DNA from: Anaerolineae bacterium
GTDB lineage: Bacteria > Chloroflexota > Anaerolineae > Aggregatilineales > Phototrophicaceae
Reading direction: 5' to 3'
Length of the DNA: 52,206 nt
Assembly: GCA_014879665.1 (NCBI GenBank)
Contig: JACSRP010000122.1
Span: 1-52,206, forward strand
Below the pieces are notes generated by a model that did not search any database, was not told where the DNA came from, and saw nothing but the letters and a program-made list of their open reading frames with translations. Shown piece after piece: positions 1 through 52,206 of this stretch. The translations under genes and the position numbers were made by a program. The first letter of the stretch is position 1. Every line of letters begins with the position of its first letter.

Positions 1-1
1 A

Positions 2-55
2 TCGGAGTGCAAGCGTCACAAAATCGCCCTGCGCCAGTATGAGCAGATAGAGTAG
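2..55 (+). CDS. C-terminal tail of an upstream protein (partial)
   Basis: The first bases can be read in frame 2 as the last 17 codons of a gene entering from outside the window and ending in TAG. The peptide is charged and helix-like (it contains RQYEQIE), and the other two frames stop at 42 and 48. Its position just ahead of the Wzz-like gene suggests another polysaccharide-operon gene, possibly a glycosyltransferase, but 17 residues do not identify a family. Reading frame choice is a judgement, not proof. Confidence 0.35.
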   Translation, partial: SECKRHKIALRQYEQIE

Positions 56-93
56 AATGATGCCGTTTCGGCTTGAATTCTTACGGAGGGTGA

Positions 94-750
94 ATGAGCC
101 TATATGACTATGGGCGCATTCTGCTGCGTCGCGGTTGGATCGTTCTACTATTGGCAGTGCTCGCTGCCGGAGCAGCATTTTTCTTCAGCCGCCAGATGAC
201 CCCAACTTATCGCGCGTCACAGGTTATTCTGATTCAACCGGCGCGTAATGATCTCGGTCTCACTGAAGCGACAACACGGCTGATGAATTCTTATCAGGTC
301 TATCTCAACAGCTCACGGGTCGCGCAGCAGGTTATTGATTATTTACAACTGGATATGACGCCAGCGGACCTGCTTGGCGACGTCACCATCCAATCGAATC
401 GGGATTTTCTCACGGTTCAGATAGATGTGGACTTGCAAGATTGCGCTATCGCCAGCGATGTTGCCCGTGTTTGGGGCGATCAACTGGTGATCTACCGCAA
501 TACGCAGAACCAGACAGTACGTATTGAAGATCGTATTGATGCGCTTGCGGTAGATGCGCCAAAATGCCCCACCAGTACAACGCCAAACGTGGCCATCAAC
601 ACGATTGCTGGCGGAATTTTAGGGCTGCTCGCAGGGATCGTTCTAGTGTTCGTTCTGGAGTATCTTGAAAGCAGCACGGTGCGCAGTCGCGATGATGTGG
701 AACGCGCGCTTGACCTGCCAGTATTAGCCAGCATTCCGCATAAAGATTGA
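94..750 (+). CDS. Wzz/CapA-type polysaccharide co-polymerase
   Basis: A 218-residue inner-membrane protein of the chain-length-determinant (Wzz, YveK/CapA) type, which controls polymer length and export of surface polysaccharide. A first membrane segment lies at about residues 13-31 and a second at about 168-190, with an extracytoplasmic region between. The cytoplasmic tail ends in the 'LDLPVLASIPH' motif that is typical where Wzz proteins adjoin a BY-kinase domain. At 218 residues it matches the short split form in which the kinase is a separate gene, and such a gene follows directly. The ATG is preceded by a strong GGAGGG (85-90). It opens the rhamnose/glycosyltransferase operon as seen here; the exact polymer is unknown. 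Confidence 0.85.
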   Translation: MSLYDYGRILLRRGWIVLLLAVLAAGAAFFFSRQMTPTYRASQVILIQPARNDLGLTEATTRLMNSYQVYLNSSRVAQQVIDYLQLDMTPADLLGDVTIQSNRDFLTVQIDVDLQDCAIASDVARVWGDQLVIYRNTQNQTVRIEDRIDALAVDAPKCPTSTTPNVAINTIAGGILGLLAGIVLVFVLEYLESSTVRSRDDVERALDLPVLASIPHKD

Positions 751-758
751 GGATTTTC

Positions 759-1406
759 ATGGCGAACTCAAAGCTAATTACCCTGACAGATCCCCGTTCT
801 TCGGCGGCTGAGGCCTTCCGCACGCTGCGCACAAATCTAATTTTTAGCGGTGTGGAGCGGGCGTTAACAACGCTGGTTATCACTTCTGCGAAAAACGACG
901 ATGACAAGAGTGAAGCCACCGCCAATCTCGCCGTGACTTTCGCCCAGGCTGGCAACAAAACGATTCTGGTGGATGGCGATCTGCGGAATCCGCTTCAGCA
1001 TACCCTTTGGGGGGTGAAGAATGATCGTGGATTAACCACGATGATGCTGGAGCCGGAAGCCATGGCACATCCTCCGCTGATACAGACGGAAGTTGAGAAC
1101 TTATCGCTTCTGCCCAGCGGGACACTGCCGCCGGTGCCTTCGGACCTATTCAGCAGCCAGCGCATGGGCGAAGTACTGGGCGTTTTGAAAGCGCGCGCAA
1201 ACTACATCATTTTCGATGCTCCACCGGTATTAAGCGCCAGCGACGCAGCCCTGCTGGCCTCCCGTTTAGACGGTGTTTTGCTGGTCGTCAAGACCGGAAG
1301 CACACGCCGGGATCAGGTTGCCAGAGCGCGCGATGAACTTAATCGGGTACATGCCCGCGTGCTAGGCGCAGTCTTAACCAATGCGCCACGTGGAGATACG
1401 CGCTAA
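759..1406 (+). CDS. BY-kinase-like (CpsD/CapB) P-loop protein with degenerate Walker A
   Basis: A 215-residue soluble protein of the bacterial tyrosine kinase/MinD-like family that partners Wzz proteins. The N-terminal EAFRTLRTNL signature (18-27), Walker A' (ILVDGD, 69-74) and Walker B (IIFDAPP, 150-156) are all clear. The P-loop is not: where the family has PGEGKST, residues 46-52 read NDDDKSE, keeping Lys50 and Ser51 but losing both glycines. There is also no C-terminal tyrosine cluster (it ends RGDTR). It may be a non-catalytic partner of the preceding Wzz-like protein. I chose ATG 759 because TGAGGA lies 5 bases upstream. A TTG at 747 overlapping the previous stop as TTGA is a possible alternative. 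Confidence 0.8.
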   Translation: MANSKLITLTDPRSSAAEAFRTLRTNLIFSGVERALTTLVITSAKNDDDKSEATANLAVTFAQAGNKTILVDGDLRNPLQHTLWGVKNDRGLTTMMLEPEAMAHPPLIQTEVENLSLLPSGTLPPVPSDLFSSQRMGEVLGVLKARANYIIFDAPPVLSASDAALLASRLDGVLLVVKTGSTRRDQVARARDELNRVHARVLGAVLTNAPRGDTR

Positions 1407-1464
1407 TCGCTCAACACTATCGTTTCTGGCTTTATCCTCAGAGCTAACACGGAGAGAACAGACA

Positions 1465-2538
1465 ATGAAGGGGCTAATCCTCAGCGGTGGCAAGGGTACC
1501 CGGCTTTATCCTCTCACCTACACACTGGCAAAGCAATTGGTTCCTGTCGCCAATAAACCGGTGCTGATACGGGTCATTGAGCTGATTCGCGACGCGGGCG
1601 TAGATGAAATCGGGATTATCATTGCGCCAAATACGGGCGACGAAATTCGGGCGGCAGTCGGTGACGGCTCACGCTGGGGTGTGCGTATTGAATACATTCT
1701 CCAATCTTCTCCGGATGGTCTGGCTCATGCGGTCAAAATCGCGCAGCCGTTCATTGGCGATGACCGCTTCGTCATGTTTTTAGGGGATAACGTCATTCAA
1801 GGCGGCATCAAAACCCTGATCGCTGACTTCGCGAATCATGATTGGAACTGCCAGATCGTTCTGAAAGAAGTTGAAGACCCGAAGTCTTTCGGGGTCGCTA
1901 AATTGCACGGGGATGGTTCAATTGAACAGCTGATCGAGAAACCACAAAATCCCCCCAGCAATCTGGCCTTGATCGGCATCTATATGTTTGACCAGCATGT
2001 ATTTGAAGCAGTCAACAGTATACAGCCTTCAAGGCGAGGCGAATATGAAATTACTGATGCGATTCAATGGCTGGTCGATCGCGGCTATATGGTGCAGCCA
2101 CACATTCATCAAGGATGGTGGATAGATACTGGCAAAGCATCGGATATGTTGGAGGCCAATTCAAGTGTACTGGATGAAATTACGCCAACTATCGCCCCGG
2201 ATGCTGTGATCGAAAACTCACAGGTAGACCGGCGGGTGACACTTCAGGCTGGCGCGCAAATCATCAACAGCATCGTACGCGGCCCATCTATCATTGGTGA
2301 AGGCACAATCATCCGCGACAGCTATATCGGGCCGCACACCAGTATTTATCATCATGTGCACGTTGATCGCTGTGAGATTGATCGCTGCATCGTGCTGGAA
2401 CACAGCGAACTCCGCAATCTTCCTGCACGGCTTCACGATAGTTTAATTGGCCGATACGCGAAGGTGCTGCGCCGCGAAGTGCGCCCTTTGACGCTCACTA
2501 TGAATCTGGGCGATCACAGCAGCGTGGAAATTATCTAA
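1465..2538 (+). CDS. rmlA: Glucose-1-phosphate thymidylyltransferase, long form
   Basis: Makes dTDP-glucose from dTTP and glucose-1-phosphate, the first step to dTDP-rhamnose and other deoxysugars. The nucleotidyltransferase signature GGKGTRL, followed by KQLVPVANKP, runs over residues 8-32. At 357 residues it belongs to the long RmlA form, which carries a C-terminal left-handed beta-helix (hexapeptide-repeat-like region from about residue 235) not found in the 290-residue enterobacterial enzyme. Start chosen at ATG 1465 because the family begins MKGLILSGG; the longer open frame from 1381 overlaps the upstream gene. Next to rmlB and rmlD. Some long-form relatives act on other sugar phosphates, so specificity is inferred from context. 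Confidence 0.9.
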   Translation: MKGLILSGGKGTRLYPLTYTLAKQLVPVANKPVLIRVIELIRDAGVDEIGIIIAPNTGDEIRAAVGDGSRWGVRIEYILQSSPDGLAHAVKIAQPFIGDDRFVMFLGDNVIQGGIKTLIADFANHDWNCQIVLKEVEDPKSFGVAKLHGDGSIEQLIEKPQNPPSNLALIGIYMFDQHVFEAVNSIQPSRRGEYEITDAIQWLVDRGYMVQPHIHQGWWIDTGKASDMLEANSSVLDEITPTIAPDAVIENSQVDRRVTLQAGAQIINSIVRGPSIIGEGTIIRDSYIGPHTSIYHHVHVDRCEIDRCIVLEHSELRNLPARLHDSLIGRYAKVLRREVRPLTLTMNLGDHSSVEII

Positions 2539-2562
2539 AGCATTGAAGGATAAGATTTACCC

Positions 2563-3462
2563 ATGAGCGAAACAACCATTCGCGCGATTGCGGTGGATAT
2601 TGATGGAACCCTGCTGAACAGCAAGCATAAACTGACGCCAGAAGTTGAAAAGGCGCTGCACGATGCTGCCGGGCAAGGGGTGCATATCATCCTTGCCACT
2701 GGAAAATCGCGCAATTCTGCTATTCATCTGATTAAGCAGCTCAAACTTGCAACTTCCGGAATCTACCTGCAAGGCACGACTATTTATGATGAATCTGGCA
2801 AGATCACACATCAGAAAGTGCTCGATCCAGATTTAGTGCGCCGGGTGATCACTTATGCAGAAGATCGCGACTTTGCCGTGATCGCCTACAGCGGCACGCG
2901 AATTATGGCGCGCCACGAAGATAAAGAGATGCGCGAAAGCACTGAAAAATATCACGAGCCGGCTCCCGAAGTAGTTGGCTCATTACAAGCCATCGCCGGC
3001 ACGCTGCCGATCAATAAAATTATGATGATCGGTGAACCACGCGCAATCACATCGCTGCGCTGGCAGTTAGGCTTTCAGTTAGGAGGTTCCGCCCGTCTGG
3101 TTCAGGCGGGGTTGAGCAATATGCTAGAGATGCTGCCGTTGAACTCCGGGAAAGGCCCCGCGCTGGAAACGCTGCTTCAAGACATGAACATATCGCCCAA
3201 AGAAGTGATGGCTATCGGCGATGCGGAAAATGATATTGAAATGCTCAAACTGGTGGGTGTTGGCATCGCCATGGGGCAAGCCGCGCAGATGGTGAAAGAT
3301 GCGGCAGCGCATATCACCGCAACCAACGACGATCATGGTGTCGCCCGCGCGATTGAAAAATTCGTCCTCAAGCCCACGCCCACAGCTGAAGCGTTCATCG
3401 AGGAAGCGGCGACTACCGTTATTCGCATCACCCCACCTGCTCAAACCAATGGAGACAGCTAA
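2563..3462 (+). CDS. Cof-type HAD-superfamily phosphatase
   Basis: A 299-residue HAD hydrolase of the Cof/YidA (type IIB cap) group. Motif I is DIDGT with nucleophile Asp12 and acid/base Asp14, motif II is Thr46 in ATGKS, motif III is Lys197, and motif IV is GDAEND (Asp220, Asp224). The length is normal for Cof proteins. These enzymes usually dephosphorylate sugar phosphates or flavin nucleotides with loose specificity. Its place between rmlA and rmlB, with 24- and 3-base gaps, suggests a sugar-phosphate substrate linked to the envelope pathway, but the true substrate cannot be read from the sequence. Confidence 0.88.
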   Translation: MSETTIRAIAVDIDGTLLNSKHKLTPEVEKALHDAAGQGVHIILATGKSRNSAIHLIKQLKLATSGIYLQGTTIYDESGKITHQKVLDPDLVRRVITYAEDRDFAVIAYSGTRIMARHEDKEMRESTEKYHEPAPEVVGSLQAIAGTLPINKIMMIGEPRAITSLRWQLGFQLGGSARLVQAGLSNMLEMLPLNSGKGPALETLLQDMNISPKEVMAIGDAENDIEMLKLVGVGIAMGQAAQMVKDAAAHITATNDDHGVARAIEKFVLKPTPTAEAFIEEAATTVIRITPPAQTNGDS

Positions 3463-3465
3463 TCC

Positions 3466-4491
3466 ATGAAGAATATACTGGTCACCGGCGCGGCAGGCTT
3501 TATCGGCAGCGCATTCGCCCGATATATGGTGAAAAACTACCCCCACTATAACATCGTCGTTTACGACAAACTCACCTATGCAGGGAATCTTGAAAATCTA
3601 CTGCCCATTTCTGACGAGCCAAATTATCGCTTTGTTCAGGGGGATATTGCGGATCGCAACGCAGTACAACGCTCATTTGATGAATTCCAGATTGATACCG
3701 TGGTCAATTTTGCCGCTGAAAGCCACGTGGATCGCAGCATCCTTCAGGCTGATGCATTCATCCATACCGATGTGGTTGGGGTGTATATCCTGCTGGATAC
3801 GGCAAAAGCACACGGCATTGAGCGCATTCTGCATGTCTCTACCGATGAGGTTTATGGCGATATCCACTCTGGATTCTCGGTAGAAACCGATGGCTTTGCG
3901 CCAAACAGCCCGTATGCCGCCAGTAAAGCAGGCGGTGAAATGATGGTTCGCGCCTATCACATCACTCATGGCATGAACACGGTGATCACCCGCGGCAGCA
4001 ACACTTACGGGCCTTACCAATATCCTGAAAAACTGCTGCCCTTCTTCATCACTGAAGCCATTGATGAGCGCAAACTTCCGGTTTATGGCGATGGCCGGCA
4101 GGTGCGCGACTGGCTGTTCGTAGAAGATCATGTGACCGGCATTGACACGGCACTGCATCATGGCAAAGCGGGGGAAGCATATAATATTGCAGGGGAAGAC
4201 CTGCATGAAAATATTGAGGTAACTCACCGGTTACTATCATTACTTGGTAAGTCGAAAGATCTGATCAAGCACGTGCCAGACCGAGAAGGGCATGACCGCC
4301 GCTATGCGATGAACTGCGACAAACTGCGCGGCCTCGGCTGGAAGCAGCAGTTCAATTTTACCGATGGGTTAGAAGCTACGGTCAACTGGTATCAAAATAA
4401 CCTTTGGTGGTGGCGCAAGATCAAAACAGGGGATTATCTCGAATACTATCGTCAGCAGTATGCAGCGCGTTTGGCGGCTGCCGAGGAATAA
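3466..4491 (+). CDS. rmlB: dTDP-glucose 4,6-dehydratase
   Basis: Converts dTDP-glucose to dTDP-4-keto-6-deoxyglucose, the branch point for rhamnose and for 4-amino sugars. An extended SDR: the NAD-binding motif GAAGFIG is at 8-14, the catalytic TDE is at Thr126-Asp127-Glu128, and the active-site Tyr150/Lys154 lie in SPYAASK. The family motif YGPYQYPEKLLP follows. At 341 residues it has the usual length. It starts 3 bases after the HAD gene. Its product could feed RmlD here and also the WecE homologue 24 kb downstream. Confidence 0.95.
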   Translation: MKNILVTGAAGFIGSAFARYMVKNYPHYNIVVYDKLTYAGNLENLLPISDEPNYRFVQGDIADRNAVQRSFDEFQIDTVVNFAAESHVDRSILQADAFIHTDVVGVYILLDTAKAHGIERILHVSTDEVYGDIHSGFSVETDGFAPNSPYAASKAGGEMMVRAYHITHGMNTVITRGSNTYGPYQYPEKLLPFFITEAIDERKLPVYGDGRQVRDWLFVEDHVTGIDTALHHGKAGEAYNIAGEDLHENIEVTHRLLSLLGKSKDLIKHVPDREGHDRRYAMNCDKLRGLGWKQQFNFTDGLEATVNWYQNNLWWWRKIKTGDYLEYYRQQYAARLAAAEE

Positions 4492-4498
4492 ATCGCTG

Positions 4499-4867
4499 AT
4501 GCGAGCGGCGAAATACCGGTTTACCAGTGCCGAAAAAGCGGCGGCAAAAGAAGAAATGCGTGCCGCTTTGATTGATATTGCCCGCAAACGCGAAATTGTG
4601 ACCTATACGGAATTGTGCCTGCGGATTTCCAGCGTGGGCATGCATCCACATTCTTTCGTCTTTACTCAGATGCTGCGCGAGGTGTGCGGCGAAGAATATG
4701 CGAAAGGCCATCGCCAGTTATGCGCGCTGGTGGTCGCCAAGGCTACGGGGATTCCCAGCGGCGGCTATTTCACCAATACAGCACCCTTCAAGCGCGATTT
4801 TGGCGATCTTATGGAAGAGTGGCGAGCCGATGTTGAGGATGTATTCGAATATTGGAGCACTCACTGA
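4499..4867 (+). CDS. Small conserved-type protein of unknown function between rmlB and rmlD
   Basis: A 122-residue soluble protein that I cannot name. The N-terminal half is helical and basic (EEMRAALIDIARKREIVTYTELC). This resembles the start of small winged-helix-like hypothetical proteins that share an 'IVTYTEL...' segment and a later 'LCALVVAK...GIPSGGYF' segment. The C-terminus is acidic with several Trp/Phe. I place the start at ATG 4499, with GAGGA 11 bases upstream; an ATG at 4460 would overlap rmlB by 32 bases. Its stop overlaps the rmlD start (TGATG), so it is translated with the sugar genes. It is not a cupin and so does not replace the missing RmlC. Confidence 0.7.
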   Translation: MRAAKYRFTSAEKAAAKEEMRAALIDIARKREIVTYTELCLRISSVGMHPHSFVFTQMLREVCGEEYAKGHRQLCALVVAKATGIPSGGYFTNTAPFKRDFGDLMEEWRADVEDVFEYWSTH

Positions 4868-5721
4868 TGCGTATTCTGATCACCGGCGCGCGGGGCAGGC
4901 TTGGAAGCGCGCTAATCGCCCAACTAGCGAATAACAACCACACGATTACCGGCATTGATATACAAGAGCTTGATGTAACTGATTTTGCCGCCACCCTGTC
5001 GCTGGTGAAAGAAATTGCGCCGGAATTGGTCATTCACTCGGCAGCATGGACGGATGTGGATGGCTGCGCGAAAGAGCCTGACCGTGCAATTATTCAAAAT
5101 GGTTTTGGCGCCGGGCATATTGCGCAAGCAGCGGAGTCCGTCAACGCGCGGGTGATATATATCAGCAGCAATGAAGTATTCGATGGGCGGCAAAACCTTC
5201 CCTATCGCGAATATGACTTGACCAACCCGATTAACCCCTATGGTTACAGCAAGTGGGTGGGCGAGAAGATGGTCAGGGAAGCCACCCCGCGCTATCAAAT
5301 TGTGCGAACATCATGGCTGTTTGCGCATGGCGGCAAGAATTTCATCCAGTCTATTCTGAATGCCGCGAATGAAGGCAAGCCTCTAAAAGTAGTGACTGAT
5401 GAGGTCGCCAACCCAACTTACAATGATGATCTTGCTGCCGCATTAGTCCGGTTGATCGAAACAGAACGTTTCGGCATTTATCACCTCGTCAATCAGGGTT
5501 ACTGCTCGCGCTACGACTTTGCCCGATTCATACTCGATCATACTGGTTATAACGGCGTTGAAATTCAGCCGATTAGCCTATCAGACTGGGCGCGCCCTTC
5601 TAGCCCACCGCCATTTTCGCCGCTGGAAAACCTAGCGGGAAAAACTGTGGGTATCCCTCTACGGCCGTGGCAGGACGCGGTGATCGCTTTTTTGGAACGT
5701 GAAGGCTTGCTGCGGGCATGA
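4867..5721 (+). CDS. rmlD: dTDP-4-dehydrorhamnose reductase
   Basis: Last step of dTDP-L-rhamnose synthesis, reducing dTDP-4-keto-L-rhamnose with NAD(P)H. It has 284 residues. The Rossmann motif GARGRLG is at 7-13 and the catalytic Tyr125/Lys129 lie in NPYGYSK. The family segments 'NEVFDG', 'RTSWLF' and the C-terminal 'GIPLRPWQDA' are present. Start at ATG 4867, whose A is the last base of the upstream stop; the 15-base longer reading gives a poor N-terminus. The substrate should come from RmlC, for which no gene is seen in the window. Its stop overlaps the next glycosyltransferase by ATGA. Confidence 0.9.
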   Translation: MRILITGARGRLGSALIAQLANNNHTITGIDIQELDVTDFAATLSLVKEIAPELVIHSAAWTDVDGCAKEPDRAIIQNGFGAGHIAQAAESVNARVIYISSNEVFDGRQNLPYREYDLTNPINPYGYSKWVGEKMVREATPRYQIVRTSWLFAHGGKNFIQSILNAANEGKPLKVVTDEVANPTYNDDLAAALVRLIETERFGIYHLVNQGYCSRYDFARFILDHTGYNGVEIQPISLSDWARPSSPPPFSPLENLAGKTVGIPLRPWQDAVIAFLEREGLLRA

Positions 5722-6677
5722 GCGAATCGCCGTTGTTTTCAATCATCATTCCTCATTGGAATGGCAAGAAATACCTAAAAACATGTTTAGATTCACTTTT
5801 ACAGCAGAATTATCCCTCTATAGAAATCATCATTGTGGATAATGCTTCAACCGATGGATCACAAGCCTATATCAAGCAGAACTACCCGCAGGTTATACTT
5901 CTCGAATTACCGGTTAATCGCGGATTTACTGGCGCGTGTAATGCAGGCTTAGCAACTGCCGATGGCGAGTTTGTGGCGCTGCTCAACAATGACACCGAAG
6001 TTGATCCCGGATGGGCATTGGCGGTCGTTAATGGCTTCCAAAAGCACCCGGAAGCAGGCAGCATCGCCAGTAAAATGCTGCTGTTTGACCAGCGCAATCA
6101 TATCCATACCGCCGGAGACTACTTCACGATTGATGGCCGCGCCGGCAATCGCGGAGTTTGGCAGCAGGATCAGGGCGATTTTGATCGTGAAGCGTTCGTG
6201 TTTAGCGCCTGCGGCGGCTCCAGCGCTTACCGCCGTTCCATGATTGACGAGATTGGCGTACTGGATGACGATTTCTTCTTTTTACTAGAAGATGTCGATC
6301 TTGGCTGGCGAGCGCAGCTTGCGGGATGGCGCTGTCTTTACACACCGCAAGCGGTCGTTTATCATCATCTTTCGGCTACCGGGGGCGGCGTTACCGCCAG
6401 CTATTACGATGGGCGCAACAGTCTCTGGCTGCTGATTAAGAATTATCCGGCTGAACTTTGGCGTAAACATTACCGCCAAATTTTACGCAGGCAGGCGAAA
6501 ATTGCATTCTCTGCCGTGCGCGCATGGCGCGGCAAAGAAGCGCGCGCGCACTTACGCGGTATGCTTGCAGGGTTGATTGGCGCGCCAGCACAATTTGGCA
6601 AGCGTCGTCAAATTCAACACATGCGGCATGTTTCTATCGAAGTATTGGAAGCACAGTTGTCGCCGCCACAAGATTAA
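5718..6677 (+). CDS. GT2 glycosyltransferase, rhamnosyltransferase-like
   Basis: A 319-residue family 2 glycosyltransferase with GT-A fold, likely cytoplasmic and membrane-associated. It starts with SIIIPHWNG, has the nucleotide-binding DNAST at 41-45, the metal-binding NND at 90-92, and the 'FFLLEDVDLGWRAQLAGW' acceptor region. This is the WbbL/rhamnosyltransferase pattern. The 4-base ATGA overlap with rmlD makes dTDP-rhamnose a reasonable donor, which is inference from position. The C-terminal 80 residues are rich in Arg/Lys and may bind the membrane surface. Confidence 0.88.
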   Translation: MSESPLFSIIIPHWNGKKYLKTCLDSLLQQNYPSIEIIIVDNASTDGSQAYIKQNYPQVILLELPVNRGFTGACNAGLATADGEFVALLNNDTEVDPGWALAVVNGFQKHPEAGSIASKMLLFDQRNHIHTAGDYFTIDGRAGNRGVWQQDQGDFDREAFVFSACGGSSAYRRSMIDEIGVLDDDFFFLLEDVDLGWRAQLAGWRCLYTPQAVVYHHLSATGGGVTASYYDGRNSLWLLIKNYPAELWRKHYRQILRRQAKIAFSAVRAWRGKEARAHLRGMLAGLIGAPAQFGKRRQIQHMRHVSIEVLEAQLSPPQD

Positions 6678-6725
6678 TTTTATACCGTCTGCATTAAAAT
6701 TCAGCAGGCCACAGGAGTTCTCGAT

Positions 6726-7481
6726 TTGTCCTCTCAAGAGCGTCCGGCAGCAGCACCGCTGCTCTCCATCATCATTCCCGCGCTAAACGAGGAACTACGG
6801 CTTCCGCCCGGCTTGCAGAAAATTGACGCCTTCCTGCAAACTCAGAATTATGCGGCGGAGGTAATCGTTGTAGATAACGGCAGCAAAGACCGCACGGCTG
6901 AGATTGTGCAGGAATATGCACAAGCGCATCCTTACGTGCGGTTGATACAACTCAAAGAGCGTGGTAAAGGCCGTGCCGTCAAAGCCGGCATGTTAGCGGC
7001 ATATGGCGACTATCGTTTTATTTGCGATACAGATCTGTCTATGCCGATTGAAGAAGTGGTCAAATTTTTGCCGCCATCCGCGGGCGACTATGATATCAGC
7101 ATCGCCACACGCGAAGGGGAAGGCGCGCAGCGCATTGGCGAGCCAGAATATCGTCATTTGATGGGGCGTGTAAACAACCTGATTATCAAGGTTATGGCGA
7201 TCCGTGAATTTGAAGATACTCAATGCGGATTCAAGATGTTCAACCGCCGCAGCGCCGAAGATTTGTTCTCGGTTCAGCAGATGAATGGCATTGGCTTCGA
7301 TGTCGAAATTTTATTCATCGCCTTGAAGCGCGGTTATAAGATTCGGGAAGTGCCGATAACCTGGTATTTTGACCCCGACAGCCGCATGCGTTTGGTGCAA
7401 GACTCGCTAAATATGCTTCGCGAAATCTGGCAAATCCGTCAGAACTGGCGAAAAGGCGTCTATGCCCCTAAAGCCCCCTAA
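6726..7481 (+). CDS. GT2 glycosyltransferase, dolichyl-phosphate glucosyltransferase (ALG5)-like
   Basis: A 251-residue GT2 enzyme of the ALG5/DPM1-like group, which transfers a sugar from a nucleotide donor to a polyprenyl phosphate. It has LSIIIPALNEE, VVDNGSKDRT, the catalytic DTD at 101-103 and a conserved 'DTQCGFKMFNRRSAEDLF' segment, then the 'GFDVEILFIALKRGYKIREVPI' tail of this subfamily. No C-terminal membrane segments. The start is TTG 6726, well supported by AGGAG 8 bases upstream (6713-6717). The 3' end overlaps rnhB by 20 bases. Likely builds a lipid-linked sugar for polymer modification; the donor is unknown. Confidence 0.87.
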   Translation: MSSQERPAAAPLLSIIIPALNEELRLPPGLQKIDAFLQTQNYAAEVIVVDNGSKDRTAEIVQEYAQAHPYVRLIQLKERGKGRAVKAGMLAAYGDYRFICDTDLSMPIEEVVKFLPPSAGDYDISIATREGEGAQRIGEPEYRHLMGRVNNLIIKVMAIREFEDTQCGFKMFNRRSAEDLFSVQQMNGIGFDVEILFIALKRGYKIREVPITWYFDPDSRMRLVQDSLNMLREIWQIRQNWRKGVYAPKAP

Positions 7482-8115
7482 GACTGCCCCGCTAGACATT
7501 GAAACTATGCTCTGGCAAAGCGGCTGTCTGCGCGTTTTCGGGCTTGATGAAGCGGGACGCGGTGCATGGGCAGGGCCAGTGGTCGCGGCGGCGGTGTGTA
7601 TTCCTCATGGTCATGTTCAAATCAGCGAAATATTGTGCGGTGTGAACGACAGCAAACAACTGACGGCGCAGCAGCGCGAGACTTTAGCACAGCAAATTCA
7701 CGCGAACATAACTTATCAGGCAGTCGGTGTGGCTAGCAGCGAAGAAATAGACGAAATGGGCATTGTCCCGGCGACGAAGGCGGCGATGCGCCGGGCGATG
7801 GATGACATTTGCGTAATGGATGCTTGCATACCTGATCATCTGCTGCTGGACGCGCTGCGCTGGAATTATCGGAATACGCCCTATACGCCGCTGATCAAAG
7901 GCGACAGTCGTTCTCTGAGCATCGCCGCGGCCAGCATCCTCGCTAAAGTACACCGCGATCACCTGATGATTGCGCTCGATGAGCAGTATCCCGATTATGG
8001 TTTTGCCCGGCATAAGGGCTATGGCACTGCCGGGCATCAACAGTCGCTGGATCAATTCGGGCCATCCCCGGCGCATCGCCGCTCATTCGCGCCTATTCGC
8101 ACCCGGCTTTTCTGA
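7462..8115 (+). CDS. rnhB: Ribonuclease HII
   Basis: Removes RNA, including single ribonucleotides, from RNA-DNA hybrids. The DEAGRG motif (Asp29, Glu30) opens the catalytic domain. Asp130 (in LLLDALRW) and Asp148 (in KGDSRS) complete the four acidic metal ligands, and 'SIAAASILAKVHRD' and 'GYGTAGH' are family hallmarks. At 217 residues it is normal length. It overlaps the upstream glycosyltransferase by 20 bases and sits 2 bases before the next one, so it is embedded in the polysaccharide operon, although its role is in DNA maintenance. ATG 7507 is a possible shorter start, but AAAAGG just upstream favours 7462. Confidence 0.94.
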   Translation: MPLKPPKTAPLDIETMLWQSGCLRVFGLDEAGRGAWAGPVVAAAVCIPHGHVQISEILCGVNDSKQLTAQQRETLAQQIHANITYQAVGVASSEEIDEMGIVPATKAAMRRAMDDICVMDACIPDHLLLDALRWNYRNTPYTPLIKGDSRSLSIAAASILAKVHRDHLMIALDEQYPDYGFARHKGYGTAGHQQSLDQFGPSPAHRRSFAPIRTRLF

Positions 8116-8117
8116 TC

Positions 8118-9218
8118 ATGAAAGTAGCTCTCGTTCACGATTGGCTGAATCAACGCGGCGGCGCTGAAGATGTGCTGGAAACGCTGGCCAGCCTATTTCC
8201 GGAAGCGCCGGTCTATACCAGCATTTACGCGCCAGAGAAGATGCCCGCCTTCTATCGTAAATGGGATATTCGCACGCTGTGGATAGATCGTTTGCCCGGC
8301 ATTCACCAGAAGCATCAACGCTTTTTGCCATTTTATCCCGCCGCATGGGGCAGCCTCGATCTATCTGAATACGATATCGTGCTGAGCAACAAAAGCGGCT
8401 TCTGCCATGGCCTACAACATGGCAATAAGACGCTGCATATTTGTTACTGCCTCGCACCGACGCGCTACGTATGGGAACTAGATAGCTATATCGCCCGTGA
8501 AGGCCTGGGCAAAAGCAGCGAAGTTATATTACGCCCGATGATTGCTGGATTGAAGAAGTGGGATTTTGCCGCATCAAAGCGCGTTGATTGCTTCATCGCT
8601 ATTTCTAATGAGATACAGGTGCGCATTCAGAAATACTATCGGCGCGAATCGGCGATCATCTACCCGCCGGTGGATACAGCCCGATTTCAACCGAGAGGTG
8701 AGCCGGAAGATTATTATCTGATCGTATCCCGGCTGATCCCCTACAAACGCATTGATCTCGCAGTGCAGGTCTGTACCCGGCTGAACCTACCCCTCAAAAT
8801 TAGCGGCAGCGGGCGCGATCTCGAACGGTTGAAAGCAATGGCGGGGCCAACGATTGAGTTTCTCGGCTATGTGCCAGATGATGACCTACCGGGCTTGATG
8901 GCGCGCTGTAAAGCCTTCTTGTTTCCGGGGCTGGAAGATTTCGGCATTACGCCAGTGCAGGCACAGGCGGCCGGCCGCCCGGTCATTGCCTATGCCGGGG
9001 GCGGCGCGCTGGATACGGTGATCCCTGGTAAGACCGGCGAATTATTCCGTTCAATGACCGTAGACAGCCTTGCGGAAGCATTACAATCTTTCGATGCCAG
9101 CCGCTATGACGCTGAAACGCTGCGCGCTCATGCCCTGCAATTTGATACGAACGTCTTTGAGCGGCAGATCACAGCCTATGTTGAGCAGGCGTGGCAAGCC
9201 TTTAAGGATAAGGGTTGA
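8118..9218 (+). CDS. GT4-type glycosyltransferase
   Basis: A 366-residue GT-B fold glycosyltransferase of family 4 that transfers a sugar from a nucleotide donor to a growing glycan. The N-terminal domain starts VALVHDWLNQRGGAEDVLE, the hallmark of the WbaZ-like subgroup. The C-terminal domain has the donor-site 'SRLIPYKRIDLAV' and 'FPGLEDFG'. In the E-x7-E motif the first Glu is Glu273 but the second position is Gln281 (VQAQAAGRP), where relatives usually have VEAQA. Starts 2 bases after rnhB. Its stop codon lies inside the short repeat that follows. Confidence 0.88.
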   Translation: MKVALVHDWLNQRGGAEDVLETLASLFPEAPVYTSIYAPEKMPAFYRKWDIRTLWIDRLPGIHQKHQRFLPFYPAAWGSLDLSEYDIVLSNKSGFCHGLQHGNKTLHICYCLAPTRYVWELDSYIAREGLGKSSEVILRPMIAGLKKWDFAASKRVDCFIAISNEIQVRIQKYYRRESAIIYPPVDTARFQPRGEPEDYYLIVSRLIPYKRIDLAVQVCTRLNLPLKISGSGRDLERLKAMAGPTIEFLGYVPDDDLPGLMARCKAFLFPGLEDFGITPVQAQAAGRPVIAYAGGGALDTVIPGKTGELFRSMTVDSLAEALQSFDASRYDAETLRAHALQFDTNVFERQITAYVEQAWQAFKDKG

Positions 9219-9292
9219 ACCACAGAGGCACAGAGGCGCGAAGAAAAGAGTTTGAGCCGACAAGAGTACTAAAGGAAAAGGGTTTGAACCAC
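9210..9292. repeat. Short dispersed-repeat fragment with CACAGAGG units
   Basis: The 3' end of the GT4 gene and the gap behind it hold two near-copies of AAGGGTT(T)GAACCAC (9210-9223 and 9278-9292). The first copy is followed by a tandem CACAGAGG-CACAGAGG stretch (9221-9236). From memory, the CACAGAGGCACAGAG unit is a frequent intergenic repeat in many bacterial genomes; its reverse strand gives the spurious 'FAPLCLCG' translations common in databases. It carries no gene. The GT4 stop codon (9216-9218) falls in copy one. Confidence 0.5.
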
Positions 9293-9294
9293 GC

Positions 9295-9300
9295 TATAAT
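9295..9300 (+). promoter_or_regulatory. Candidate -10 box (TATAAT) before the second Wzz-like gene
   Basis: A perfect TATAAT lies 30 bases before the TTG start at 9331, leaving a leader of about 24 bases. No good -35 hexamer is seen at 16-18 bases, so this rests on the -10 match and position only. It would let the last gene be expressed apart from the upstream operon. Confidence 0.4.
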
Positions 9301-9330
9301 AGCCGCGACCTTTCACGATAAGGCTTGATT

Positions 9331-9999
9331 TTGGAACTACGCAGCATCTTGAGCATCTTTCTAGCGCGCTGGTGGTTGGTGGTCATCCCGATGATCATCG
9401 CCGCAATTTTTGCGGCGCCAGACTTTCTAAATCGAACCGCTGTCTCCGGCGGATTCTCCGCGCAAATCAGCTATACCGCCTTCCAAAATATGGAGGCGAT
9501 TCCCCGCGAGACCGGCGATTATCAAGACCTCTGGCTTTCCTCTGAACTGGTCGTCAATGCTTTCACTGACTGGGTGCGAAGCTCCAGCTTTAAGGCGGAA
9601 ATCACGCGCGTCGTAGGTGATACCGTTGACATAAATCTATTGAACATTCAAGCGGATAACGCCCGCAGCGTCGGCCAAATATTCCTGTCGTATCCTGACG
9701 GCGCCACCCTGAATAGGGTTATTGAAGCGGCAATCAGTGTATTAGAAACAACCAGCGCTAATTATTTTCCACAGTTAGGCGGGGCTGCCCCCGCTGTGCG
9801 CGTGTTGAATTTCAATGAAGCTGCTGCATCAGCACCTTCACTGCCAAACCGCTTCGCGCCATTCCTCAAAGTTGGGCTGGGTTTATTGGCAGGGTTAGGG
9901 CTGGCAACTTTAGCTTATTATCTAGATCCTTTCGTCCGACGTCGCAGTGAACTCGAAGAATTAGGTCTGCCGGTTCTCGCCACACTCTCAAAACGGTGA
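9331..9999 (+). CDS. Second Wzz-like chain-length/co-polymerase protein
   Basis: A 222-residue protein with the same layout as the first gene of the operon: a membrane segment at about residues 11-28, an extracytoplasmic domain of about 150 residues, a second membrane segment at about 178-196, and a tail with RRRSELEELGLPVLATL. That tail matches the 'LPVLASIP' tail of the first Wzz-like protein. Overall similarity between the two is low outside the ends, so they are not a recent duplication. I choose TTG 9331 because AAGG (9320-9323) is 7 bases upstream; TTG 9325 would have too little spacing. Likely acts with the polymerase or exporter of the same polysaccharide. Confidence 0.7.
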   Translation: MELRSILSIFLARWWLVVIPMIIAAIFAAPDFLNRTAVSGGFSAQISYTAFQNMEAIPRETGDYQDLWLSSELVVNAFTDWVRSSSFKAEITRVVGDTVDINLLNIQADNARSVGQIFLSYPDGATLNRVIEAAISVLETTSANYFPQLGGAAPAVRVLNFNEAAASAPSLPNRFAPFLKVGLGLLAGLGLATLAYYLDPFVRRRSELEELGLPVLATLSKR

Positions 10000-10003
10000 A
10001 TTC

Positions 10004-12007
10004 ATGCGGTTTACTAGTCTACTGCTTTCCTTCGCCTTATTCGCATTCGCCACCGGCATATACGCGCAGGAAACCACGCCTGAAGCTGCCCTTGTTGAGC
10101 GCCATGCGGACGCCGCTTACGCATGGATCGAGGCGAATTTAGGGTTACTTGTGCCTGCTGGTTGGACGGCGGAAACAGGCAGTCATGATGGCATATTGAC
10201 TTTATCGCTGCGCCCGCCAGAAGATAGCGCTAACGCCTTCTTTACAATAATCGTCACCCCCGCCGCGGCTTTCCCCCCTGCCCAACTGGATATTCTGGAT
10301 CAAGTTCTGGCTGAAAGGAATCTCACCGGCTACTCGGTTTCAAATACCGGATGGTTTGGCGATAATGCCCTTGCGATTAACCCGCACGGCACGCTCAACG
10401 GCGCCGCTGTACAGGGGCGCGTTGGCAGGCTGCCCGATCATCGCATCGTCTATGCACTTGGCACTACGCCCGATTTTATGCCGATTATTCATCACATCAC
10501 ACTCGATGATGTATATATGCCTGAAGTAATGACGTATTCGCTGACATGGTCAGTCTCTTCACCAGAATTTGGCGTGGTTTACGACACCTTACAGCCGCGT
10601 ATTGCTGGCACGGCTGCCAGCGCAGATCGCGTGTTCGCAGTAACCCAACAGGGCGTGATTGAACTCGACTTCAACGGCGGGTTGATCGGCGCCTATCCAT
10701 TCCTCAACCCCTCAACCCCCACAGGGATCGCGCTGGGCAGTGACGGCAATATTTATGTGGGCGATATTGTCTGCCGCTGTCTACAAGTATTAGGGGCAAA
10801 CCGCCGCTGGGCAGAACCGGTTGGCAGCTTTGGAGCAAATGCCCCGGCCTCAGTATTTTCCATGCCAAGCGGCGCAATTTATGCGGTGGATCGCAGTGAT
10901 GACGCCTATTTTCTGCGCGCAGTCACTGGCGAACGGGCGCAAACCCTTCCACTCAATTTCAACGCCACGGCCTCCCCTTTTGCCGGCGCATCTGACAGCG
11001 AAATCGTCGTTGTAGAATGGCTGCAATCATTCATTGATGACAGCGTGGCCGGAGCCGTTTCAGTATTGGATGATCGGGCATTACTGCCAGATCTGAGATT
11101 CTGGCTGCCCTATTCGCCCGGTCAAGTGACCGCCATCACGATAAACCCGGAAGGATGGCTGGCTATCGCGCTCCAAGATGGAACGCTGATACGCGCAGAT
11201 ATAGATGGCACACTCACGCCGCTGGCAGATGGCCTGACCGGTCTCTCATCGCTGAATTTTGCGCCCTCTGGCGATCTGGTGATCGGGCGGGAAGATGGCA
11301 GCATTGGCCTGATAAGCAGTTCGGCGCCGCCTGACCGTACTGGCAGCATCACAATCGTGCCGTTCGCGCCGGTACAGGGACGGTTAAGCACGCATATGCC
11401 TGAACAACGCTGGCAGTTTGTTGGCGAAGCGGGTCAGGTGATCACCCTTGCAGCCACTGATTTAATGCGTCGCGATGTGCTGGATATGCGACTCAGGTTA
11501 ACTGCACCTTCAGGCGCAGTCATCGCTGAAAATGATGATCAGCAGGGTATCGCACTCTGGGGCGACTACGATTCTTACATTTCCTCCGTAACGCTGCCAG
11601 AATCGGGACTTTATACCGTGGATGTTGACCGTATCAGCGGCGATGGTACCTACACACTTGCCCTGACAGTGGATCGCAATCTCGCGATGGAAGATCAAGC
11701 GATCACCCTCACCGGCGCATTAAGCGATGTAATTCCTATTGATCGCTGGGTTTTTCAGGGGCAGCGCGGGCAAATTATCACGGTTACGCTGCGCGCCGAA
11801 AGTGGCGACCTCGATCCCATGCTCACTATTCTGCTTTCAGATGGCCGACCACTGGCGCGTAACGACGATGCCGCCGATCCTGAACTGAACAGGAACTCAC
11901 AGCTGTTCCGTATTGAGCTGCCTAGAGACGGCACTTACATCCTCGAAGCATCCCGGTTCAATTTTACCGGCGCGGGGAATTACTCTATGGTGGTATTTTC
12001 GGGTTGA
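10004..12007 (+). CDS. Secreted beta-propeller-like protein with two PPC domains
   Basis: A 667-residue exported protein of unknown role. A signal peptide covers residues 1-21 (cleavage near IYA-QE). Residues 30-180 form an unnamed domain. Residues about 200-440 show repeated 'G.I.LGSDGNIYVGD' and 'LNFAPSGDLVIG' blades of the NHL/SMP-30 propeller type. Two PPC (bacterial pre-peptidase C-terminal) domains follow at about 459-555 and 567-665, each with 'DRW.F.G..GQ.IT' and 'G.YT' strands. No protease domain is present, which is unusual because PPC domains commonly trail peptidases. It starts 4 bases after the second Wzz-like gene and could be cotranscribed. Confidence 0.75.
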   Translation: MRFTSLLLSFALFAFATGIYAQETTPEAALVERHADAAYAWIEANLGLLVPAGWTAETGSHDGILTLSLRPPEDSANAFFTIIVTPAAAFPPAQLDILDQVLAERNLTGYSVSNTGWFGDNALAINPHGTLNGAAVQGRVGRLPDHRIVYALGTTPDFMPIIHHITLDDVYMPEVMTYSLTWSVSSPEFGVVYDTLQPRIAGTAASADRVFAVTQQGVIELDFNGGLIGAYPFLNPSTPTGIALGSDGNIYVGDIVCRCLQVLGANRRWAEPVGSFGANAPASVFSMPSGAIYAVDRSDDAYFLRAVTGERAQTLPLNFNATASPFAGASDSEIVVVEWLQSFIDDSVAGAVSVLDDRALLPDLRFWLPYSPGQVTAITINPEGWLAIALQDGTLIRADIDGTLTPLADGLTGLSSLNFAPSGDLVIGREDGSIGLISSSAPPDRTGSITIVPFAPVQGRLSTHMPEQRWQFVGEAGQVITLAATDLMRRDVLDMRLRLTAPSGAVIAENDDQQGIALWGDYDSYISSVTLPESGLYTVDVDRISGDGTYTLALTVDRNLAMEDQAITLTGALSDVIPIDRWVFQGQRGQIITVTLRAESGDLDPMLTILLSDGRPLARNDDAADPELNRNSQLFRIELPRDGTYILEASRFNFTGAGNYSMVVFSG

Positions 12008-12285
12008 TCGGGGGGAAGTTTACGCGCTTCCGCCCGCTGAAAATACCATGCTGTTGAAGCCGTGATCACGCTGAAAGCACCGCCAACGACGATGCCTACG
12101 AAGGCAGCCTGAAGGATATTGTTGCCGTTGGTGAGTGAAACCAGAAACATGGTGGCGATGGAACCGATCAGCATATAGACGATTATGGAACCGGTACGCA
12201 TGAATTTCCGGCGCATACCGATATAACCGAGCAGCAAAACCAGCGCAAACACAATGAACAACAGGATTGGTAGAAAACTTCCCAT
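11980..12285 (-). CDS. Small three-helix membrane protein, unknown
   Basis: A 101-residue protein with three hydrophobic segments (about 3-23, 32-52, 58-80), a basic loop (RRKFMR) and a charged tail. No family is recognised. It is supported as a real gene by an AGGGGG ribosome binding site 5 bases before the ATG and by its membrane-protein composition. It converges on the propeller/PPC gene and overlaps its 3' end by 28 bases. Confidence 0.6.
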   Translation of the reverse strand: MGSFLPILLFIVFALVLLLGYIGMRRKFMRTGSIIVYMLIGSIATMFLVSLTNGNNILQAAFVGIVVGGAFSVITASTAWYFQRAEARKLPPDQPENTTIE

Positions 12286-12442
12286 ATTATCCCCCTACAG
12301 CGTTCGCAGCACCCCGGACCAGCGAAGCACAGGCGAAATTTGGATTCGGAAGCGGCTGATAACCGCCCTATAATCCGCCCGCATTCATTTTTATCTGTCA
12401 AAAGTGTAGCAAAGAACCAGCCAATCGCGCATAAGGATAGGT

Positions 12443-12448
12443 TATAAT
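12443..12448 (+). promoter_or_regulatory. Candidate -10 box before the SDR gene
   Basis: TATAAT lies 38 bases before the SDR start codon, giving a leader of about 32 bases. The -35 region is poor. Another TATAAT at 12369-12374 lies further upstream in the same 200-base divergent gap, where I see nothing else. Confidence 0.4.
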
Positions 12449-12486
12449 TATTGTCGTAAAAACAACCCTTTTGTGGAGATATTTTG

Positions 12487-13266
12487 ATGAATTCTATGCC
12501 TTCCATGTTCAATCTTACGGGCAAGGTTGCTGTTGTCACAGGCGGATCACGTGGTATCGGGCTGGCGATTGCGCAGGCATTAGCGGGTGCTGGCGCAAAA
12601 TTAGTCATTACCGCGCGTAAGGCCGACGGGCTTCAGGATGCTGCTAATTCGCTTCGAGAAAGCGGCGCGGAGGTGCTGGCGCTCACCGCGCATAACGGCG
12701 ATAAGGATCAGCTTCAAACTTTGATACAGCAAACTGTTGAGGCGTATGGCGGGGTGGATATACTGGTCAATAACGCCGCGACCAACCCTCATTTCGGGCC
12801 AATTCTCGAAGCTGAAGACAGTATGTGGCAAAAAACCATCGAAGTAAATTTGCTGGGAAATATCTGGCTGTGCCAGCAAGTCGTGCCGATGATGCGTTCG
12901 CGCGGCGGCGGGAAAATCATCAATATCGCCTCGATTAATGGCATCCGCCCCGGAAGGATGCAGGGCGTATACAGCACCACCAAAGCGGCAGTGATCAATC
13001 TAACGCAAACACTGGCTATGGAGCTTGCGCCAGATAATATTCAGTGCAACGCTATCGCACCCGGTCTGGTGCAGACAAAATTTGCGCGCGCAATATGGGA
13101 AAACGATATGCTGATGGATTTAGTGCTTTCTCGCACGCCCGCACAGCGTACCGGCCAACCCGACGATATTGCAGGCATCGCCCTATATCTAGCATCGCCA
13201 GCTTCTGCATTCACCACCGGTCAGGTTTTTGTCATTGATGGCGGCGTCTCTATACCGATGATTTAA
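12487..13266 (+). CDS. Short-chain dehydrogenase/reductase (FabG-like)
   Basis: A 259-residue classical SDR, a soluble NAD(P)H-dependent oxidoreductase. TGGSRGIG (18-25) binds the cofactor, and NNAA (95-98), Asn121, Ser149, Tyr162 and Lys166 make the catalytic tetrad. The C-terminal 'TGQVFVIDGG' is typical. The sequence is close to the 3-oxoacyl-ACP reductase/gluconate dehydrogenase style, but substrate is not decided. ATG 12487 follows GGAG (12475-12478) by 8 bases. It is followed by a membrane protein and a crotonase on the same strand, which points to acyl-CoA metabolism but not to one pathway. Confidence 0.85.
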   Translation: MNSMPSMFNLTGKVAVVTGGSRGIGLAIAQALAGAGAKLVITARKADGLQDAANSLRESGAEVLALTAHNGDKDQLQTLIQQTVEAYGGVDILVNNAATNPHFGPILEAEDSMWQKTIEVNLLGNIWLCQQVVPMMRSRGGGKIINIASINGIRPGRMQGVYSTTKAAVINLTQTLAMELAPDNIQCNAIAPGLVQTKFARAIWENDMLMDLVLSRTPAQRTGQPDDIAGIALYLASPASAFTTGQVFVIDGGVSIPMI

Positions 13267-13290
13267 GCAGTTATGGTTTGAGGGTTCATT

Positions 13291-13854
13291 GTGCAAGTAA
13301 TGCTGTACACAGAAAAAACGGTTCCGCAGTCACTGACAGCCATTTCCGAACGTTTGCATCAGAAAGGAACCAGCAGCCGCCTTGTGATGGACGGATGGAT
13401 TGAAAAAAGCGGCTCGTTTGCGGTCAGCGTGACCACCCCGGTCATAGGGAAATTCAGCCGAACCACACGGTTAAGCGGGAAATTAGAACACCAATCCGGA
13501 ATCACGGTGCTGCATGGCACTGTTCCCGGCGGCGTAGATTCTCGCGGAAGGATGATCATCATGGGCGCGCTCATGATGATCGCTGCGGCATTGATATTGA
13601 GCGGGAACCCGTTATTAGGCGCGATGATTATCCCGTCTGCGCTGTGGATCTATATCCCGTTAAAAGGGGATTATCATAACAGCGCCGTTCTAATCAGCGA
13701 GATTCAAAAGAATCTCAAAGCGCGCACCACACCGCCGAAGCCTGACGGTTCAAAAGGAAGATCTAAAACATCGGCGCGCCGATCCACAGACACCGCAAAA
13801 ATACCCGCTTTACTGACTGAAAGTGATGATGATGCCGAAGACGATGAGGAATAA
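13291..13854 (+). CDS. Small membrane protein with charged tail, unknown
   Basis: A 187-residue protein of no recognised family. A polar N-terminal domain (about 1-85) with several beta-strand-like stretches precedes a hydrophobic region at about 88-126 that can hold two membrane helices. The last 50 residues are low complexity: Lys/Arg/Pro/Ser-rich and then Asp/Glu-rich (ending DDDAEDDEE). The start is GTG 13291, preceded by GAGG (13280-13283) at 7 bases. It sits 24 bases after the SDR and 5 bases before the crotonase, so it is likely part of one transcript. Confidence 0.65.
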   Translation: MQVMLYTEKTVPQSLTAISERLHQKGTSSRLVMDGWIEKSGSFAVSVTTPVIGKFSRTTRLSGKLEHQSGITVLHGTVPGGVDSRGRMIIMGALMMIAAALILSGNPLLGAMIIPSALWIYIPLKGDYHNSAVLISEIQKNLKARTTPPKPDGSKGRSKTSARRSTDTAKIPALLTESDDDAEDDEE

Positions 13855-13859
13855 AGTTT

Positions 13860-14639
13860 ATGACTGTACTAGAAATTGACCGCCAAGAAGCCGTTACCAT
13901 TCTCACTATGAACCGCCCGGAAGTGCGTAATGCCGTTGATGATACGCTGATGAATGCGCTGCGCGCTGCATTGCTACACTGTGAAGATGATGGTACCCGC
14001 TGCATTGTGCTGACCGGAGCCAACGGATCGTTTTCATCCGGCGCAGATATCAAGAAAGCCATTCAAAGCGGCTATACGGCTGAAAATACGTTCCAGTTGC
14101 TGACCGAAGTTTATGGCCCTACCTTGAAAACAATCCGTCTCTCATCATGGCCAGTCATTGCCGCGGTAGATGGGTTTGCCGCCGGAATCGGCTGTGATAT
14201 GGCGCTGGCCTGCGACGTTCGGCTGGTTAGCGAACGCGCCAGGTTTGCCGAGCTTTTCATCCGTGTTGGCTTAATCCCTGATGGCGGCGGCACCTACCTG
14301 CTGCCGCGTTTGGTCGGCACCGGGCGAGCGATGGAAATGATGTTCACAGGGCGCGATGTGGATGCATCTGAAGCAGTACAGATCGGGCTAGCCAATCACA
14401 GCTATCCGGTTGAAACGTTCATGGAGGAAGTGCTGAAATTCGCCTCCATAATCAGTAAGAAGTCGCCGCAGGCGCTGCGACGGGGCAAAGCCGCGATGCT
14501 GGCAGCTATGGACAGCGATTACGCAAGCTCATTAGCGCGGGAAGCAGAAAATCAGAAAGAAATTTTGAGCAGCGAAGACGGGCCGGAAGGGTTTCTCGCT
14601 TTCGCTCAGAAACGCGAACCGGTATGGACAGGGCGTTAG
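13860..14639 (+). CDS. Enoyl-CoA hydratase/isomerase family (crotonase) protein
   Basis: A 259-residue crotonase-fold enzyme acting on acyl-CoA thioesters. The oxyanion-hole motif SSGAD is at 59-63 and a second part lies in DGFAAGIGCDMALACD (104-119). The usual first catalytic Glu of hydratases is absent (position 133 is Phe). Asp141 in GLIPDGGGT matches the acid of PaaG-like isomerases. A ring-opening isomerase or delta-isomerase activity is therefore as likely as hydration. The last gene of the SDR-membrane protein-crotonase run; a terminator follows at once. Confidence 0.85.
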   Translation: MTVLEIDRQEAVTILTMNRPEVRNAVDDTLMNALRAALLHCEDDGTRCIVLTGANGSFSSGADIKKAIQSGYTAENTFQLLTEVYGPTLKTIRLSSWPVIAAVDGFAAGIGCDMALACDVRLVSERARFAELFIRVGLIPDGGGTYLLPRLVGTGRAMEMMFTGRDVDASEAVQIGLANHSYPVETFMEEVLKFASIISKKSPQALRRGKAAMLAAMDSDYASSLAREAENQKEILSSEDGPEGFLAFAQKREPVWTGR

Positions 14640-14654
14640 TTCGGAGGAAATTTT

Positions 14655-14678
14655 GGGCGGTTCATAACCGCCCTTTTT
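14655..14678 (+). terminator. Rho-independent terminator after the crotonase gene
   Basis: An 8-bp perfect stem (GGGCGGTT/AACCGCCC) with a CAT loop, followed by five T. It lies 15 bases after the crotonase stop and 20 bases before the convergent phosphatase gene ends. Confidence 0.85.
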
Positions 14679-14698
14679 ATATAAAACGCACAGTTTCC

Positions 14699-15172
14699 TT
14701 AAATTCCACGCTCTTTACGAATGCGCTGAAGCAGCGCGGCGCTTCCGATCTTGGCTAGCACATACACGGCCTCATGGTTGCCGTTGTAATATGGATCGGG
14801 CACTTCTACCTCGTCTACGCTGCCTTGAAACAGCGCGTCTGCTAGAAATATTGAAACCTCAGCCGTAGGGGTCGAGGTAATGCTCATGAGGCCGATCAGA
14901 TTTTCGTTATCCATCGCCAGCACATAATCAAAAGTTTCCAGATCGTGACGGGTGACCTGCCGCGCCCGGCCCTCATAGGGAATTTCTTCACGCCTCAAAA
15001 TTGTGCGCGTACCGATATGTGCCTGATCGCCAACATGCCAACTGCCGATTCCAGCAGAATCTATAGTGAACTCGCCGGCCAGCCCCGTTTTTGTGACTAG
15101 ATCGCGGAATACGGCTTCGACCATCGGTGAACGGCAGATATTGCCAGCGCACACAAATAGAACTTTGATCAC
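14699..15172 (-). CDS. Low molecular weight protein tyrosine phosphatase
   Basis: A 157-residue cytoplasmic phosphatase. The C-x5-R signature is CAGNICR (Cys8, Arg14) with Ser15 following, and the general acid Asp126 is in VPDPYY. In other bacteria such enzymes (Wzb, YwlE) remove phosphate from tyrosine of BY-kinases or from arginine. The start is GTG, overlapping the bactofilin stop as GTGA, so translation is probably coupled. The only BY-kinase homologue in the window has a damaged P-loop, so the substrate is open. Confidence 0.92.
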   Translation of the reverse strand: MIKVLFVCAGNICRSPMVEAVFRDLVTKTGLAGEFTIDSAGIGSWHVGDQAHIGTRTILRREEIPYEGRARQVTRHDLETFDYVLAMDNENLIGLMSITSTPTAEVSIFLADALFQGSVDEVEVPDPYYNGNHEAVYVLAKIGSAALLQRIRKERGI

Positions 15173-15801
15173 TCCTTCGAATCCAACTCGGCTGCCTCGT
15201 TAATCACCGCTTCGGGCGTATCTTCTGGAATTTCAGCGGCAGGCGCGCCTTCTTCGATCATATTAGTCGCTCCAATCGCAACTGGCGGCTCTTCCGGGGT
15301 AAGCGCCGCAGTGATACGCTCGGCGCCGCCGAGCTGAGGGTGTGGCACCTCAAAGGTGGGAATTCCGCCGTTCCCCTCGCTTCCGACCATGGTAATTTTA
15401 CCGTCAATAAACGCGCCTTCTTCAGTGGTCAAGGCCTGAGCGCGAATATCACCCCAGATTCTGCCAGTACGCAAAAGCTGCACCTTTTTGCCACTCACAT
15501 TTCCCCGTACAGCGCCCGCAATCGAAATATTTCTGGCATTGATATCCGCGGTAATTTTGGCCGTCTCGCCAACTAGCACATTCCCGCCAATTTCTAATTC
15601 GCCAGTAAAGGTGCCATCCAAACGCACGTTGGCATTGCTGCGTAATGAGCCTTCGATCGCCGAATTTGCGCCCAACACCGTTTCAAAACCGACAGTCGCC
15701 GGGGGTGGCGCAATATGCGGCGACTCTGCCCGCGGGGTAATCGGATCTCCGGCAATCCGCGGCAGCGGCTCAGCTTGTTTACTCTTTCCAAAAAACGACA
15801 T
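15169..15801 (-). CDS. Bactofilin-like cytoskeletal protein
   Basis: A 210-residue protein with a bactofilin core at about residues 45-145: repeats of the type 'I.GSLRSNANVRLDGTFTGELEIGGNVLVG', which form the right-handed beta-helix that polymerises without nucleotide. Flanking tails are disordered, Pro-rich at the N-terminus and Glu/Ala-rich at the C-terminus. Bactofilins place cell-wall or envelope enzymes in the cell. A strong GGGAGGA precedes the ATG by 4 bases. Cotranscribed with the low-Mr phosphatase. Confidence 0.88.
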   Translation of the reverse strand: MSFFGKSKQAEPLPRIAGDPITPRAESPHIAPPPATVGFETVLGANSAIEGSLRSNANVRLDGTFTGELEIGGNVLVGETAKITADINARNISIAGAVRGNVSGKKVQLLRTGRIWGDIRAQALTTEEGAFIDGKITMVGSEGNGGIPTFEVPHPQLGGAERITAALTPEEPPVAIGATNMIEEGAPAAEIPEDTPEAVINEAAELDSKE

Positions 15802-15858
15802 GATTTCCTCCCAACGCCTGCCCTACGTTTATTCAACTTAAACGGGTTTCAGGCGCGC

Positions 15859-15939
15859 CTAAGCGTAGAATTGAGTGTAATCGCTTAGTCGGCATAAGAC
15901 CATAGAGTCCAAGATTAAAGATGGACTGATAGACTAAGC
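15859..15939. promoter_or_regulatory. Overlapping inverted repeats in the bactofilin/MFS divergent gap
   Basis: Three segments can pair in two exclusive ways. CTAAGCG (15859-15865) pairs with CGCTTAG (15882-15888). GCTTAGTC (15883-15890) pairs with GACTAAGC (15932-15939), and this second stem encloses an inner AGTCC/GGACT hairpin (15906-15910, 15923-15927). The gap is 198 bases and holds no gene. It could be operator sites or a switching leader; which flanking gene it would serve is not known. Confidence 0.35.
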
Positions 15940-15999
15940 AAAATACTCTGACATACTCTATTGTAGCTTCAATACGGTACCCTTCTCCAACGGAAAATT

Positions 16000-17247
16000 A
16001 TGTCCTTCCATCACACATCGTCGCAGTTCGAGCAGTCGAACTTTCGGCATCTGGTATTTGATATTGCCTGGTTCGGACTGGCGCTGGCAGCCACATCGCG
16101 TTTTCTATCGGTTTACGCGATCCGTGTTGGCGCAAGCGCGACTGAAATCGGCCTGATTACCGCGCTGCCCTCCTTGATTCTATTATTCTCCTCAGGTTTA
16201 GGCGGCGTTTGGCAGCGCCGTTACAGCACCCGTGAACGTGCGCTTTCCTGGCCGGGGCTAGGCATGCGCATGATGTTCATTTTACCGGCATTTACCCCTC
16301 TGCTGCCTGAGCATTTACGCCCATTATGGCTGATCATTTCAATTTCACTACCCGCCATCCCACAGGGAATCGCTGGCGTGGTGTTCATTGATATGATGCG
16401 CGAATCAGTTTCACAAAGCGCGCTGCCAAAACTGCTCAGCCATCGCGCCCTATGGCTTAATATCATGCTGGCGCTGGGCGCACTGGCTTTTGGCCTGCTG
16501 CTGGAAAAAGCGCCATATCCGTTAAATTACCAGATCATGTTCGGAGTGGCTTTTCTCGCGGCACTGCTGAGTTTCAAACACTGCTATGCGATTCGCACAG
16601 AACCACTGCCTACCAACGGAACGATGCACAGGGCAAGCACTTTTAGCCCGTGGAAATCACCGAAATTCCGTCAGGTCGCATTGGTGACCGCAGTTGTACA
16701 GCTTACCTTCACCTTCCTCGTTTCCGTCACGCCAATCTTCCTCGTGAAGGAACGCGGCGCAACGGAAGGCTTTATGGCAATATTCGGCATGGTTGAGCTG
16801 GGTGCTGGCGCAGTGATGGCAGTACTAACGCCGCGGATCGTCCGAAAAATCGGTCATCGCGCCATGATCGCGGCGATGATGGTTGGCACCGCGCTGGCCG
16901 CTGTTATCTTCGCGCTTGCGCCAAACCTTCACTTAACTTTAATCGGCGCGGCGCTTTCCGGCGGGTGCTGGGCGGCTGCCGCAATGATCGGGCTGTTCGG
17001 ATTCTTCACTGAGAATACCCCGACCGAAAATACCGCCGCTTATGCGACTGCCTATCAACAGGTCATCGGCCTCTCTGCATTCTTAGGCCCGATGATCGGT
17101 AGTTTGCTGGTTTCTGGAGGCATTAGCTTAGTCACGGTGATATTGATCGGCGCATGCCTGCGAATTGGTTCAGCGGTCGTTGTTGATTTCCCGCTCTTAG
17201 CGCGCGGCCGCCGCGAAGAAATTACTGAAATTCAGGTGCAGCATTAA
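16000..17247 (+). CDS. MFS transporter
   Basis: A 415-residue integral membrane protein with about twelve hydrophobic segments and the two-bundle layout of the major facilitator superfamily. A central cytoplasmic loop of about 25 residues (about 200-225) separates the halves. The loop between helices 2 and 3 is short and Arg-rich (GVWQRRYSTRERA), a variant of the family's basic A-motif. Substrate is not evident. Only a weak binding site (CGGA, 6 bases before the ATG) is seen. It stands alone, divergent from bactofilin and convergent with the SH3-like gene 32 bases downstream. Confidence 0.8.
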   Translation: MSFHHTSSQFEQSNFRHLVFDIAWFGLALAATSRFLSVYAIRVGASATEIGLITALPSLILLFSSGLGGVWQRRYSTRERALSWPGLGMRMMFILPAFTPLLPEHLRPLWLIISISLPAIPQGIAGVVFIDMMRESVSQSALPKLLSHRALWLNIMLALGALAFGLLLEKAPYPLNYQIMFGVAFLAALLSFKHCYAIRTEPLPTNGTMHRASTFSPWKSPKFRQVALVTAVVQLTFTFLVSVTPIFLVKERGATEGFMAIFGMVELGAGAVMAVLTPRIVRKIGHRAMIAAMMVGTALAAVIFALAPNLHLTLIGAALSGGCWAAAAMIGLFGFFTENTPTENTAAYATAYQQVIGLSAFLGPMIGSLLVSGGISLVTVILIGACLRIGSAVVVDFPLLARGRREEITEIQVQH

Positions 17248-17279
17248 AGATTTCCGCGAATGGGAATAGATACCCTGAG

Positions 17280-17954
17280 CTAACCGTTCGGCTCATTGAT
17301 AGCTTCAGCTTCCGGCGTACTATTCGCCTGATTCGGAGCGTTGGGCAGCGTAGGGCGGAAATCCGGCGGTAAGGTATTCGTCGGTGTTGGGGATGCGGTC
17401 GGCGAAGGATTTTCACTGGTTGGCGCAGGCGTTACCGAAGGCAGCGGGGTATACGTATTTGATGGCGTCGGCGTCGGATTAACGGCATCAATCACTTCCT
17501 CATGCATATAGGCTTCTTCGATTCGGCGCGTACGTGGATTCTGATCAATCAGATACCACTCGCTCCCGGGGGAAGCGCGGCTAATCACGCAGACAACAGT
17601 TCCCGCGGTGTATCCGGTGACAATCGCTGAAGATGAGGAAGCCCCGCTGCGCACTACCGCATCAGGCACGATGACGCGGAAATCAATGCATTCAGGAACA
17701 GGGGTACCCGTTGGCAGCATCTGAGCGCCGTTATCCTGCCGGGTTGCCATTCGCGTCACCCGTCCCGCGGTTGCGCTGGCAATCACCTGCGCCTGCGCCG
17801 TGGCTTCATCTACACCCAATCCGCCAGTGGCAATGAAGTTTTGCGCGCCGCGAATCAGATAGTAGCCGCCGAACACCAGCGCTACTGCAACCAAAAAGAT
17901 GAGCCACGCCGGAGGCCCCCCACCTCGCCGGGTAGATCGTGATCCGTATCCCAT
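17280..17954 (-). CDS. Membrane-anchored SH3b-like protein with Thr/Pro tail
   Basis: A 224-residue protein. A basic Gly/Arg-rich N-terminus (1-15) is followed by one membrane segment (about 16-35). An outside region includes an SH3b-like domain at about 88-150 ('RVIVPDAVVRSGASSSSAIV...GTVVCVIS...WYLI'). The last 60 residues are a Thr/Pro/Ser linker (TPTPSNTYTPLPS). SH3b domains often bind cell-wall peptides, but the ligand here is unknown. The stop of the upstream receiver gene is 19 bases away, so the two are likely cotranscribed. Confidence 0.72.
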   Translation of the reverse strand: MGYGSRSTRRGGGPPAWLIFLVAVALVFGGYYLIRGAQNFIATGGLGVDEATAQAQVIASATAGRVTRMATRQDNGAQMLPTGTPVPECIDFRVIVPDAVVRSGASSSSAIVTGYTAGTVVCVISRASPGSEWYLIDQNPRTRRIEEAYMHEEVIDAVNPTPTPSNTYTPLPSVTPAPTSENPSPTASPTPTNTLPPDFRPTLPNAPNQANSTPEAEAINEPNG

Positions 17955-17973
17955 TAGGCCTGCGAAACTTTCA

Positions 17974-18345
17974 TCAAATCAGGGTTTTTACACGCTCAAG
18001 CAGCACCTGCCATCCCCACATTTTAGGGATGAAGTCAGCCGCCCCTGCCTCAAATGCCTTTTGCTTTTCAGCGTCATCTTCGAGCGCTGTCAAAATGATA
18101 AAGGGTATGGAGCGGGTTGCGGGGAGTTGTTTGAGCGAAGCGCAAACTTCATATCCACTCATTAATCCCATGCGAACATCACAGACAATCACCGTTGGTA
18201 GTTCAGATTGAGCAATCTTTATTGCGGATAATCCATTATTCGTTTGAAGCACTTCAAAGCCGCTGCGCTCAAAGACGGTCTGGAGCAGTTCGCGGTTAAG
18301 AATATCGTCATCTACGATGAGGACACTCGGTTTATCGTTGGTCAA
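17974..18345 (-). CDS. Stand-alone response-regulator receiver domain (CheY-like)
   Basis: A 123-residue single receiver domain without an output domain. Acidic Asp12-Asp13, phospho-acceptor Asp56 (in VIVCDVRM), Thr86 (ILTA) and Lys108 (FIPK) are all in place, so it should be phosphorylated. No histidine kinase is in the window. It lies upstream of, and is probably cotranscribed with, the SH3-like membrane protein. Confidence 0.9.
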   Translation of the reverse strand: MTNDKPSVLIVDDDILNRELLQTVFERSGFEVLQTNNGLSAIKIAQSELPTVIVCDVRMGLMSGYEVCASLKQLPATRSIPFIILTALEDDAEKQKAFEAGAADFIPKMWGWQVLLERVKTLI

Positions 18346-18482
18346 GCAAACTCCCGATCGCGTATGACAATATATATGACGTGTCGTTGGAATAATTGTA
18401 ACAGGCGCGGGCTATCCCTCATAACACAAATCTGACTTATAGGGTTAACACAGGGTTGCAGCGGGTTTTCAGCAACATAAAA

Positions 18483-18514
18483 CAAAAACGGGCGGCACAC
18501 GCGATGCCACCCGT
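18483..18514 (-). terminator. Rho-independent terminator after icd
   Basis: On the minus strand a 10-bp stem (ACGGGTGGCA with TGCCGCCCGT, one G-T pair) and a 7-base loop are followed by TTTTTGTTTT. It lies 28 bases after the icd stop. Confidence 0.82.
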
Positions 18515-18541
18515 TTCATCTCTATTTACCGCTGCGCGCGA

Positions 18542-19783
18542 CTAAAAGTTACTGATAATAGCCGTCGCAAATTCACTGGTTTTCACTTCCTTTGCGCCTT
18601 CCATCTGGCGCGCAAAATCATATGTCACAATTTTCTGATCTAGAGTCTTCTCATAGCCCGTTGTGATCAGATTTGCAGCTTCATCCCAACCCATGTATTC
18701 CAGCATCATTACACCGCTGAATAACAGCGAGCCGGGGTTAACCTTATCAAGATTCGAATATTTTGGCGCGGTGCCATGAGTTGCCTCAAACAGGGCAACG
18801 CCATCGCCAATATTTGCCCCGGGAGCAATGCCCACGCCGCCCACTTCAGCCGCGATTGCATCGCTCAGATAATCCCCGTTCAAATTGGGCGTCGCCAGCA
18901 CGTCAAACTCACTGGGGCGCAGCAGCATCTTCTGGAAGCTAATATCTGCAATCACATCCTGAATCAGAATTTTACCTTCAGGCACCTTGCCGCTGTGATT
19001 CTTTTCCACATCAGCCCATGAAATGGTTGCATCGGCAAATTCATCGGCGGCAACTTCGTAACCCCAGCGCATAAACGCGCCTTCGGTAAATTTCTGAATA
19101 TTGCCCTTGTGCACCAAGGTCACGCTTTTACGTTTGCGATCAATGGCGTACTGAATGGCGGCACGCACCAGGCGCTTACTGCCAAAGGCGCTGATGGGCT
19201 TAATGCCGATGCCCGCGCCCTCAAAAAATTCTGCGCCCATCTCTTCGCGCAGGAAACGGGCAACTTTTTCGTTTTCAGGCGTGCCCGATTCGTACTCGAT
19301 ACCGGCATAAACATCTTCGGTGTTCTCACGAAAGATCACCACATCTACTTCTTCAGGGTGTTTCACCGGGCTAGGCACGCCGCGATACCAGCGCACCGGG
19401 CGCACGCAGGAATACAGATCGAGCACCTGCCGCAGCGTCACGTTCAGGCTGCGAAAACCCTCACCCACCGGCGTGGTCAGTGGGCCTTTAATGCCCACGA
19501 CATATTCGCGCATCGCCTCAAAAGTTTCTTCCGGCATCGAGGTGCCGTAAAGTGACTGTGCTTTTTCGCCGCAGAATATTTCCATCCAGCTAATCTTGCG
19601 TTTACCGCCATAAGCTTTTTCAACAGCCGCATCCCAGATGCGTAGGCTGGCGCGCATGATATCCGGGCCAATGCCGTCGCCTTCAATAAAAGCCACAATC
19701 GGCTGGTCTGGAACATGCAATTTTCCATTCGTGTAGGTGATCTTCTCCCCCCACGAAGGGACGGCGATCTTGTCAAACGACAT
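18542..19783 (-). CDS. icd: Isocitrate dehydrogenase (NADP-dependent type)
   Basis: Oxidises isocitrate to 2-oxoglutarate in the citric acid cycle. A 413-residue protein very close in layout to the E. coli enzyme. The substrate loop [15 protein letters not shown] holds Ser112 (E. coli Ser113). The cofactor residues Lys341, Tyr342, Tyr388 and Arg392 match E. coli Lys344, Tyr345, Tyr391 and Arg395, the set that selects NADP. Single gene, followed by its own terminator, and divergent from the next membrane protein. Confidence 0.95.
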
Positions 19784-19885
19784 GAAATTACTCCCTAAAT
19801 GCGTCAGAGCGTTGTGTGCGCTGAATTATACCCGCATCAAACTTTCGTGCTACACTACATCGAGCGTTGCCAAAGGAGATTCCTT

Positions 19886-21217
19886 ATGCTGGATTCGCCG
19901 ATTTTCCAGGTCATCGTCGGCCTGATCTTCATTTTCAGCATCTTCAGCGTGATCGTCACTCAGATCAATACCAGCATCGCATATATGTTTCAGATGCGCG
20001 CCAGATCGCTCAAAGAAGGCATTTTCGGGCTGTTAACGGATCCTGAGACGCGGGCAAAATTCATGGCCCATCCCCTTGTTCGGCTGATCCCATCTTTAGT
20101 TCAGCCCGAAGCCAAAATCAGCGCTCAAGCTGCCAATGAAATTGTTGAAGAGAAGCCGACCGGGGTTTCATGGATTGAACCCGAATTATTCTCGCAAACA
20201 ATGATGGATATCCTCGCAGCTTATGCCAATGATCGGCTTTTCCGGTCGCTTTATGATATCACCGGTAAAGTGCTGGAAGGGGCTGAAAAGACGCAAATCG
20301 TCGAAATGATCCGCCGCTTTCAAAATGGCGGTATTGGCCTCGCAGAGCTGCAAAATGCGATAAACACCCTATCTGACCCGGAAGATCGTGGCGCGCTCTT
20401 AATTCAGCTTGAGCAATTAAATGAGATGCGGCGGCAGCTTCAAGCCAACAATGTAGAAAGTAAGCTAATCCCACTTCTAGTAGGCGTTCAAGAAGTGGCC
20501 GATCCGGGAATGCGTACCGCGCTCGAAACCCTGCTCGCTTCAGCAAAAACAATAGACGAGGCGCAGGTTAAACTGGAAACATGGTTCAATGCGCGTATGA
20601 ACCTTGTCAGCGAATTTTACAAGCGCAATATGACCCGGATTTCGTACATCGCGGGTGTAGTGCTTGTCCTTTTGATGAATGTTGATACGCTGCAAATCTC
20701 GCGCACATTGTGGAATGATCCTATTGTTCGCCAGGCAGTGGCGGCGATGGCGCAAGCATCGCTGGATAACAATACCTTAGAACAGCAGCTCGCCAGCTCC
20801 GAAGCGGCACTTCAGGAGACACTGGATCGCCTGAATCAAGCCAATACAACAGCCCCGGCAGAAGCACAAAATGTGCTGCCCGAAGAACAGACGATTGAAA
20901 TTCTGCCGGAGGCGACCACTGCAACAAATACGGTGAATGATCCGATTGTTGACTTACTCTCCTTGCGTTTGCCCCTAGGGTGGGAATATCAACCCGTTGA
21001 AGGGGGCTGTCCGCAGTCAGGGATAGTAGTTGATCCCTGCTTCAACGGGCGAAATGTATGGTTGATGATTCCGGGAAATAATCCCGGGTGGTTAGGACTG
21101 ATCACCACTAAGCTCATCGGTTGGGCACTCACAATACTGGCAATTGCACAGGGGGCGCCGTTCTGGTTTGACCTGCTCAATCGTATTGCGCATGGGTCAC
21201 GTTCGGGAAGCAGCTAG
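19886..21217 (+). CDS. Conserved-type membrane protein of unknown function
   Basis: A 443-residue protein. The N-terminus (MLDSPIFQVIVGLIFIFSIF) is a membrane segment. A charged helical region of about 200 residues follows, then a second membrane segment after FYKRNMTR, an Ala/Gln/Glu-rich coiled-coil-like stretch, and a third segment near the end before GAPFWFDLLNRIAHG. That beginning and ending match, as far as I recall, a widespread uncharacterised bacterial family. The ATG has AAGGAG (19873-19878) 7 bases upstream; the longer open frame from 19799 has no support. Its stop overlaps the convergent phosphomutase by 4 bases. Confidence 0.72.
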   Translation: MLDSPIFQVIVGLIFIFSIFSVIVTQINTSIAYMFQMRARSLKEGIFGLLTDPETRAKFMAHPLVRLIPSLVQPEAKISAQAANEIVEEKPTGVSWIEPELFSQTMMDILAAYANDRLFRSLYDITGKVLEGAEKTQIVEMIRRFQNGGIGLAELQNAINTLSDPEDRGALLIQLEQLNEMRRQLQANNVESKLIPLLVGVQEVADPGMRTALETLLASAKTIDEAQVKLETWFNARMNLVSEFYKRNMTRISYIAGVVLVLLMNVDTLQISRTLWNDPIVRQAVAAMAQASLDNNTLEQQLASSEAALQETLDRLNQANTTAPAEAQNVLPEEQTIEILPEATTATNTVNDPIVDLLSLRLPLGWEYQPVEGGCPQSGIVVDPCFNGRNVWLMIPGNNPGWLGLITTKLIGWALTILAIAQGAPFWFDLLNRIAHGSRSGSS

Positions 21218-22653
21218 TTTCCGGCGATCTGTGCGCCGAGCTGTCCCCCTTCGATTAGCAGCTGCTTGACCATTTCAGGGGAACGGGCTTCAGCATACAC
21301 ACGCAGCACAGGCTCAGTACCGCTAGGGCGAATCAGCAGCCAACTGTGATCGGCAAAATGATACTTAACGCCATCCAGCGTACTCACTGAAGCGATAGCC
21401 TCTCCCGCAAGCATGGCGGGCGCCTGTTCAGTCAGCCGCTGCACCATTTCTTTCTTCGGGCGTATATTGGCCAACCGCGCATCTATGCGCCCATAGTGCG
21501 CCGGGCCATGCTGTGCCTGCATATCTTCAATGATTTCATGCAGCGGGGCACGGTAGTAAGCCATAATTTCCAAGAGCAGCAGCCCCATTAAGATGCCGTC
21601 GCCTTCAGGAATATGATGACGTATTGAGATACCGCCACTTTCTTCACCGCCGATCAACACATCATCCCGCATCATCAAATCAGCAATATGATTGAATCCA
21701 ACGGGCGTTTCGTGTAGAGCCAGGCCATGTTTGGCAGCGATACTGTCAATCATCGTCGTCGTCGAAACGGTCTTCACAACTGCGCCGCGCTGATTCTTGA
21801 CTTCAACTAGATAGCGCAAAGCCAACGCCATGATGTGATGCGGATCAACAAATTTGCCGCGGGCATCAATTGCGCCAATACGGTCAGCATCGCCATCTGT
21901 GGCTAAACCGACATCAGCCTGCTCGCGCTGTACGGCAGCAACCAGCTCATTCAAGTTGCGAATGATTGGTTCAGGATGAATGCCGCCAAAACCGGGGTTT
22001 AGCGCGCCGCGAATTTCCGTAACGCTGGTGCGCGTGCGCGACAAAATACCTAAAAATGCCCCTCGCCCTGCCCCCCACATCGCATCAGAGACGACTTTGA
22101 GTTCGCCTGACGAGATACAATCCAGATCAACAAGCGTGCCCAGATGCTCATAATATGCCCAGGCAGGGTCAAAGCGACGGATGAGATTATCTTCGACGGC
22201 CTGATCATAATCTATCAGCTTCACCGGGCGCTTCTCAAGCTGCAGCTTCTCCAGATGCGCTTCTACCGCCGCGCAGTCTTCCGCAACAGCGCTGCCGCCG
22301 TAATTTGCTTTCAATTTGAAGCCGTTATAACGCGGTGGATTATGACTGGCGGTAATGACCACGCCAGCATCCGCACCCTTTTCCTTAACGTTATAAGAAA
22401 TTGCCGGGGTGGGCGCATCGGAGCGCGTGAGCCACGTCATGATGCCGTTCGCCGCTAGAACCCGCGCTGTCTCCATCGCAAAACGATCGCTCAAAAAGCG
22501 CGTATCATAACCTACAACCACCTGCGCCGGATCGCTGCCTTGATGATTGTCTAAGACAAAATGAGCGACTGATTGAGAAATAAGTCTTAAGTTCTCGAAC
22601 GTAAAATCTTCTGCTATAACGGCACGCCAGCCATCCGTTCCAAAACGAATCAT
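21214..22653 (-). CDS. Phosphoglucomutase/phosphomannomutase family
   Basis: A 479-residue alpha-D-phosphohexomutase that interconverts hexose 1- and 6-phosphates, supplying glucose-1-phosphate or mannose-1-phosphate for nucleotide sugars. The phosphoserine loop is TASHNP (Ser103), the metal loop is DGDADR, the sugar loop is GGEESGG, and the phosphate-binding loop is RPSGTEP. This is the order and spacing of the family. GAGGG lies 6 bases before the ATG. Which hexose it prefers cannot be told. It could supply RmlA with glucose-1-phosphate. Confidence 0.92.
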   Translation of the reverse strand: MIRFGTDGWRAVIAEDFTFENLRLISQSVAHFVLDNHQGSDPAQVVVGYDTRFLSDRFAMETARVLAANGIMTWLTRSDAPTPAISYNVKEKGADAGVVITASHNPPRYNGFKLKANYGGSAVAEDCAAVEAHLEKLQLEKRPVKLIDYDQAVEDNLIRRFDPAWAYYEHLGTLVDLDCISSGELKVVSDAMWGAGRGAFLGILSRTRTSVTEIRGALNPGFGGIHPEPIIRNLNELVAAVQREQADVGLATDGDADRIGAIDARGKFVDPHHIMALALRYLVEVKNQRGAVVKTVSTTTMIDSIAAKHGLALHETPVGFNHIADLMMRDDVLIGGEESGGISIRHHIPEGDGILMGLLLLEIMAYYRAPLHEIIEDMQAQHGPAHYGRIDARLANIRPKKEMVQRLTEQAPAMLAGEAIASVSTLDGVKYHFADHSWLLIRPSGTEPVLRVYAEARSPEMVKQLLIEGGQLGAQIAGN

Positions 22654-22686
22654 CTAAACCCTCATAGGTCGTCAACAAGGTGAAAT

Positions 22687-22710
22687 GCGGGTAACAGAAC
22701 TGTCACCCGC
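22687..22710 (-). terminator. Weak hairpin between the G1PDH-like and phosphomutase genes
   Basis: On the minus strand GCGGGTGACA pairs with TGTTACCCGC (one G-T pair, 4-base loop), followed only by ATTTC. It may reduce read-through from the dehydrogenase-like gene into the mutase gene. The short T run makes it uncertain. Confidence 0.35.
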
Positions 22711-22760
22711 TCTAGTTCAGCGCTATACACATTCTGCAAAGGGCTAAAATTGCAATACGG

Positions 22761-23792
22761 CTAGGATGCCGCCCCTGCCGAAGCCGCTAGCCCGGTTTGA
22801 TCCATAATTTCCTCCACACGCTCCGATGTGAGATCAAGATCGTTGAGGATGGTGAAGGGTAAATCGTGTTTACGCACATACTCTGGAAGAATTTTCAGAG
22901 TATCGCGGACATTATTTGCCGGGAGCTGATCGAGTCGAATGCCTGCCGAAGCCAGCGTATCGCGGATCGGGCCAACATCTTGCCCGTGAAGCGCAGCTGC
23001 AATCAGCAGCCCCGGGCCAACACGATCCGCATAGGGCAGCGGGCGACTGCGGGGAAACTTCTGCTCATAAGCATACGCGAATAACTGCTCTGCGCCTTCT
23101 TGCGGGCGATTATGACCGAGCTGGTTGGTCAACTGGACTTCCAAACACAATAAGTCAAGCAAATTACGCAGCGCCTCAACATTCCCTTTACCCACACCAG
23201 CGGCAATCTTGAAGGCCTGCTGAGCGATGCCGGCCATAATGCCCGCCGCCCACGGTTGAAAGCGGGTTTCGACGGTGGTTTTATTGTGTTCGGCTGCATA
23301 GCGCCAGTCCAGCAAGCCAGTGACAATCGTCAATAATTCAATAATGCCCGCGCCGCGCACATGAGGGGGAGCCGTGCGAATCACGTCCCAGTTTACGATC
23401 AGCTTGCTCACAGGCCCGGTTTCAATATAATGAGTCGTGCCACCCTGGCGCGCCGCCACCAGCGACGTGAAGAAACCATCTTGACTGAGTACTGTCGGAA
23501 TCACCACCACCGGCAGTTCTTTCCTCCAGCCAATATATTTAGCCACATCAGAAACCAGCCCGCCGCCAACCCCGTATATCACTTCTACCTGCGGGGGAAT
23601 AGCGTTTGACAGGGTGTCGAGATAACTCACATCCACGCGATCCGGCTCCGCCTGAACCACAATTGGAAGCTCGACCAGTGCGCTGACCGAATTCCAACTA
23701 CGCGAACCGGTCACCAGCGCGGCCGGCCGGCGTTCGGTTAAATTTCCTAGATCGCGTATTTCCATTTCAGGGACAGGGAAAATCGTGGTCAT
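22761..23792 (-). CDS. sn-Glycerol-1-phosphate dehydrogenase homologue with altered metal site
   Basis: A 343-residue protein of the G1PDH/AraM branch of the iron-containing alcohol dehydrogenase/dehydroquinate synthase superfamily. The NAD motif GVGGGLVSDVAK (74-85), the LSQDGFF segment (102-108), and 'GLLDWRYA' (159-166) place it there. The three metal ligands of active G1PDH (Asp, His, His) appear here as Glu152, Gln236 and His269, so two are changed. It may be inactive, use another metal, or catalyse a different reaction. GGAG lies about 10 bases before the ATG. Divergent from the GCS2-like gene, with 193 bases between that show no clear promoter. Confidence 0.75.
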   Translation of the reverse strand: MTTIFPVPEMEIRDLGNLTERRPAALVTGSRSWNSVSALVELPIVVQAEPDRVDVSYLDTLSNAIPPQVEVIYGVGGGLVSDVAKYIGWRKELPVVVIPTVLSQDGFFTSLVAARQGGTTHYIETGPVSKLIVNWDVIRTAPPHVRGAGIIELLTIVTGLLDWRYAAEHNKTTVETRFQPWAAGIMAGIAQQAFKIAAGVGKGNVEALRNLLDLLCLEVQLTNQLGHNRPQEGAEQLFAYAYEQKFPRSRPLPYADRVGPGLLIAAALHGQDVGPIRDTLASAGIRLDQLPANNVRDTLKILPEYVRKHDLPFTILNDLDLTSERVEEIMDQTGLAASAGAAS

Positions 23793-23985
23793 ACGTTTAT
23801 AGCTCCGTGCACAGTAGTTCAGGCTAGCATTTCGTTTAATAATAGTCGCAAAAAGGTTGATTTTGCAATTTCAGTAGGTTAGAACATCTCTTAAGTTCGA
23901 ACTTGTATGAATTCACCCGATCATTCAAAATTAGCGGTACATTCGTAACAGTATCCCTGTATCAACTTTACACGAGAACAATCTT

Positions 23986-25782
23986 ATGGCGCTTCCCTCT
24001 AACGAAACGTTGATCGAATTTAGCAGCGCGGTGCAGTGGCAAGAAATTGAGCGAACTAAACGCCAGTTTAATCGGGCGCTAGAAACGATTGCAGTAGATT
24101 CACGAGACGATCAGCTTTCGCTAGATGCGCTTTCTGAAACTGTCGGTATGCCGGTAACCTCATACTATGACCCGGCACTACAAGACAGCGGGAATGTATT
24201 GTTAGCAGAACATAACGGCCATCGCTTCATTCTGGGCAGCGTGGTTAGCGCACGCTACCGCAGCGGCCATAGTTTATTGGAAAGCATTGCTCCCTACAAT
24301 CTCAACCCCAGTGTAAACCATATCAATATTCAGGAAACCGAAGATCCTTATACGCGCATGCGTGTACTGGGCGCAGAAATTGAACTGGGGTTGATCCACG
24401 AAGACGGTCATTCGCCATCGGAAGATGAAATGCAAGGCTACATGCGCGCCTATTACAACCATGCGCTGCGCATCGGCATTTATCCCCGCCTAGATCGTGA
24501 AGCCTGTCAGTATCAGGTAGAAGCCCATATCGCACCGAGCATTGGCTACAGCAAAGCGCGCAACGCGCTCACCGGCATCATGACTGCACTCGCTGCAGCG
24601 AGCGCAGAAACAGGGCTAATCACTGCCATCATGTCCTGCTACCCTACGGACTCTGATTTCAAAATGACGGAGCACCCCAAGGTGGCAACTGCTGTTGACC
24701 TCATGTTGGAAGTAAACGACCTGTTTCCACAATATGGGGATCAACTTCGAGAGACGGAAGCCCGTTATCACATCAACATTCCGGGCAGTCACTATGTCAA
24801 TATGTTCCGTATTCAGGGCTGCCACATTCACATTGACCTTGCCGGGCGTTCGGAAGCGTTAGGGCTGCTGACCTTCCACACCATGCTTAAAAGCGCGACA
24901 GCCATCGCTAATGCAGCGGTGCTAAAAGGCGGCCCGTTCGTCAATGGCACATGCGATCCGGAACTGTTATGCGCGCGCGAGTATGTGCGCCGCGCTACCG
25001 TGACCGGGCGTTATCTTGATTTGCCAATTAGCCCCCACTTAATGGCTGACGGGCTGGAAAAATATGCGGCGCTGCTCAAGCTAGAGCGCGCAAATGCCGT
25101 TGGCCGTGCGATGCTGTATGACGATAGCCTCGGGCAGCCGATTAGTATTATGCACAATCCGGTTGGCCGGGTTCGCCCCGATCTCTCCACGTCAAAGCGG
25201 GTCTGCACCGTTGAAAGCACAGGCATGCCCGCAAATATCAGCGCCTCGCGCATGGCCGCTATACTCACCGATTTTGAGTTCAGCCACGCCCTAATGGAGC
25301 TTTACTTCCGCAAGCACGGGCTTGACCTAGGGCCAATGCACGAAGATAAAACACTGTGGGCAATTATGGGGCCTCTAGACCACGCCACATTCGTCGCCAA
25401 CCACGACCGTTCTGACCGCGAGGGTACCGATACAGTGGTCACTACCGCCGCTGGAACCGAAATGACACTGGCAGAATTCTATGAGATGAAGCGCCGCTAT
25501 ATGCACAAGGCGCTTGCAGATATTGATGAAATTGCCCCGCGCGACATTGATGAGGTGTACACCAGTTTGCAGCGGATGTTAGAGCCGCCCAGCGGGCTGG
25601 TAGCACAGACAATTCACCAGTTCATAGCCGACCCCAAACTTCGCAGCACCGGAAACTGGGGCAAAATTATGCAAAACGCCTATATTGAGGCGGGTGGCGT
25701 TCTGGGAGAACATCATCCAGACGTGGTGCTGAAAGTGATCAATGATGTTCACCGCGCGCTTGCAACCCGTTATCTTGAATAG
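23986..25782 (+). CDS. GCS2-like carboxylate-amine ligase, long form
   Basis: A 598-residue protein with signs of the glutamate-cysteine ligase type 2/glutamine-synthetase-like fold. These are GAEIELGL (129-136, with Glu131 and Glu133), the strand GCHIHIDLAG (278-287) that matches HVHVG in relatives, and a later 'VESTGMPANISASRMAAI'. Such enzymes join a carboxylate and an amine using ATP (gamma-glutamylcysteine and others). It is much longer than YbdK (about 370) or EgtA (about 430). Residues 1-120 form an extra N-terminal part I do not recognise. Substrates are unknown. It ends 3 bases before the membrane glycosyltransferase gene. Confidence 0.6.
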   Translation: MALPSNETLIEFSSAVQWQEIERTKRQFNRALETIAVDSRDDQLSLDALSETVGMPVTSYYDPALQDSGNVLLAEHNGHRFILGSVVSARYRSGHSLLESIAPYNLNPSVNHINIQETEDPYTRMRVLGAEIELGLIHEDGHSPSEDEMQGYMRAYYNHALRIGIYPRLDREACQYQVEAHIAPSIGYSKARNALTGIMTALAAASAETGLITAIMSCYPTDSDFKMTEHPKVATAVDLMLEVNDLFPQYGDQLRETEARYHINIPGSHYVNMFRIQGCHIHIDLAGRSEALGLLTFHTMLKSATAIANAAVLKGGPFVNGTCDPELLCAREYVRRATVTGRYLDLPISPHLMADGLEKYAALLKLERANAVGRAMLYDDSLGQPISIMHNPVGRVRPDLSTSKRVCTVESTGMPANISASRMAAILTDFEFSHALMELYFRKHGLDLGPMHEDKTLWAIMGPLDHATFVANHDRSDREGTDTVVTTAAGTEMTLAEFYEMKRRYMHKALADIDEIAPRDIDEVYTSLQRMLEPPSGLVAQTIHQFIADPKLRSTGNWGKIMQNAYIEAGGVLGEHHPDVVLKVINDVHRALATRYLE

Positions 25783-25785
25783 CAT

Positions 25786-27648
25786 ATGCTGGAATTTACA
25801 TCTCAAACAGGAACTGAACGCCGCGCATTCGCTGCGCCTAACCTCATACTTCTAGCAGGATTTATTAGTCAGGTCATTGTTGGTATCGCTTTATGGAACC
25901 ATCGTAGTGACGATGGCATGATCTTTGGTGGGTACAGCCTGCGTTATGCTCTGGCCTTATTGGCAAATCTAGGCGCAGCCATATTCTGGTTGGCTGCTCT
26001 CCTTAGACACAAAACTATCCTACCCAAGCTTGAACAACTAAAAGCCATAGTGCGCTATGGTTTAATCGCGCTATCAGGCATTGGCCTTGTTATAGTCTGG
26101 TTGCTGCCCATCGAAGGACAAGTCAAGCAGTTTGCCAGCCTGAATGTTCTCTTTTGGGGACTGCTGCTAGCCTCAACAGTAGGCGGTGCAACGCAGTCAA
26201 AATCGCGTCAGGTTTACCTGATTATCTTCATTGTAACCGCCGCCTTGCTAGTTCCCATGCTGACAACTGCCTTAACCATCATGCCCTTCAGCCCAGATGA
26301 GTCCCACTGGGCGGACTATGCAACAACCCCATTCGCGAGTGAAAATCCCGGCCTTTATGCACGCACATGGCTAATGGAACCACAAGTTATCACCCCCGGC
26401 CTTGGCTGGAGTGTAGCCGCCTACGGTTGGTTACTAGAAAATACTGCGTTCAATATTCGCGTGGGGCGATTGTGGAATTTTCTGAGCTATTGTGTTGCCT
26501 TCCTAGGTATTGCGGTTCTCAGTTATCGTCTTTATGGTCGTGAGGCAGCAATAGCCAGCACAATTTTTGCGGTCTTAAGTACCGCCTTTATTCCAGTTTT
26601 TGATTATCGTCCTGACCATCAAATCGCAGCCGCAGCAGTATGGGTGGTCGTTTGCGCCGTGATCGCCCGGCAAAGCGTTCGTCCACGTTTAAGCAGGCCG
26701 TTCCATTTCCTATGCGGCTTGCTTGCAGCGCTGGCGATGCAATTTCACGCCATTGCAATAGTGCTGATCGCGGGCATCGGATTATTTTATTTACTGGAGT
26801 GTGCGTTTTTCATCTACCGGGCAAAAAGGCTCAACACTGCTACCTTTTTACCCCTGCTGCTTTATATTACAGGGGTAGGAATTGGCGGTGCGATATTTTT
26901 CCTCTTCAATATCGCGCCAGCAGGGGGCGTTGCTGCGTATATAAGTGGGATTGCAGGCCGCACCCAGCGACTACATTCGTTCCCATTCTTTCTCACATGG
27001 CCGTCACTTTTTGAAGCAATCATGATCGTGATTGGGTTTGCCTTTATACTCTGGCGGCGGAATAAATCGGATAAAACATTTTTCAGCATCACCTTTTGCA
27101 TCCTGCTGGCGCTGCTGGTACTCGATACGCAGGGTTATCGTTCGCCAGTGATCAGCCTTTATGCGGTGCCGGTTGGCGCATTTTTTGCCGCAGGTTTTGG
27201 TCATAGAACTGGCAACCAGGCGCAGCTCACAGCCTTAACCGTTCTGACCGTGGTGATGGCAGCCAGTACAGTAGGTTTCATTCGCTGGTCATCATTTTGG
27301 AGTCCAGCCGCTGAGCCGCCATATCTTTATGAGGTATTAAAGGAAAATTTGCGCCAGTATGTACACGATGATGATACTATTGTAAGCACGCACTTGCTGA
27401 TCTGGATGTTGGGCAATAGACCTGATTTTTACAGCGTTGCAGGGGAAATTACGGGTACACAGCGCTGGGGAATTTCGCCTGAAGAAGTATGGGAACGTGT
27501 GCAGCCCACGCTGATCATTGACATCCCTAGCGAAATGGACATCAGCGAAGGTTTACGCCAATATATGGCGCAGCACAATTTTCAAGAATGCCAATCGTTG
27601 ATTGTGCAAAACAAGATTGTAAATTTGTATAGATCGAACTGCGCTTAA
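25786..27648 (+). CDS. Integral-membrane glycosyltransferase (ArnT/PMT-like, GT-C fold)
   Basis: A 620-residue protein with about twelve hydrophobic segments. GT-C enzymes of the GT39/GT83 (PMT/ArnT) type have an acidic pair in the first outside loop, and here Asp171-Glu172 lies in FSPDESHWADY. They move a sugar from a polyprenyl-phosphate carrier to an acceptor on the outer face of the membrane. The last 110 residues are soluble. The start is 3 bases after the GCS2-like gene, and the next two genes make a lipid-linked sugar and an amino sugar. Donor and acceptor are not proven. Confidence 0.75.
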   Translation: MLEFTSQTGTERRAFAAPNLILLAGFISQVIVGIALWNHRSDDGMIFGGYSLRYALALLANLGAAIFWLAALLRHKTILPKLEQLKAIVRYGLIALSGIGLVIVWLLPIEGQVKQFASLNVLFWGLLLASTVGGATQSKSRQVYLIIFIVTAALLVPMLTTALTIMPFSPDESHWADYATTPFASENPGLYARTWLMEPQVITPGLGWSVAAYGWLLENTAFNIRVGRLWNFLSYCVAFLGIAVLSYRLYGREAAIASTIFAVLSTAFIPVFDYRPDHQIAAAAVWVVVCAVIARQSVRPRLSRPFHFLCGLLAALAMQFHAIAIVLIAGIGLFYLLECAFFIYRAKRLNTATFLPLLLYITGVGIGGAIFFLFNIAPAGGVAAYISGIAGRTQRLHSFPFFLTWPSLFEAIMIVIGFAFILWRRNKSDKTFFSITFCILLALLVLDTQGYRSPVISLYAVPVGAFFAAGFGHRTGNQAQLTALTVLTVVMAASTVGFIRWSSFWSPAAEPPYLYEVLKENLRQYVHDDDTIVSTHLLIWMLGNRPDFYSVAGEITGTQRWGISPEEVWERVQPTLIIDIPSEMDISEGLRQYMAQHNFQECQSLIVQNKIVNLYRSNCA

Positions 27649-27667
27649 CTACTCACAGGGTGCTGAT

Positions 27668-28624
27668 TTGACTTCTATCTCTATTGTAGTTCCTGTATAT
27701 CGAAGCGCGGAAAGCCTGTCTGAATTTGTGACGACGGTGCTTCCGGTTGTGAGCGGACTCACTTCCAGCTATGAAATCATCTTTGTGAATGATGGAAGCC
27801 CGGACGACAGCTGGTCTGTGATTGAAACGCTGTCGCAGCAAGATACACATGTTCGCGGCATAAACCTAATGCGGAACTACGGGCAGCACAGCGCCCTACT
27901 CTGTGGCATTCGCGCCGCGCGTTATGATCTGATCATCACCATGGATGATGATCTCCAGCACCCGCCGGAAGCGATTCCACTGCTGCTAAAAACGCTGGAA
28001 GAAGGAAACTTCGACGTTGTATACGGCTCACCTGAAGACGAAGCCCACTCTTTTTTCAGAAATCTGGCATCGCAAATCACAAAATGGGCGCTGCAAAGCA
28101 GCATGGGGGTTTCCACCGCCCGTAAAGTGAGCGCATTTCGTATCTTCAGAACTAACCTGCGGAATGCCTTCACGGAATATCGCAGCCCTTATGTGTCGAT
28201 TGATGTGCTGCTAACCTGGGGCACTACCCGCTTTACTGCAATCACGGTGGCGCATAGAACCCGCAAATACGGGCAGTCAAATTACACACTTCGCAAACTG
28301 GTCAATCACGCCTTTAACATGATCACCGGGTTTACCGTGGTGCCACTGCAAATTGCCAGTTTGCTGGGCTTTGCACTGGCGCTATTTGGACTGCTCATTC
28401 TGATCTATGTCGTCGGGCGCTACCTGATTGAAGGGGGAAGTGTTCCCGGTTTTCCGTTTCTGGCGGCAGTTATTGCTATTTTCTCTGGAGCACAGTTATT
28501 CGGCATGGGCATGATTGGCGAGTATTTAGCGCGCATCCATTTCCGCAGTATGGATAAGCCACCTTATACCGTCCGAAACACGGCTGAATTTACACAGAAG
28601 AATATTGAACAGGATCTATCTTGA
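27668..28624 (+). CDS. Polyprenyl-phosphate glycosyltransferase (ArnC/GtrB-like GT2)
   Basis: A 318-residue GT2 enzyme that loads a sugar onto undecaprenyl (or related) phosphate on the cytoplasmic side. It has ISIVVPVYRSAESL, NDGSPDDS (41-48) and the metal motif MDDDLQHPP (92-100). Two membrane helices follow at about 232-255 and 265-290, the layout of ArnC, GtrB and CsbB. The start is TTG 27668, with AGGG 7 bases upstream. The stop overlaps the wecE start as TTGA. The neighbours suggest that its donor is a dTDP-amino sugar. Confidence 0.87.
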   Translation: MTSISIVVPVYRSAESLSEFVTTVLPVVSGLTSSYEIIFVNDGSPDDSWSVIETLSQQDTHVRGINLMRNYGQHSALLCGIRAARYDLIITMDDDLQHPPEAIPLLLKTLEEGNFDVVYGSPEDEAHSFFRNLASQITKWALQSSMGVSTARKVSAFRIFRTNLRNAFTEYRSPYVSIDVLLTWGTTRFTAITVAHRTRKYGQSNYTLRKLVNHAFNMITGFTVVPLQIASLLGFALALFGLLILIYVVGRYLIEGGSVPGFPFLAAVIAIFSGAQLFGMGMIGEYLARIHFRSMDKPPYTVRNTAEFTQKNIEQDLS

Positions 28625-29760
28625 GCTATCGCATCCCATTCAACAAACCCGCGCTGATCGGACCAGAACTCAATTACATTGCAGATTCAGTTCGCAGCGG
28701 GCATATTTCCGGGGACGGGAAATACACCAAACAATGCCATCAGCAGCTAGAAATATGGTTTGGCGTAAAGAAGGCGCTGCTCACTACCAACTGCACGCAC
28801 GCGCTGGAAATTTCGGCTATCCTGCTAAACTTACAGCCGGGCGATGAAGTGATCATCCCCTCATTCACTTTTGTTTCAACTGTCAATGCTTTCGTGCTGC
28901 GCGGCGCAAAGCCGGTCTTTGCGGATATTCGCCCCGATACGCTGAACCTTGATGAAACTCTACTGCCCGGCTTAATCAACGAGCACACAAAGGCGATTGT
29001 GCCAGTACATTACGCTGGCGTTGGCTGCAACATGGATGTGATCATGTCGCTGGCACAGCAGCATAATCTGAGGGTGATTGAGGACAACGCGCATGGTCTG
29101 TTTGGCAAATACAACGGTCAATGGCTAGGCACATTTGGCGCGCTGGCAACGCAAAGCTTTCATGAAACCAAGAACTTTTCCTGTGGTGAAGGCGGCGCGC
29201 TGCTGATCAACGACGAGGGCTTAGTCGAACGAGCAGAGATCATCCGCGAGAAAGGCACTAACCGCAGTCGCTTCTTCAGAGGCATGGTAGATAAATATAC
29301 ATGGGTAGATATTGGCTCCAGCTATTTGCCGTCTGACGTGCTAGCAGCTTACCTGTACGCTCAATTTGAGGCATATGAGTCGATCCAGAGCAAGCGCGCC
29401 AGCATCTGGAATCGTTATCGAGAGCATCTTGGCGAGTGGGCTGAGCAGCATAATGTTCAACTGCCGGTGGTACCTGATAATTGCGAACAGGCCTACCACA
29501 TGTTCTATTTGCTGCTGCCTTCACTGGAAACCCGCACGCGGCTGATCAACCATCTCAAGGAGCGTGGAATTCTGGCTGTATTCCATTACTTACCGCTGCA
29601 TCTCTCTGACATGGGGCGGCAGCTTGGCGGCCAGCCTGGTGACTGCCCGGTCACTGAGGATTTGAGCGATAGGCTGCTGCGACTTCCCTTTTTCTATGAT
29701 CTTTCAGAGGCGGATCAGATGGAAGTTATCCACGCACTGTGGTCATTTGAAGAAGATTAA
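28621..29760 (+). CDS. wecE: dTDP-4-amino-4,6-dideoxygalactose transaminase
   Basis: PLP-dependent aminotransferase that makes dTDP-Fuc4N from dTDP-4-keto-6-deoxyglucose with glutamate. The 379-residue sequence follows E. coli WecE through its length. It has IPFNKPALIG at the N-terminus, GDEVIIPSFTFVSTVNAFVLRGAK (74-97), the PLP lysine Lys184 in SFHETKN, and EIIREKGTNRS...FFRG.VDKYTW. The start TTG 28621 overlaps the previous stop, with AGGA 6 bases before it. Its substrate is the product of RmlB, encoded in the first operon, so the two loci are linked by one intermediate. Confidence 0.94.
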   Translation: MSYRIPFNKPALIGPELNYIADSVRSGHISGDGKYTKQCHQQLEIWFGVKKALLTTNCTHALEISAILLNLQPGDEVIIPSFTFVSTVNAFVLRGAKPVFADIRPDTLNLDETLLPGLINEHTKAIVPVHYAGVGCNMDVIMSLAQQHNLRVIEDNAHGLFGKYNGQWLGTFGALATQSFHETKNFSCGEGGALLINDEGLVERAEIIREKGTNRSRFFRGMVDKYTWVDIGSSYLPSDVLAAYLYAQFEAYESIQSKRASIWNRYREHLGEWAEQHNVQLPVVPDNCEQAYHMFYLLLPSLETRTRLINHLKERGILAVFHYLPLHLSDMGRQLGGQPGDCPVTEDLSDRLLRLPFFYDLSEADQMEVIHALWSFEED

Positions 29761-29795
29761 GATTCATTTCTACCGTATAAACGCACAAAAATTTA

Positions 29796-29804
29796 TGATA
29801 TAAT
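29796..29804 (+). promoter_or_regulatory. Extended -10 promoter (TGATATAAT) before RNase J
   Basis: TG-N-TATAAT lies 128 bases before the RNase J start. No -35 of quality is seen, which extended -10 promoters can tolerate. It would leave a leader of about 120 bases. Confidence 0.5.
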
Positions 29805-29882
29805 TGCTGCAATATTGAGAAATAATGATTTCTGTTCTCTAGTATTCTTTGTGCAATTATTAAGACACAAGAAAGGAAACCC

Positions 29883-29924
29883 TAAACGCGCGGACGGGTC
29901 GAATGGCCTGTTCAGCAGCGTTTA
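29883..29924 (+). promoter_or_regulatory. Inverted repeat in the RNase J leader
   Basis: TAAACGC (29883-29889) and GCGTTTA (29918-29924) can pair over a 28-base loop, ending 7 bases before the RNase J ATG. No Shine-Dalgarno sequence is seen next to that ATG. The stem might control translation or serve as a processing site, but this is inference. Confidence 0.35.
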
Positions 29925-29931
29925 ACACGTT

Positions 29932-31602
29932 ATGTCTAAACAACAACCTAAACTGAGGATTATCCCTCTCGGCGGCGCCGGTGAAATCGGCAAGAATATG
30001 ACCGTCGTCGAAATGGATGATGATGCAATCATTATTGATACGGGAGTTATGTTCCCATCCAACGATATGCTTGGCGTCGATCTAATCATCCCCGATTTTC
30101 GTTATCTCACTGAACGCAACAAAAAACTGAAAATTCACGGTATTTTGTACACGCATGGGCACGAAGATCATACGGGCGCAGCCCCCTATGTCGTGGACGC
30201 GCTGCGCGGTGTTCCCCTGCATGCAACCCCGCTCACCGCGGCGCTGCTGGAAGTGAAACTGCGCGATGCCCATCTTCTGAACGAAACGAAGATCAATATC
30301 TTTCATCCCGGTGACATGCTGCAAATCGGGCCATTTAAAATCGAAAGTTTCCATATGACCCACAGCATCCCTGACTGCGTGGGCTTTGGGATTAACACGC
30401 CATACGGCATGATCATTCACAGCGGCGATTACAAGTTCGACAATACGCCGATTGATGGCAAGAAGCCCGACTACGCCAAGTTGGGAGAACTGTCGCAGCG
30501 CGGCGTACTGCTGCTGCTTGGCGACAGCACCAATGCTGAGCGACCCGGTTGGACTGCTTCCGAACAGGTCGTGGTCAGAGGCTTTGATGATATTTTCCGG
30601 CAGGCCAAAGAACGCATCATCGTTGCAACCTTTGCTTCGCATATCTCGCGGATTCAGATGATCGCGGATATGGCGGCGAAATATAAGCGCAAGATCGCAA
30701 TTGCCGGGCACAGCATGACCGAAAATGTTAAGACTGCCCGCAAGATCGGTCTGCTGAACATTCCTGACGAGATTCTGGTGGAACTAAACCGGATCAATCA
30801 TATCCTGCCAAGCCAACTGGTGATCGTCGCCACAGGGTCACAGGGCGAGCCTTCAGCCGTTCTCAGCCGTCTGGCAAACGGGCAGCATCGCAGCCTTGAC
30901 GTGATGGCGGGTGATACGATTGTGGTATCGGCGCATACCATTCCCGGTAATGAAGAAATGGTAAGCCGCACCATTAATCATCTCTTCCAGCGCGGGGCAG
31001 AGGTTATTTACGACCCGATTGCGCCTGTGCACGTGTCAGGCCATGCTTCGCAGGAAGAGATGAAGCTGCTCATCAACCTGACGAATCCGCGCTTCTTCGT
31101 GCCTATTCACGGCGAACTGCGGCATCTGAAGGCACATGCGCGGCTGGCAGCCCTTAGCGGAGTTGCCCCGAAGAACATCTTCGTAATCGAAAACGGTATG
31201 GTTCTCGAAGCTGATAAGAACGGCGTGCGCCCAACTAATGAGCGCGTTCCCGGCGGTTATGTATTCGTAGATGGCAGCGGGGTTGGGGACATTGGCCGCG
31301 CGGTCATCCGTGACCGTGAAGTGCTGGCACGTGACGGCTTTCTGATGGTCGTCGTCAACGTTAACCCCGACAGCGGCAAGGTGATCGGCGAGCCGGAGAT
31401 CATCACTCGTGGATTCGTATATTTGCGCGATGCCGACGACTTGATTGAAAGCATCAAGCGCACAGTCTATGACATTATGGAGCAATCACGGGCGCTGCGT
31501 AACGGCCAACGACGTGAAAAGCTGCAAGAATCGTTAAGCCGGCTGCTGTTCAACGAAACCAAGCGCCGCCCAATGGTTTTCAGCGTGATCAACGAAAACT
31601 AA
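29932..31602 (+). CDS. rnj: Ribonuclease J
   Basis: A 556-residue metallo-beta-lactamase/beta-CASP ribonuclease with endonuclease and 5'-3' exonuclease activity, central to mRNA turnover in bacteria without RNase E. It starts PLGGAGEIGKNM. The zinc motif HGHEDH gives His75, His77, Asp79, His80, and 'ATGSQGEP' and 'SGHASQEE' mark the beta-CASP domain. The C-terminal RNase J domain is complete. The length is normal. No binding site is visible before the ATG, but the N-terminus agrees with the family. A strong terminator follows. The gene symbol rnj is used because I cannot tell J1 from J2. Confidence 0.95.
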   Translation: MSKQQPKLRIIPLGGAGEIGKNMTVVEMDDDAIIIDTGVMFPSNDMLGVDLIIPDFRYLTERNKKLKIHGILYTHGHEDHTGAAPYVVDALRGVPLHATPLTAALLEVKLRDAHLLNETKINIFHPGDMLQIGPFKIESFHMTHSIPDCVGFGINTPYGMIIHSGDYKFDNTPIDGKKPDYAKLGELSQRGVLLLLGDSTNAERPGWTASEQVVVRGFDDIFRQAKERIIVATFASHISRIQMIADMAAKYKRKIAIAGHSMTENVKTARKIGLLNIPDEILVELNRINHILPSQLVIVATGSQGEPSAVLSRLANGQHRSLDVMAGDTIVVSAHTIPGNEEMVSRTINHLFQRGAEVIYDPIAPVHVSGHASQEEMKLLINLTNPRFFVPIHGELRHLKAHARLAALSGVAPKNIFVIENGMVLEADKNGVRPTNERVPGGYVFVDGSGVGDIGRAVIRDREVLARDGFLMVVVNVNPDSGKVIGEPEIITRGFVYLRDADDLIESIKRTVYDIMEQSRALRNGQRREKLQESLSRLLFNETKRRPMVFSVINEN

Positions 31603-31654
31603 TCGCCACGAGTATCCCCTTCGCTGAGAACGGGGAATATCCCATTAAAGAGAA

Positions 31655-31688
31655 ACAGGATGCCCTGAACGGGGCATCCTGTTTTTTT
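31655..31688 (+). terminator. Rho-independent terminator after RNase J
   Basis: An 11-bp perfect stem (ACAGGATGCCC/GGGCATCCTGT) with a 6-base loop and seven T. It lies 52 bases after the RNase J stop and just ahead of the convergent transglutaminase gene, which it could also end with a poorer T run. Confidence 0.92.
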
Positions 31689-31695
31689 AGTATCG

Positions 31696-34155
31696 TTACG
31701 ACTTATCTCGCTTCCATGGCATCAATAGGCGGCGCAGGAAGCGGCGAATAATCCCTTCGCGAGCGTCTGCCCATGCGTCGTTGGCAACGTCAGCAACCGC
31801 TTTTACCTCATCTTCTTCGCGCGGCGGGCCATAACGCTCTGAGGAATACAGCGCCGTTATGGCAGTGACGGGTGGTTCAATGACCGGTATCTTGTTGACG
31901 ACGGTACGGCGGCGCTCATCTGGCGTTTGCTGCGAGCGCGGGAAGATGCCCACTAATGGCACATAGCGTTCAAGGCGCGCATAAGCACGAGATACGGCGC
32001 TAAGGCCGCGCATCCCGCGCCATTCCCACCACCAATAGATGAAGAACAGTATCAGCACCAGCCCAACGATCAGCAGCAGTCCAAGCAGCCCCGCCTGCAA
32101 AGCGTCGGCAACGAAAGAGAACGGATCGCGGCGCTGCGGGCGTTCGGGCGGAGGCTGGGTTGGCACAACTGCCGGTTCCGGGGTGGGCGAAGGCGTAGGT
32201 GAAGGCGTAAGCGTGGGCGGCGGCGCGGCATTTTCGCTGCTGGCTTCTTCATCCTCGCTTGTCGGCGTGACGGTTGGCTCCTCCTGAGTCGCCGGCGGGG
32301 TGGGCGAAGGGGGCGGGGTGGGCGTATTTGTTGGCGTAGAGGTCGGTTGAATTGCAGGCGGGAGAAGCACCGGCGGCGTATCGCCCCGATTTAGCGGCGC
32401 TTGTGCTGCCGTCGGTTCAAATTCTACCCAACCGTAGCCGGGGAAAAATACTTCTACCCACGTATGGGCATCACGTTCGCGCACGATGAAGGCGTTCTGC
32501 GCTGGATCATATGTGCCCTGAGCAAAGCCTGCCGCCATACGCGCCGGAATGCCCAACGTGCGCAGCATTACGATCATGGCAGAGGCATAGTAATTGCAAT
32601 AGCCGCGCTGAATATCAAATAGCAGCCAGTCTACAGGGTCTTGCCCCTGCGGCGGCTGCGGAATTTGCTCATCATAGTCAATATTGGCACGCAGCCAGGT
32701 TTCAATCGCTTTGGCGGTATCGTAGGGCGTGGACGCGCCCGCTTCAGCCTGAATTTGCGCCGCGAGTTGGATAGTACGCGGTGTCACCGAAGGCACGTCA
32801 AATGGATACAGATCAAGAATGAACTGCGGATAATCCGTCCCTGCGGCGCGCAGTTGTTCGGAGGTTGCCGCGCTCAGTAGGCTGGTGGCACGGTAGCTAT
32901 CGCCGCGGTTCAGCACCTGCGCGGGGCGAATGACCGATACCATCATGCTGTCGTCTGGCGTGTAACGCATGTCCGTGCGGGTATCCAGATTCACCGAAAG
33001 CGGCTGAGGCGCGGTATACACCAAGCGTGACGCATTCAAGCCGATGGTAAATTCCTGATTCACCTCAACGCGACTCTGTAAATCGTGAGGGCTGAGCTGT
33101 AACGTCAGCGGTGGATATTCATCAGTCAGGCGGGTATCGGCGGCGGATGTCCAGCGCCCCATATCGTAGTTATCAAACACCCGCGAGCGCCAGTAATAGC
33201 GGTGCTCTGGCGGCGCGTTCACATACAGCGCGATCTCATCACCTAAACGAATGGCGCCGCCTAATTGCAGTGAATCCCCGCCATAATAATCAGAGGTCGC
33301 TGGCCCCTGCGTTTCGGCGCTGGAAAACAGCCGCAGCCATGCTTCGCTCAACTGTTGAATAGGCTCGCTGGAGAGGAACTCTTGGAAACTTTGAAGGCGA
33401 TCTTCAATATCGGAGGTAGGAATTAACCACCCCGCCAGTACAAATAATGCCAGCCCTGCCCCAACAACATACAGATAGCGGCGTAAATTGGGGGGCATAC
33501 GAATACGCAGATCGCGCCATAATTCGGCGCGGCCTTCGATATTAGAGCGCGCTACCAGTATCAAGCCGAGAAACACAAAACCGATCAGATAAGGCTCAAG
33601 GTTAGCAGAACCAATGTAATAGACACCGTTGATGATCAGAATCAGCCCCGGCGGCAAAATTGCGCGCCAGATGCGGTTGACGCGAAAGAGATGCCACGCC
33701 AGATTGAAGCCAAGAAACCAGAACAGTCCGCAGATCATCAGGGTGAAGATCAGATCATCCTGATTGATACCGCCGCTAAAAGCATCAATAAACCATTGCA
33801 AGGTGCGAGCAAACAGGTCGTATAAGCCCTGGGCAAAGCCGCCGGGCTGCGCCAAGGCGCCGAACAGCACGATGATGCAGGCGCCGTAAATAGTGGACAT
33901 CAACAGCGCGTAAAATTCATTGTATTTGCTGCGTGCAACCAGAAAACCCACCAGCAGGCTGGCAAGAATGGTCGGCGTGAGAACTGACATTTGTAAATTC
34001 CAGCCTGCCGTTTGCAACGAGAATGCAGGCATGAGCAGCAGCACGAAGGCGAGTACGAACGTGATAATATCGCCGGGATGGAGTATCTGGCGTTTGATGC
34101 GCTCTTTGGGTACTGGCGGGGCAATTGCAGTCATAGGGTCAATTCTAGCATTCAA
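31696..34155 (-). CDS. TgpA-like membrane transglutaminase-domain protein
   Basis: An 819-residue membrane protein. The N-terminal half (about 28-245) has seven or more membrane segments (DUF3488/TgpA N-terminal region). The outside transglutaminase-like domain has Cys520 (RGYCNYYAS) and His564 (DAHTWVE), and Glu580 (FEPT) stands where many have Asp. Residues about 597-672 are a Thr/Pro linker, then one membrane helix (about 683-702) and a cytoplasmic tail of the DUF4129 type. TgpA is known as essential in Pseudomonas aeruginosa; here a role in the envelope is inferred. The start is uncertain: ATG 34155 or ATG 34134, neither with a clear binding site. Confidence 0.85.
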   Translation of the reverse strand: MNARIDPMTAIAPPVPKERIKRQILHPGDIITFVLAFVLLLMPAFSLQTAGWNLQMSVLTPTILASLLVGFLVARSKYNEFYALLMSTIYGACIIVLFGALAQPGGFAQGLYDLFARTLQWFIDAFSGGINQDDLIFTLMICGLFWFLGFNLAWHLFRVNRIWRAILPPGLILIINGVYYIGSANLEPYLIGFVFLGLILVARSNIEGRAELWRDLRIRMPPNLRRYLYVVGAGLALFVLAGWLIPTSDIEDRLQSFQEFLSSEPIQQLSEAWLRLFSSAETQGPATSDYYGGDSLQLGGAIRLGDEIALYVNAPPEHRYYWRSRVFDNYDMGRWTSAADTRLTDEYPPLTLQLSPHDLQSRVEVNQEFTIGLNASRLVYTAPQPLSVNLDTRTDMRYTPDDSMMVSVIRPAQVLNRGDSYRATSLLSAATSEQLRAAGTDYPQFILDLYPFDVPSVTPRTIQLAAQIQAEAGASTPYDTAKAIETWLRANIDYDEQIPQPPQGQDPVDWLLFDIQRGYCNYYASAMIVMLRTLGIPARMAAGFAQGTYDPAQNAFIVRERDAHTWVEVFFPGYGWVEFEPTAAQAPLNRGDTPPVLLPPAIQPTSTPTNTPTPPPSPTPPATQEEPTVTPTSEDEEASSENAAPPPTLTPSPTPSPTPEPAVVPTQPPPERPQRRDPFSFVADALQAGLLGLLLIVGLVLILFFIYWWWEWRGMRGLSAVSRAYARLERYVPLVGIFPRSQQTPDERRRTVVNKIPVIEPPVTAITALYSSERYGPPREEDEVKAVADVANDAWADAREGIIRRFLRRLLMPWKRDKS

Positions 34156-34252
34156 TCAGGGTCATTCTATAGGCGGCAGGTTATACGGACAACCCGCGTT
34201 CGCCCAACGGGAAACAAGTGCTGCACACCCGGCCCGGGTTGTCATTGAGAAC

Positions 34253-34261
34253 TGGTATAAT
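34253..34261 (+). promoter_or_regulatory. Extended -10 promoter of rnpB (TGGTATAAT)
   Basis: TG-N-TATAAT ends 7 bases before the predicted first paired base of the RNase P RNA (34269), exactly where transcription should start. No convincing -35 is seen. RNA structure and promoter agree on the same 5' end, which makes this the best supported promoter in the window. Confidence 0.7.
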
Positions 34262-34268
34262 AATATTC

Positions 34269-34645
34269 GCGTTCAGGTCGGCTAGGTGATTGCGGCGCTG
34301 TTTGTCAGCGCTGAGGAAAGTCCGCCCTCCGCAGGGCAGCGGTGCCGGCTAACAGCCGGGCGGGGAAACCCGACAGCATAGTGCTACAGAGAAGCGTATT
34401 GCCGCAAGGAAACTTGCGGCGAGGGTGAAACGGTGGTGTAAGAGACCACCGGCGCGGGCAGCAATGTTCGCGGCCAGGCAAACCTCACCGGGAGCAAGGC
34501 AAAGCAGGCGCATTGGGGCGGCCCGTCCCGTAAAAAGCGCCGGGTATGCTGCATGACAGGCGGAGTAATTCGCCCGCTAGAGAGATGATCATCAAGTCGT
34601 CGTGAGGCGGCTTACAGAAGGCGGCTTATAGGCTGGCCTGAACGC
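34269..34645 (+). ncRNA. rnpB: RNase P RNA, bacterial type A
   Basis: The catalytic RNA that matures the 5' ends of tRNAs. The conserved GAGGAAAGTCCG (34313-34324, P4 5' side) and ACAGAAGGCGGCTTAT (from 34614, P4 3' side) are present. Between them are GAGGGTGAAACGGTGGTGTAAGAGACCACC (P10/P11 core, about 34421-34450) and the CACCGGGAGCAAGG region. P1 can be drawn as 15 pairs, 34269-34283 with 34631-34645, using a few G-U pairs. This fixes both ends and gives about 377 bases, normal for type A. It lies alone between two minus-strand genes. A short T run follows P1, and a strong hairpin lies at 34729-34763. Confidence 0.96.
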
Positions 34646-34725
34646 AGTTTTTGAGATGAGGATGGGAAGATTCGGAGGCTAAAAGCCATCCGGCAGCGCT
34701 GAAAGCCTACTAAAACGAACGTGCC

Positions 34726-34763
34726 AAAAAAACAGGGATCGCTGAATAGGCGATCCCTGTTTT
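34726..34763. terminator. Bidirectional terminator between rnpB and the ABC exporter
   Basis: CAGGGATCGC (34733-34742) pairs with GCGATCCCTG (34750-34759) over a 7-base loop, with AAAA/TTTT extending the stem. On the minus strand seven T follow, ending the exporter operon 18 bases after its stop. On the plus strand four T follow and it can back up rnpB termination. Confidence 0.88.
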
Positions 34764-34780
34764 CATGCCGGCATAGAAAA

Positions 34781-36631
34781 TTATGCGACGATTGATTCTT
34801 CTTCGCGCTTTTCGCGTCTGCCAACCAGATCGTCCAAACCGTATGCCTTCTCGGCTTCGCGGCGGAACTGCTTGGTGTACAGGCTGTAGTAATGACCGCG
34901 CTGCTTCATCAGTTCGGCATGGTTGCCCTGCTCGGAAATACCGCCGTTCTCAATAACGAGGATGCGATCAGCGCGGCGAATTGTGCTAAGGCGATGGGCG
35001 ATGATAAAGCTAGTGCGCCCGCGCATGAGTTCTTCCATGCCCTTCTGGATGAGCGCTTCGGTGAGCGTGTCTACCGAACTGGTAGCCTCGTCCATGATGA
35101 ACACTTCAGGGTTTGCCAGCACCGCGCGGGCAAGGCTGATCAACTGCTTCTGACCGGTGGAGAGCAAATTACCGCCCTCGCCTACTTCTTCGTCGTAGTC
35201 ATCAGGCAGCACGGCGATGAAATCATGCGCGCCTGCCAGTTTTGCCGCGGCTTCAACTTCTGAATCCGTTGCTTCCAGCTTGCCATAACGGATGTTGTCG
35301 CGAATGTTCCCGCTAAACAGATGCGGCGTTTGCAGTACCATACCCACGCGGGACTGAATCGCGCGCATCGGCATATCGGTATAGTCTTTGCCATCAATCA
35401 AAATGCGGCCGCCGGTTGGCTCATAGAAGCGGCAGATCAGGTTCACAATGGTAGACTTGCCGGCGCCAGTGGGGCCAACCAGCGCGATGGTTTCGCCAGC
35501 TTTCACGGTCAGGTTCAGGTCGCTAAAGACGGCCTTCTCTTTGTCGTAGCCAAAATCCACGTTCTCAAAGACGATGTCGCCCTTGATCGAGCCGGGGTCA
35601 ACGATGCCCGGTTTGTCTATAACATCTGGCTTTGCGTCGCTGAGCGAGAATACACGCTCTGCGCTGGCAATGGCGTGCTGCATGGATGCAAACACCCGCG
35701 CCAAATCTTGAATCGGCCAGAGCATGAAGGTGATATAGCCAATGAATGCCTGAATACCACCGATAGTCAGCATACCGGCTTCGTATTGAACACCACCGAA
35801 GAAGATGACCGAGCCAATTGCGATTGCAGAGATCAACTGTACGACGGGTAGAAACAATGCAGACAGCCATGCCGCCTTAAAGGCTGCCCGGTAGTAGTTA
35901 TCGGTCAGGTTGCCGAACTCGTCCAGATTACGCTGTTCGCGGCCAAGCGCCTTGACCACGCGCACGCCAGTGATGTTCTCGTTATAAGTTCCAGTAATTT
36001 TCGAGTTCACGCGGCGAGTTTCACGATACTCACGCAAGATACGCGACTCAAACCAGATCGCAACCCGGATCAACACCGGCACCAGTACGAACACAATCAG
36101 GGCAAGCTGCCAGTTAATCAGCAGCATGAATACCAGCGAGGTCACGATATTCATGGTCGCCCAGACGATATCGAGCATGCCCCACGTCACCAGATCAGCA
36201 ATGCGTTCTGTGTCTGAAGTGAGGCGAGACATGATCCAGCCCACCGGTGTCTTGCTGTAATACGAGAGCGACAGCTCTTGCAAATGATCAAACATGGCGC
36301 GGCGCATATCGTATTGCACGCGATGACCGAGTACGCCGCACAGGTAAATGAAGATACAGACGCCGATCACGAGAAAACCCAGCGCCACCAGGTAGGCCAG
36401 CGCTATCGGCCCTAAAGCTTCGATATTGCCCGGAATAATGGCGGTATCAATCACCTGCTTGGTCAGATAGGTGAAGAAAGCATCCAGCGCCGAGACGACA
36501 CCCACCGCTACCAGAAAGCCAGCAACCCATTTCCAATGCGGCTTCAATTGTTTTAAGATGCGAATGAGGACACGCCCATTCATACTGGACGCAAATTCTT
36601 CTTCCTCAAAACCCATATACGATTCAGACAC
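34781..36631 (-). CDS. ABC exporter half-transporter, consensus ATPase subunit
   Basis: A 616-residue fused membrane-ATPase subunit. Six membrane helices lie at about 30-330. The nucleotide domain has Walker A GPTGAGKST, Walker B FIMDEATSSVD with the catalytic Glu, and a His switch in AHRLSTI. The signature is LSTGQ instead of LSGGQ. This matches the BmrD/TM288-type partner of heterodimeric exporters. The start is GTG 36631 with AAGGA 9 bases upstream (ATG six codons later is possible). It overlaps the partner gene by 8 bases. Substrate could be a drug, lipid or peptide. Confidence 0.93.
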   Translation of the reverse strand: MSESYMGFEEEEFASSMNGRVLIRILKQLKPHWKWVAGFLVAVGVVSALDAFFTYLTKQVIDTAIIPGNIEALGPIALAYLVALGFLVIGVCIFIYLCGVLGHRVQYDMRRAMFDHLQELSLSYYSKTPVGWIMSRLTSDTERIADLVTWGMLDIVWATMNIVTSLVFMLLINWQLALIVFVLVPVLIRVAIWFESRILREYRETRRVNSKITGTYNENITGVRVVKALGREQRNLDEFGNLTDNYYRAAFKAAWLSALFLPVVQLISAIAIGSVIFFGGVQYEAGMLTIGGIQAFIGYITFMLWPIQDLARVFASMQHAIASAERVFSLSDAKPDVIDKPGIVDPGSIKGDIVFENVDFGYDKEKAVFSDLNLTVKAGETIALVGPTGAGKSTIVNLICRFYEPTGGRILIDGKDYTDMPMRAIQSRVGMVLQTPHLFSGNIRDNIRYGKLEATDSEVEAAAKLAGAHDFIAVLPDDYDEEVGEGGNLLSTGQKQLISLARAVLANPEVFIMDEATSSVDTLTEALIQKGMEELMRGRTSFIIAHRLSTIRRADRILVIENGGISEQGNHAELMKQRGHYYSLYTKQFRREAEKAYGLDDLVGRREKREEESIVA

Positions 36632-38429
36632 TACTTACTTCCTTTTCCAATTCATCCTCGATACGCGCCTGCACATCGTAGATTTGCCGATAGATACCCT
36701 GCTGCTCAACTAATTCTTCGTGGGTGCCGCGCTGCACAATGCGCCCTTTGTCCATCACCAGAATCAGATCGGCAATCATCACCGTCTGAATACGATGGGC
36801 GATCACGAATGTCGTTCGCGCCTCCATCAGGTTTTCCAGCGCAGCACGAATCTCCGCCTCAGTTTCAGTATCTACAGATGAGGTCGCGTCGTCTAACAGT
36901 AATATGCGCGGATTCTTCAAAATTGTGCGGGCAATCACCACACGCTGCTTCTGCCCGCCAGATAAGGTTACGCCGCGCTCGCCAACGACGGTGTTGTAGC
37001 CTTCCGGAAAGGATAAGATCACGTCATGAACAGCGGCGGCCTTCGCTGCGGCGATGACCTCCTCTTCGGTCACGCTGCGATCCACACCGTAGGCGATATT
37101 TTCACGAATGGAGCGAGAGAACAAAAACGGTTCCTGCTCAACAATGCCGATATTACGGCGGAGATATTCGCGGGTGTAATCCTTCAATTCCACGCCATCC
37201 AGCAAAATCTGGCCGCCGGTGTACTCATAGAAGCGTGGCAGCAGGCTGACCAGCGTGGTCTTGCCAGAGCCAGTTGAGCCTAACAGCGCCACGATCTGGC
37301 CAGGCTCCACCTTGAAGCTGATGTCATGCAATACTGGCACGTCGGCCTCGTATTCGAAGCTGACATTATCAAAGACCACTTCGCCCTTCAGCGGCGACTC
37401 TGGTCGGTGAATACCTTCGGTCAAAGGCTCCTGGCTTTCACGCACCAATGCAGCGATGCGGTCAAATGAGACGAGACCGGTTGAAGCATTCACAATGATA
37501 CGGCCAAGCCCGCGCATCGGCTGAATAATCCAGACCACCATGCCGACATAAGCCAGATACTCGCCTAATGTAATCTGGCCGTTAATCGCCATAATCGCGC
37601 CGACGATATAGCCGACGAGCATCTGCACAGAGGCCAGCACATCGGTAATCGGCCAATAGATAGAGTGCATTCGTGTCAGTTTTGTGCCTTTGAAATAGCG
37701 ATCATAGTTGGCAACTTCAAACTTATCGCTTTCGTAGGGTTGGCGGGCAAATGCCTTGACCACGCGCACGCCGGATAGATTCTCCTGAAGCACAGTAGAC
37801 AACTTCGCGTCCGCTTCCTGATAGGCATCATAGGCTTTCGAGACGCGGCGGAAGAAGAACAGCGAAATAATGGCGATGGCTGGCACAATCAGCACGGTGA
37901 TAACCGCCAGTTCCACATTGATCGTCAGCAGGACAACAAAGTTCACCGAAAACAGCAGTATCACACGGCCAAATTCGATAACCTGTTCAGCATAGAAGCG
38001 CTGGATCGCGCTGATGTCGCTGGTCACGCGCTGGATCAGATCGCCAGTTTGCGACTTATCGTGAAAGGTGAAGTTTAGCCGCTGCAAATGGTCGAACATG
38101 AAATTACGCAGTCGGCGTGTAACGCCTTCGGCAGTCTGCGCAGCGAGGCGCCCGCTGAGGAAGGTAAATACCCCCTCCACCAGCGCTAATACGACGAAAG
38201 AAAGCGCAATCAGCGCAATTGCGCCAATGATATTGCCGCCTGTCCCCAATACCTCATCTATAAAATAGGCCAGCAGCAAAAATGTTGCTGTTTTGGAAAT
38301 TGCGCCAAAGGTCAGAAAAATCATTGCGCCTAGATATTTGAAGTGGAAACCCATCATCAACGTCCACAATCCGCTTGCGCGGTTGGCGACGATCTTTTCT
38401 CGCAATTCCAGATAATTGATTTCAGACAA
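36624..38429 (-). CDS. ABC exporter half-transporter, degenerate ATPase subunit
   Basis: A 601-residue fused membrane-ATPase subunit with six N-terminal helices, Walker A GSTGSGKTT and signature LSGGQ. Its Walker B reads LLLDDATSSVD, so the catalytic Glu is Asp. Together with the partner's Glu and LSTGQ this gives one active and one degenerate ATP site, as in BmrCD, LmrCD and TM287/288. I start at TTG 38429, which has AGGAG 7 bases upstream and gives MSEINYLEL. An open frame from ATG 38480 would begin at the predicted transcription start. First gene of a two-gene operon. Confidence 0.92.
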   Translation of the reverse strand: MSEINYLELREKIVANRASGLWTLMMGFHFKYLGAMIFLTFGAISKTATFLLLAYFIDEVLGTGGNIIGAIALIALSFVVLALVEGVFTFLSGRLAAQTAEGVTRRLRNFMFDHLQRLNFTFHDKSQTGDLIQRVTSDISAIQRFYAEQVIEFGRVILLFSVNFVVLLTINVELAVITVLIVPAIAIISLFFFRRVSKAYDAYQEADAKLSTVLQENLSGVRVVKAFARQPYESDKFEVANYDRYFKGTKLTRMHSIYWPITDVLASVQMLVGYIVGAIMAINGQITLGEYLAYVGMVVWIIQPMRGLGRIIVNASTGLVSFDRIAALVRESQEPLTEGIHRPESPLKGEVVFDNVSFEYEADVPVLHDISFKVEPGQIVALLGSTGSGKTTLVSLLPRFYEYTGGQILLDGVELKDYTREYLRRNIGIVEQEPFLFSRSIRENIAYGVDRSVTEEEVIAAAKAAAVHDVILSFPEGYNTVVGERGVTLSGGQKQRVVIARTILKNPRILLLDDATSSVDTETEAEIRAALENLMEARTTFVIAHRIQTVMIADLILVMDKGRIVQRGTHEELVEQQGIYRQIYDVQARIEDELEKEVSSV

Positions 38430-38485
38430 GCCGATACTCCTGACACACAAAAGCGGCGTGAGACCATTAAGCGCCGCCATCTTTG

Positions 38486-38512
38486 ATTATATACGTTCTA
38501 CGCCATCGTCAA
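38486..38512 (-). promoter_or_regulatory. Promoter of the ABC exporter operon
   Basis: On the minus strand TTGACG (38507-38512) and TATAAT (38486-38491) are 15 bases apart. The hexamers are strong but the spacing is 2 bases short. Transcription would start near 38479, 50 bases before the TTG start codon. Confidence 0.45.
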
Positions 38513-38663
38513 GGGGTCAAATTTCGCGCTTAACGAATTACAACGGTTCTGAAGGGTTCAAAAACCATCGCTATTTGAATCATTATGAACGATTGTACTG
38601 CAAGTAAACGAGAATACGGCTATAGTTGGTATTACGTTGAACAAGCGCACGGAGTGAAATGCC

Positions 38664-41600
38664 ATGTTATTTCGCTGCTTAAAACTGCTCGTTGTCCTCA
38701 TTATCACCTTCATTCCCTTTGCAACTATTACGGCACAGGGCAGCAGTGTGTTCAATGGTGCTATCACCGATGCCGAATATTATTATGTGATTGACCTCCC
38801 GACGATTGCTGAAGGCTCAAGCATCACGGTTGATGCCCAAGCAGTCAGCGGCGATCTTGATGCAGTGATTGTCCTCTATTATGAGAATGGCATTTATGCA
38901 GCTGAAAGTGACGACCGCGCACCCGGAAACCCGAATCCATTTTTGACTTATGAGAACGCCCCCGCCGGTAATTACCGCGTGTTGATCTCACGATACGGTT
39001 TGGAACAAGGGGATACCAGCGGCGATTTCGCCGCCACAGTAGATATTAAACAGGGCAGTGGCGCAATCCTCTCCACTGTAACCCCGGAAACGCTGATTGA
39101 TTGGGAAGCAGCTGGCTACCCGAATAACACACCCGCTCCGATGGCGAAATGGACAATTCTGGCCTATTACGACGCCGACAACAATCTCGAATCCGGCATC
39201 ATGTACGACATGGATGAATTTGAGCGCGGCGGTGGCAGTACCGAGTCTGTTCGCATCCTCACGCTGCTAGATCGTGCCGTAGACTTCGACACCTCGAATG
39301 GCAATTGGACGGATGCGCGGGTCTACGAAGTCGGCGCGGATAAGTCTAATGATGTCATCACCACCTACCCGCCAACGTTAGATTCTGACCCGCTGGCGTA
39401 TCTCGGCGAAATTGACATGGGCGACGAAGTGAATCTGTTGAATTTCCTGGTGTGGGGCATGACCATGTACCCCGCCGAACGCTATGCCATTTCACTGAAT
39501 AACCACGGCGGCGCATGGGCTGGCACGGCATGGGATGACTCGTCTTCTGTGCATAACAATCTGACGGTTCCAGAAATGGCCGCCGTTTTCAACCGCGCGC
39601 TTCAGGAAGTGGGGCGCAGCCGCTTTGACCTGCTGATCAATGACTCATGCCTGATGAGCAGCATGGAGAATTTCGCGGGCATTTCCTCCTATTTCGATTA
39701 CGCTTTTAGCTCGCCAGAGATCATGAACAATCCCGGTTTCAACATGACCACGCTGGTAGAAACCTTGAATCAGCAGCCTGAGATCGAAATTCCGGTATTG
39801 GGCCAAATTGTTGCAGATCGTTACATGCAGGACATGAATACCAGCATGCCCGGCATGGCGACATACATGGGCGTGGGCATTACTAACCTGCGCGAATTTC
39901 CAAATCTGGTTAACGCACTCAACACCTTCACCGCAGTGATTGACACCAAGCCAGAGAGTTATACCGCGCTGCTTGGCCGGGTACGTGCTAACACCTATAC
40001 CTACTCCACATGGGCAGGCAGCAACGACAGCGTTGACGTTGGTAATTTTATGGGGCGCATCGTCTCATCAACCGCAGACAGCGAGGTACGCGCAGCAGCC
40101 CAAAACGTGCTGGACTCCCTGAATTCGGCACTGGTGTACAGCACAGCGGGCGATTTACTGGCGCAGGAAACCAGCTTTTACAATATTTTCTTTCCGCAAG
40201 GGAGCGAGAATTTCAACCCGCGCTATTTGCAGCAGTCCCCGCTGGCTGGCTGGCGCGATATGCTGCGCGCGTATTTCAGCAGTTTGAACAGCGAAGATGG
40301 CTCTTTCGGGTTTGACGTGCTGAATACCGCGCCGCAGGTCAATATTGCCAACCTGTTCCCGTCTGTCACCAGCATTCAAGCGCCTGTCACAATTTCGATG
40401 GAAGTGGTTGGTAATAATATTTCGCATGGCGATTTCACAGTTGACCAGATTCAAGCTGACGGCTCGCTGGTACGCCTGACCCAACGCCGCATCGTCACGG
40501 AAAATGTGTTGAGCGATGGCCGTGTCGAATATATCAACTTCTGGCACCCGGGCGTAGATGATTTCGATTTCACATGGTCAACACAAATCCCGTTCGTCAG
40601 CGACGGAAGCAGCGAAAACCCGGAGATGGTGGTCAGCGCTGGCGAAGTTTCATCGCTATCGGGCATTTACCAGTATCCCGGAAATAATCAGACCATTGAT
40701 GTTGACGTGATCTTTGACAACAGCGGCGCATTCAGCACCATGATCGCACGGCAGCGCGATACATCAGGCTTTGCCACCATTCGCCCGGAAGTAGGCGGCA
40801 TCTTTCAGTCTTATCGCTCATCGGTCAGCACCAGCGGTGAATCGATTACAGAAATGGGCAATGCCTATGTTTGGCCGGAAGCCGGGCTTACATGGGTCAA
40901 CCGCCCGGCTCCCACTGGCCGCTACAATCTCGGATTCCTCGTACAAGGCTTCGATGGCAGCATAGGCTTTAATTCGACGGCGGTTTCAGTTAACCACGAC
41001 GGCCTTGACCTTTCGCTTCAGGGCTACGTAGACGACGAATGGGGCTTCATCCTACGCTATCCAGCAGATTGGTCAGGTATTATTTACTATCCGGATCAAG
41101 GCTGGGAAAGCGCCAATGATCCAACCGGCCAGCAGTACGCATATATATATCCGGTGTCGCCATCTTCAAGTGATCCGGTGGTGATCGCGCAGGAAGCCAT
41201 GGCGCAGTACGACGTAGACGTTAACCTTGCCAGCTTGCAGCCGATTGCGGTAAGCGGGCGCGTCGGAGTGAGCTTCACTTATGAATGGGCGACGGGCAGC
41301 GCAATTTTCAACGGGCATGCTTTCGCCTACTATGAGCCGTCGCTGGAGCTGGGCTTTGTGATCGCCGCGGAAACAACTGACGGCAGCGACCCGACCCCTA
41401 TATTCGAGATTCTACGCGATGGGATTACGTTCTTCGATCCGGTAGAGCTTAGCACACACGATGCCGGAAAATGGACCTATGACACCCATAACGACAATGC
41501 CAGCTTCCCGATTCTAGAAGACTGGGCGCCGGGTTATATGGCTGATGATTGGTCAATCTATTATGAAGATGGCATTCAAGGGCGCGGCACCTATATCGCC

Positions 41601-41900
41601 ATCACCGAGCGCCCGGCCACCAGCACCAGCGACATCCTTGGCGATTTGATGGTGGAATATTTTGGCAATGACCCGACGATTCAGACAGAACGGCAGAACA
41701 CCTACTACGGCGAAGAAAATACATGGGACTATGTCATCTTCCACGGGCAGGACGAAAATGGCGCACTGATAACCGGCGGCATTTACGCCACGATGAAGAA
41801 TGGCAACGCCTACGTCGTCTGGTTCCAAGCGCCAGACAGCGCCATTTCGCAGTTAGCCAACGCCTTCTTTGTGTCGATTGACGGCTTCACGATTGAATAG
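38664..41900 (+). CDS. Secreted clostripain-family (C11) cysteine protease
   Basis: A 1078-residue exported protein. Signal peptide 1-25 (cleaved near TAQ-G). Residues about 28-130 are a PPC-like domain ('YYYVIDLPTIAEGSSITVDAQAVSGDLDAVI'). The C11 catalytic domain covers about 160-500: 'WTILAYYDADNNLE' opens it, His281 is in NNHGGAW and Cys329 in NDSCLMSSMEN. The rest, to 1078, holds beta-rich regions I do not recognise, with a repeated 'RYPADW...YYPDQGW' and 'DDWSIYYEDG' theme in the last 240 residues. C11 proteases cut after Arg or Lys and often self-process; the target is unknown. GGAG lies 9 bases before the ATG. Confidence 0.88.
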   Translation: MLFRCLKLLVVLIITFIPFATITAQGSSVFNGAITDAEYYYVIDLPTIAEGSSITVDAQAVSGDLDAVIVLYYENGIYAAESDDRAPGNPNPFLTYENAPAGNYRVLISRYGLEQGDTSGDFAATVDIKQGSGAILSTVTPETLIDWEAAGYPNNTPAPMAKWTILAYYDADNNLESGIMYDMDEFERGGGSTESVRILTLLDRAVDFDTSNGNWTDARVYEVGADKSNDVITTYPPTLDSDPLAYLGEIDMGDEVNLLNFLVWGMTMYPAERYAISLNNHGGAWAGTAWDDSSSVHNNLTVPEMAAVFNRALQEVGRSRFDLLINDSCLMSSMENFAGISSYFDYAFSSPEIMNNPGFNMTTLVETLNQQPEIEIPVLGQIVADRYMQDMNTSMPGMATYMGVGITNLREFPNLVNALNTFTAVIDTKPESYTALLGRVRANTYTYSTWAGSNDSVDVGNFMGRIVSSTADSEVRAAAQNVLDSLNSALVYSTAGDLLAQETSFYNIFFPQGSENFNPRYLQQSPLAGWRDMLRAYFSSLNSEDGSFGFDVLNTAPQVNIANLFPSVTSIQAPVTISMEVVGNNISHGDFTVDQIQADGSLVRLTQRRIVTENVLSDGRVEYINFWHPGVDDFDFTWSTQIPFVSDGSSENPEMVVSAGEVSSLSGIYQYPGNNQTIDVDVIFDNSGAFSTMIARQRDTSGFATIRPEVGGIFQSYRSSVSTSGESITEMGNAYVWPEAGLTWVNRPAPTGRYNLGFLVQGFDGSIGFNSTAVSVNHDGLDLSLQGYVDDEWGFILRYPADWSGIIYYPDQGWESANDPTGQQYAYIYPVSPSSSDPVVIAQEAMAQYDVDVNLASLQPIAVSGRVGVSFTYEWATGSAIFNGHAFAYYEPSLELGFVIAAETTDGSDPTPIFEILRDGITFFDPVELSTHDAGKWTYDTHNDNASFPILEDWAPGYMADDWSIYYEDGIQGRGTYIAITERPATSTSDILGDLMVEYFGNDPTIQTERQNTYYGEENTWDYVIFHGQDENGALITGGIYATMKNGNAYVVWFQAPDSAISQLANAFFVSIDGFTIE

Positions 41901-41909
41901 AGCAATGAT

Positions 41910-41953
41910 GCGTAATGAGTGGGGGGAGCCAGTAGTTCCCCCACTCATTACGC
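41910..41953. terminator. Long hairpin without T run after the C11 protease gene
   Basis: GCGTAATGAGTGGGGG pairs perfectly with CCCCCACTCATTACGC; two more pairs (one G-T) extend it to 18, with an 8-base loop. It starts 9 bases after the stop codon. Neither side has a T run, so it may protect the 3' end of the mRNA or be a repeat element rather than a standard terminator. Confidence 0.5.
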
Positions 41954-42059
41954 TGTGGATGACGCAAGCTGTCAAAAGCCCGCTGTTAAAGAGCAACCCC
42001 GCCTATAGATGTAATTTATTTCACCGTAGTCATCCTGTGATAAATTTAGGCGCAGCGCG

Positions 42060-42065
42060 TATAAT
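42060..42065 (+). promoter_or_regulatory. Candidate -10 box before threonine aldolase
   Basis: TATAAT, 34 bases before the ATG, giving a leader of about 28 bases that contains AGGA (42086-42089). The -35 region (near TGTGAT) is weak. Confidence 0.42.
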
Positions 42066-42099
42066 GAGCGAGATTGAACCACGACAGGACACCTACTAG

Positions 42100-43179
42100 A
42101 TGAATGTGATTGATCTGCGCAGCGATACCGTCACAGTGCCGACGCCAGCGATGCGCGAGGCGATGGCGAACGCAGCTGTTGGCGACGATGTCTACGGCGA
42201 AGACCCCACCGTGAATGAACTGGAAGCCACTGCCGCGGAGATGTTCGGCAAGGAAGCCGGGTTGTTTGTGGTTAGCGGGACGATGGGCAACCTGACCAGC
42301 GTGCTCACCCACTGCCAACGCGGCGATGAGTATATCCTCGGCAAACAGTCGCACATCTTCCGCTACGAAGCGGGCAGTTCGGCGGTTTACGGCGGCTTGC
42401 AGCCCAATACGCTGGAAGTGCAGCCAGATGGCACGATGGCTCTGGATCAAATTCGCGGGGCAATCCGCTGGGATAACCCGCACGAGCCAATCACCCGCTT
42501 GATTTGCCTTGAGAATACTCACGGCGGGGCCAGCGGCGCACCGGTTCCTCTGACCTATATCGAGCAGGTGGCTGCGATTGCCCGCGAAAATAAGCTCAAG
42601 CTGCATATTGACGGGGCGCGCATTTTTAACGCGGCGACGGCTTTGAATACCGATGTCAAAACCCTGACCGCCCCGGCAGACAGCGTTTCGGTATGCCTAT
42701 CCAAAGGGTTGTGCGCGCCGGTCGGTTCGGTAATTGTCGGCTCAAAAGACTTCATCAAGGGGGCGCATCGCATCCGCAAGAGTCTGGGCGGGGGCATGCG
42801 GCAGGCAGGCATTCTAGCAGCGGCAGGATTAATTTCACTTCGGGAAATGTCCACCCGGCTGGCTGAAGATCATGATAACGCACGGCTGCTGGCAGAGGGA
42901 ATGGCGGCACTCCCACATATGTCAGTCAATCTAGAGCGTGTGCGCACCAATATGTTCTTCTTCACATTAAAGCCAGATGCGCCGATCAGCGTTGACGAAC
43001 TAACCCGGCGGCTGCATGAGGAATATAACATCATCATACGGCCGTACAATGCCGAACGCGGCGAATTTAGAGTAGTCACCCACTACTGGATCAAGCAGTC
43101 GCAGGTGTATAACGTGCTGGATGCTATGCGATCGCTGGTAGGCGGGGGCATGAAGCAAGTTGAGGGCGCGGCAGATTGA
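42100..43179 (+). CDS. ltaE: L-threonine aldolase (low-specificity type)
   Basis: PLP enzyme that splits threonine and allo-threonine to glycine and acetaldehyde. A 359-residue fold-type I protein. It starts IDLRSDTVTVPTPAMR, has 'GDDVYGEDPTVNELE' (28-42), His85 stacking on PLP, Asp171 in HIDGAR, and the PLP lysine Lys202 in CLSKGLCAPVGS. Length is a little above the usual 340. The next gene starts inside its stop codon (TTGA), so the two are coupled. Related beta-eliminating lyases share the fold, but the N-terminal signature favours threonine aldolase. Confidence 0.92.
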   Translation: MNVIDLRSDTVTVPTPAMREAMANAAVGDDVYGEDPTVNELEATAAEMFGKEAGLFVVSGTMGNLTSVLTHCQRGDEYILGKQSHIFRYEAGSSAVYGGLQPNTLEVQPDGTMALDQIRGAIRWDNPHEPITRLICLENTHGGASGAPVPLTYIEQVAAIARENKLKLHIDGARIFNAATALNTDVKTLTAPADSVSVCLSKGLCAPVGSVIVGSKDFIKGAHRIRKSLGGGMRQAGILAAAGLISLREMSTRLAEDHDNARLLAEGMAALPHMSVNLERVRTNMFFFTLKPDAPISVDELTRRLHEEYNIIIRPYNAERGEFRVVTHYWIKQSQVYNVLDAMRSLVGGGMKQVEGAAD

Positions 43180-43985
43180 GCACGCCGCCCTATTCCCGGT
43201 CACCTTTTGACGATGATCCCGAGGATGAAGGGATTCAGCCGGATTACGGACGCAGGGATGACACGCCTGTCATCCGGCGCATCCGGCATAATCCCATCCC
43301 CGACTATGATGAGGAAGAGGTGGAGCCTACCCCACGGCCAGTTCGTGTGGCGCCACGCCCCGGAGTCACCGATCCTACCTTCGGGCTGCTGATTAGCTTC
43401 GCGTTGAATATCGGCCTTGCCGCGCTAGGGCCATCTTATGGCGATTTGCGCATGGTGATCACCTCGGCGCTGCTGGCAATCTTCGGCGTTGGCGCGTGGT
43501 TGCTAGGAGATACGGCGCGCATTCGAAAGGAAACGCCGGAAAATCTGGTATGGGGTATCGTCTTTGGCATCATTGTCGGCGCGCCGCTGCTGATTGTTGG
43601 TGGCAGCACCCTGCATACAACCGTCGAACTGGTCTTCAGAACGGGAAGCGACGATAGTCTGATTCAACTGCCCGTAGGCATGGTGCTGGCGCTGGTGGTA
43701 TTTGTGCTGCCATTGGGCGAAACACTGTTCTTTCGCGGGCTGGTACAGACAGATCGCGCATGGTGGCTGGCGGGGGCGCTGGCTTCCGCGTGGGCTATTC
43801 TGCTGTTCATGCCAATGATTGAAATGCAGCGCTATCCGTTGGTGGCCTTCATGATTGCCACGGCGCTGATACTGGTAAATATGATGTACAGCTATGTATG
43901 CCGCCGCAACGGGCTGGCTTCCGCGTGGCTGTGCCAGATCACGGTCAATCTGTTGATTTTATTTATCCCCTATTTGAGCGGTTGA
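43176..43985 (+). CDS. CPBP-like membrane protein with incomplete active-site motif
   Basis: A 269-residue protein. The first 65 residues are hydrophilic and acidic with many Pro/Arg. About six membrane helices follow. Residues 181-188 read GETLFFRG, like the CPBP/CAAX-protease motif EExxxR, but only one Glu (182) is present. The later His motif is not found (the matching place reads CQITVN). It may be an inactive CPBP relative. The start is TTG 43176, overlapping the aldolase stop as TTGA, with GAGG 10 bases upstream. It ends one base before the convergent deaminase gene ends. Confidence 0.65.
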   Translation: MSTPPYSRSPFDDDPEDEGIQPDYGRRDDTPVIRRIRHNPIPDYDEEEVEPTPRPVRVAPRPGVTDPTFGLLISFALNIGLAALGPSYGDLRMVITSALLAIFGVGAWLLGDTARIRKETPENLVWGIVFGIIVGAPLLIVGGSTLHTTVELVFRTGSDDSLIQLPVGMVLALVVFVLPLGETLFFRGLVQTDRAWWLAGALASAWAILLFMPMIEMQRYPLVAFMIATALILVNMMYSYVCRRNGLASAWLCQITVNLLILFIPYLSG

Positions 43986-45317
43986 TCAGGGCGCATATGT
44001 TTGAATGCGCTGTTCTGGCAGGCGGCGCGATAGGCGTTCACGGGCGGCAGCAGCATAGGCTACAACTTCGCGCTCGTTGATCGTCAGCAGTTGGCGGTCA
44101 CGCATAACCACCCTACCATTCACTAACACCGTGCGCACGTCGGCCGTCTCCATGTTATAGACCAGATTGGCCGCAGCATTGTGAACCGGCTGATGATGCA
44201 GCCCGGAAAGATCGATCAGGGCAATATCTGCAAGATAACCCGGCTCCAGCGCGCCAATCTCATTTTCCATACCCAGCGCCTTTGCGCTGCCCCGCGTGGC
44301 AACATACAGCGTTTCTGAAAGCGACAGGGATTCAGCTTCGCGGGTGATCTCCTTTTGCGCCAGCGCCATGATACGCAGCACTTCCCAGAGATTCATCGTG
44401 TTATTACTCACCGCGCCATCGGTGCCGATACCCACCGGCACGCCAGCCGCGCGCAAATCCACCACCGGCGCAATATCCATCGCCAGCTTCATATACGTTT
44501 TCGGGCAGTGGGCCACCGACGCGCCGCACTTCGCCAGCAGGGTAATGTCTTCAGGGGTGGCGCCACAGGCATGGGCAACAATCGTCGGACGGTCAAGAAT
44601 GCCGGTTGCCTCCAGTACCTGTATCGGGGTTTTGCCGTTTTTTGCGAGGCTGATGCGGGTTTGCTCATGATTTTCAGAGGCGTGGATATGGATGCCAGTA
44701 TTCAAGCTGGTTGCCAGATCCGCGCACATCCGCAGGAAATCGTCGCTGCACGTGTAGGGCGCATGTGGCGCGATGATAGTATGAATACGCCCATCGGCGG
44801 CATTCTGCCAATCTTCGACAAATGCCGCTGAATGCTCCAGAAGATCAGTACCGCCGCTGCTGAACACCGCCCACCCAAGCAGGGCGCGGGTTCCCGCATC
44901 TTCTACCGCCTTTGCCGCCTGATGCATATGAAAATAATGGTCATTTACAGTGGTCACCCCGGCGCGCAGCATTTCCGCGATGCCTAGAGTCATCCCCCAA
45001 TAAACATCTTCCTCAATCAGGTTATTTTCCAGCGGCCAGATATATTCATTGAACCATGCGGCCAGCGGCACATCTTCAGCCAGCCCGCGAAACAGCACCA
45101 TCGGGGTGTGCGCGTGGGTATTGATCAGGCCGGGCATCGCCAGCAGCCCTTCAGCCTGAAGAGTCTCATCGAAGCGCCCCGGATCAGCCTGACCGTAAGG
45201 CAAAATGGCCTCTATATGCGCGCCATCAATCAGAATATCGCGGGCTGGCTGAATTTCAACTGTCGCTGCATCTGGCACAGACAACACATCACAGTTCTGA
45301 ATCAGGATTCGAGGCAT
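43986..45317 (-). CDS. mtaD: 5-Methylthioadenosine/S-adenosylhomocysteine deaminase-type amidohydrolase
   Basis: A 443-residue zinc-dependent amidohydrolase. His68 and His70 (NTHAH), His212 with Glu215 (IHIHASE), His249 (AHACG) and Asp300 (GTDGAVSNN) make the metal and catalytic set, in the order of the MtaD/TrzN group. The mobile N- and C-terminal beta domain is complete ('GYLADIALIDL', 'VRTVLVNGRVVM'). The family deaminates methylthioadenosine and S-adenosylhomocysteine, but some members act on other purines, guanine or triazines. A single gene, divergent from the kinase gene; the 206-base gap shows no clear element. Confidence 0.85.
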   Translation of the reverse strand: MPRILIQNCDVLSVPDAATVEIQPARDILIDGAHIEAILPYGQADPGRFDETLQAEGLLAMPGLINTHAHTPMVLFRGLAEDVPLAAWFNEYIWPLENNLIEEDVYWGMTLGIAEMLRAGVTTVNDHYFHMHQAAKAVEDAGTRALLGWAVFSSGGTDLLEHSAAFVEDWQNAADGRIHTIIAPHAPYTCSDDFLRMCADLATSLNTGIHIHASENHEQTRISLAKNGKTPIQVLEATGILDRPTIVAHACGATPEDITLLAKCGASVAHCPKTYMKLAMDIAPVVDLRAAGVPVGIGTDGAVSNNTMNLWEVLRIMALAQKEITREAESLSLSETLYVATRGSAKALGMENEIGALEPGYLADIALIDLSGLHHQPVHNAAANLVYNMETADVRTVLVNGRVVMRDRQLLTINEREVVAYAAAARERLSRRLPEQRIQTYAP

Positions 45318-45523
45318 GTTCTATCGGCTCCGGCAGGCAGCAGTTAAAAACCTCAAGGTATACGGTGGATAAATATATCGCTGTTTGGCTTAAAATCTTA
45401 ATAAACGAAGTTGTTACGTGCTTTGCTTCATTGCTACGAGATGGATTTAACGCAATAATCATAGTTAAGATAATTCCCCTAAAATACGTATTTCAACCTC
45501 AGCTTACATCTCAAGGAACATGA

Positions 45524-48190
45524 ATGGCAGCCAGTGAACAAGTGCCGCGCATTATTGGGCGGCGTTATCAAGTTATCCGCGAAATTGGCGCGGGCAATAT
45601 GGGCGCGGTCTTTGAAGCAGTAGATCGGCTTAATGGGCAATATGTGGCGGTCAAGCAGATGCGGTTTTCGGCAGATCAGCTTGAGTATGGCTCGCACTCG
45701 AACGCCGACGACGATCTGAATGTCGCGCTGGCGCAGGAATTTCGCATTCTCGCCTCACTGCGGCATCCCAATATCATCAGCGTGCTAGATTACGGCTTCG
45801 ACCTTGTAGACGGCGTGCACACACCCTATATCACGATGGAACTACTGCAAAATGCAGATTCATTTCTTGAGTATGGTATTGGGCTGAGGCATGATGAAAA
45901 AGTTGATCTTCTGGTCAAAATGCTTCAGGCGCTGATGTATTTGCACCGCCGGGGCATATTACACCGCGATTTGAAGCCTAAAAATGTTCTCGTTGACAAG
46001 AAGGTCGTAAAAGTGCTGGATTTTGGCCTTTCAATTCCGGGCGAACAGGCTAAAGAAGGGGAAGTTGCCGGAACACCAAGTTATATGGCGCCGGAATTAT
46101 GGGTTGGTGGCCGCCCCAGCCGTGAATCCGATTTATTTGCTGTTGGGATCATGGCCTTTCGGCTGTTTGCGGGCGCAGCGCCATTTGAAACCGCCAACCT
46201 CAAACAGCTTTTTGTGGAAGTACGCAACAAAACACCAGACTTCAGCTTGATGGAAACCAACGACTCTATACGGCAGATCACGGCGAAACTACTGGCAAAA
46301 GACCCGGCAGAACGCTACTCTGACGCGCATGAAGTGGCTATACAACTGCTGAGCGCAATCGGCCATGCCACGCCATTAGAATCCACGGCCACCCGCGAGA
46401 GTTTCCTGCAGGCGGCGACCTTTGTCGGGCGCGAACATGAATTTGGTTTTCTGAGCAGTATGCTTCAACGCTCAGTGGAAGGGCAAGGCAACGGGCTGCT
46501 GATTGCAGGGGAAAGCGGCGTTGGCAAGTCGCGGTTGGTTGAGGAATTACGTACGCTGGCGCTGGTACAGGGCGCTCTGGTGCTGCGGGGTCAGGCGATT
46601 GACAATATCACCGCCCCATACACGCTGTGGCGCGGCGCGGCACGCTGGTTGGCACTGCTGGGTAATTTGAACGAGCAGCAGGCATCTATCCTTAAACCAT
46701 TGGTACCAGACATTGAACGCCTGTTAAGGTATTCCGTAGCGGATGCGCCGGAAGTCTCTCCACAGGAGACACAATCACGCCTATTCCGATTGATAGAGCA
46801 GCTTTTCTACGCACAAACACAGCGACAACCGGTGGTCGTCATCCTTGAAGACCTCCAATGGGCAGACGGCGAAAGTATGTCACTGCTAGCGCATTTGAGC
46901 CGCGCGATTGCAAATATGCCCATAATGATTGTGGCAAGTTATCGTGATGACGAAATGCCGGAAGTGCCGCAATTACTGCCAGAAATGGAGGTGTTACGGC
47001 TGCACCGGCTGAATTCAAAGCAAACGGCTGAACTGACGCAGGCGATATTGGGGCCGCGCGGGGCTAACCCGGACTTGCTCGATTTGCTACAGCGCGAAAC
47101 TGAGGGTAATACCTTCTTCCTCGTCGAAATGGTGCGGGCACTAGCCGAAGAAGCGGGGCAGCTTTCCGCAGTAGGCGATGCCCCGCTTCCCATCTCGGTG
47201 CTGACCGGCGGCGTTCAGGGTATTGTACAGCGCCGACTGAACCGCATTCCCGAAACAGCGCGCCCCCTGCTGCAATGGGCAGCAGTCGGTGGCAGGCAGC
47301 TAGATATGGCAGTACTCCGCCATATCTTCGCCGCAAAAGCGCCGCAAATTGACCGCTGGCTGAACGAATGCGCTGACGCCGCCGTATTAGAAGTTGAGGA
47401 TGGGCAATGGCGGTTTGCCCATAACAAGCTGCGCGATGGCGCGCTGGACGAGTTGGATAGCGATACTTTTAGGCGCCTTAGCCATGAAACTGCAATCGCC
47501 GTTGAAATCGTATATGAAGTTTCCACCCGGCAAAACGCCGAACTTCTAGCTTATTACTGGGGCAGCGCCGGCAATCTTGAAAAGGAAGAGCAATATTCAG
47601 CCCTTGCTGGAGAGCAGGCGCTTAAGAACGGTGCTTATCGCGCGGCAGCCGCATATTTGAAGCGCACGTTGGATTTACACTCGCAAATTGAAACTTCGAG
47701 GCGTAAAACCGCGCAAGTTCTTCAGCAGCTTGGCGATGCCTATCGCGGCATGAATGATGCTGAAATGGCACAGGATTATTACCGGCAAAGCCTCGATATT
47801 TGTCGGGAGATTGATTACCGCTGGGGGCTTGCCGCCTGCTTAAACAAGCTGGGCGAAATATCCGTTGAGCGCGGCTTAAACGCCGCTGCTGCGCAGCAGT
47901 TGAACGAGGCGCTGCGTATCGCAACGGAAGCGCGCGCGCAACCTGTCGCCCTGCGTTCGCTGGTCGCCATCGCGGGGCTGAACGTGGGAACCGGGCAACC
48001 TGCGCTGGCGGTACAATATGCCACAGTTGCGCTTAATCATCTTTCAAGCGATGGGCAAACGCATTATCTGGCAGAACGATTGATTAACAGCCTGCAAGAC
48101 AGCCTACCACCTGATGTGATGAAAGCGGCTGTAGAACGCGGCAATACGCTTGAATTCAAGGAATTGGTGAATCAGATCATCCCGGCATAG
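45524..48190 (+). CDS. Ser/Thr protein kinase fused to AAA ATPase and TPR domains
   Basis: An 888-residue cytoplasmic signalling protein. The kinase domain covers about 14-275: Gly loop GAGNMG (22-27), Lys44 in VAVK, HRDLKPKN with Asp149, DFG at 166-168, and APE at 189-191, all intact. An ATPase domain of the LuxR-LAL/STAND type follows at about 300-620, with Walker A GESGVGKS (329-336) and Walker B 'VVVILEDLQWAD'. Residues about 690-880 are TPR-like helices. No membrane segment and no DNA-binding domain. An ABC ATPase gene starts 2 bases after the stop. AAGGA lies just upstream of the ATG. Confidence 0.9.
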   Translation: MAASEQVPRIIGRRYQVIREIGAGNMGAVFEAVDRLNGQYVAVKQMRFSADQLEYGSHSNADDDLNVALAQEFRILASLRHPNIISVLDYGFDLVDGVHTPYITMELLQNADSFLEYGIGLRHDEKVDLLVKMLQALMYLHRRGILHRDLKPKNVLVDKKVVKVLDFGLSIPGEQAKEGEVAGTPSYMAPELWVGGRPSRESDLFAVGIMAFRLFAGAAPFETANLKQLFVEVRNKTPDFSLMETNDSIRQITAKLLAKDPAERYSDAHEVAIQLLSAIGHATPLESTATRESFLQAATFVGREHEFGFLSSMLQRSVEGQGNGLLIAGESGVGKSRLVEELRTLALVQGALVLRGQAIDNITAPYTLWRGAARWLALLGNLNEQQASILKPLVPDIERLLRYSVADAPEVSPQETQSRLFRLIEQLFYAQTQRQPVVVILEDLQWADGESMSLLAHLSRAIANMPIMIVASYRDDEMPEVPQLLPEMEVLRLHRLNSKQTAELTQAILGPRGANPDLLDLLQRETEGNTFFLVEMVRALAEEAGQLSAVGDAPLPISVLTGGVQGIVQRRLNRIPETARPLLQWAAVGGRQLDMAVLRHIFAAKAPQIDRWLNECADAAVLEVEDGQWRFAHNKLRDGALDELDSDTFRRLSHETAIAVEIVYEVSTRQNAELLAYYWGSAGNLEKEEQYSALAGEQALKNGAYRAAAAYLKRTLDLHSQIETSRRKTAQVLQQLGDAYRGMNDAEMAQDYYRQSLDICREIDYRWGLAACLNKLGEISVERGLNAAAAQQLNEALRIATEARAQPVALRSLVAIAGLNVGTGQPALAVQYATVALNHLSSDGQTHYLAERLINSLQDSLPPDVMKAAVERGNTLEFKELVNQIIPA

Positions 48191-48192
48191 CC

Positions 48193-49284
48193 ATGACTAC
48201 GGTAACACTGACCCATGTTTCAAAGCAGCTTGGAGGAACCGGCTCAAATGCGCAGCCGATTCAGGCGGTTGACAACCTCTCACTGAAGATCAGTTCCGGT
48301 GAAGTCGTCGCCCTCGTTGGCCCGTCAGGCTGCGGCAAATCCACCTTACTGCGGCTGATTGCCGGGTTGATTGAGCCAGACAACGGGCAGATTTTATATG
48401 ATAACGTGCCGCTTACCGATATTCCGCTGAACGAGCGCGGTATAGGCATGGTATTTCAAGAAGGCGCGCTAGTGCCCCACTGGGAAGCCGAACAATCTAT
48501 CGGTTTCTTTTATCGCCTGCGCCATCGGGAACAGGAAGTACCGCCGCGCGTAGAAGAAATTTCAAAAATCACTGGTTTCGGGTTAGAAAAACTGTTAAGC
48601 CGCAAGCCGGGCCAGCTTTCTGGCGGCGAGAAACAGCGCATTGCTATCGCGCGGGCGCTAACCCGTGACCCGCGTATCTTCCTCTTTGACGAGCCGTTTT
48701 CAAGTCTGGATGCAAAGTTACGCGGGCAAGCGCGGGTAGAACTTAAGCGCCTGCTCAATGCCTTTCCGGTGACATCAGTTTATGTTACTCACGATCAGAT
48801 TGAAGCCGTAGCTTTAGGAAAGCGGGTCGCGGTCATGCGCGCGGGAAAAATCGAGCAAATCGGGAACTACCAGACGCTGTATCACAACCCGATCAATCTG
48901 TTCGTCGCCACCTTCATCGGCACGCCAGCGATTAATCTCTTTGAAGGCCGCGCCATTGATGGCCACTGGCAAGGCGCCCATTTCGGCGGCTTCCCCATGC
49001 GCAGCGATCTCGAAAATCAGAAAAAAGTGATACTAGGAATACGCCCTGAGTTCGTCAGGCTGGTCACTGAAGATAGCGTTGGCGCGGCGGCGGCGCTGGT
49101 GAGCAAAGTCACGTCTTATTATGCCGAGCGCTTTCAGCTTATTGAAGTGAGTGCAAATAAAGAGCGATGGCTGCTAAAAGCAGAATCTGATACTCAAGTT
49201 ACCGCTGGCGAGACGGTATGGTGCGCCTTTGATCCTGAAGGCATCTTCTATTTTGATCCCTTCACCGAACAACGGATCGGGTAA
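48193..49284 (+). CDS. ABC importer ATPase, sugar/polyamine (MalK/PotA) type
   Basis: A 363-residue ATP-binding subunit. It has Walker A GPSGCGKST, the Q-loop FQEGALVP, LSGGEKQR, Walker B LFDEPFSSLD and the H-loop VTHDQ, then a C-terminal TOBE-like regulatory domain (about 240-363). All ATPase residues are intact. No permease or binding-protein gene is next to it, so it must serve a transporter encoded elsewhere. It lies 2 bases after the kinase gene, which suggests coupled translation. Confidence 0.9.
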   Translation: MTTVTLTHVSKQLGGTGSNAQPIQAVDNLSLKISSGEVVALVGPSGCGKSTLLRLIAGLIEPDNGQILYDNVPLTDIPLNERGIGMVFQEGALVPHWEAEQSIGFFYRLRHREQEVPPRVEEISKITGFGLEKLLSRKPGQLSGGEKQRIAIARALTRDPRIFLFDEPFSSLDAKLRGQARVELKRLLNAFPVTSVYVTHDQIEAVALGKRVAVMRAGKIEQIGNYQTLYHNPINLFVATFIGTPAINLFEGRAIDGHWQGAHFGGFPMRSDLENQKKVILGIRPEFVRLVTEDSVGAAAALVSKVTSYYAERFQLIEVSANKERWLLKAESDTQVTAGETVWCAFDPEGIFYFDPFTEQRIG

Positions 49285-49308
49285 AGCCTGTTTATTTGAC
49301 GGAAGGAA

Positions 49309-49338
49309 GCAAAGGGCGGTTTGTAAGCCGCCCTTTGC
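49309..49338. terminator. Hairpin between convergent ABC ATPase and M1 peptidase genes
   Basis: GCAAAGGGCGG pairs with CCGCCCTTTGC (11 bp) over an 8-base loop. T runs are only inside the stem, so it is a weak terminator by standard rules, but its place between two convergent stops supports that role. Confidence 0.6.
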
Positions 49339-49345
49339 CCTACAC

Positions 49346-50821
49346 TCAATTAGAATCACCCAGATTCGGCGGGAACAATCTCATTGCGGGGATAGACGGA
49401 ATCTGTATGACATACAACCAGTCCCGCTTGAACTTCTCCAGATTTCGACCACTGATCGCTTCGGCTATGGCAAAGAAATCATCGGTGGTGGCATTGCCGT
49501 AGGTATACTGCCCGGCATAGGTTCGCAGTATTTCGAAGAACGCATCATCGCCAACTACCAACCGCAGCGCGTGCAGCGTAAGCCCACCCCGATAATAAAC
49601 CGCAGCGTTGAACAGGTTATCAGGGTCGGGAGAGCCAGTTAAGCCCATAGACATCAGTTCCGCCCGGATTTGCGCGTTTGTGAGGCCAAATTCCTGCCAT
49701 CCGTCACCACTCATAAAACCATAAGCTTCCGCAATTGCGGCATCGCGCGCATCGGGGCCTTCGGTATGTTCCAGCCACAACCATTCGGCATAGCTGGCAA
49801 AACCCTCGTTCAACCAGATATCTGACCAATCTTCCAGCGAAATACTGTTACCGAACCACTGGTGCGCCAACTCATGAGCCACAACGTCATCGGCATCGCC
49901 CATCAAAATGCTGCTGCCAAACAACGATATAGTCTGGGTTTCCAGCGCAAAGCCCAGCGGTTGATCCACCACCACCGCGCCATAGGCATCAAATGGGTAT
50001 GGCCCGAAAATGTTGGAGAAATAATCTACCATTTCGCCCTGCCGCCCAAATACACGGTCATTGAAGCGGCTGTAGCGTTCCGGTAGATAATTTCGCAGCG
50101 GAACGCCCTCTGCCGATTCACTCTCAAATTCGACATAGCGATCAATATTCACGGTCGCCAGATAAGTTGCCATCGGCTGGCGCATCTCCCAGCGGAATGT
50201 GGTCTGGCCGTCCTGAGTAGTGGTCTCTTCCAACACGCCGTTGGCCGCCACGACGAAACCTTCGGGTACGGTAATTTCCAGCGTAAAGGTCGCCTTATCA
50301 GACGGATGATCGTTCGCCGGAAACCACGTTTGCGCGCCGTCTGGCTCGCTAACCACATATACCAACCCATCCGCAAAATTCCAGCCGAGTCTAGCCCCTA
50401 AGCTAGGATCCTGCGTTGGCGTAGGCATGCCGTGATACTGGATTACCACTTCGAAGCTGTCGCCTGCTGAAAGCGGCTGAGGCAGCAGAATCATCAATTC
50501 GGAGCCAGAGCGCGAAAATTCTGCCGATTCGCCATTCACCGTCAGGTTGTCAATGTTGAGGCTTACAAGGTCTAGATTGAACTGTTCCAGATCGGCAGTT
50601 GCCACCGCGGTGATGATCGCTTCAGCAGTGATAGCGTTTTCATCCATCGGGGTTTGCAAGCGAATAGTGTAATGCTGCACATCAAAGCCGCTGCTGCCCA
50701 GTTCCGGGTACAGCGAATCGCCTGCGCTTGAAAGATCAAGCTGGCCGTCTTGCGCAGCGGCGGAAAAGGCCGCTAAGAGACAGGCGGTTATAAGTAGAGA
50801 GAAAATCCGTTGGAGATTCAT
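49346..50821 (-). CDS. Secreted M1-family metallopeptidase
   Basis: A 491-residue exported zinc aminopeptidase-like protein. Signal peptide 1-23 (cleaved near AAAQ). The N-terminal beta domain (about 45-230) precedes the gluzincin domain. HELAH gives His316, Glu317 and His320, Glu339 (NEGFAS) is the third ligand, and a Tyr lies in VYYRGG. The exopeptidase GxMEN motif is replaced by FALETQT (291-297), as in a subgroup of bacterial M1 enzymes. It lacks the large C-terminal helical domain of full-length members, so 491 residues is short but usual for this subgroup. AAGGA lies just upstream of the ATG. Confidence 0.9.
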   Translation of the reverse strand: MNLQRIFSLLITACLLAAFSAAAQDGQLDLSSAGDSLYPELGSSGFDVQHYTIRLQTPMDENAITAEAIITAVATADLEQFNLDLVSLNIDNLTVNGESAEFSRSGSELMILLPQPLSAGDSFEVVIQYHGMPTPTQDPSLGARLGWNFADGLVYVVSEPDGAQTWFPANDHPSDKATFTLEITVPEGFVVAANGVLEETTTQDGQTTFRWEMRQPMATYLATVNIDRYVEFESESAEGVPLRNYLPERYSRFNDRVFGRQGEMVDYFSNIFGPYPFDAYGAVVVDQPLGFALETQTISLFGSSILMGDADDVVAHELAHQWFGNSISLEDWSDIWLNEGFASYAEWLWLEHTEGPDARDAAIAEAYGFMSGDGWQEFGLTNAQIRAELMSMGLTGSPDPDNLFNAAVYYRGGLTLHALRLVVGDDAFFEILRTYAGQYTYGNATTDDFFAIAEAISGRNLEKFKRDWLYVIQIPSIPAMRLFPPNLGDSN

Positions 50822-51024
50822 GAAATTTCCTTGACAGCTTTTAGCAGAGTATATACACCAGATCTGGAAGCTATCATGCCAGAAAATGTGGGCGAAACCA
50901 TTGTCTCATACAACTCTCATGTGTGTTTGCAGAGATTTTGTGCGTGATTAGCCATTTGCCAAATTCCGCAATCTAAACCAGACTGTAATTCAATTTAGCC
51001 AACTTCAAGGTGGAGATGTAGTCC

Positions 51025-52206
51025 ATGCAAGTCTTCAAAATTATCGCTGTGCTATTCTCACTGCTATGCATCGCCGGGCAGATTAGCGCGCAGACAGCCG
51101 AGATTATCGCCCCCAACGTGTTCTTGCAGGGCATGGTGCTGACCACCGGCGTGCGCTATACCGCAACCTTCATTAAACCTGAAGAAGCTTTACCACTGCG
51201 GAATATCAGTGTAGAAATCACATTGCCCCCGGGCGCACAATTCAGCCAGATGCTGGTGCCACAGCAGGTCGAATTTGATGTAGTGCGCGTCAGCCGTGAG
51301 GGCGCAATCACCATGATCTGGCAAACTTCACGCGTTCCCGGCGAAAACACACTCGATTCCTATTCCTTCACGCTGGCGCAGCCTTTGACCGAAGAGACTG
51401 AATTTTATATTCAATGGCAGGATGAAAACGGCACACAGTATTTTGAGAATTTCTTTGAGCTTCCACCATTAGCCATCGCCACGCAGAATACCGGCATCGC
51501 CACGCTTTCACAGCAGGGGTTTGTTCCCGCAGGTGAAACCGGAGTACAGGTTTCCATCCCTCAGCAAGCGGAGCCAGTCACTTTAACTGTGAACATACTG
51601 CCAGCAGGTGTTAATCCGCCGCCGGAATACGGCGATCTGTGGTGGTGTTCGCTGGTCGAAATCACAGGCTTGCCAGAAGGCGTGAGCGCCAGCGTAATTG
51701 TTCCCCTGCGCCGCCCAGTTGCGCCATTTACGCCATTAAGTATGTTCCAGCAAAATGATGACGGCAGTTGGTCGCCACTAGAAGGCGAGGCGTTTGTCAC
51801 CGCAGACGGGCAGTATGTGGTTTATGAACATCCGGGTGGCGTGGTGGCGACGGGCGGATTGCCGGAAATTCAGCCGGAAATCATCGCCGCCACAAATATT
51901 CAGGTGATCACCGATGCAGGGTTAGCCGCGCCAGCGAATGCAGCCCCCGATCTCACTAACATCACCGACGGGACCAGCAACACAGTTTTGCTGAATGAAA
52001 TTCCAGTTTTGCCGCCACCTGAAAATATCACAGATGGGACAAGTAACACTGTCATGCTCGGCGAGCTGCCCCTGACTGCCACGCCGATCCCCCTGACTGC
52101 CACGCCGGTAATCAATACGATAAACGACGGCAGCAGTAATACCGTCTTGCTTGGCGAGCCGTCGCTGACCGCCACGCCCATCCTTCCGACTGCCACGCCG
52201 ATAATC
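51025..52206 (+). CDS. Secreted protein with tandem DGTSNT motifs (3' end outside the window)
   Basis: The frame is open from ATG 51025 to the window edge (394 codons). GGTGGAG (51009-51015) is 9 bases upstream. A signal peptide covers about residues 1-22 (ends near ISAQ-T). Residues 25-280 are beta-rich, with no family recognised. From residue 313 on come three copies of a 13-residue motif, ITDGTSNTVLL(N/G)E, split by Thr/Pro linkers (LTATPI). The motif is like the 'DGTSNT...GE' end motif of Planctomycete-type DUF1559 pilin-like proteins. That likeness is from memory, and a functional link is not claimed. Standard codon use for the window; the role is unknown. Confidence 0.75.
   Translation, partial: MQVFKIIAVLFSLLCIAGQISAQTAEIIAPNVFLQGMVLTTGVRYTATFIKPEEALPLRNISVEITLPPGAQFSQMLVPQQVEFDVVRVSREGAITMIWQTSRVPGENTLDSYSFTLAQPLTEETEFYIQWQDENGTQYFENFFELPPLAIATQNTGIATLSQQGFVPAGETGVQVSIPQQAEPVTLTVNILPAGVNPPPEYGDLWWCSLVEITGLPEGVSASVIVPLRRPVAPFTPLSMFQQNDDGSWSPLEGEAFVTADGQYVVYEHPGGVVATGGLPEIQPEIIAATNIQVITDAGLAAPANAAPDLTNITDGTSNTVLLNEIPVLPPPENITDGTSNTVMLGELPLTATPIPLTATPVINTINDGSSNTVLLGEPSLTATPILPTATPII
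51961..52158 (+). repeat. Three in-frame DGTSNT coding repeats
   Basis: Units at 51961-51999, 52027-52065 and 52120-52158 each code for I-(T/N)-D-G-(T/S)-S-N-T-V-(L/M)-L-(N/G)-E. Codons differ between copies (GACGGGACC, GATGGGACA, GACGGCAGC) while the peptide is kept. This shows selection on the protein rather than recent DNA duplication. Spacing is 66 and 93 bases. Further copies may follow outside the window. Confidence 0.85.

Follow-up and report, generated by a model that had tools for sequence, protein, structure and literature searches.

The window, as we call the whole analyzed stretch of 52,206 nucleotides (contig C183 of an Anaerolineae bacterium), ends inside an open reading frame on the + strand (51025-52206) that begins with ATG and runs for 394 codons with no stop before the contig end. 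The encoded protein consists of a head followed by an arm with three copies of a short peptide motif. Its secretion is weakly predicted, this and the signal cleavage having been judged by eye. The features of the gene are as follows:

51025..52206, + strand: gene for a putatively secreted head-plus-repeat-arm protein (OLB15 ortholog 78% identical; 17 of 154 genomes of the order have the head family)
51025..51093, + strand: probable Sec signal peptide MQVFKIIAVLFSLLCIAGQISAQ (cleavage point placed by eye; AF2 helix at residues 2-19, unstructured at 20-28)
51112..51474, + strand: head domain 1, predicted Ig-like beta sandwich, a type known from adhesins and Gram-positive pilins (residues ~30-150; AF2 pLDDT ~90)
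51484..51915, + strand: head domain 2, predicted beta-rich (residues ~154-297; alignment of homologs and AF2)
51961..51999, + strand: motif copy 1, ITDGTSNTVLLNE (residues 313-325)
52000..52026, + strand: linker 1, IPVLPPPEN
52027..52065, + strand: motif copy 2, ITDGTSNTVMLGE (residues 335-347)
52066..52119, + strand: linker 2, LPLTATPIPLTATPVINT
52120..52158, + strand: motif copy 3, INDGSSNTVLLGE (residues 366-378)
52159..52206, + strand: beginning of linker 3, PSLTATPILPTATPII, truncated where the contig stops

Each motif unit is 13 residues long and fits the pattern [IV]-x-D-G-[TS]-S-N-T-[IV]-x-x-x-E, with the D residues at positions 315, 337, and 368 of the protein and an irregular spacing of 22, then 31 residues. 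The original prediction of three 13-residue copies written in different codons holds, but the copies are similar and not, as it had stated, identical in peptide: taken together, the three pairs differ at 25 of 26.7 synonymous but just 11 of 90 nonsynonymous sites (pN/pS 0.13). Its TATP linkers are found in linker 2 and in the last segment but not in linker 1, and its repeated module at the protein end does lie on Pro/Thr-rich linkers after a beta-rich head. A single DGxSNT arose in just 9 of 20,000 shuffles of the window tail, a reversed control pattern gave 0 matches in every genome scan, and elsewhere in the 3.85-Mb source genome the motif pattern occurs only at the end of contig C264. TRF at score 30 detected no DNA-level tandem repeat in this region of the window.

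The motif gene adjoins a divergently transcribed gene for a secreted-looking M1 aminopeptidase (49346-50821). Elsewhere in the window an 888-residue Ser/Thr kinase fused to an AAA ATPase and TPRs is encoded at 45524-48190, with an ABC transporter ATPase gene immediately downstream (48193-49284), and a 1078-residue clostripain-type (C11) peptidase with a weak match to the pre-peptidase C-terminal domain is encoded at 38664-41900.

Contig C264 (L003, - strand, 9936-9568) very probably holds the rest of the motif gene, across a join that is itself not sequenced. This is supported by the last 10 bases of the window (gccgataatc), which are the first 10 of C264 on its - strand, and by the C-terminus and downstream overlap that the C264 part shares with a complete ortholog. 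The C264 part encodes one more copy (INDGSSNTVLLGE) and a 122-residue tail to the stop, with a Pro/Thr-rich stretch and then the conserved C-terminus ...PRIEIHTQLSFAPVQCQIGRINCVLLLRRIGGGFR, a segment with two Cys. Inspection beyond position 52206, as had been proposed for counting the copies, thus raises the array of the source genome to at least four, and further copies may have been collapsed by the assembler. The region of copy 3 and that of the C264 copy are 96% identical over 78 bp and appear to be recent duplicates. The complete ortholog is found in Chloroflexi bacterium OLB15 (G010, L009/L054; contig LMZS01000072.1; 78% identity, E 6e-190) and has 492 residues, four copies and part of a fifth (ITDGTSN), and a C-terminus like that of the C264 part, ending in ...QCQTGRINCVLLIRRVGGGFR without LPXTG or a hydrophobic anchor. 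In both C264 and OLB15 a convergent phosphoenolpyruvate carboxylase gene, named from sequence and not by profile search, lies downstream with a 4-bp overlap of the gene ends.

The beta-rich domain that had been read from the sequence ahead of the copies is also seen in the AF2 model of the window head (seven sequences; mean pLDDT 86, pTM 0.79). In a VIA search the best match to head domain 1 is the N-terminal domain of Candida Als3 (Z 10.8, rmsd 2.3 Å, 111 aligned residues), alongside pilin Ig domains (Mfa5, PitA, and BcpA; Z 9.6-10.7) and other Ig-like folds such as AP2 mu and alpha-2-macroglobulin. The modeled likeness is one of fold only, and with a fold so widespread it would be weak evidence of kinship. 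Searching VIA with the full-length protein repeats the domain 1 matches and adds nothing further, and a sequence search of solved structures gave a meaningless match (E 0.014) outside the tail and none for the motif. Head domain 2 is marked in the alignment by the invariant elements NPP...WWCSL, VPLRRP-like, and ADG...Y.H.GG.

The head family is present in 17 of the 154 genomes of the order and in 5 of 396 sampled from the class, all five of which belong to this order. Motif arrays follow the head in G000, G010, G089 (at least five copies), G090 (at least five), G070 (at least two), and L095 (eight), the last having by eye a lipobox-like ISAC where the window protein has its signal peptide. 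The G066 protein (L157) has a single copy near its C-terminus. Six heads carry motif-free tails (G009, G076, G147, G049, G054, and G059), several of them Cys- or Gly-rich, and the head therefore does not need the array. The G096 head has a Pro/Thr tail that runs to the contig end, and in G005 the contig ends first. Homologs of the window head (L100-L102 and L155) have Gly/Phe/Cys-rich tails (...FGGFGNMACGFSQFGTGFGGGFCQFNSCGFG...) replacing the motif arm, and by sequence these look like one head with swapped tails. The variety of tails on homologous heads implies that the head is older and the motif array an evolvable tail attached to it.

The consensus of 48 copies from 11 sequences is [IV]-x-D-G-[TS]-S-N-T-[IV]-phi-phi-G-E, with D0 and N4 invariant and S3 and E10 near-invariant. 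Conservation extends to positions outside the search pattern, namely G at +9 (40/48), E at +10 (45/48), [IV] at -2 (40/48), and a hydrophobic residue at +8. Between copies within a gene, pN/pS of the motif is 0.08-0.28 (five genes), and in the three genes for which the next 8 codons were measured it is 0.29-0.78 there vs. 0.08-0.24 in the motif. Gene conversion or recent duplication could lower the motif value, but pS of 0.35-0.94 makes a very recent origin unlikely for most copies. The motif is under protein-level constraint. Its surroundings differ sharply in composition, with Pro making up 0% of the motif vs. 23-38% of the linkers in Chloroflexota arms; the linkers are 7-24 residues long, and there is one motif per 20-31 residues. 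The period is regular at 25 residues in G090 and part of L095, and 27-28 in G089. On an aggregation scale, most aggregation-prone arm 5-mers of the relatives center on NTxxxG (9/11, 15/15, 20/21, 28/28, and 7/7) and those of the window arm do so in just 2 of 5 cases. A disordered arm is weakly predicted, as are strands at the motif: in the AF2 model of the full-length OLB15 protein (five sequences), residues 298-484 have pLDDT < 50 and the only four strands past residue 298 each fall on a motif copy (TILVN/TVVFS/TILVG/TILV). With pLDDT of ~25-35 these strands are suggestive at best, a hint and not a model.

The motif had been likened to the element near the end of DUF1559 proteins, and this likeness was confirmed: it aligns to positions ~156-177 of the PF07596 profile. 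The window protein and every tandem protein tested with Pfam score above the curated cut-off of that family, mainly as the sum of repeated short matches. Near profile position 160, most matches span 15-40 of the 268 positions, with longer ones of 60-75 in L061 and L090; in the window and OLB15 proteins there are three stretches each, the best of 15-21 positions. This constitutes an annotation trap, as repeated matches of ~20 residues cause non-pilin tandem-motif proteins to be miscalled DUF1559. We know of no established function for DUF1559 proteins. As controls we used three plasmid-borne Planctomycetes proteins (L143, L144, and L145); a Planctomycetota MAG that was also examined had no DUF1559. 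The core D-G-[TL]-S-N-T-x-x-x-x-E occurs exactly once in each of the three, in agreement with the predicted single occurrence. DUF1559 proteins begin with a prepilin-type sequence (...FTLIELLVV...) and match the profile throughout, whereas the window protein begins with a Sec-like signal, continues with an Ig-like head, and shares only the motif, in repeated form. The N-termini of the window and OLB15 proteins are Sec-like, with no Pfam or NCBIfam match to the prepilin N-terminus (N_methyl, FTLIELL), and 61 relatives yielded no convincing DUF1559 protein, just sub-cut-off fragments and the window protein's ortholog. A DUF1559 pilin identity was thus rejected on the missing prepilin N-terminus and partial profile. 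The searches turned up no curated family for the tandem copies: Pfam gives PF07596 alone and NCBIfam nothing for the window protein or its Chloroflexota relatives. Planctomycetales genomes encode dozens of DUF1559 proteins each, and are reported to hold at least 41 genes apiece with the prepilin motif, most of them also with the PF07596 domain (SBP_bac_10; PMC8567305).

The distribution of the motif is drawn from 1,640 look-ups of genomes and from a single scan in which ~85,000 species genomes were searched for a pair of DGxSNT-coding stretches; the scan undercounts because the first copy was required to use GAC. The scan returned 73 stretches, about eleven of which encode an in-frame tandem motif, nearly always with a GE end though the pattern did not demand it; many loci, being low-complexity DGSTNTDADGSTNT-type arrays, were left out. 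The tandem motif occurs in otherwise dissimilar secreted proteins of five phyla: Chloroflexota (L042, L054, and L095), Pseudomonadota (L048 Ca. Accumulibacter, L061 Stagnimonas, L072 Desertibaculum, L090 Novosphingobium, and L097 Aquabacterium), Acidobacteriota (L070), Bacteroidota (L058), and Cyanobacteriota (L084). It is hence not peculiar to the window protein, and the chance occurrence with no copies in relatives that the original prediction had allowed for is contradicted by the arrays that relatives carry. The arrays are nonetheless rare, being found in 4 of 154 genomes of the order and 1 of 400 in the phylum sample. The L048/L072/L132/L070 type comprises short proteins with a probable PEP-CTERM-type sorting signal at the end, with weak profile matches in the proteobacterial and Bryobacterales proteins only; for the OLB15 ortholog neither Pfam nor NCBIfam matched such a signal. 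A literature text search for DGTSNT, DGSSNT, and DGLSNT returned only papers unrelated by title. E-values are of little use for so short a motif, and the case rests on recurrence and constraint.

In the Lacihabitans protein (L058, 1783-3261) the motif lies within a repeat run, GGVAIGEEVIADGTSNTIAFGENVQVLG..., which resembles YadA-type beta-roll head repeats. A mobile or phage origin was dropped because tblastn with the tandem-motif segment of a proteobacterial protein found no match in 72,556 plasmid and 50,697 phage records. Tandem matches in IMG/VR were set apart as a different, curlin-like array without GE. These contigs (L135-L138 and L140-L142, e.g., L135 384-1082, - strand) encode a secreted-looking protein of ~233 residues with curlin-like strands (...LDINQIGDSNKF...VDVDGSSNTFTLDL...IQGSSNTFDFDI...) and no Pfam match above cut-off, possibly a phage-borne beta-solenoid.

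The account that we tentatively favor, which we hold to be possible though short of probable, is that each copy acts as a short beta-strand sticker on Pro/Thr-rich spacers and that the array lets the protein self-associate multivalently, either at the cell surface or within the matrix. The protein would be a Sec-secreted, non-pilin surface or matrix protein with an Ig-like adhesin-type head, a disordered Pro/Thr-rich arm, and a two-Cys C-terminal segment. Each copy would form a tight D-G-x-S-N turn followed by a strand N-T-[IV]-x-phi-G-E, whose residues would alternate, with N, I/V, phi, and E inward and the others outward. Stickers could then pair strand to strand, within one molecule or between neighbors, with the linkers as spacers, and several weak contacts might jointly retain the protein in the extracellular matrix or cross-link that matrix. 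This is suggested by the low motif pN/pS, the conservation beyond the search pattern, the Pro-free motifs with aggregation-prone NTxxxG, the OLB15 strands on the motifs, the likeness to the curlin kernel, the adhesin- or pilin-like fold of head domain 1, the predicted secretion, the variation in copy number, and the presence of the motif elsewhere in surface-type proteins (probable PEP-CTERM proteins L048/L131, L072, L132, and L070). Against it, the modeled arm strands have low confidence and DSSP labels do not tell pairing partners, the spacing and the E in place of Q are unlike curlin, stacked E/D would repel without a counter-ion, and the head occurs without any array.

The data are fitted almost as well by a multivalent docking peptide, a linear ligand for a groove of another surface protein in which tandem copies confer avidity in the manner of multi-site adaptor peptides, although we consider this somewhat unlikely. 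In its favor, the Pro-free unit is short and under strong constraint, it comes in 1 to 8 copies on linkers that are probably disordered and vary freely in length (7-24 residues), and the same peptide is found as a single copy both in DUF1559 proteins and at the C-terminus of the head protein L157. However, neither a receptor candidate nor any specific binding, anchoring, or docking partner was found, the gene neighbors (M1 peptidase and PEP carboxylase) are not obvious partners, and a conserved receptor would have to be as sporadic across distant phyla as the arrays themselves. The regular periods of G090, L095, and G089, the solenoid-like strand pattern of the motif, and the strand-rich-looking spacers of the PEP-CTERM versions (FDVCFRxV) would agree with a rigid rod, one beta-arch per copy stacked into a beta-solenoid or roll; this is improbable given the Pro content of the Chloroflexota linkers, the irregular window spacing, and the lack of a confident solenoid from AF2, albeit with five sequences only. 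The oxygens of D0, N4, S3, and E10 might instead make D-G-x-S-N-T ... E a Ca2+-binding loop and the array a calcium-responsive stalk, but known Ca2+ loop families in Pfam and NCBIfam gave no match, which leaves this very unlikely.

Functionless, slippage-type repeat expansion could account for the variable copy number, the recent duplication of copy 3, and the freely varying Pro/Thr linkers, and gene conversion could explain part of the low motif pN/pS. We give it little chance, as pN/pS lies well below 1 in five genes and below that of the adjacent linker codons where measured, and a near-identical motif recurs in unrelated proteins of five phyla. That the arrays are degenerate or relocated DUF1559 pilin domains is scarcely credible and already contradicted: the PF07596 score speaks for it, but the matches are short and repeated, the prepilin N-terminus is missing, and the 61 relatives offer no convincing source. 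A motif that is free of the pilin, tandem, constrained, and spread over five phyla points to a functional unit by itself. The broader proposal of a phylum-crossing, reusable sticker module, the solitary signature element of DUF1559 repeated in unrelated secreted proteins to yield extracellular adhesives with many stickers on disordered spacers, a new class of bacterial matrix cross-linker, is doubtful. If the copies do self-associate, they would give simple access to the function of the huge DUF1559 families and to the way in which Chloroflexota build their matrix. Members of this phylum are common in sludge flocs and granules (PMC9942424).

Among known systems, Ig-like adhesins and pilins (MSCRAMM, Mfa5, PitA, and BcpA) share the fold of domain 1 (Z ~10) and a long low-complexity arm, but LPXTG-anchored adhesins end in LPXTG and an anchor, and the complete OLB15 ortholog has neither. 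To our knowledge an array of motif peptides has not been described for them. The PEP-CTERM tandem proteins of Ca. Accumulibacter (L048/L131) and Desertibaculum (L072), and L132, are likewise secreted and carry four or five motif copies, but they lack the Ig-like head, their spacers are strand-like and Cys-bearing and not Pro/Thr-rich, and they have a C-terminal sorting signal that is absent from the Chloroflexota proteins.

The motif itself also resembles the repeats of curlin (CsgA/CsgB), the kernel of which is N-$-psi-$-psi-$-Q (PMC10192328). Pfam gave no curlin match for the window and OLB15 proteins, only PF07596 at E <= 10, though HMMER filters may hide weak matches. Following a Gly-containing D-G-x-S arc, the motif N-x-phi-x-phi-x-E differs from the kernel in its last residue alone: N, psi, and psi are kept in the 48 copies, whereas the terminal residue is E in 45 of 48 and never Q. 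Curlin lacks the Ig-like head of the window protein and has two kernels per contiguous repeat of ~23 residues, whereas window-type arms carry one per 20-31 residues on Pro-rich spacers.
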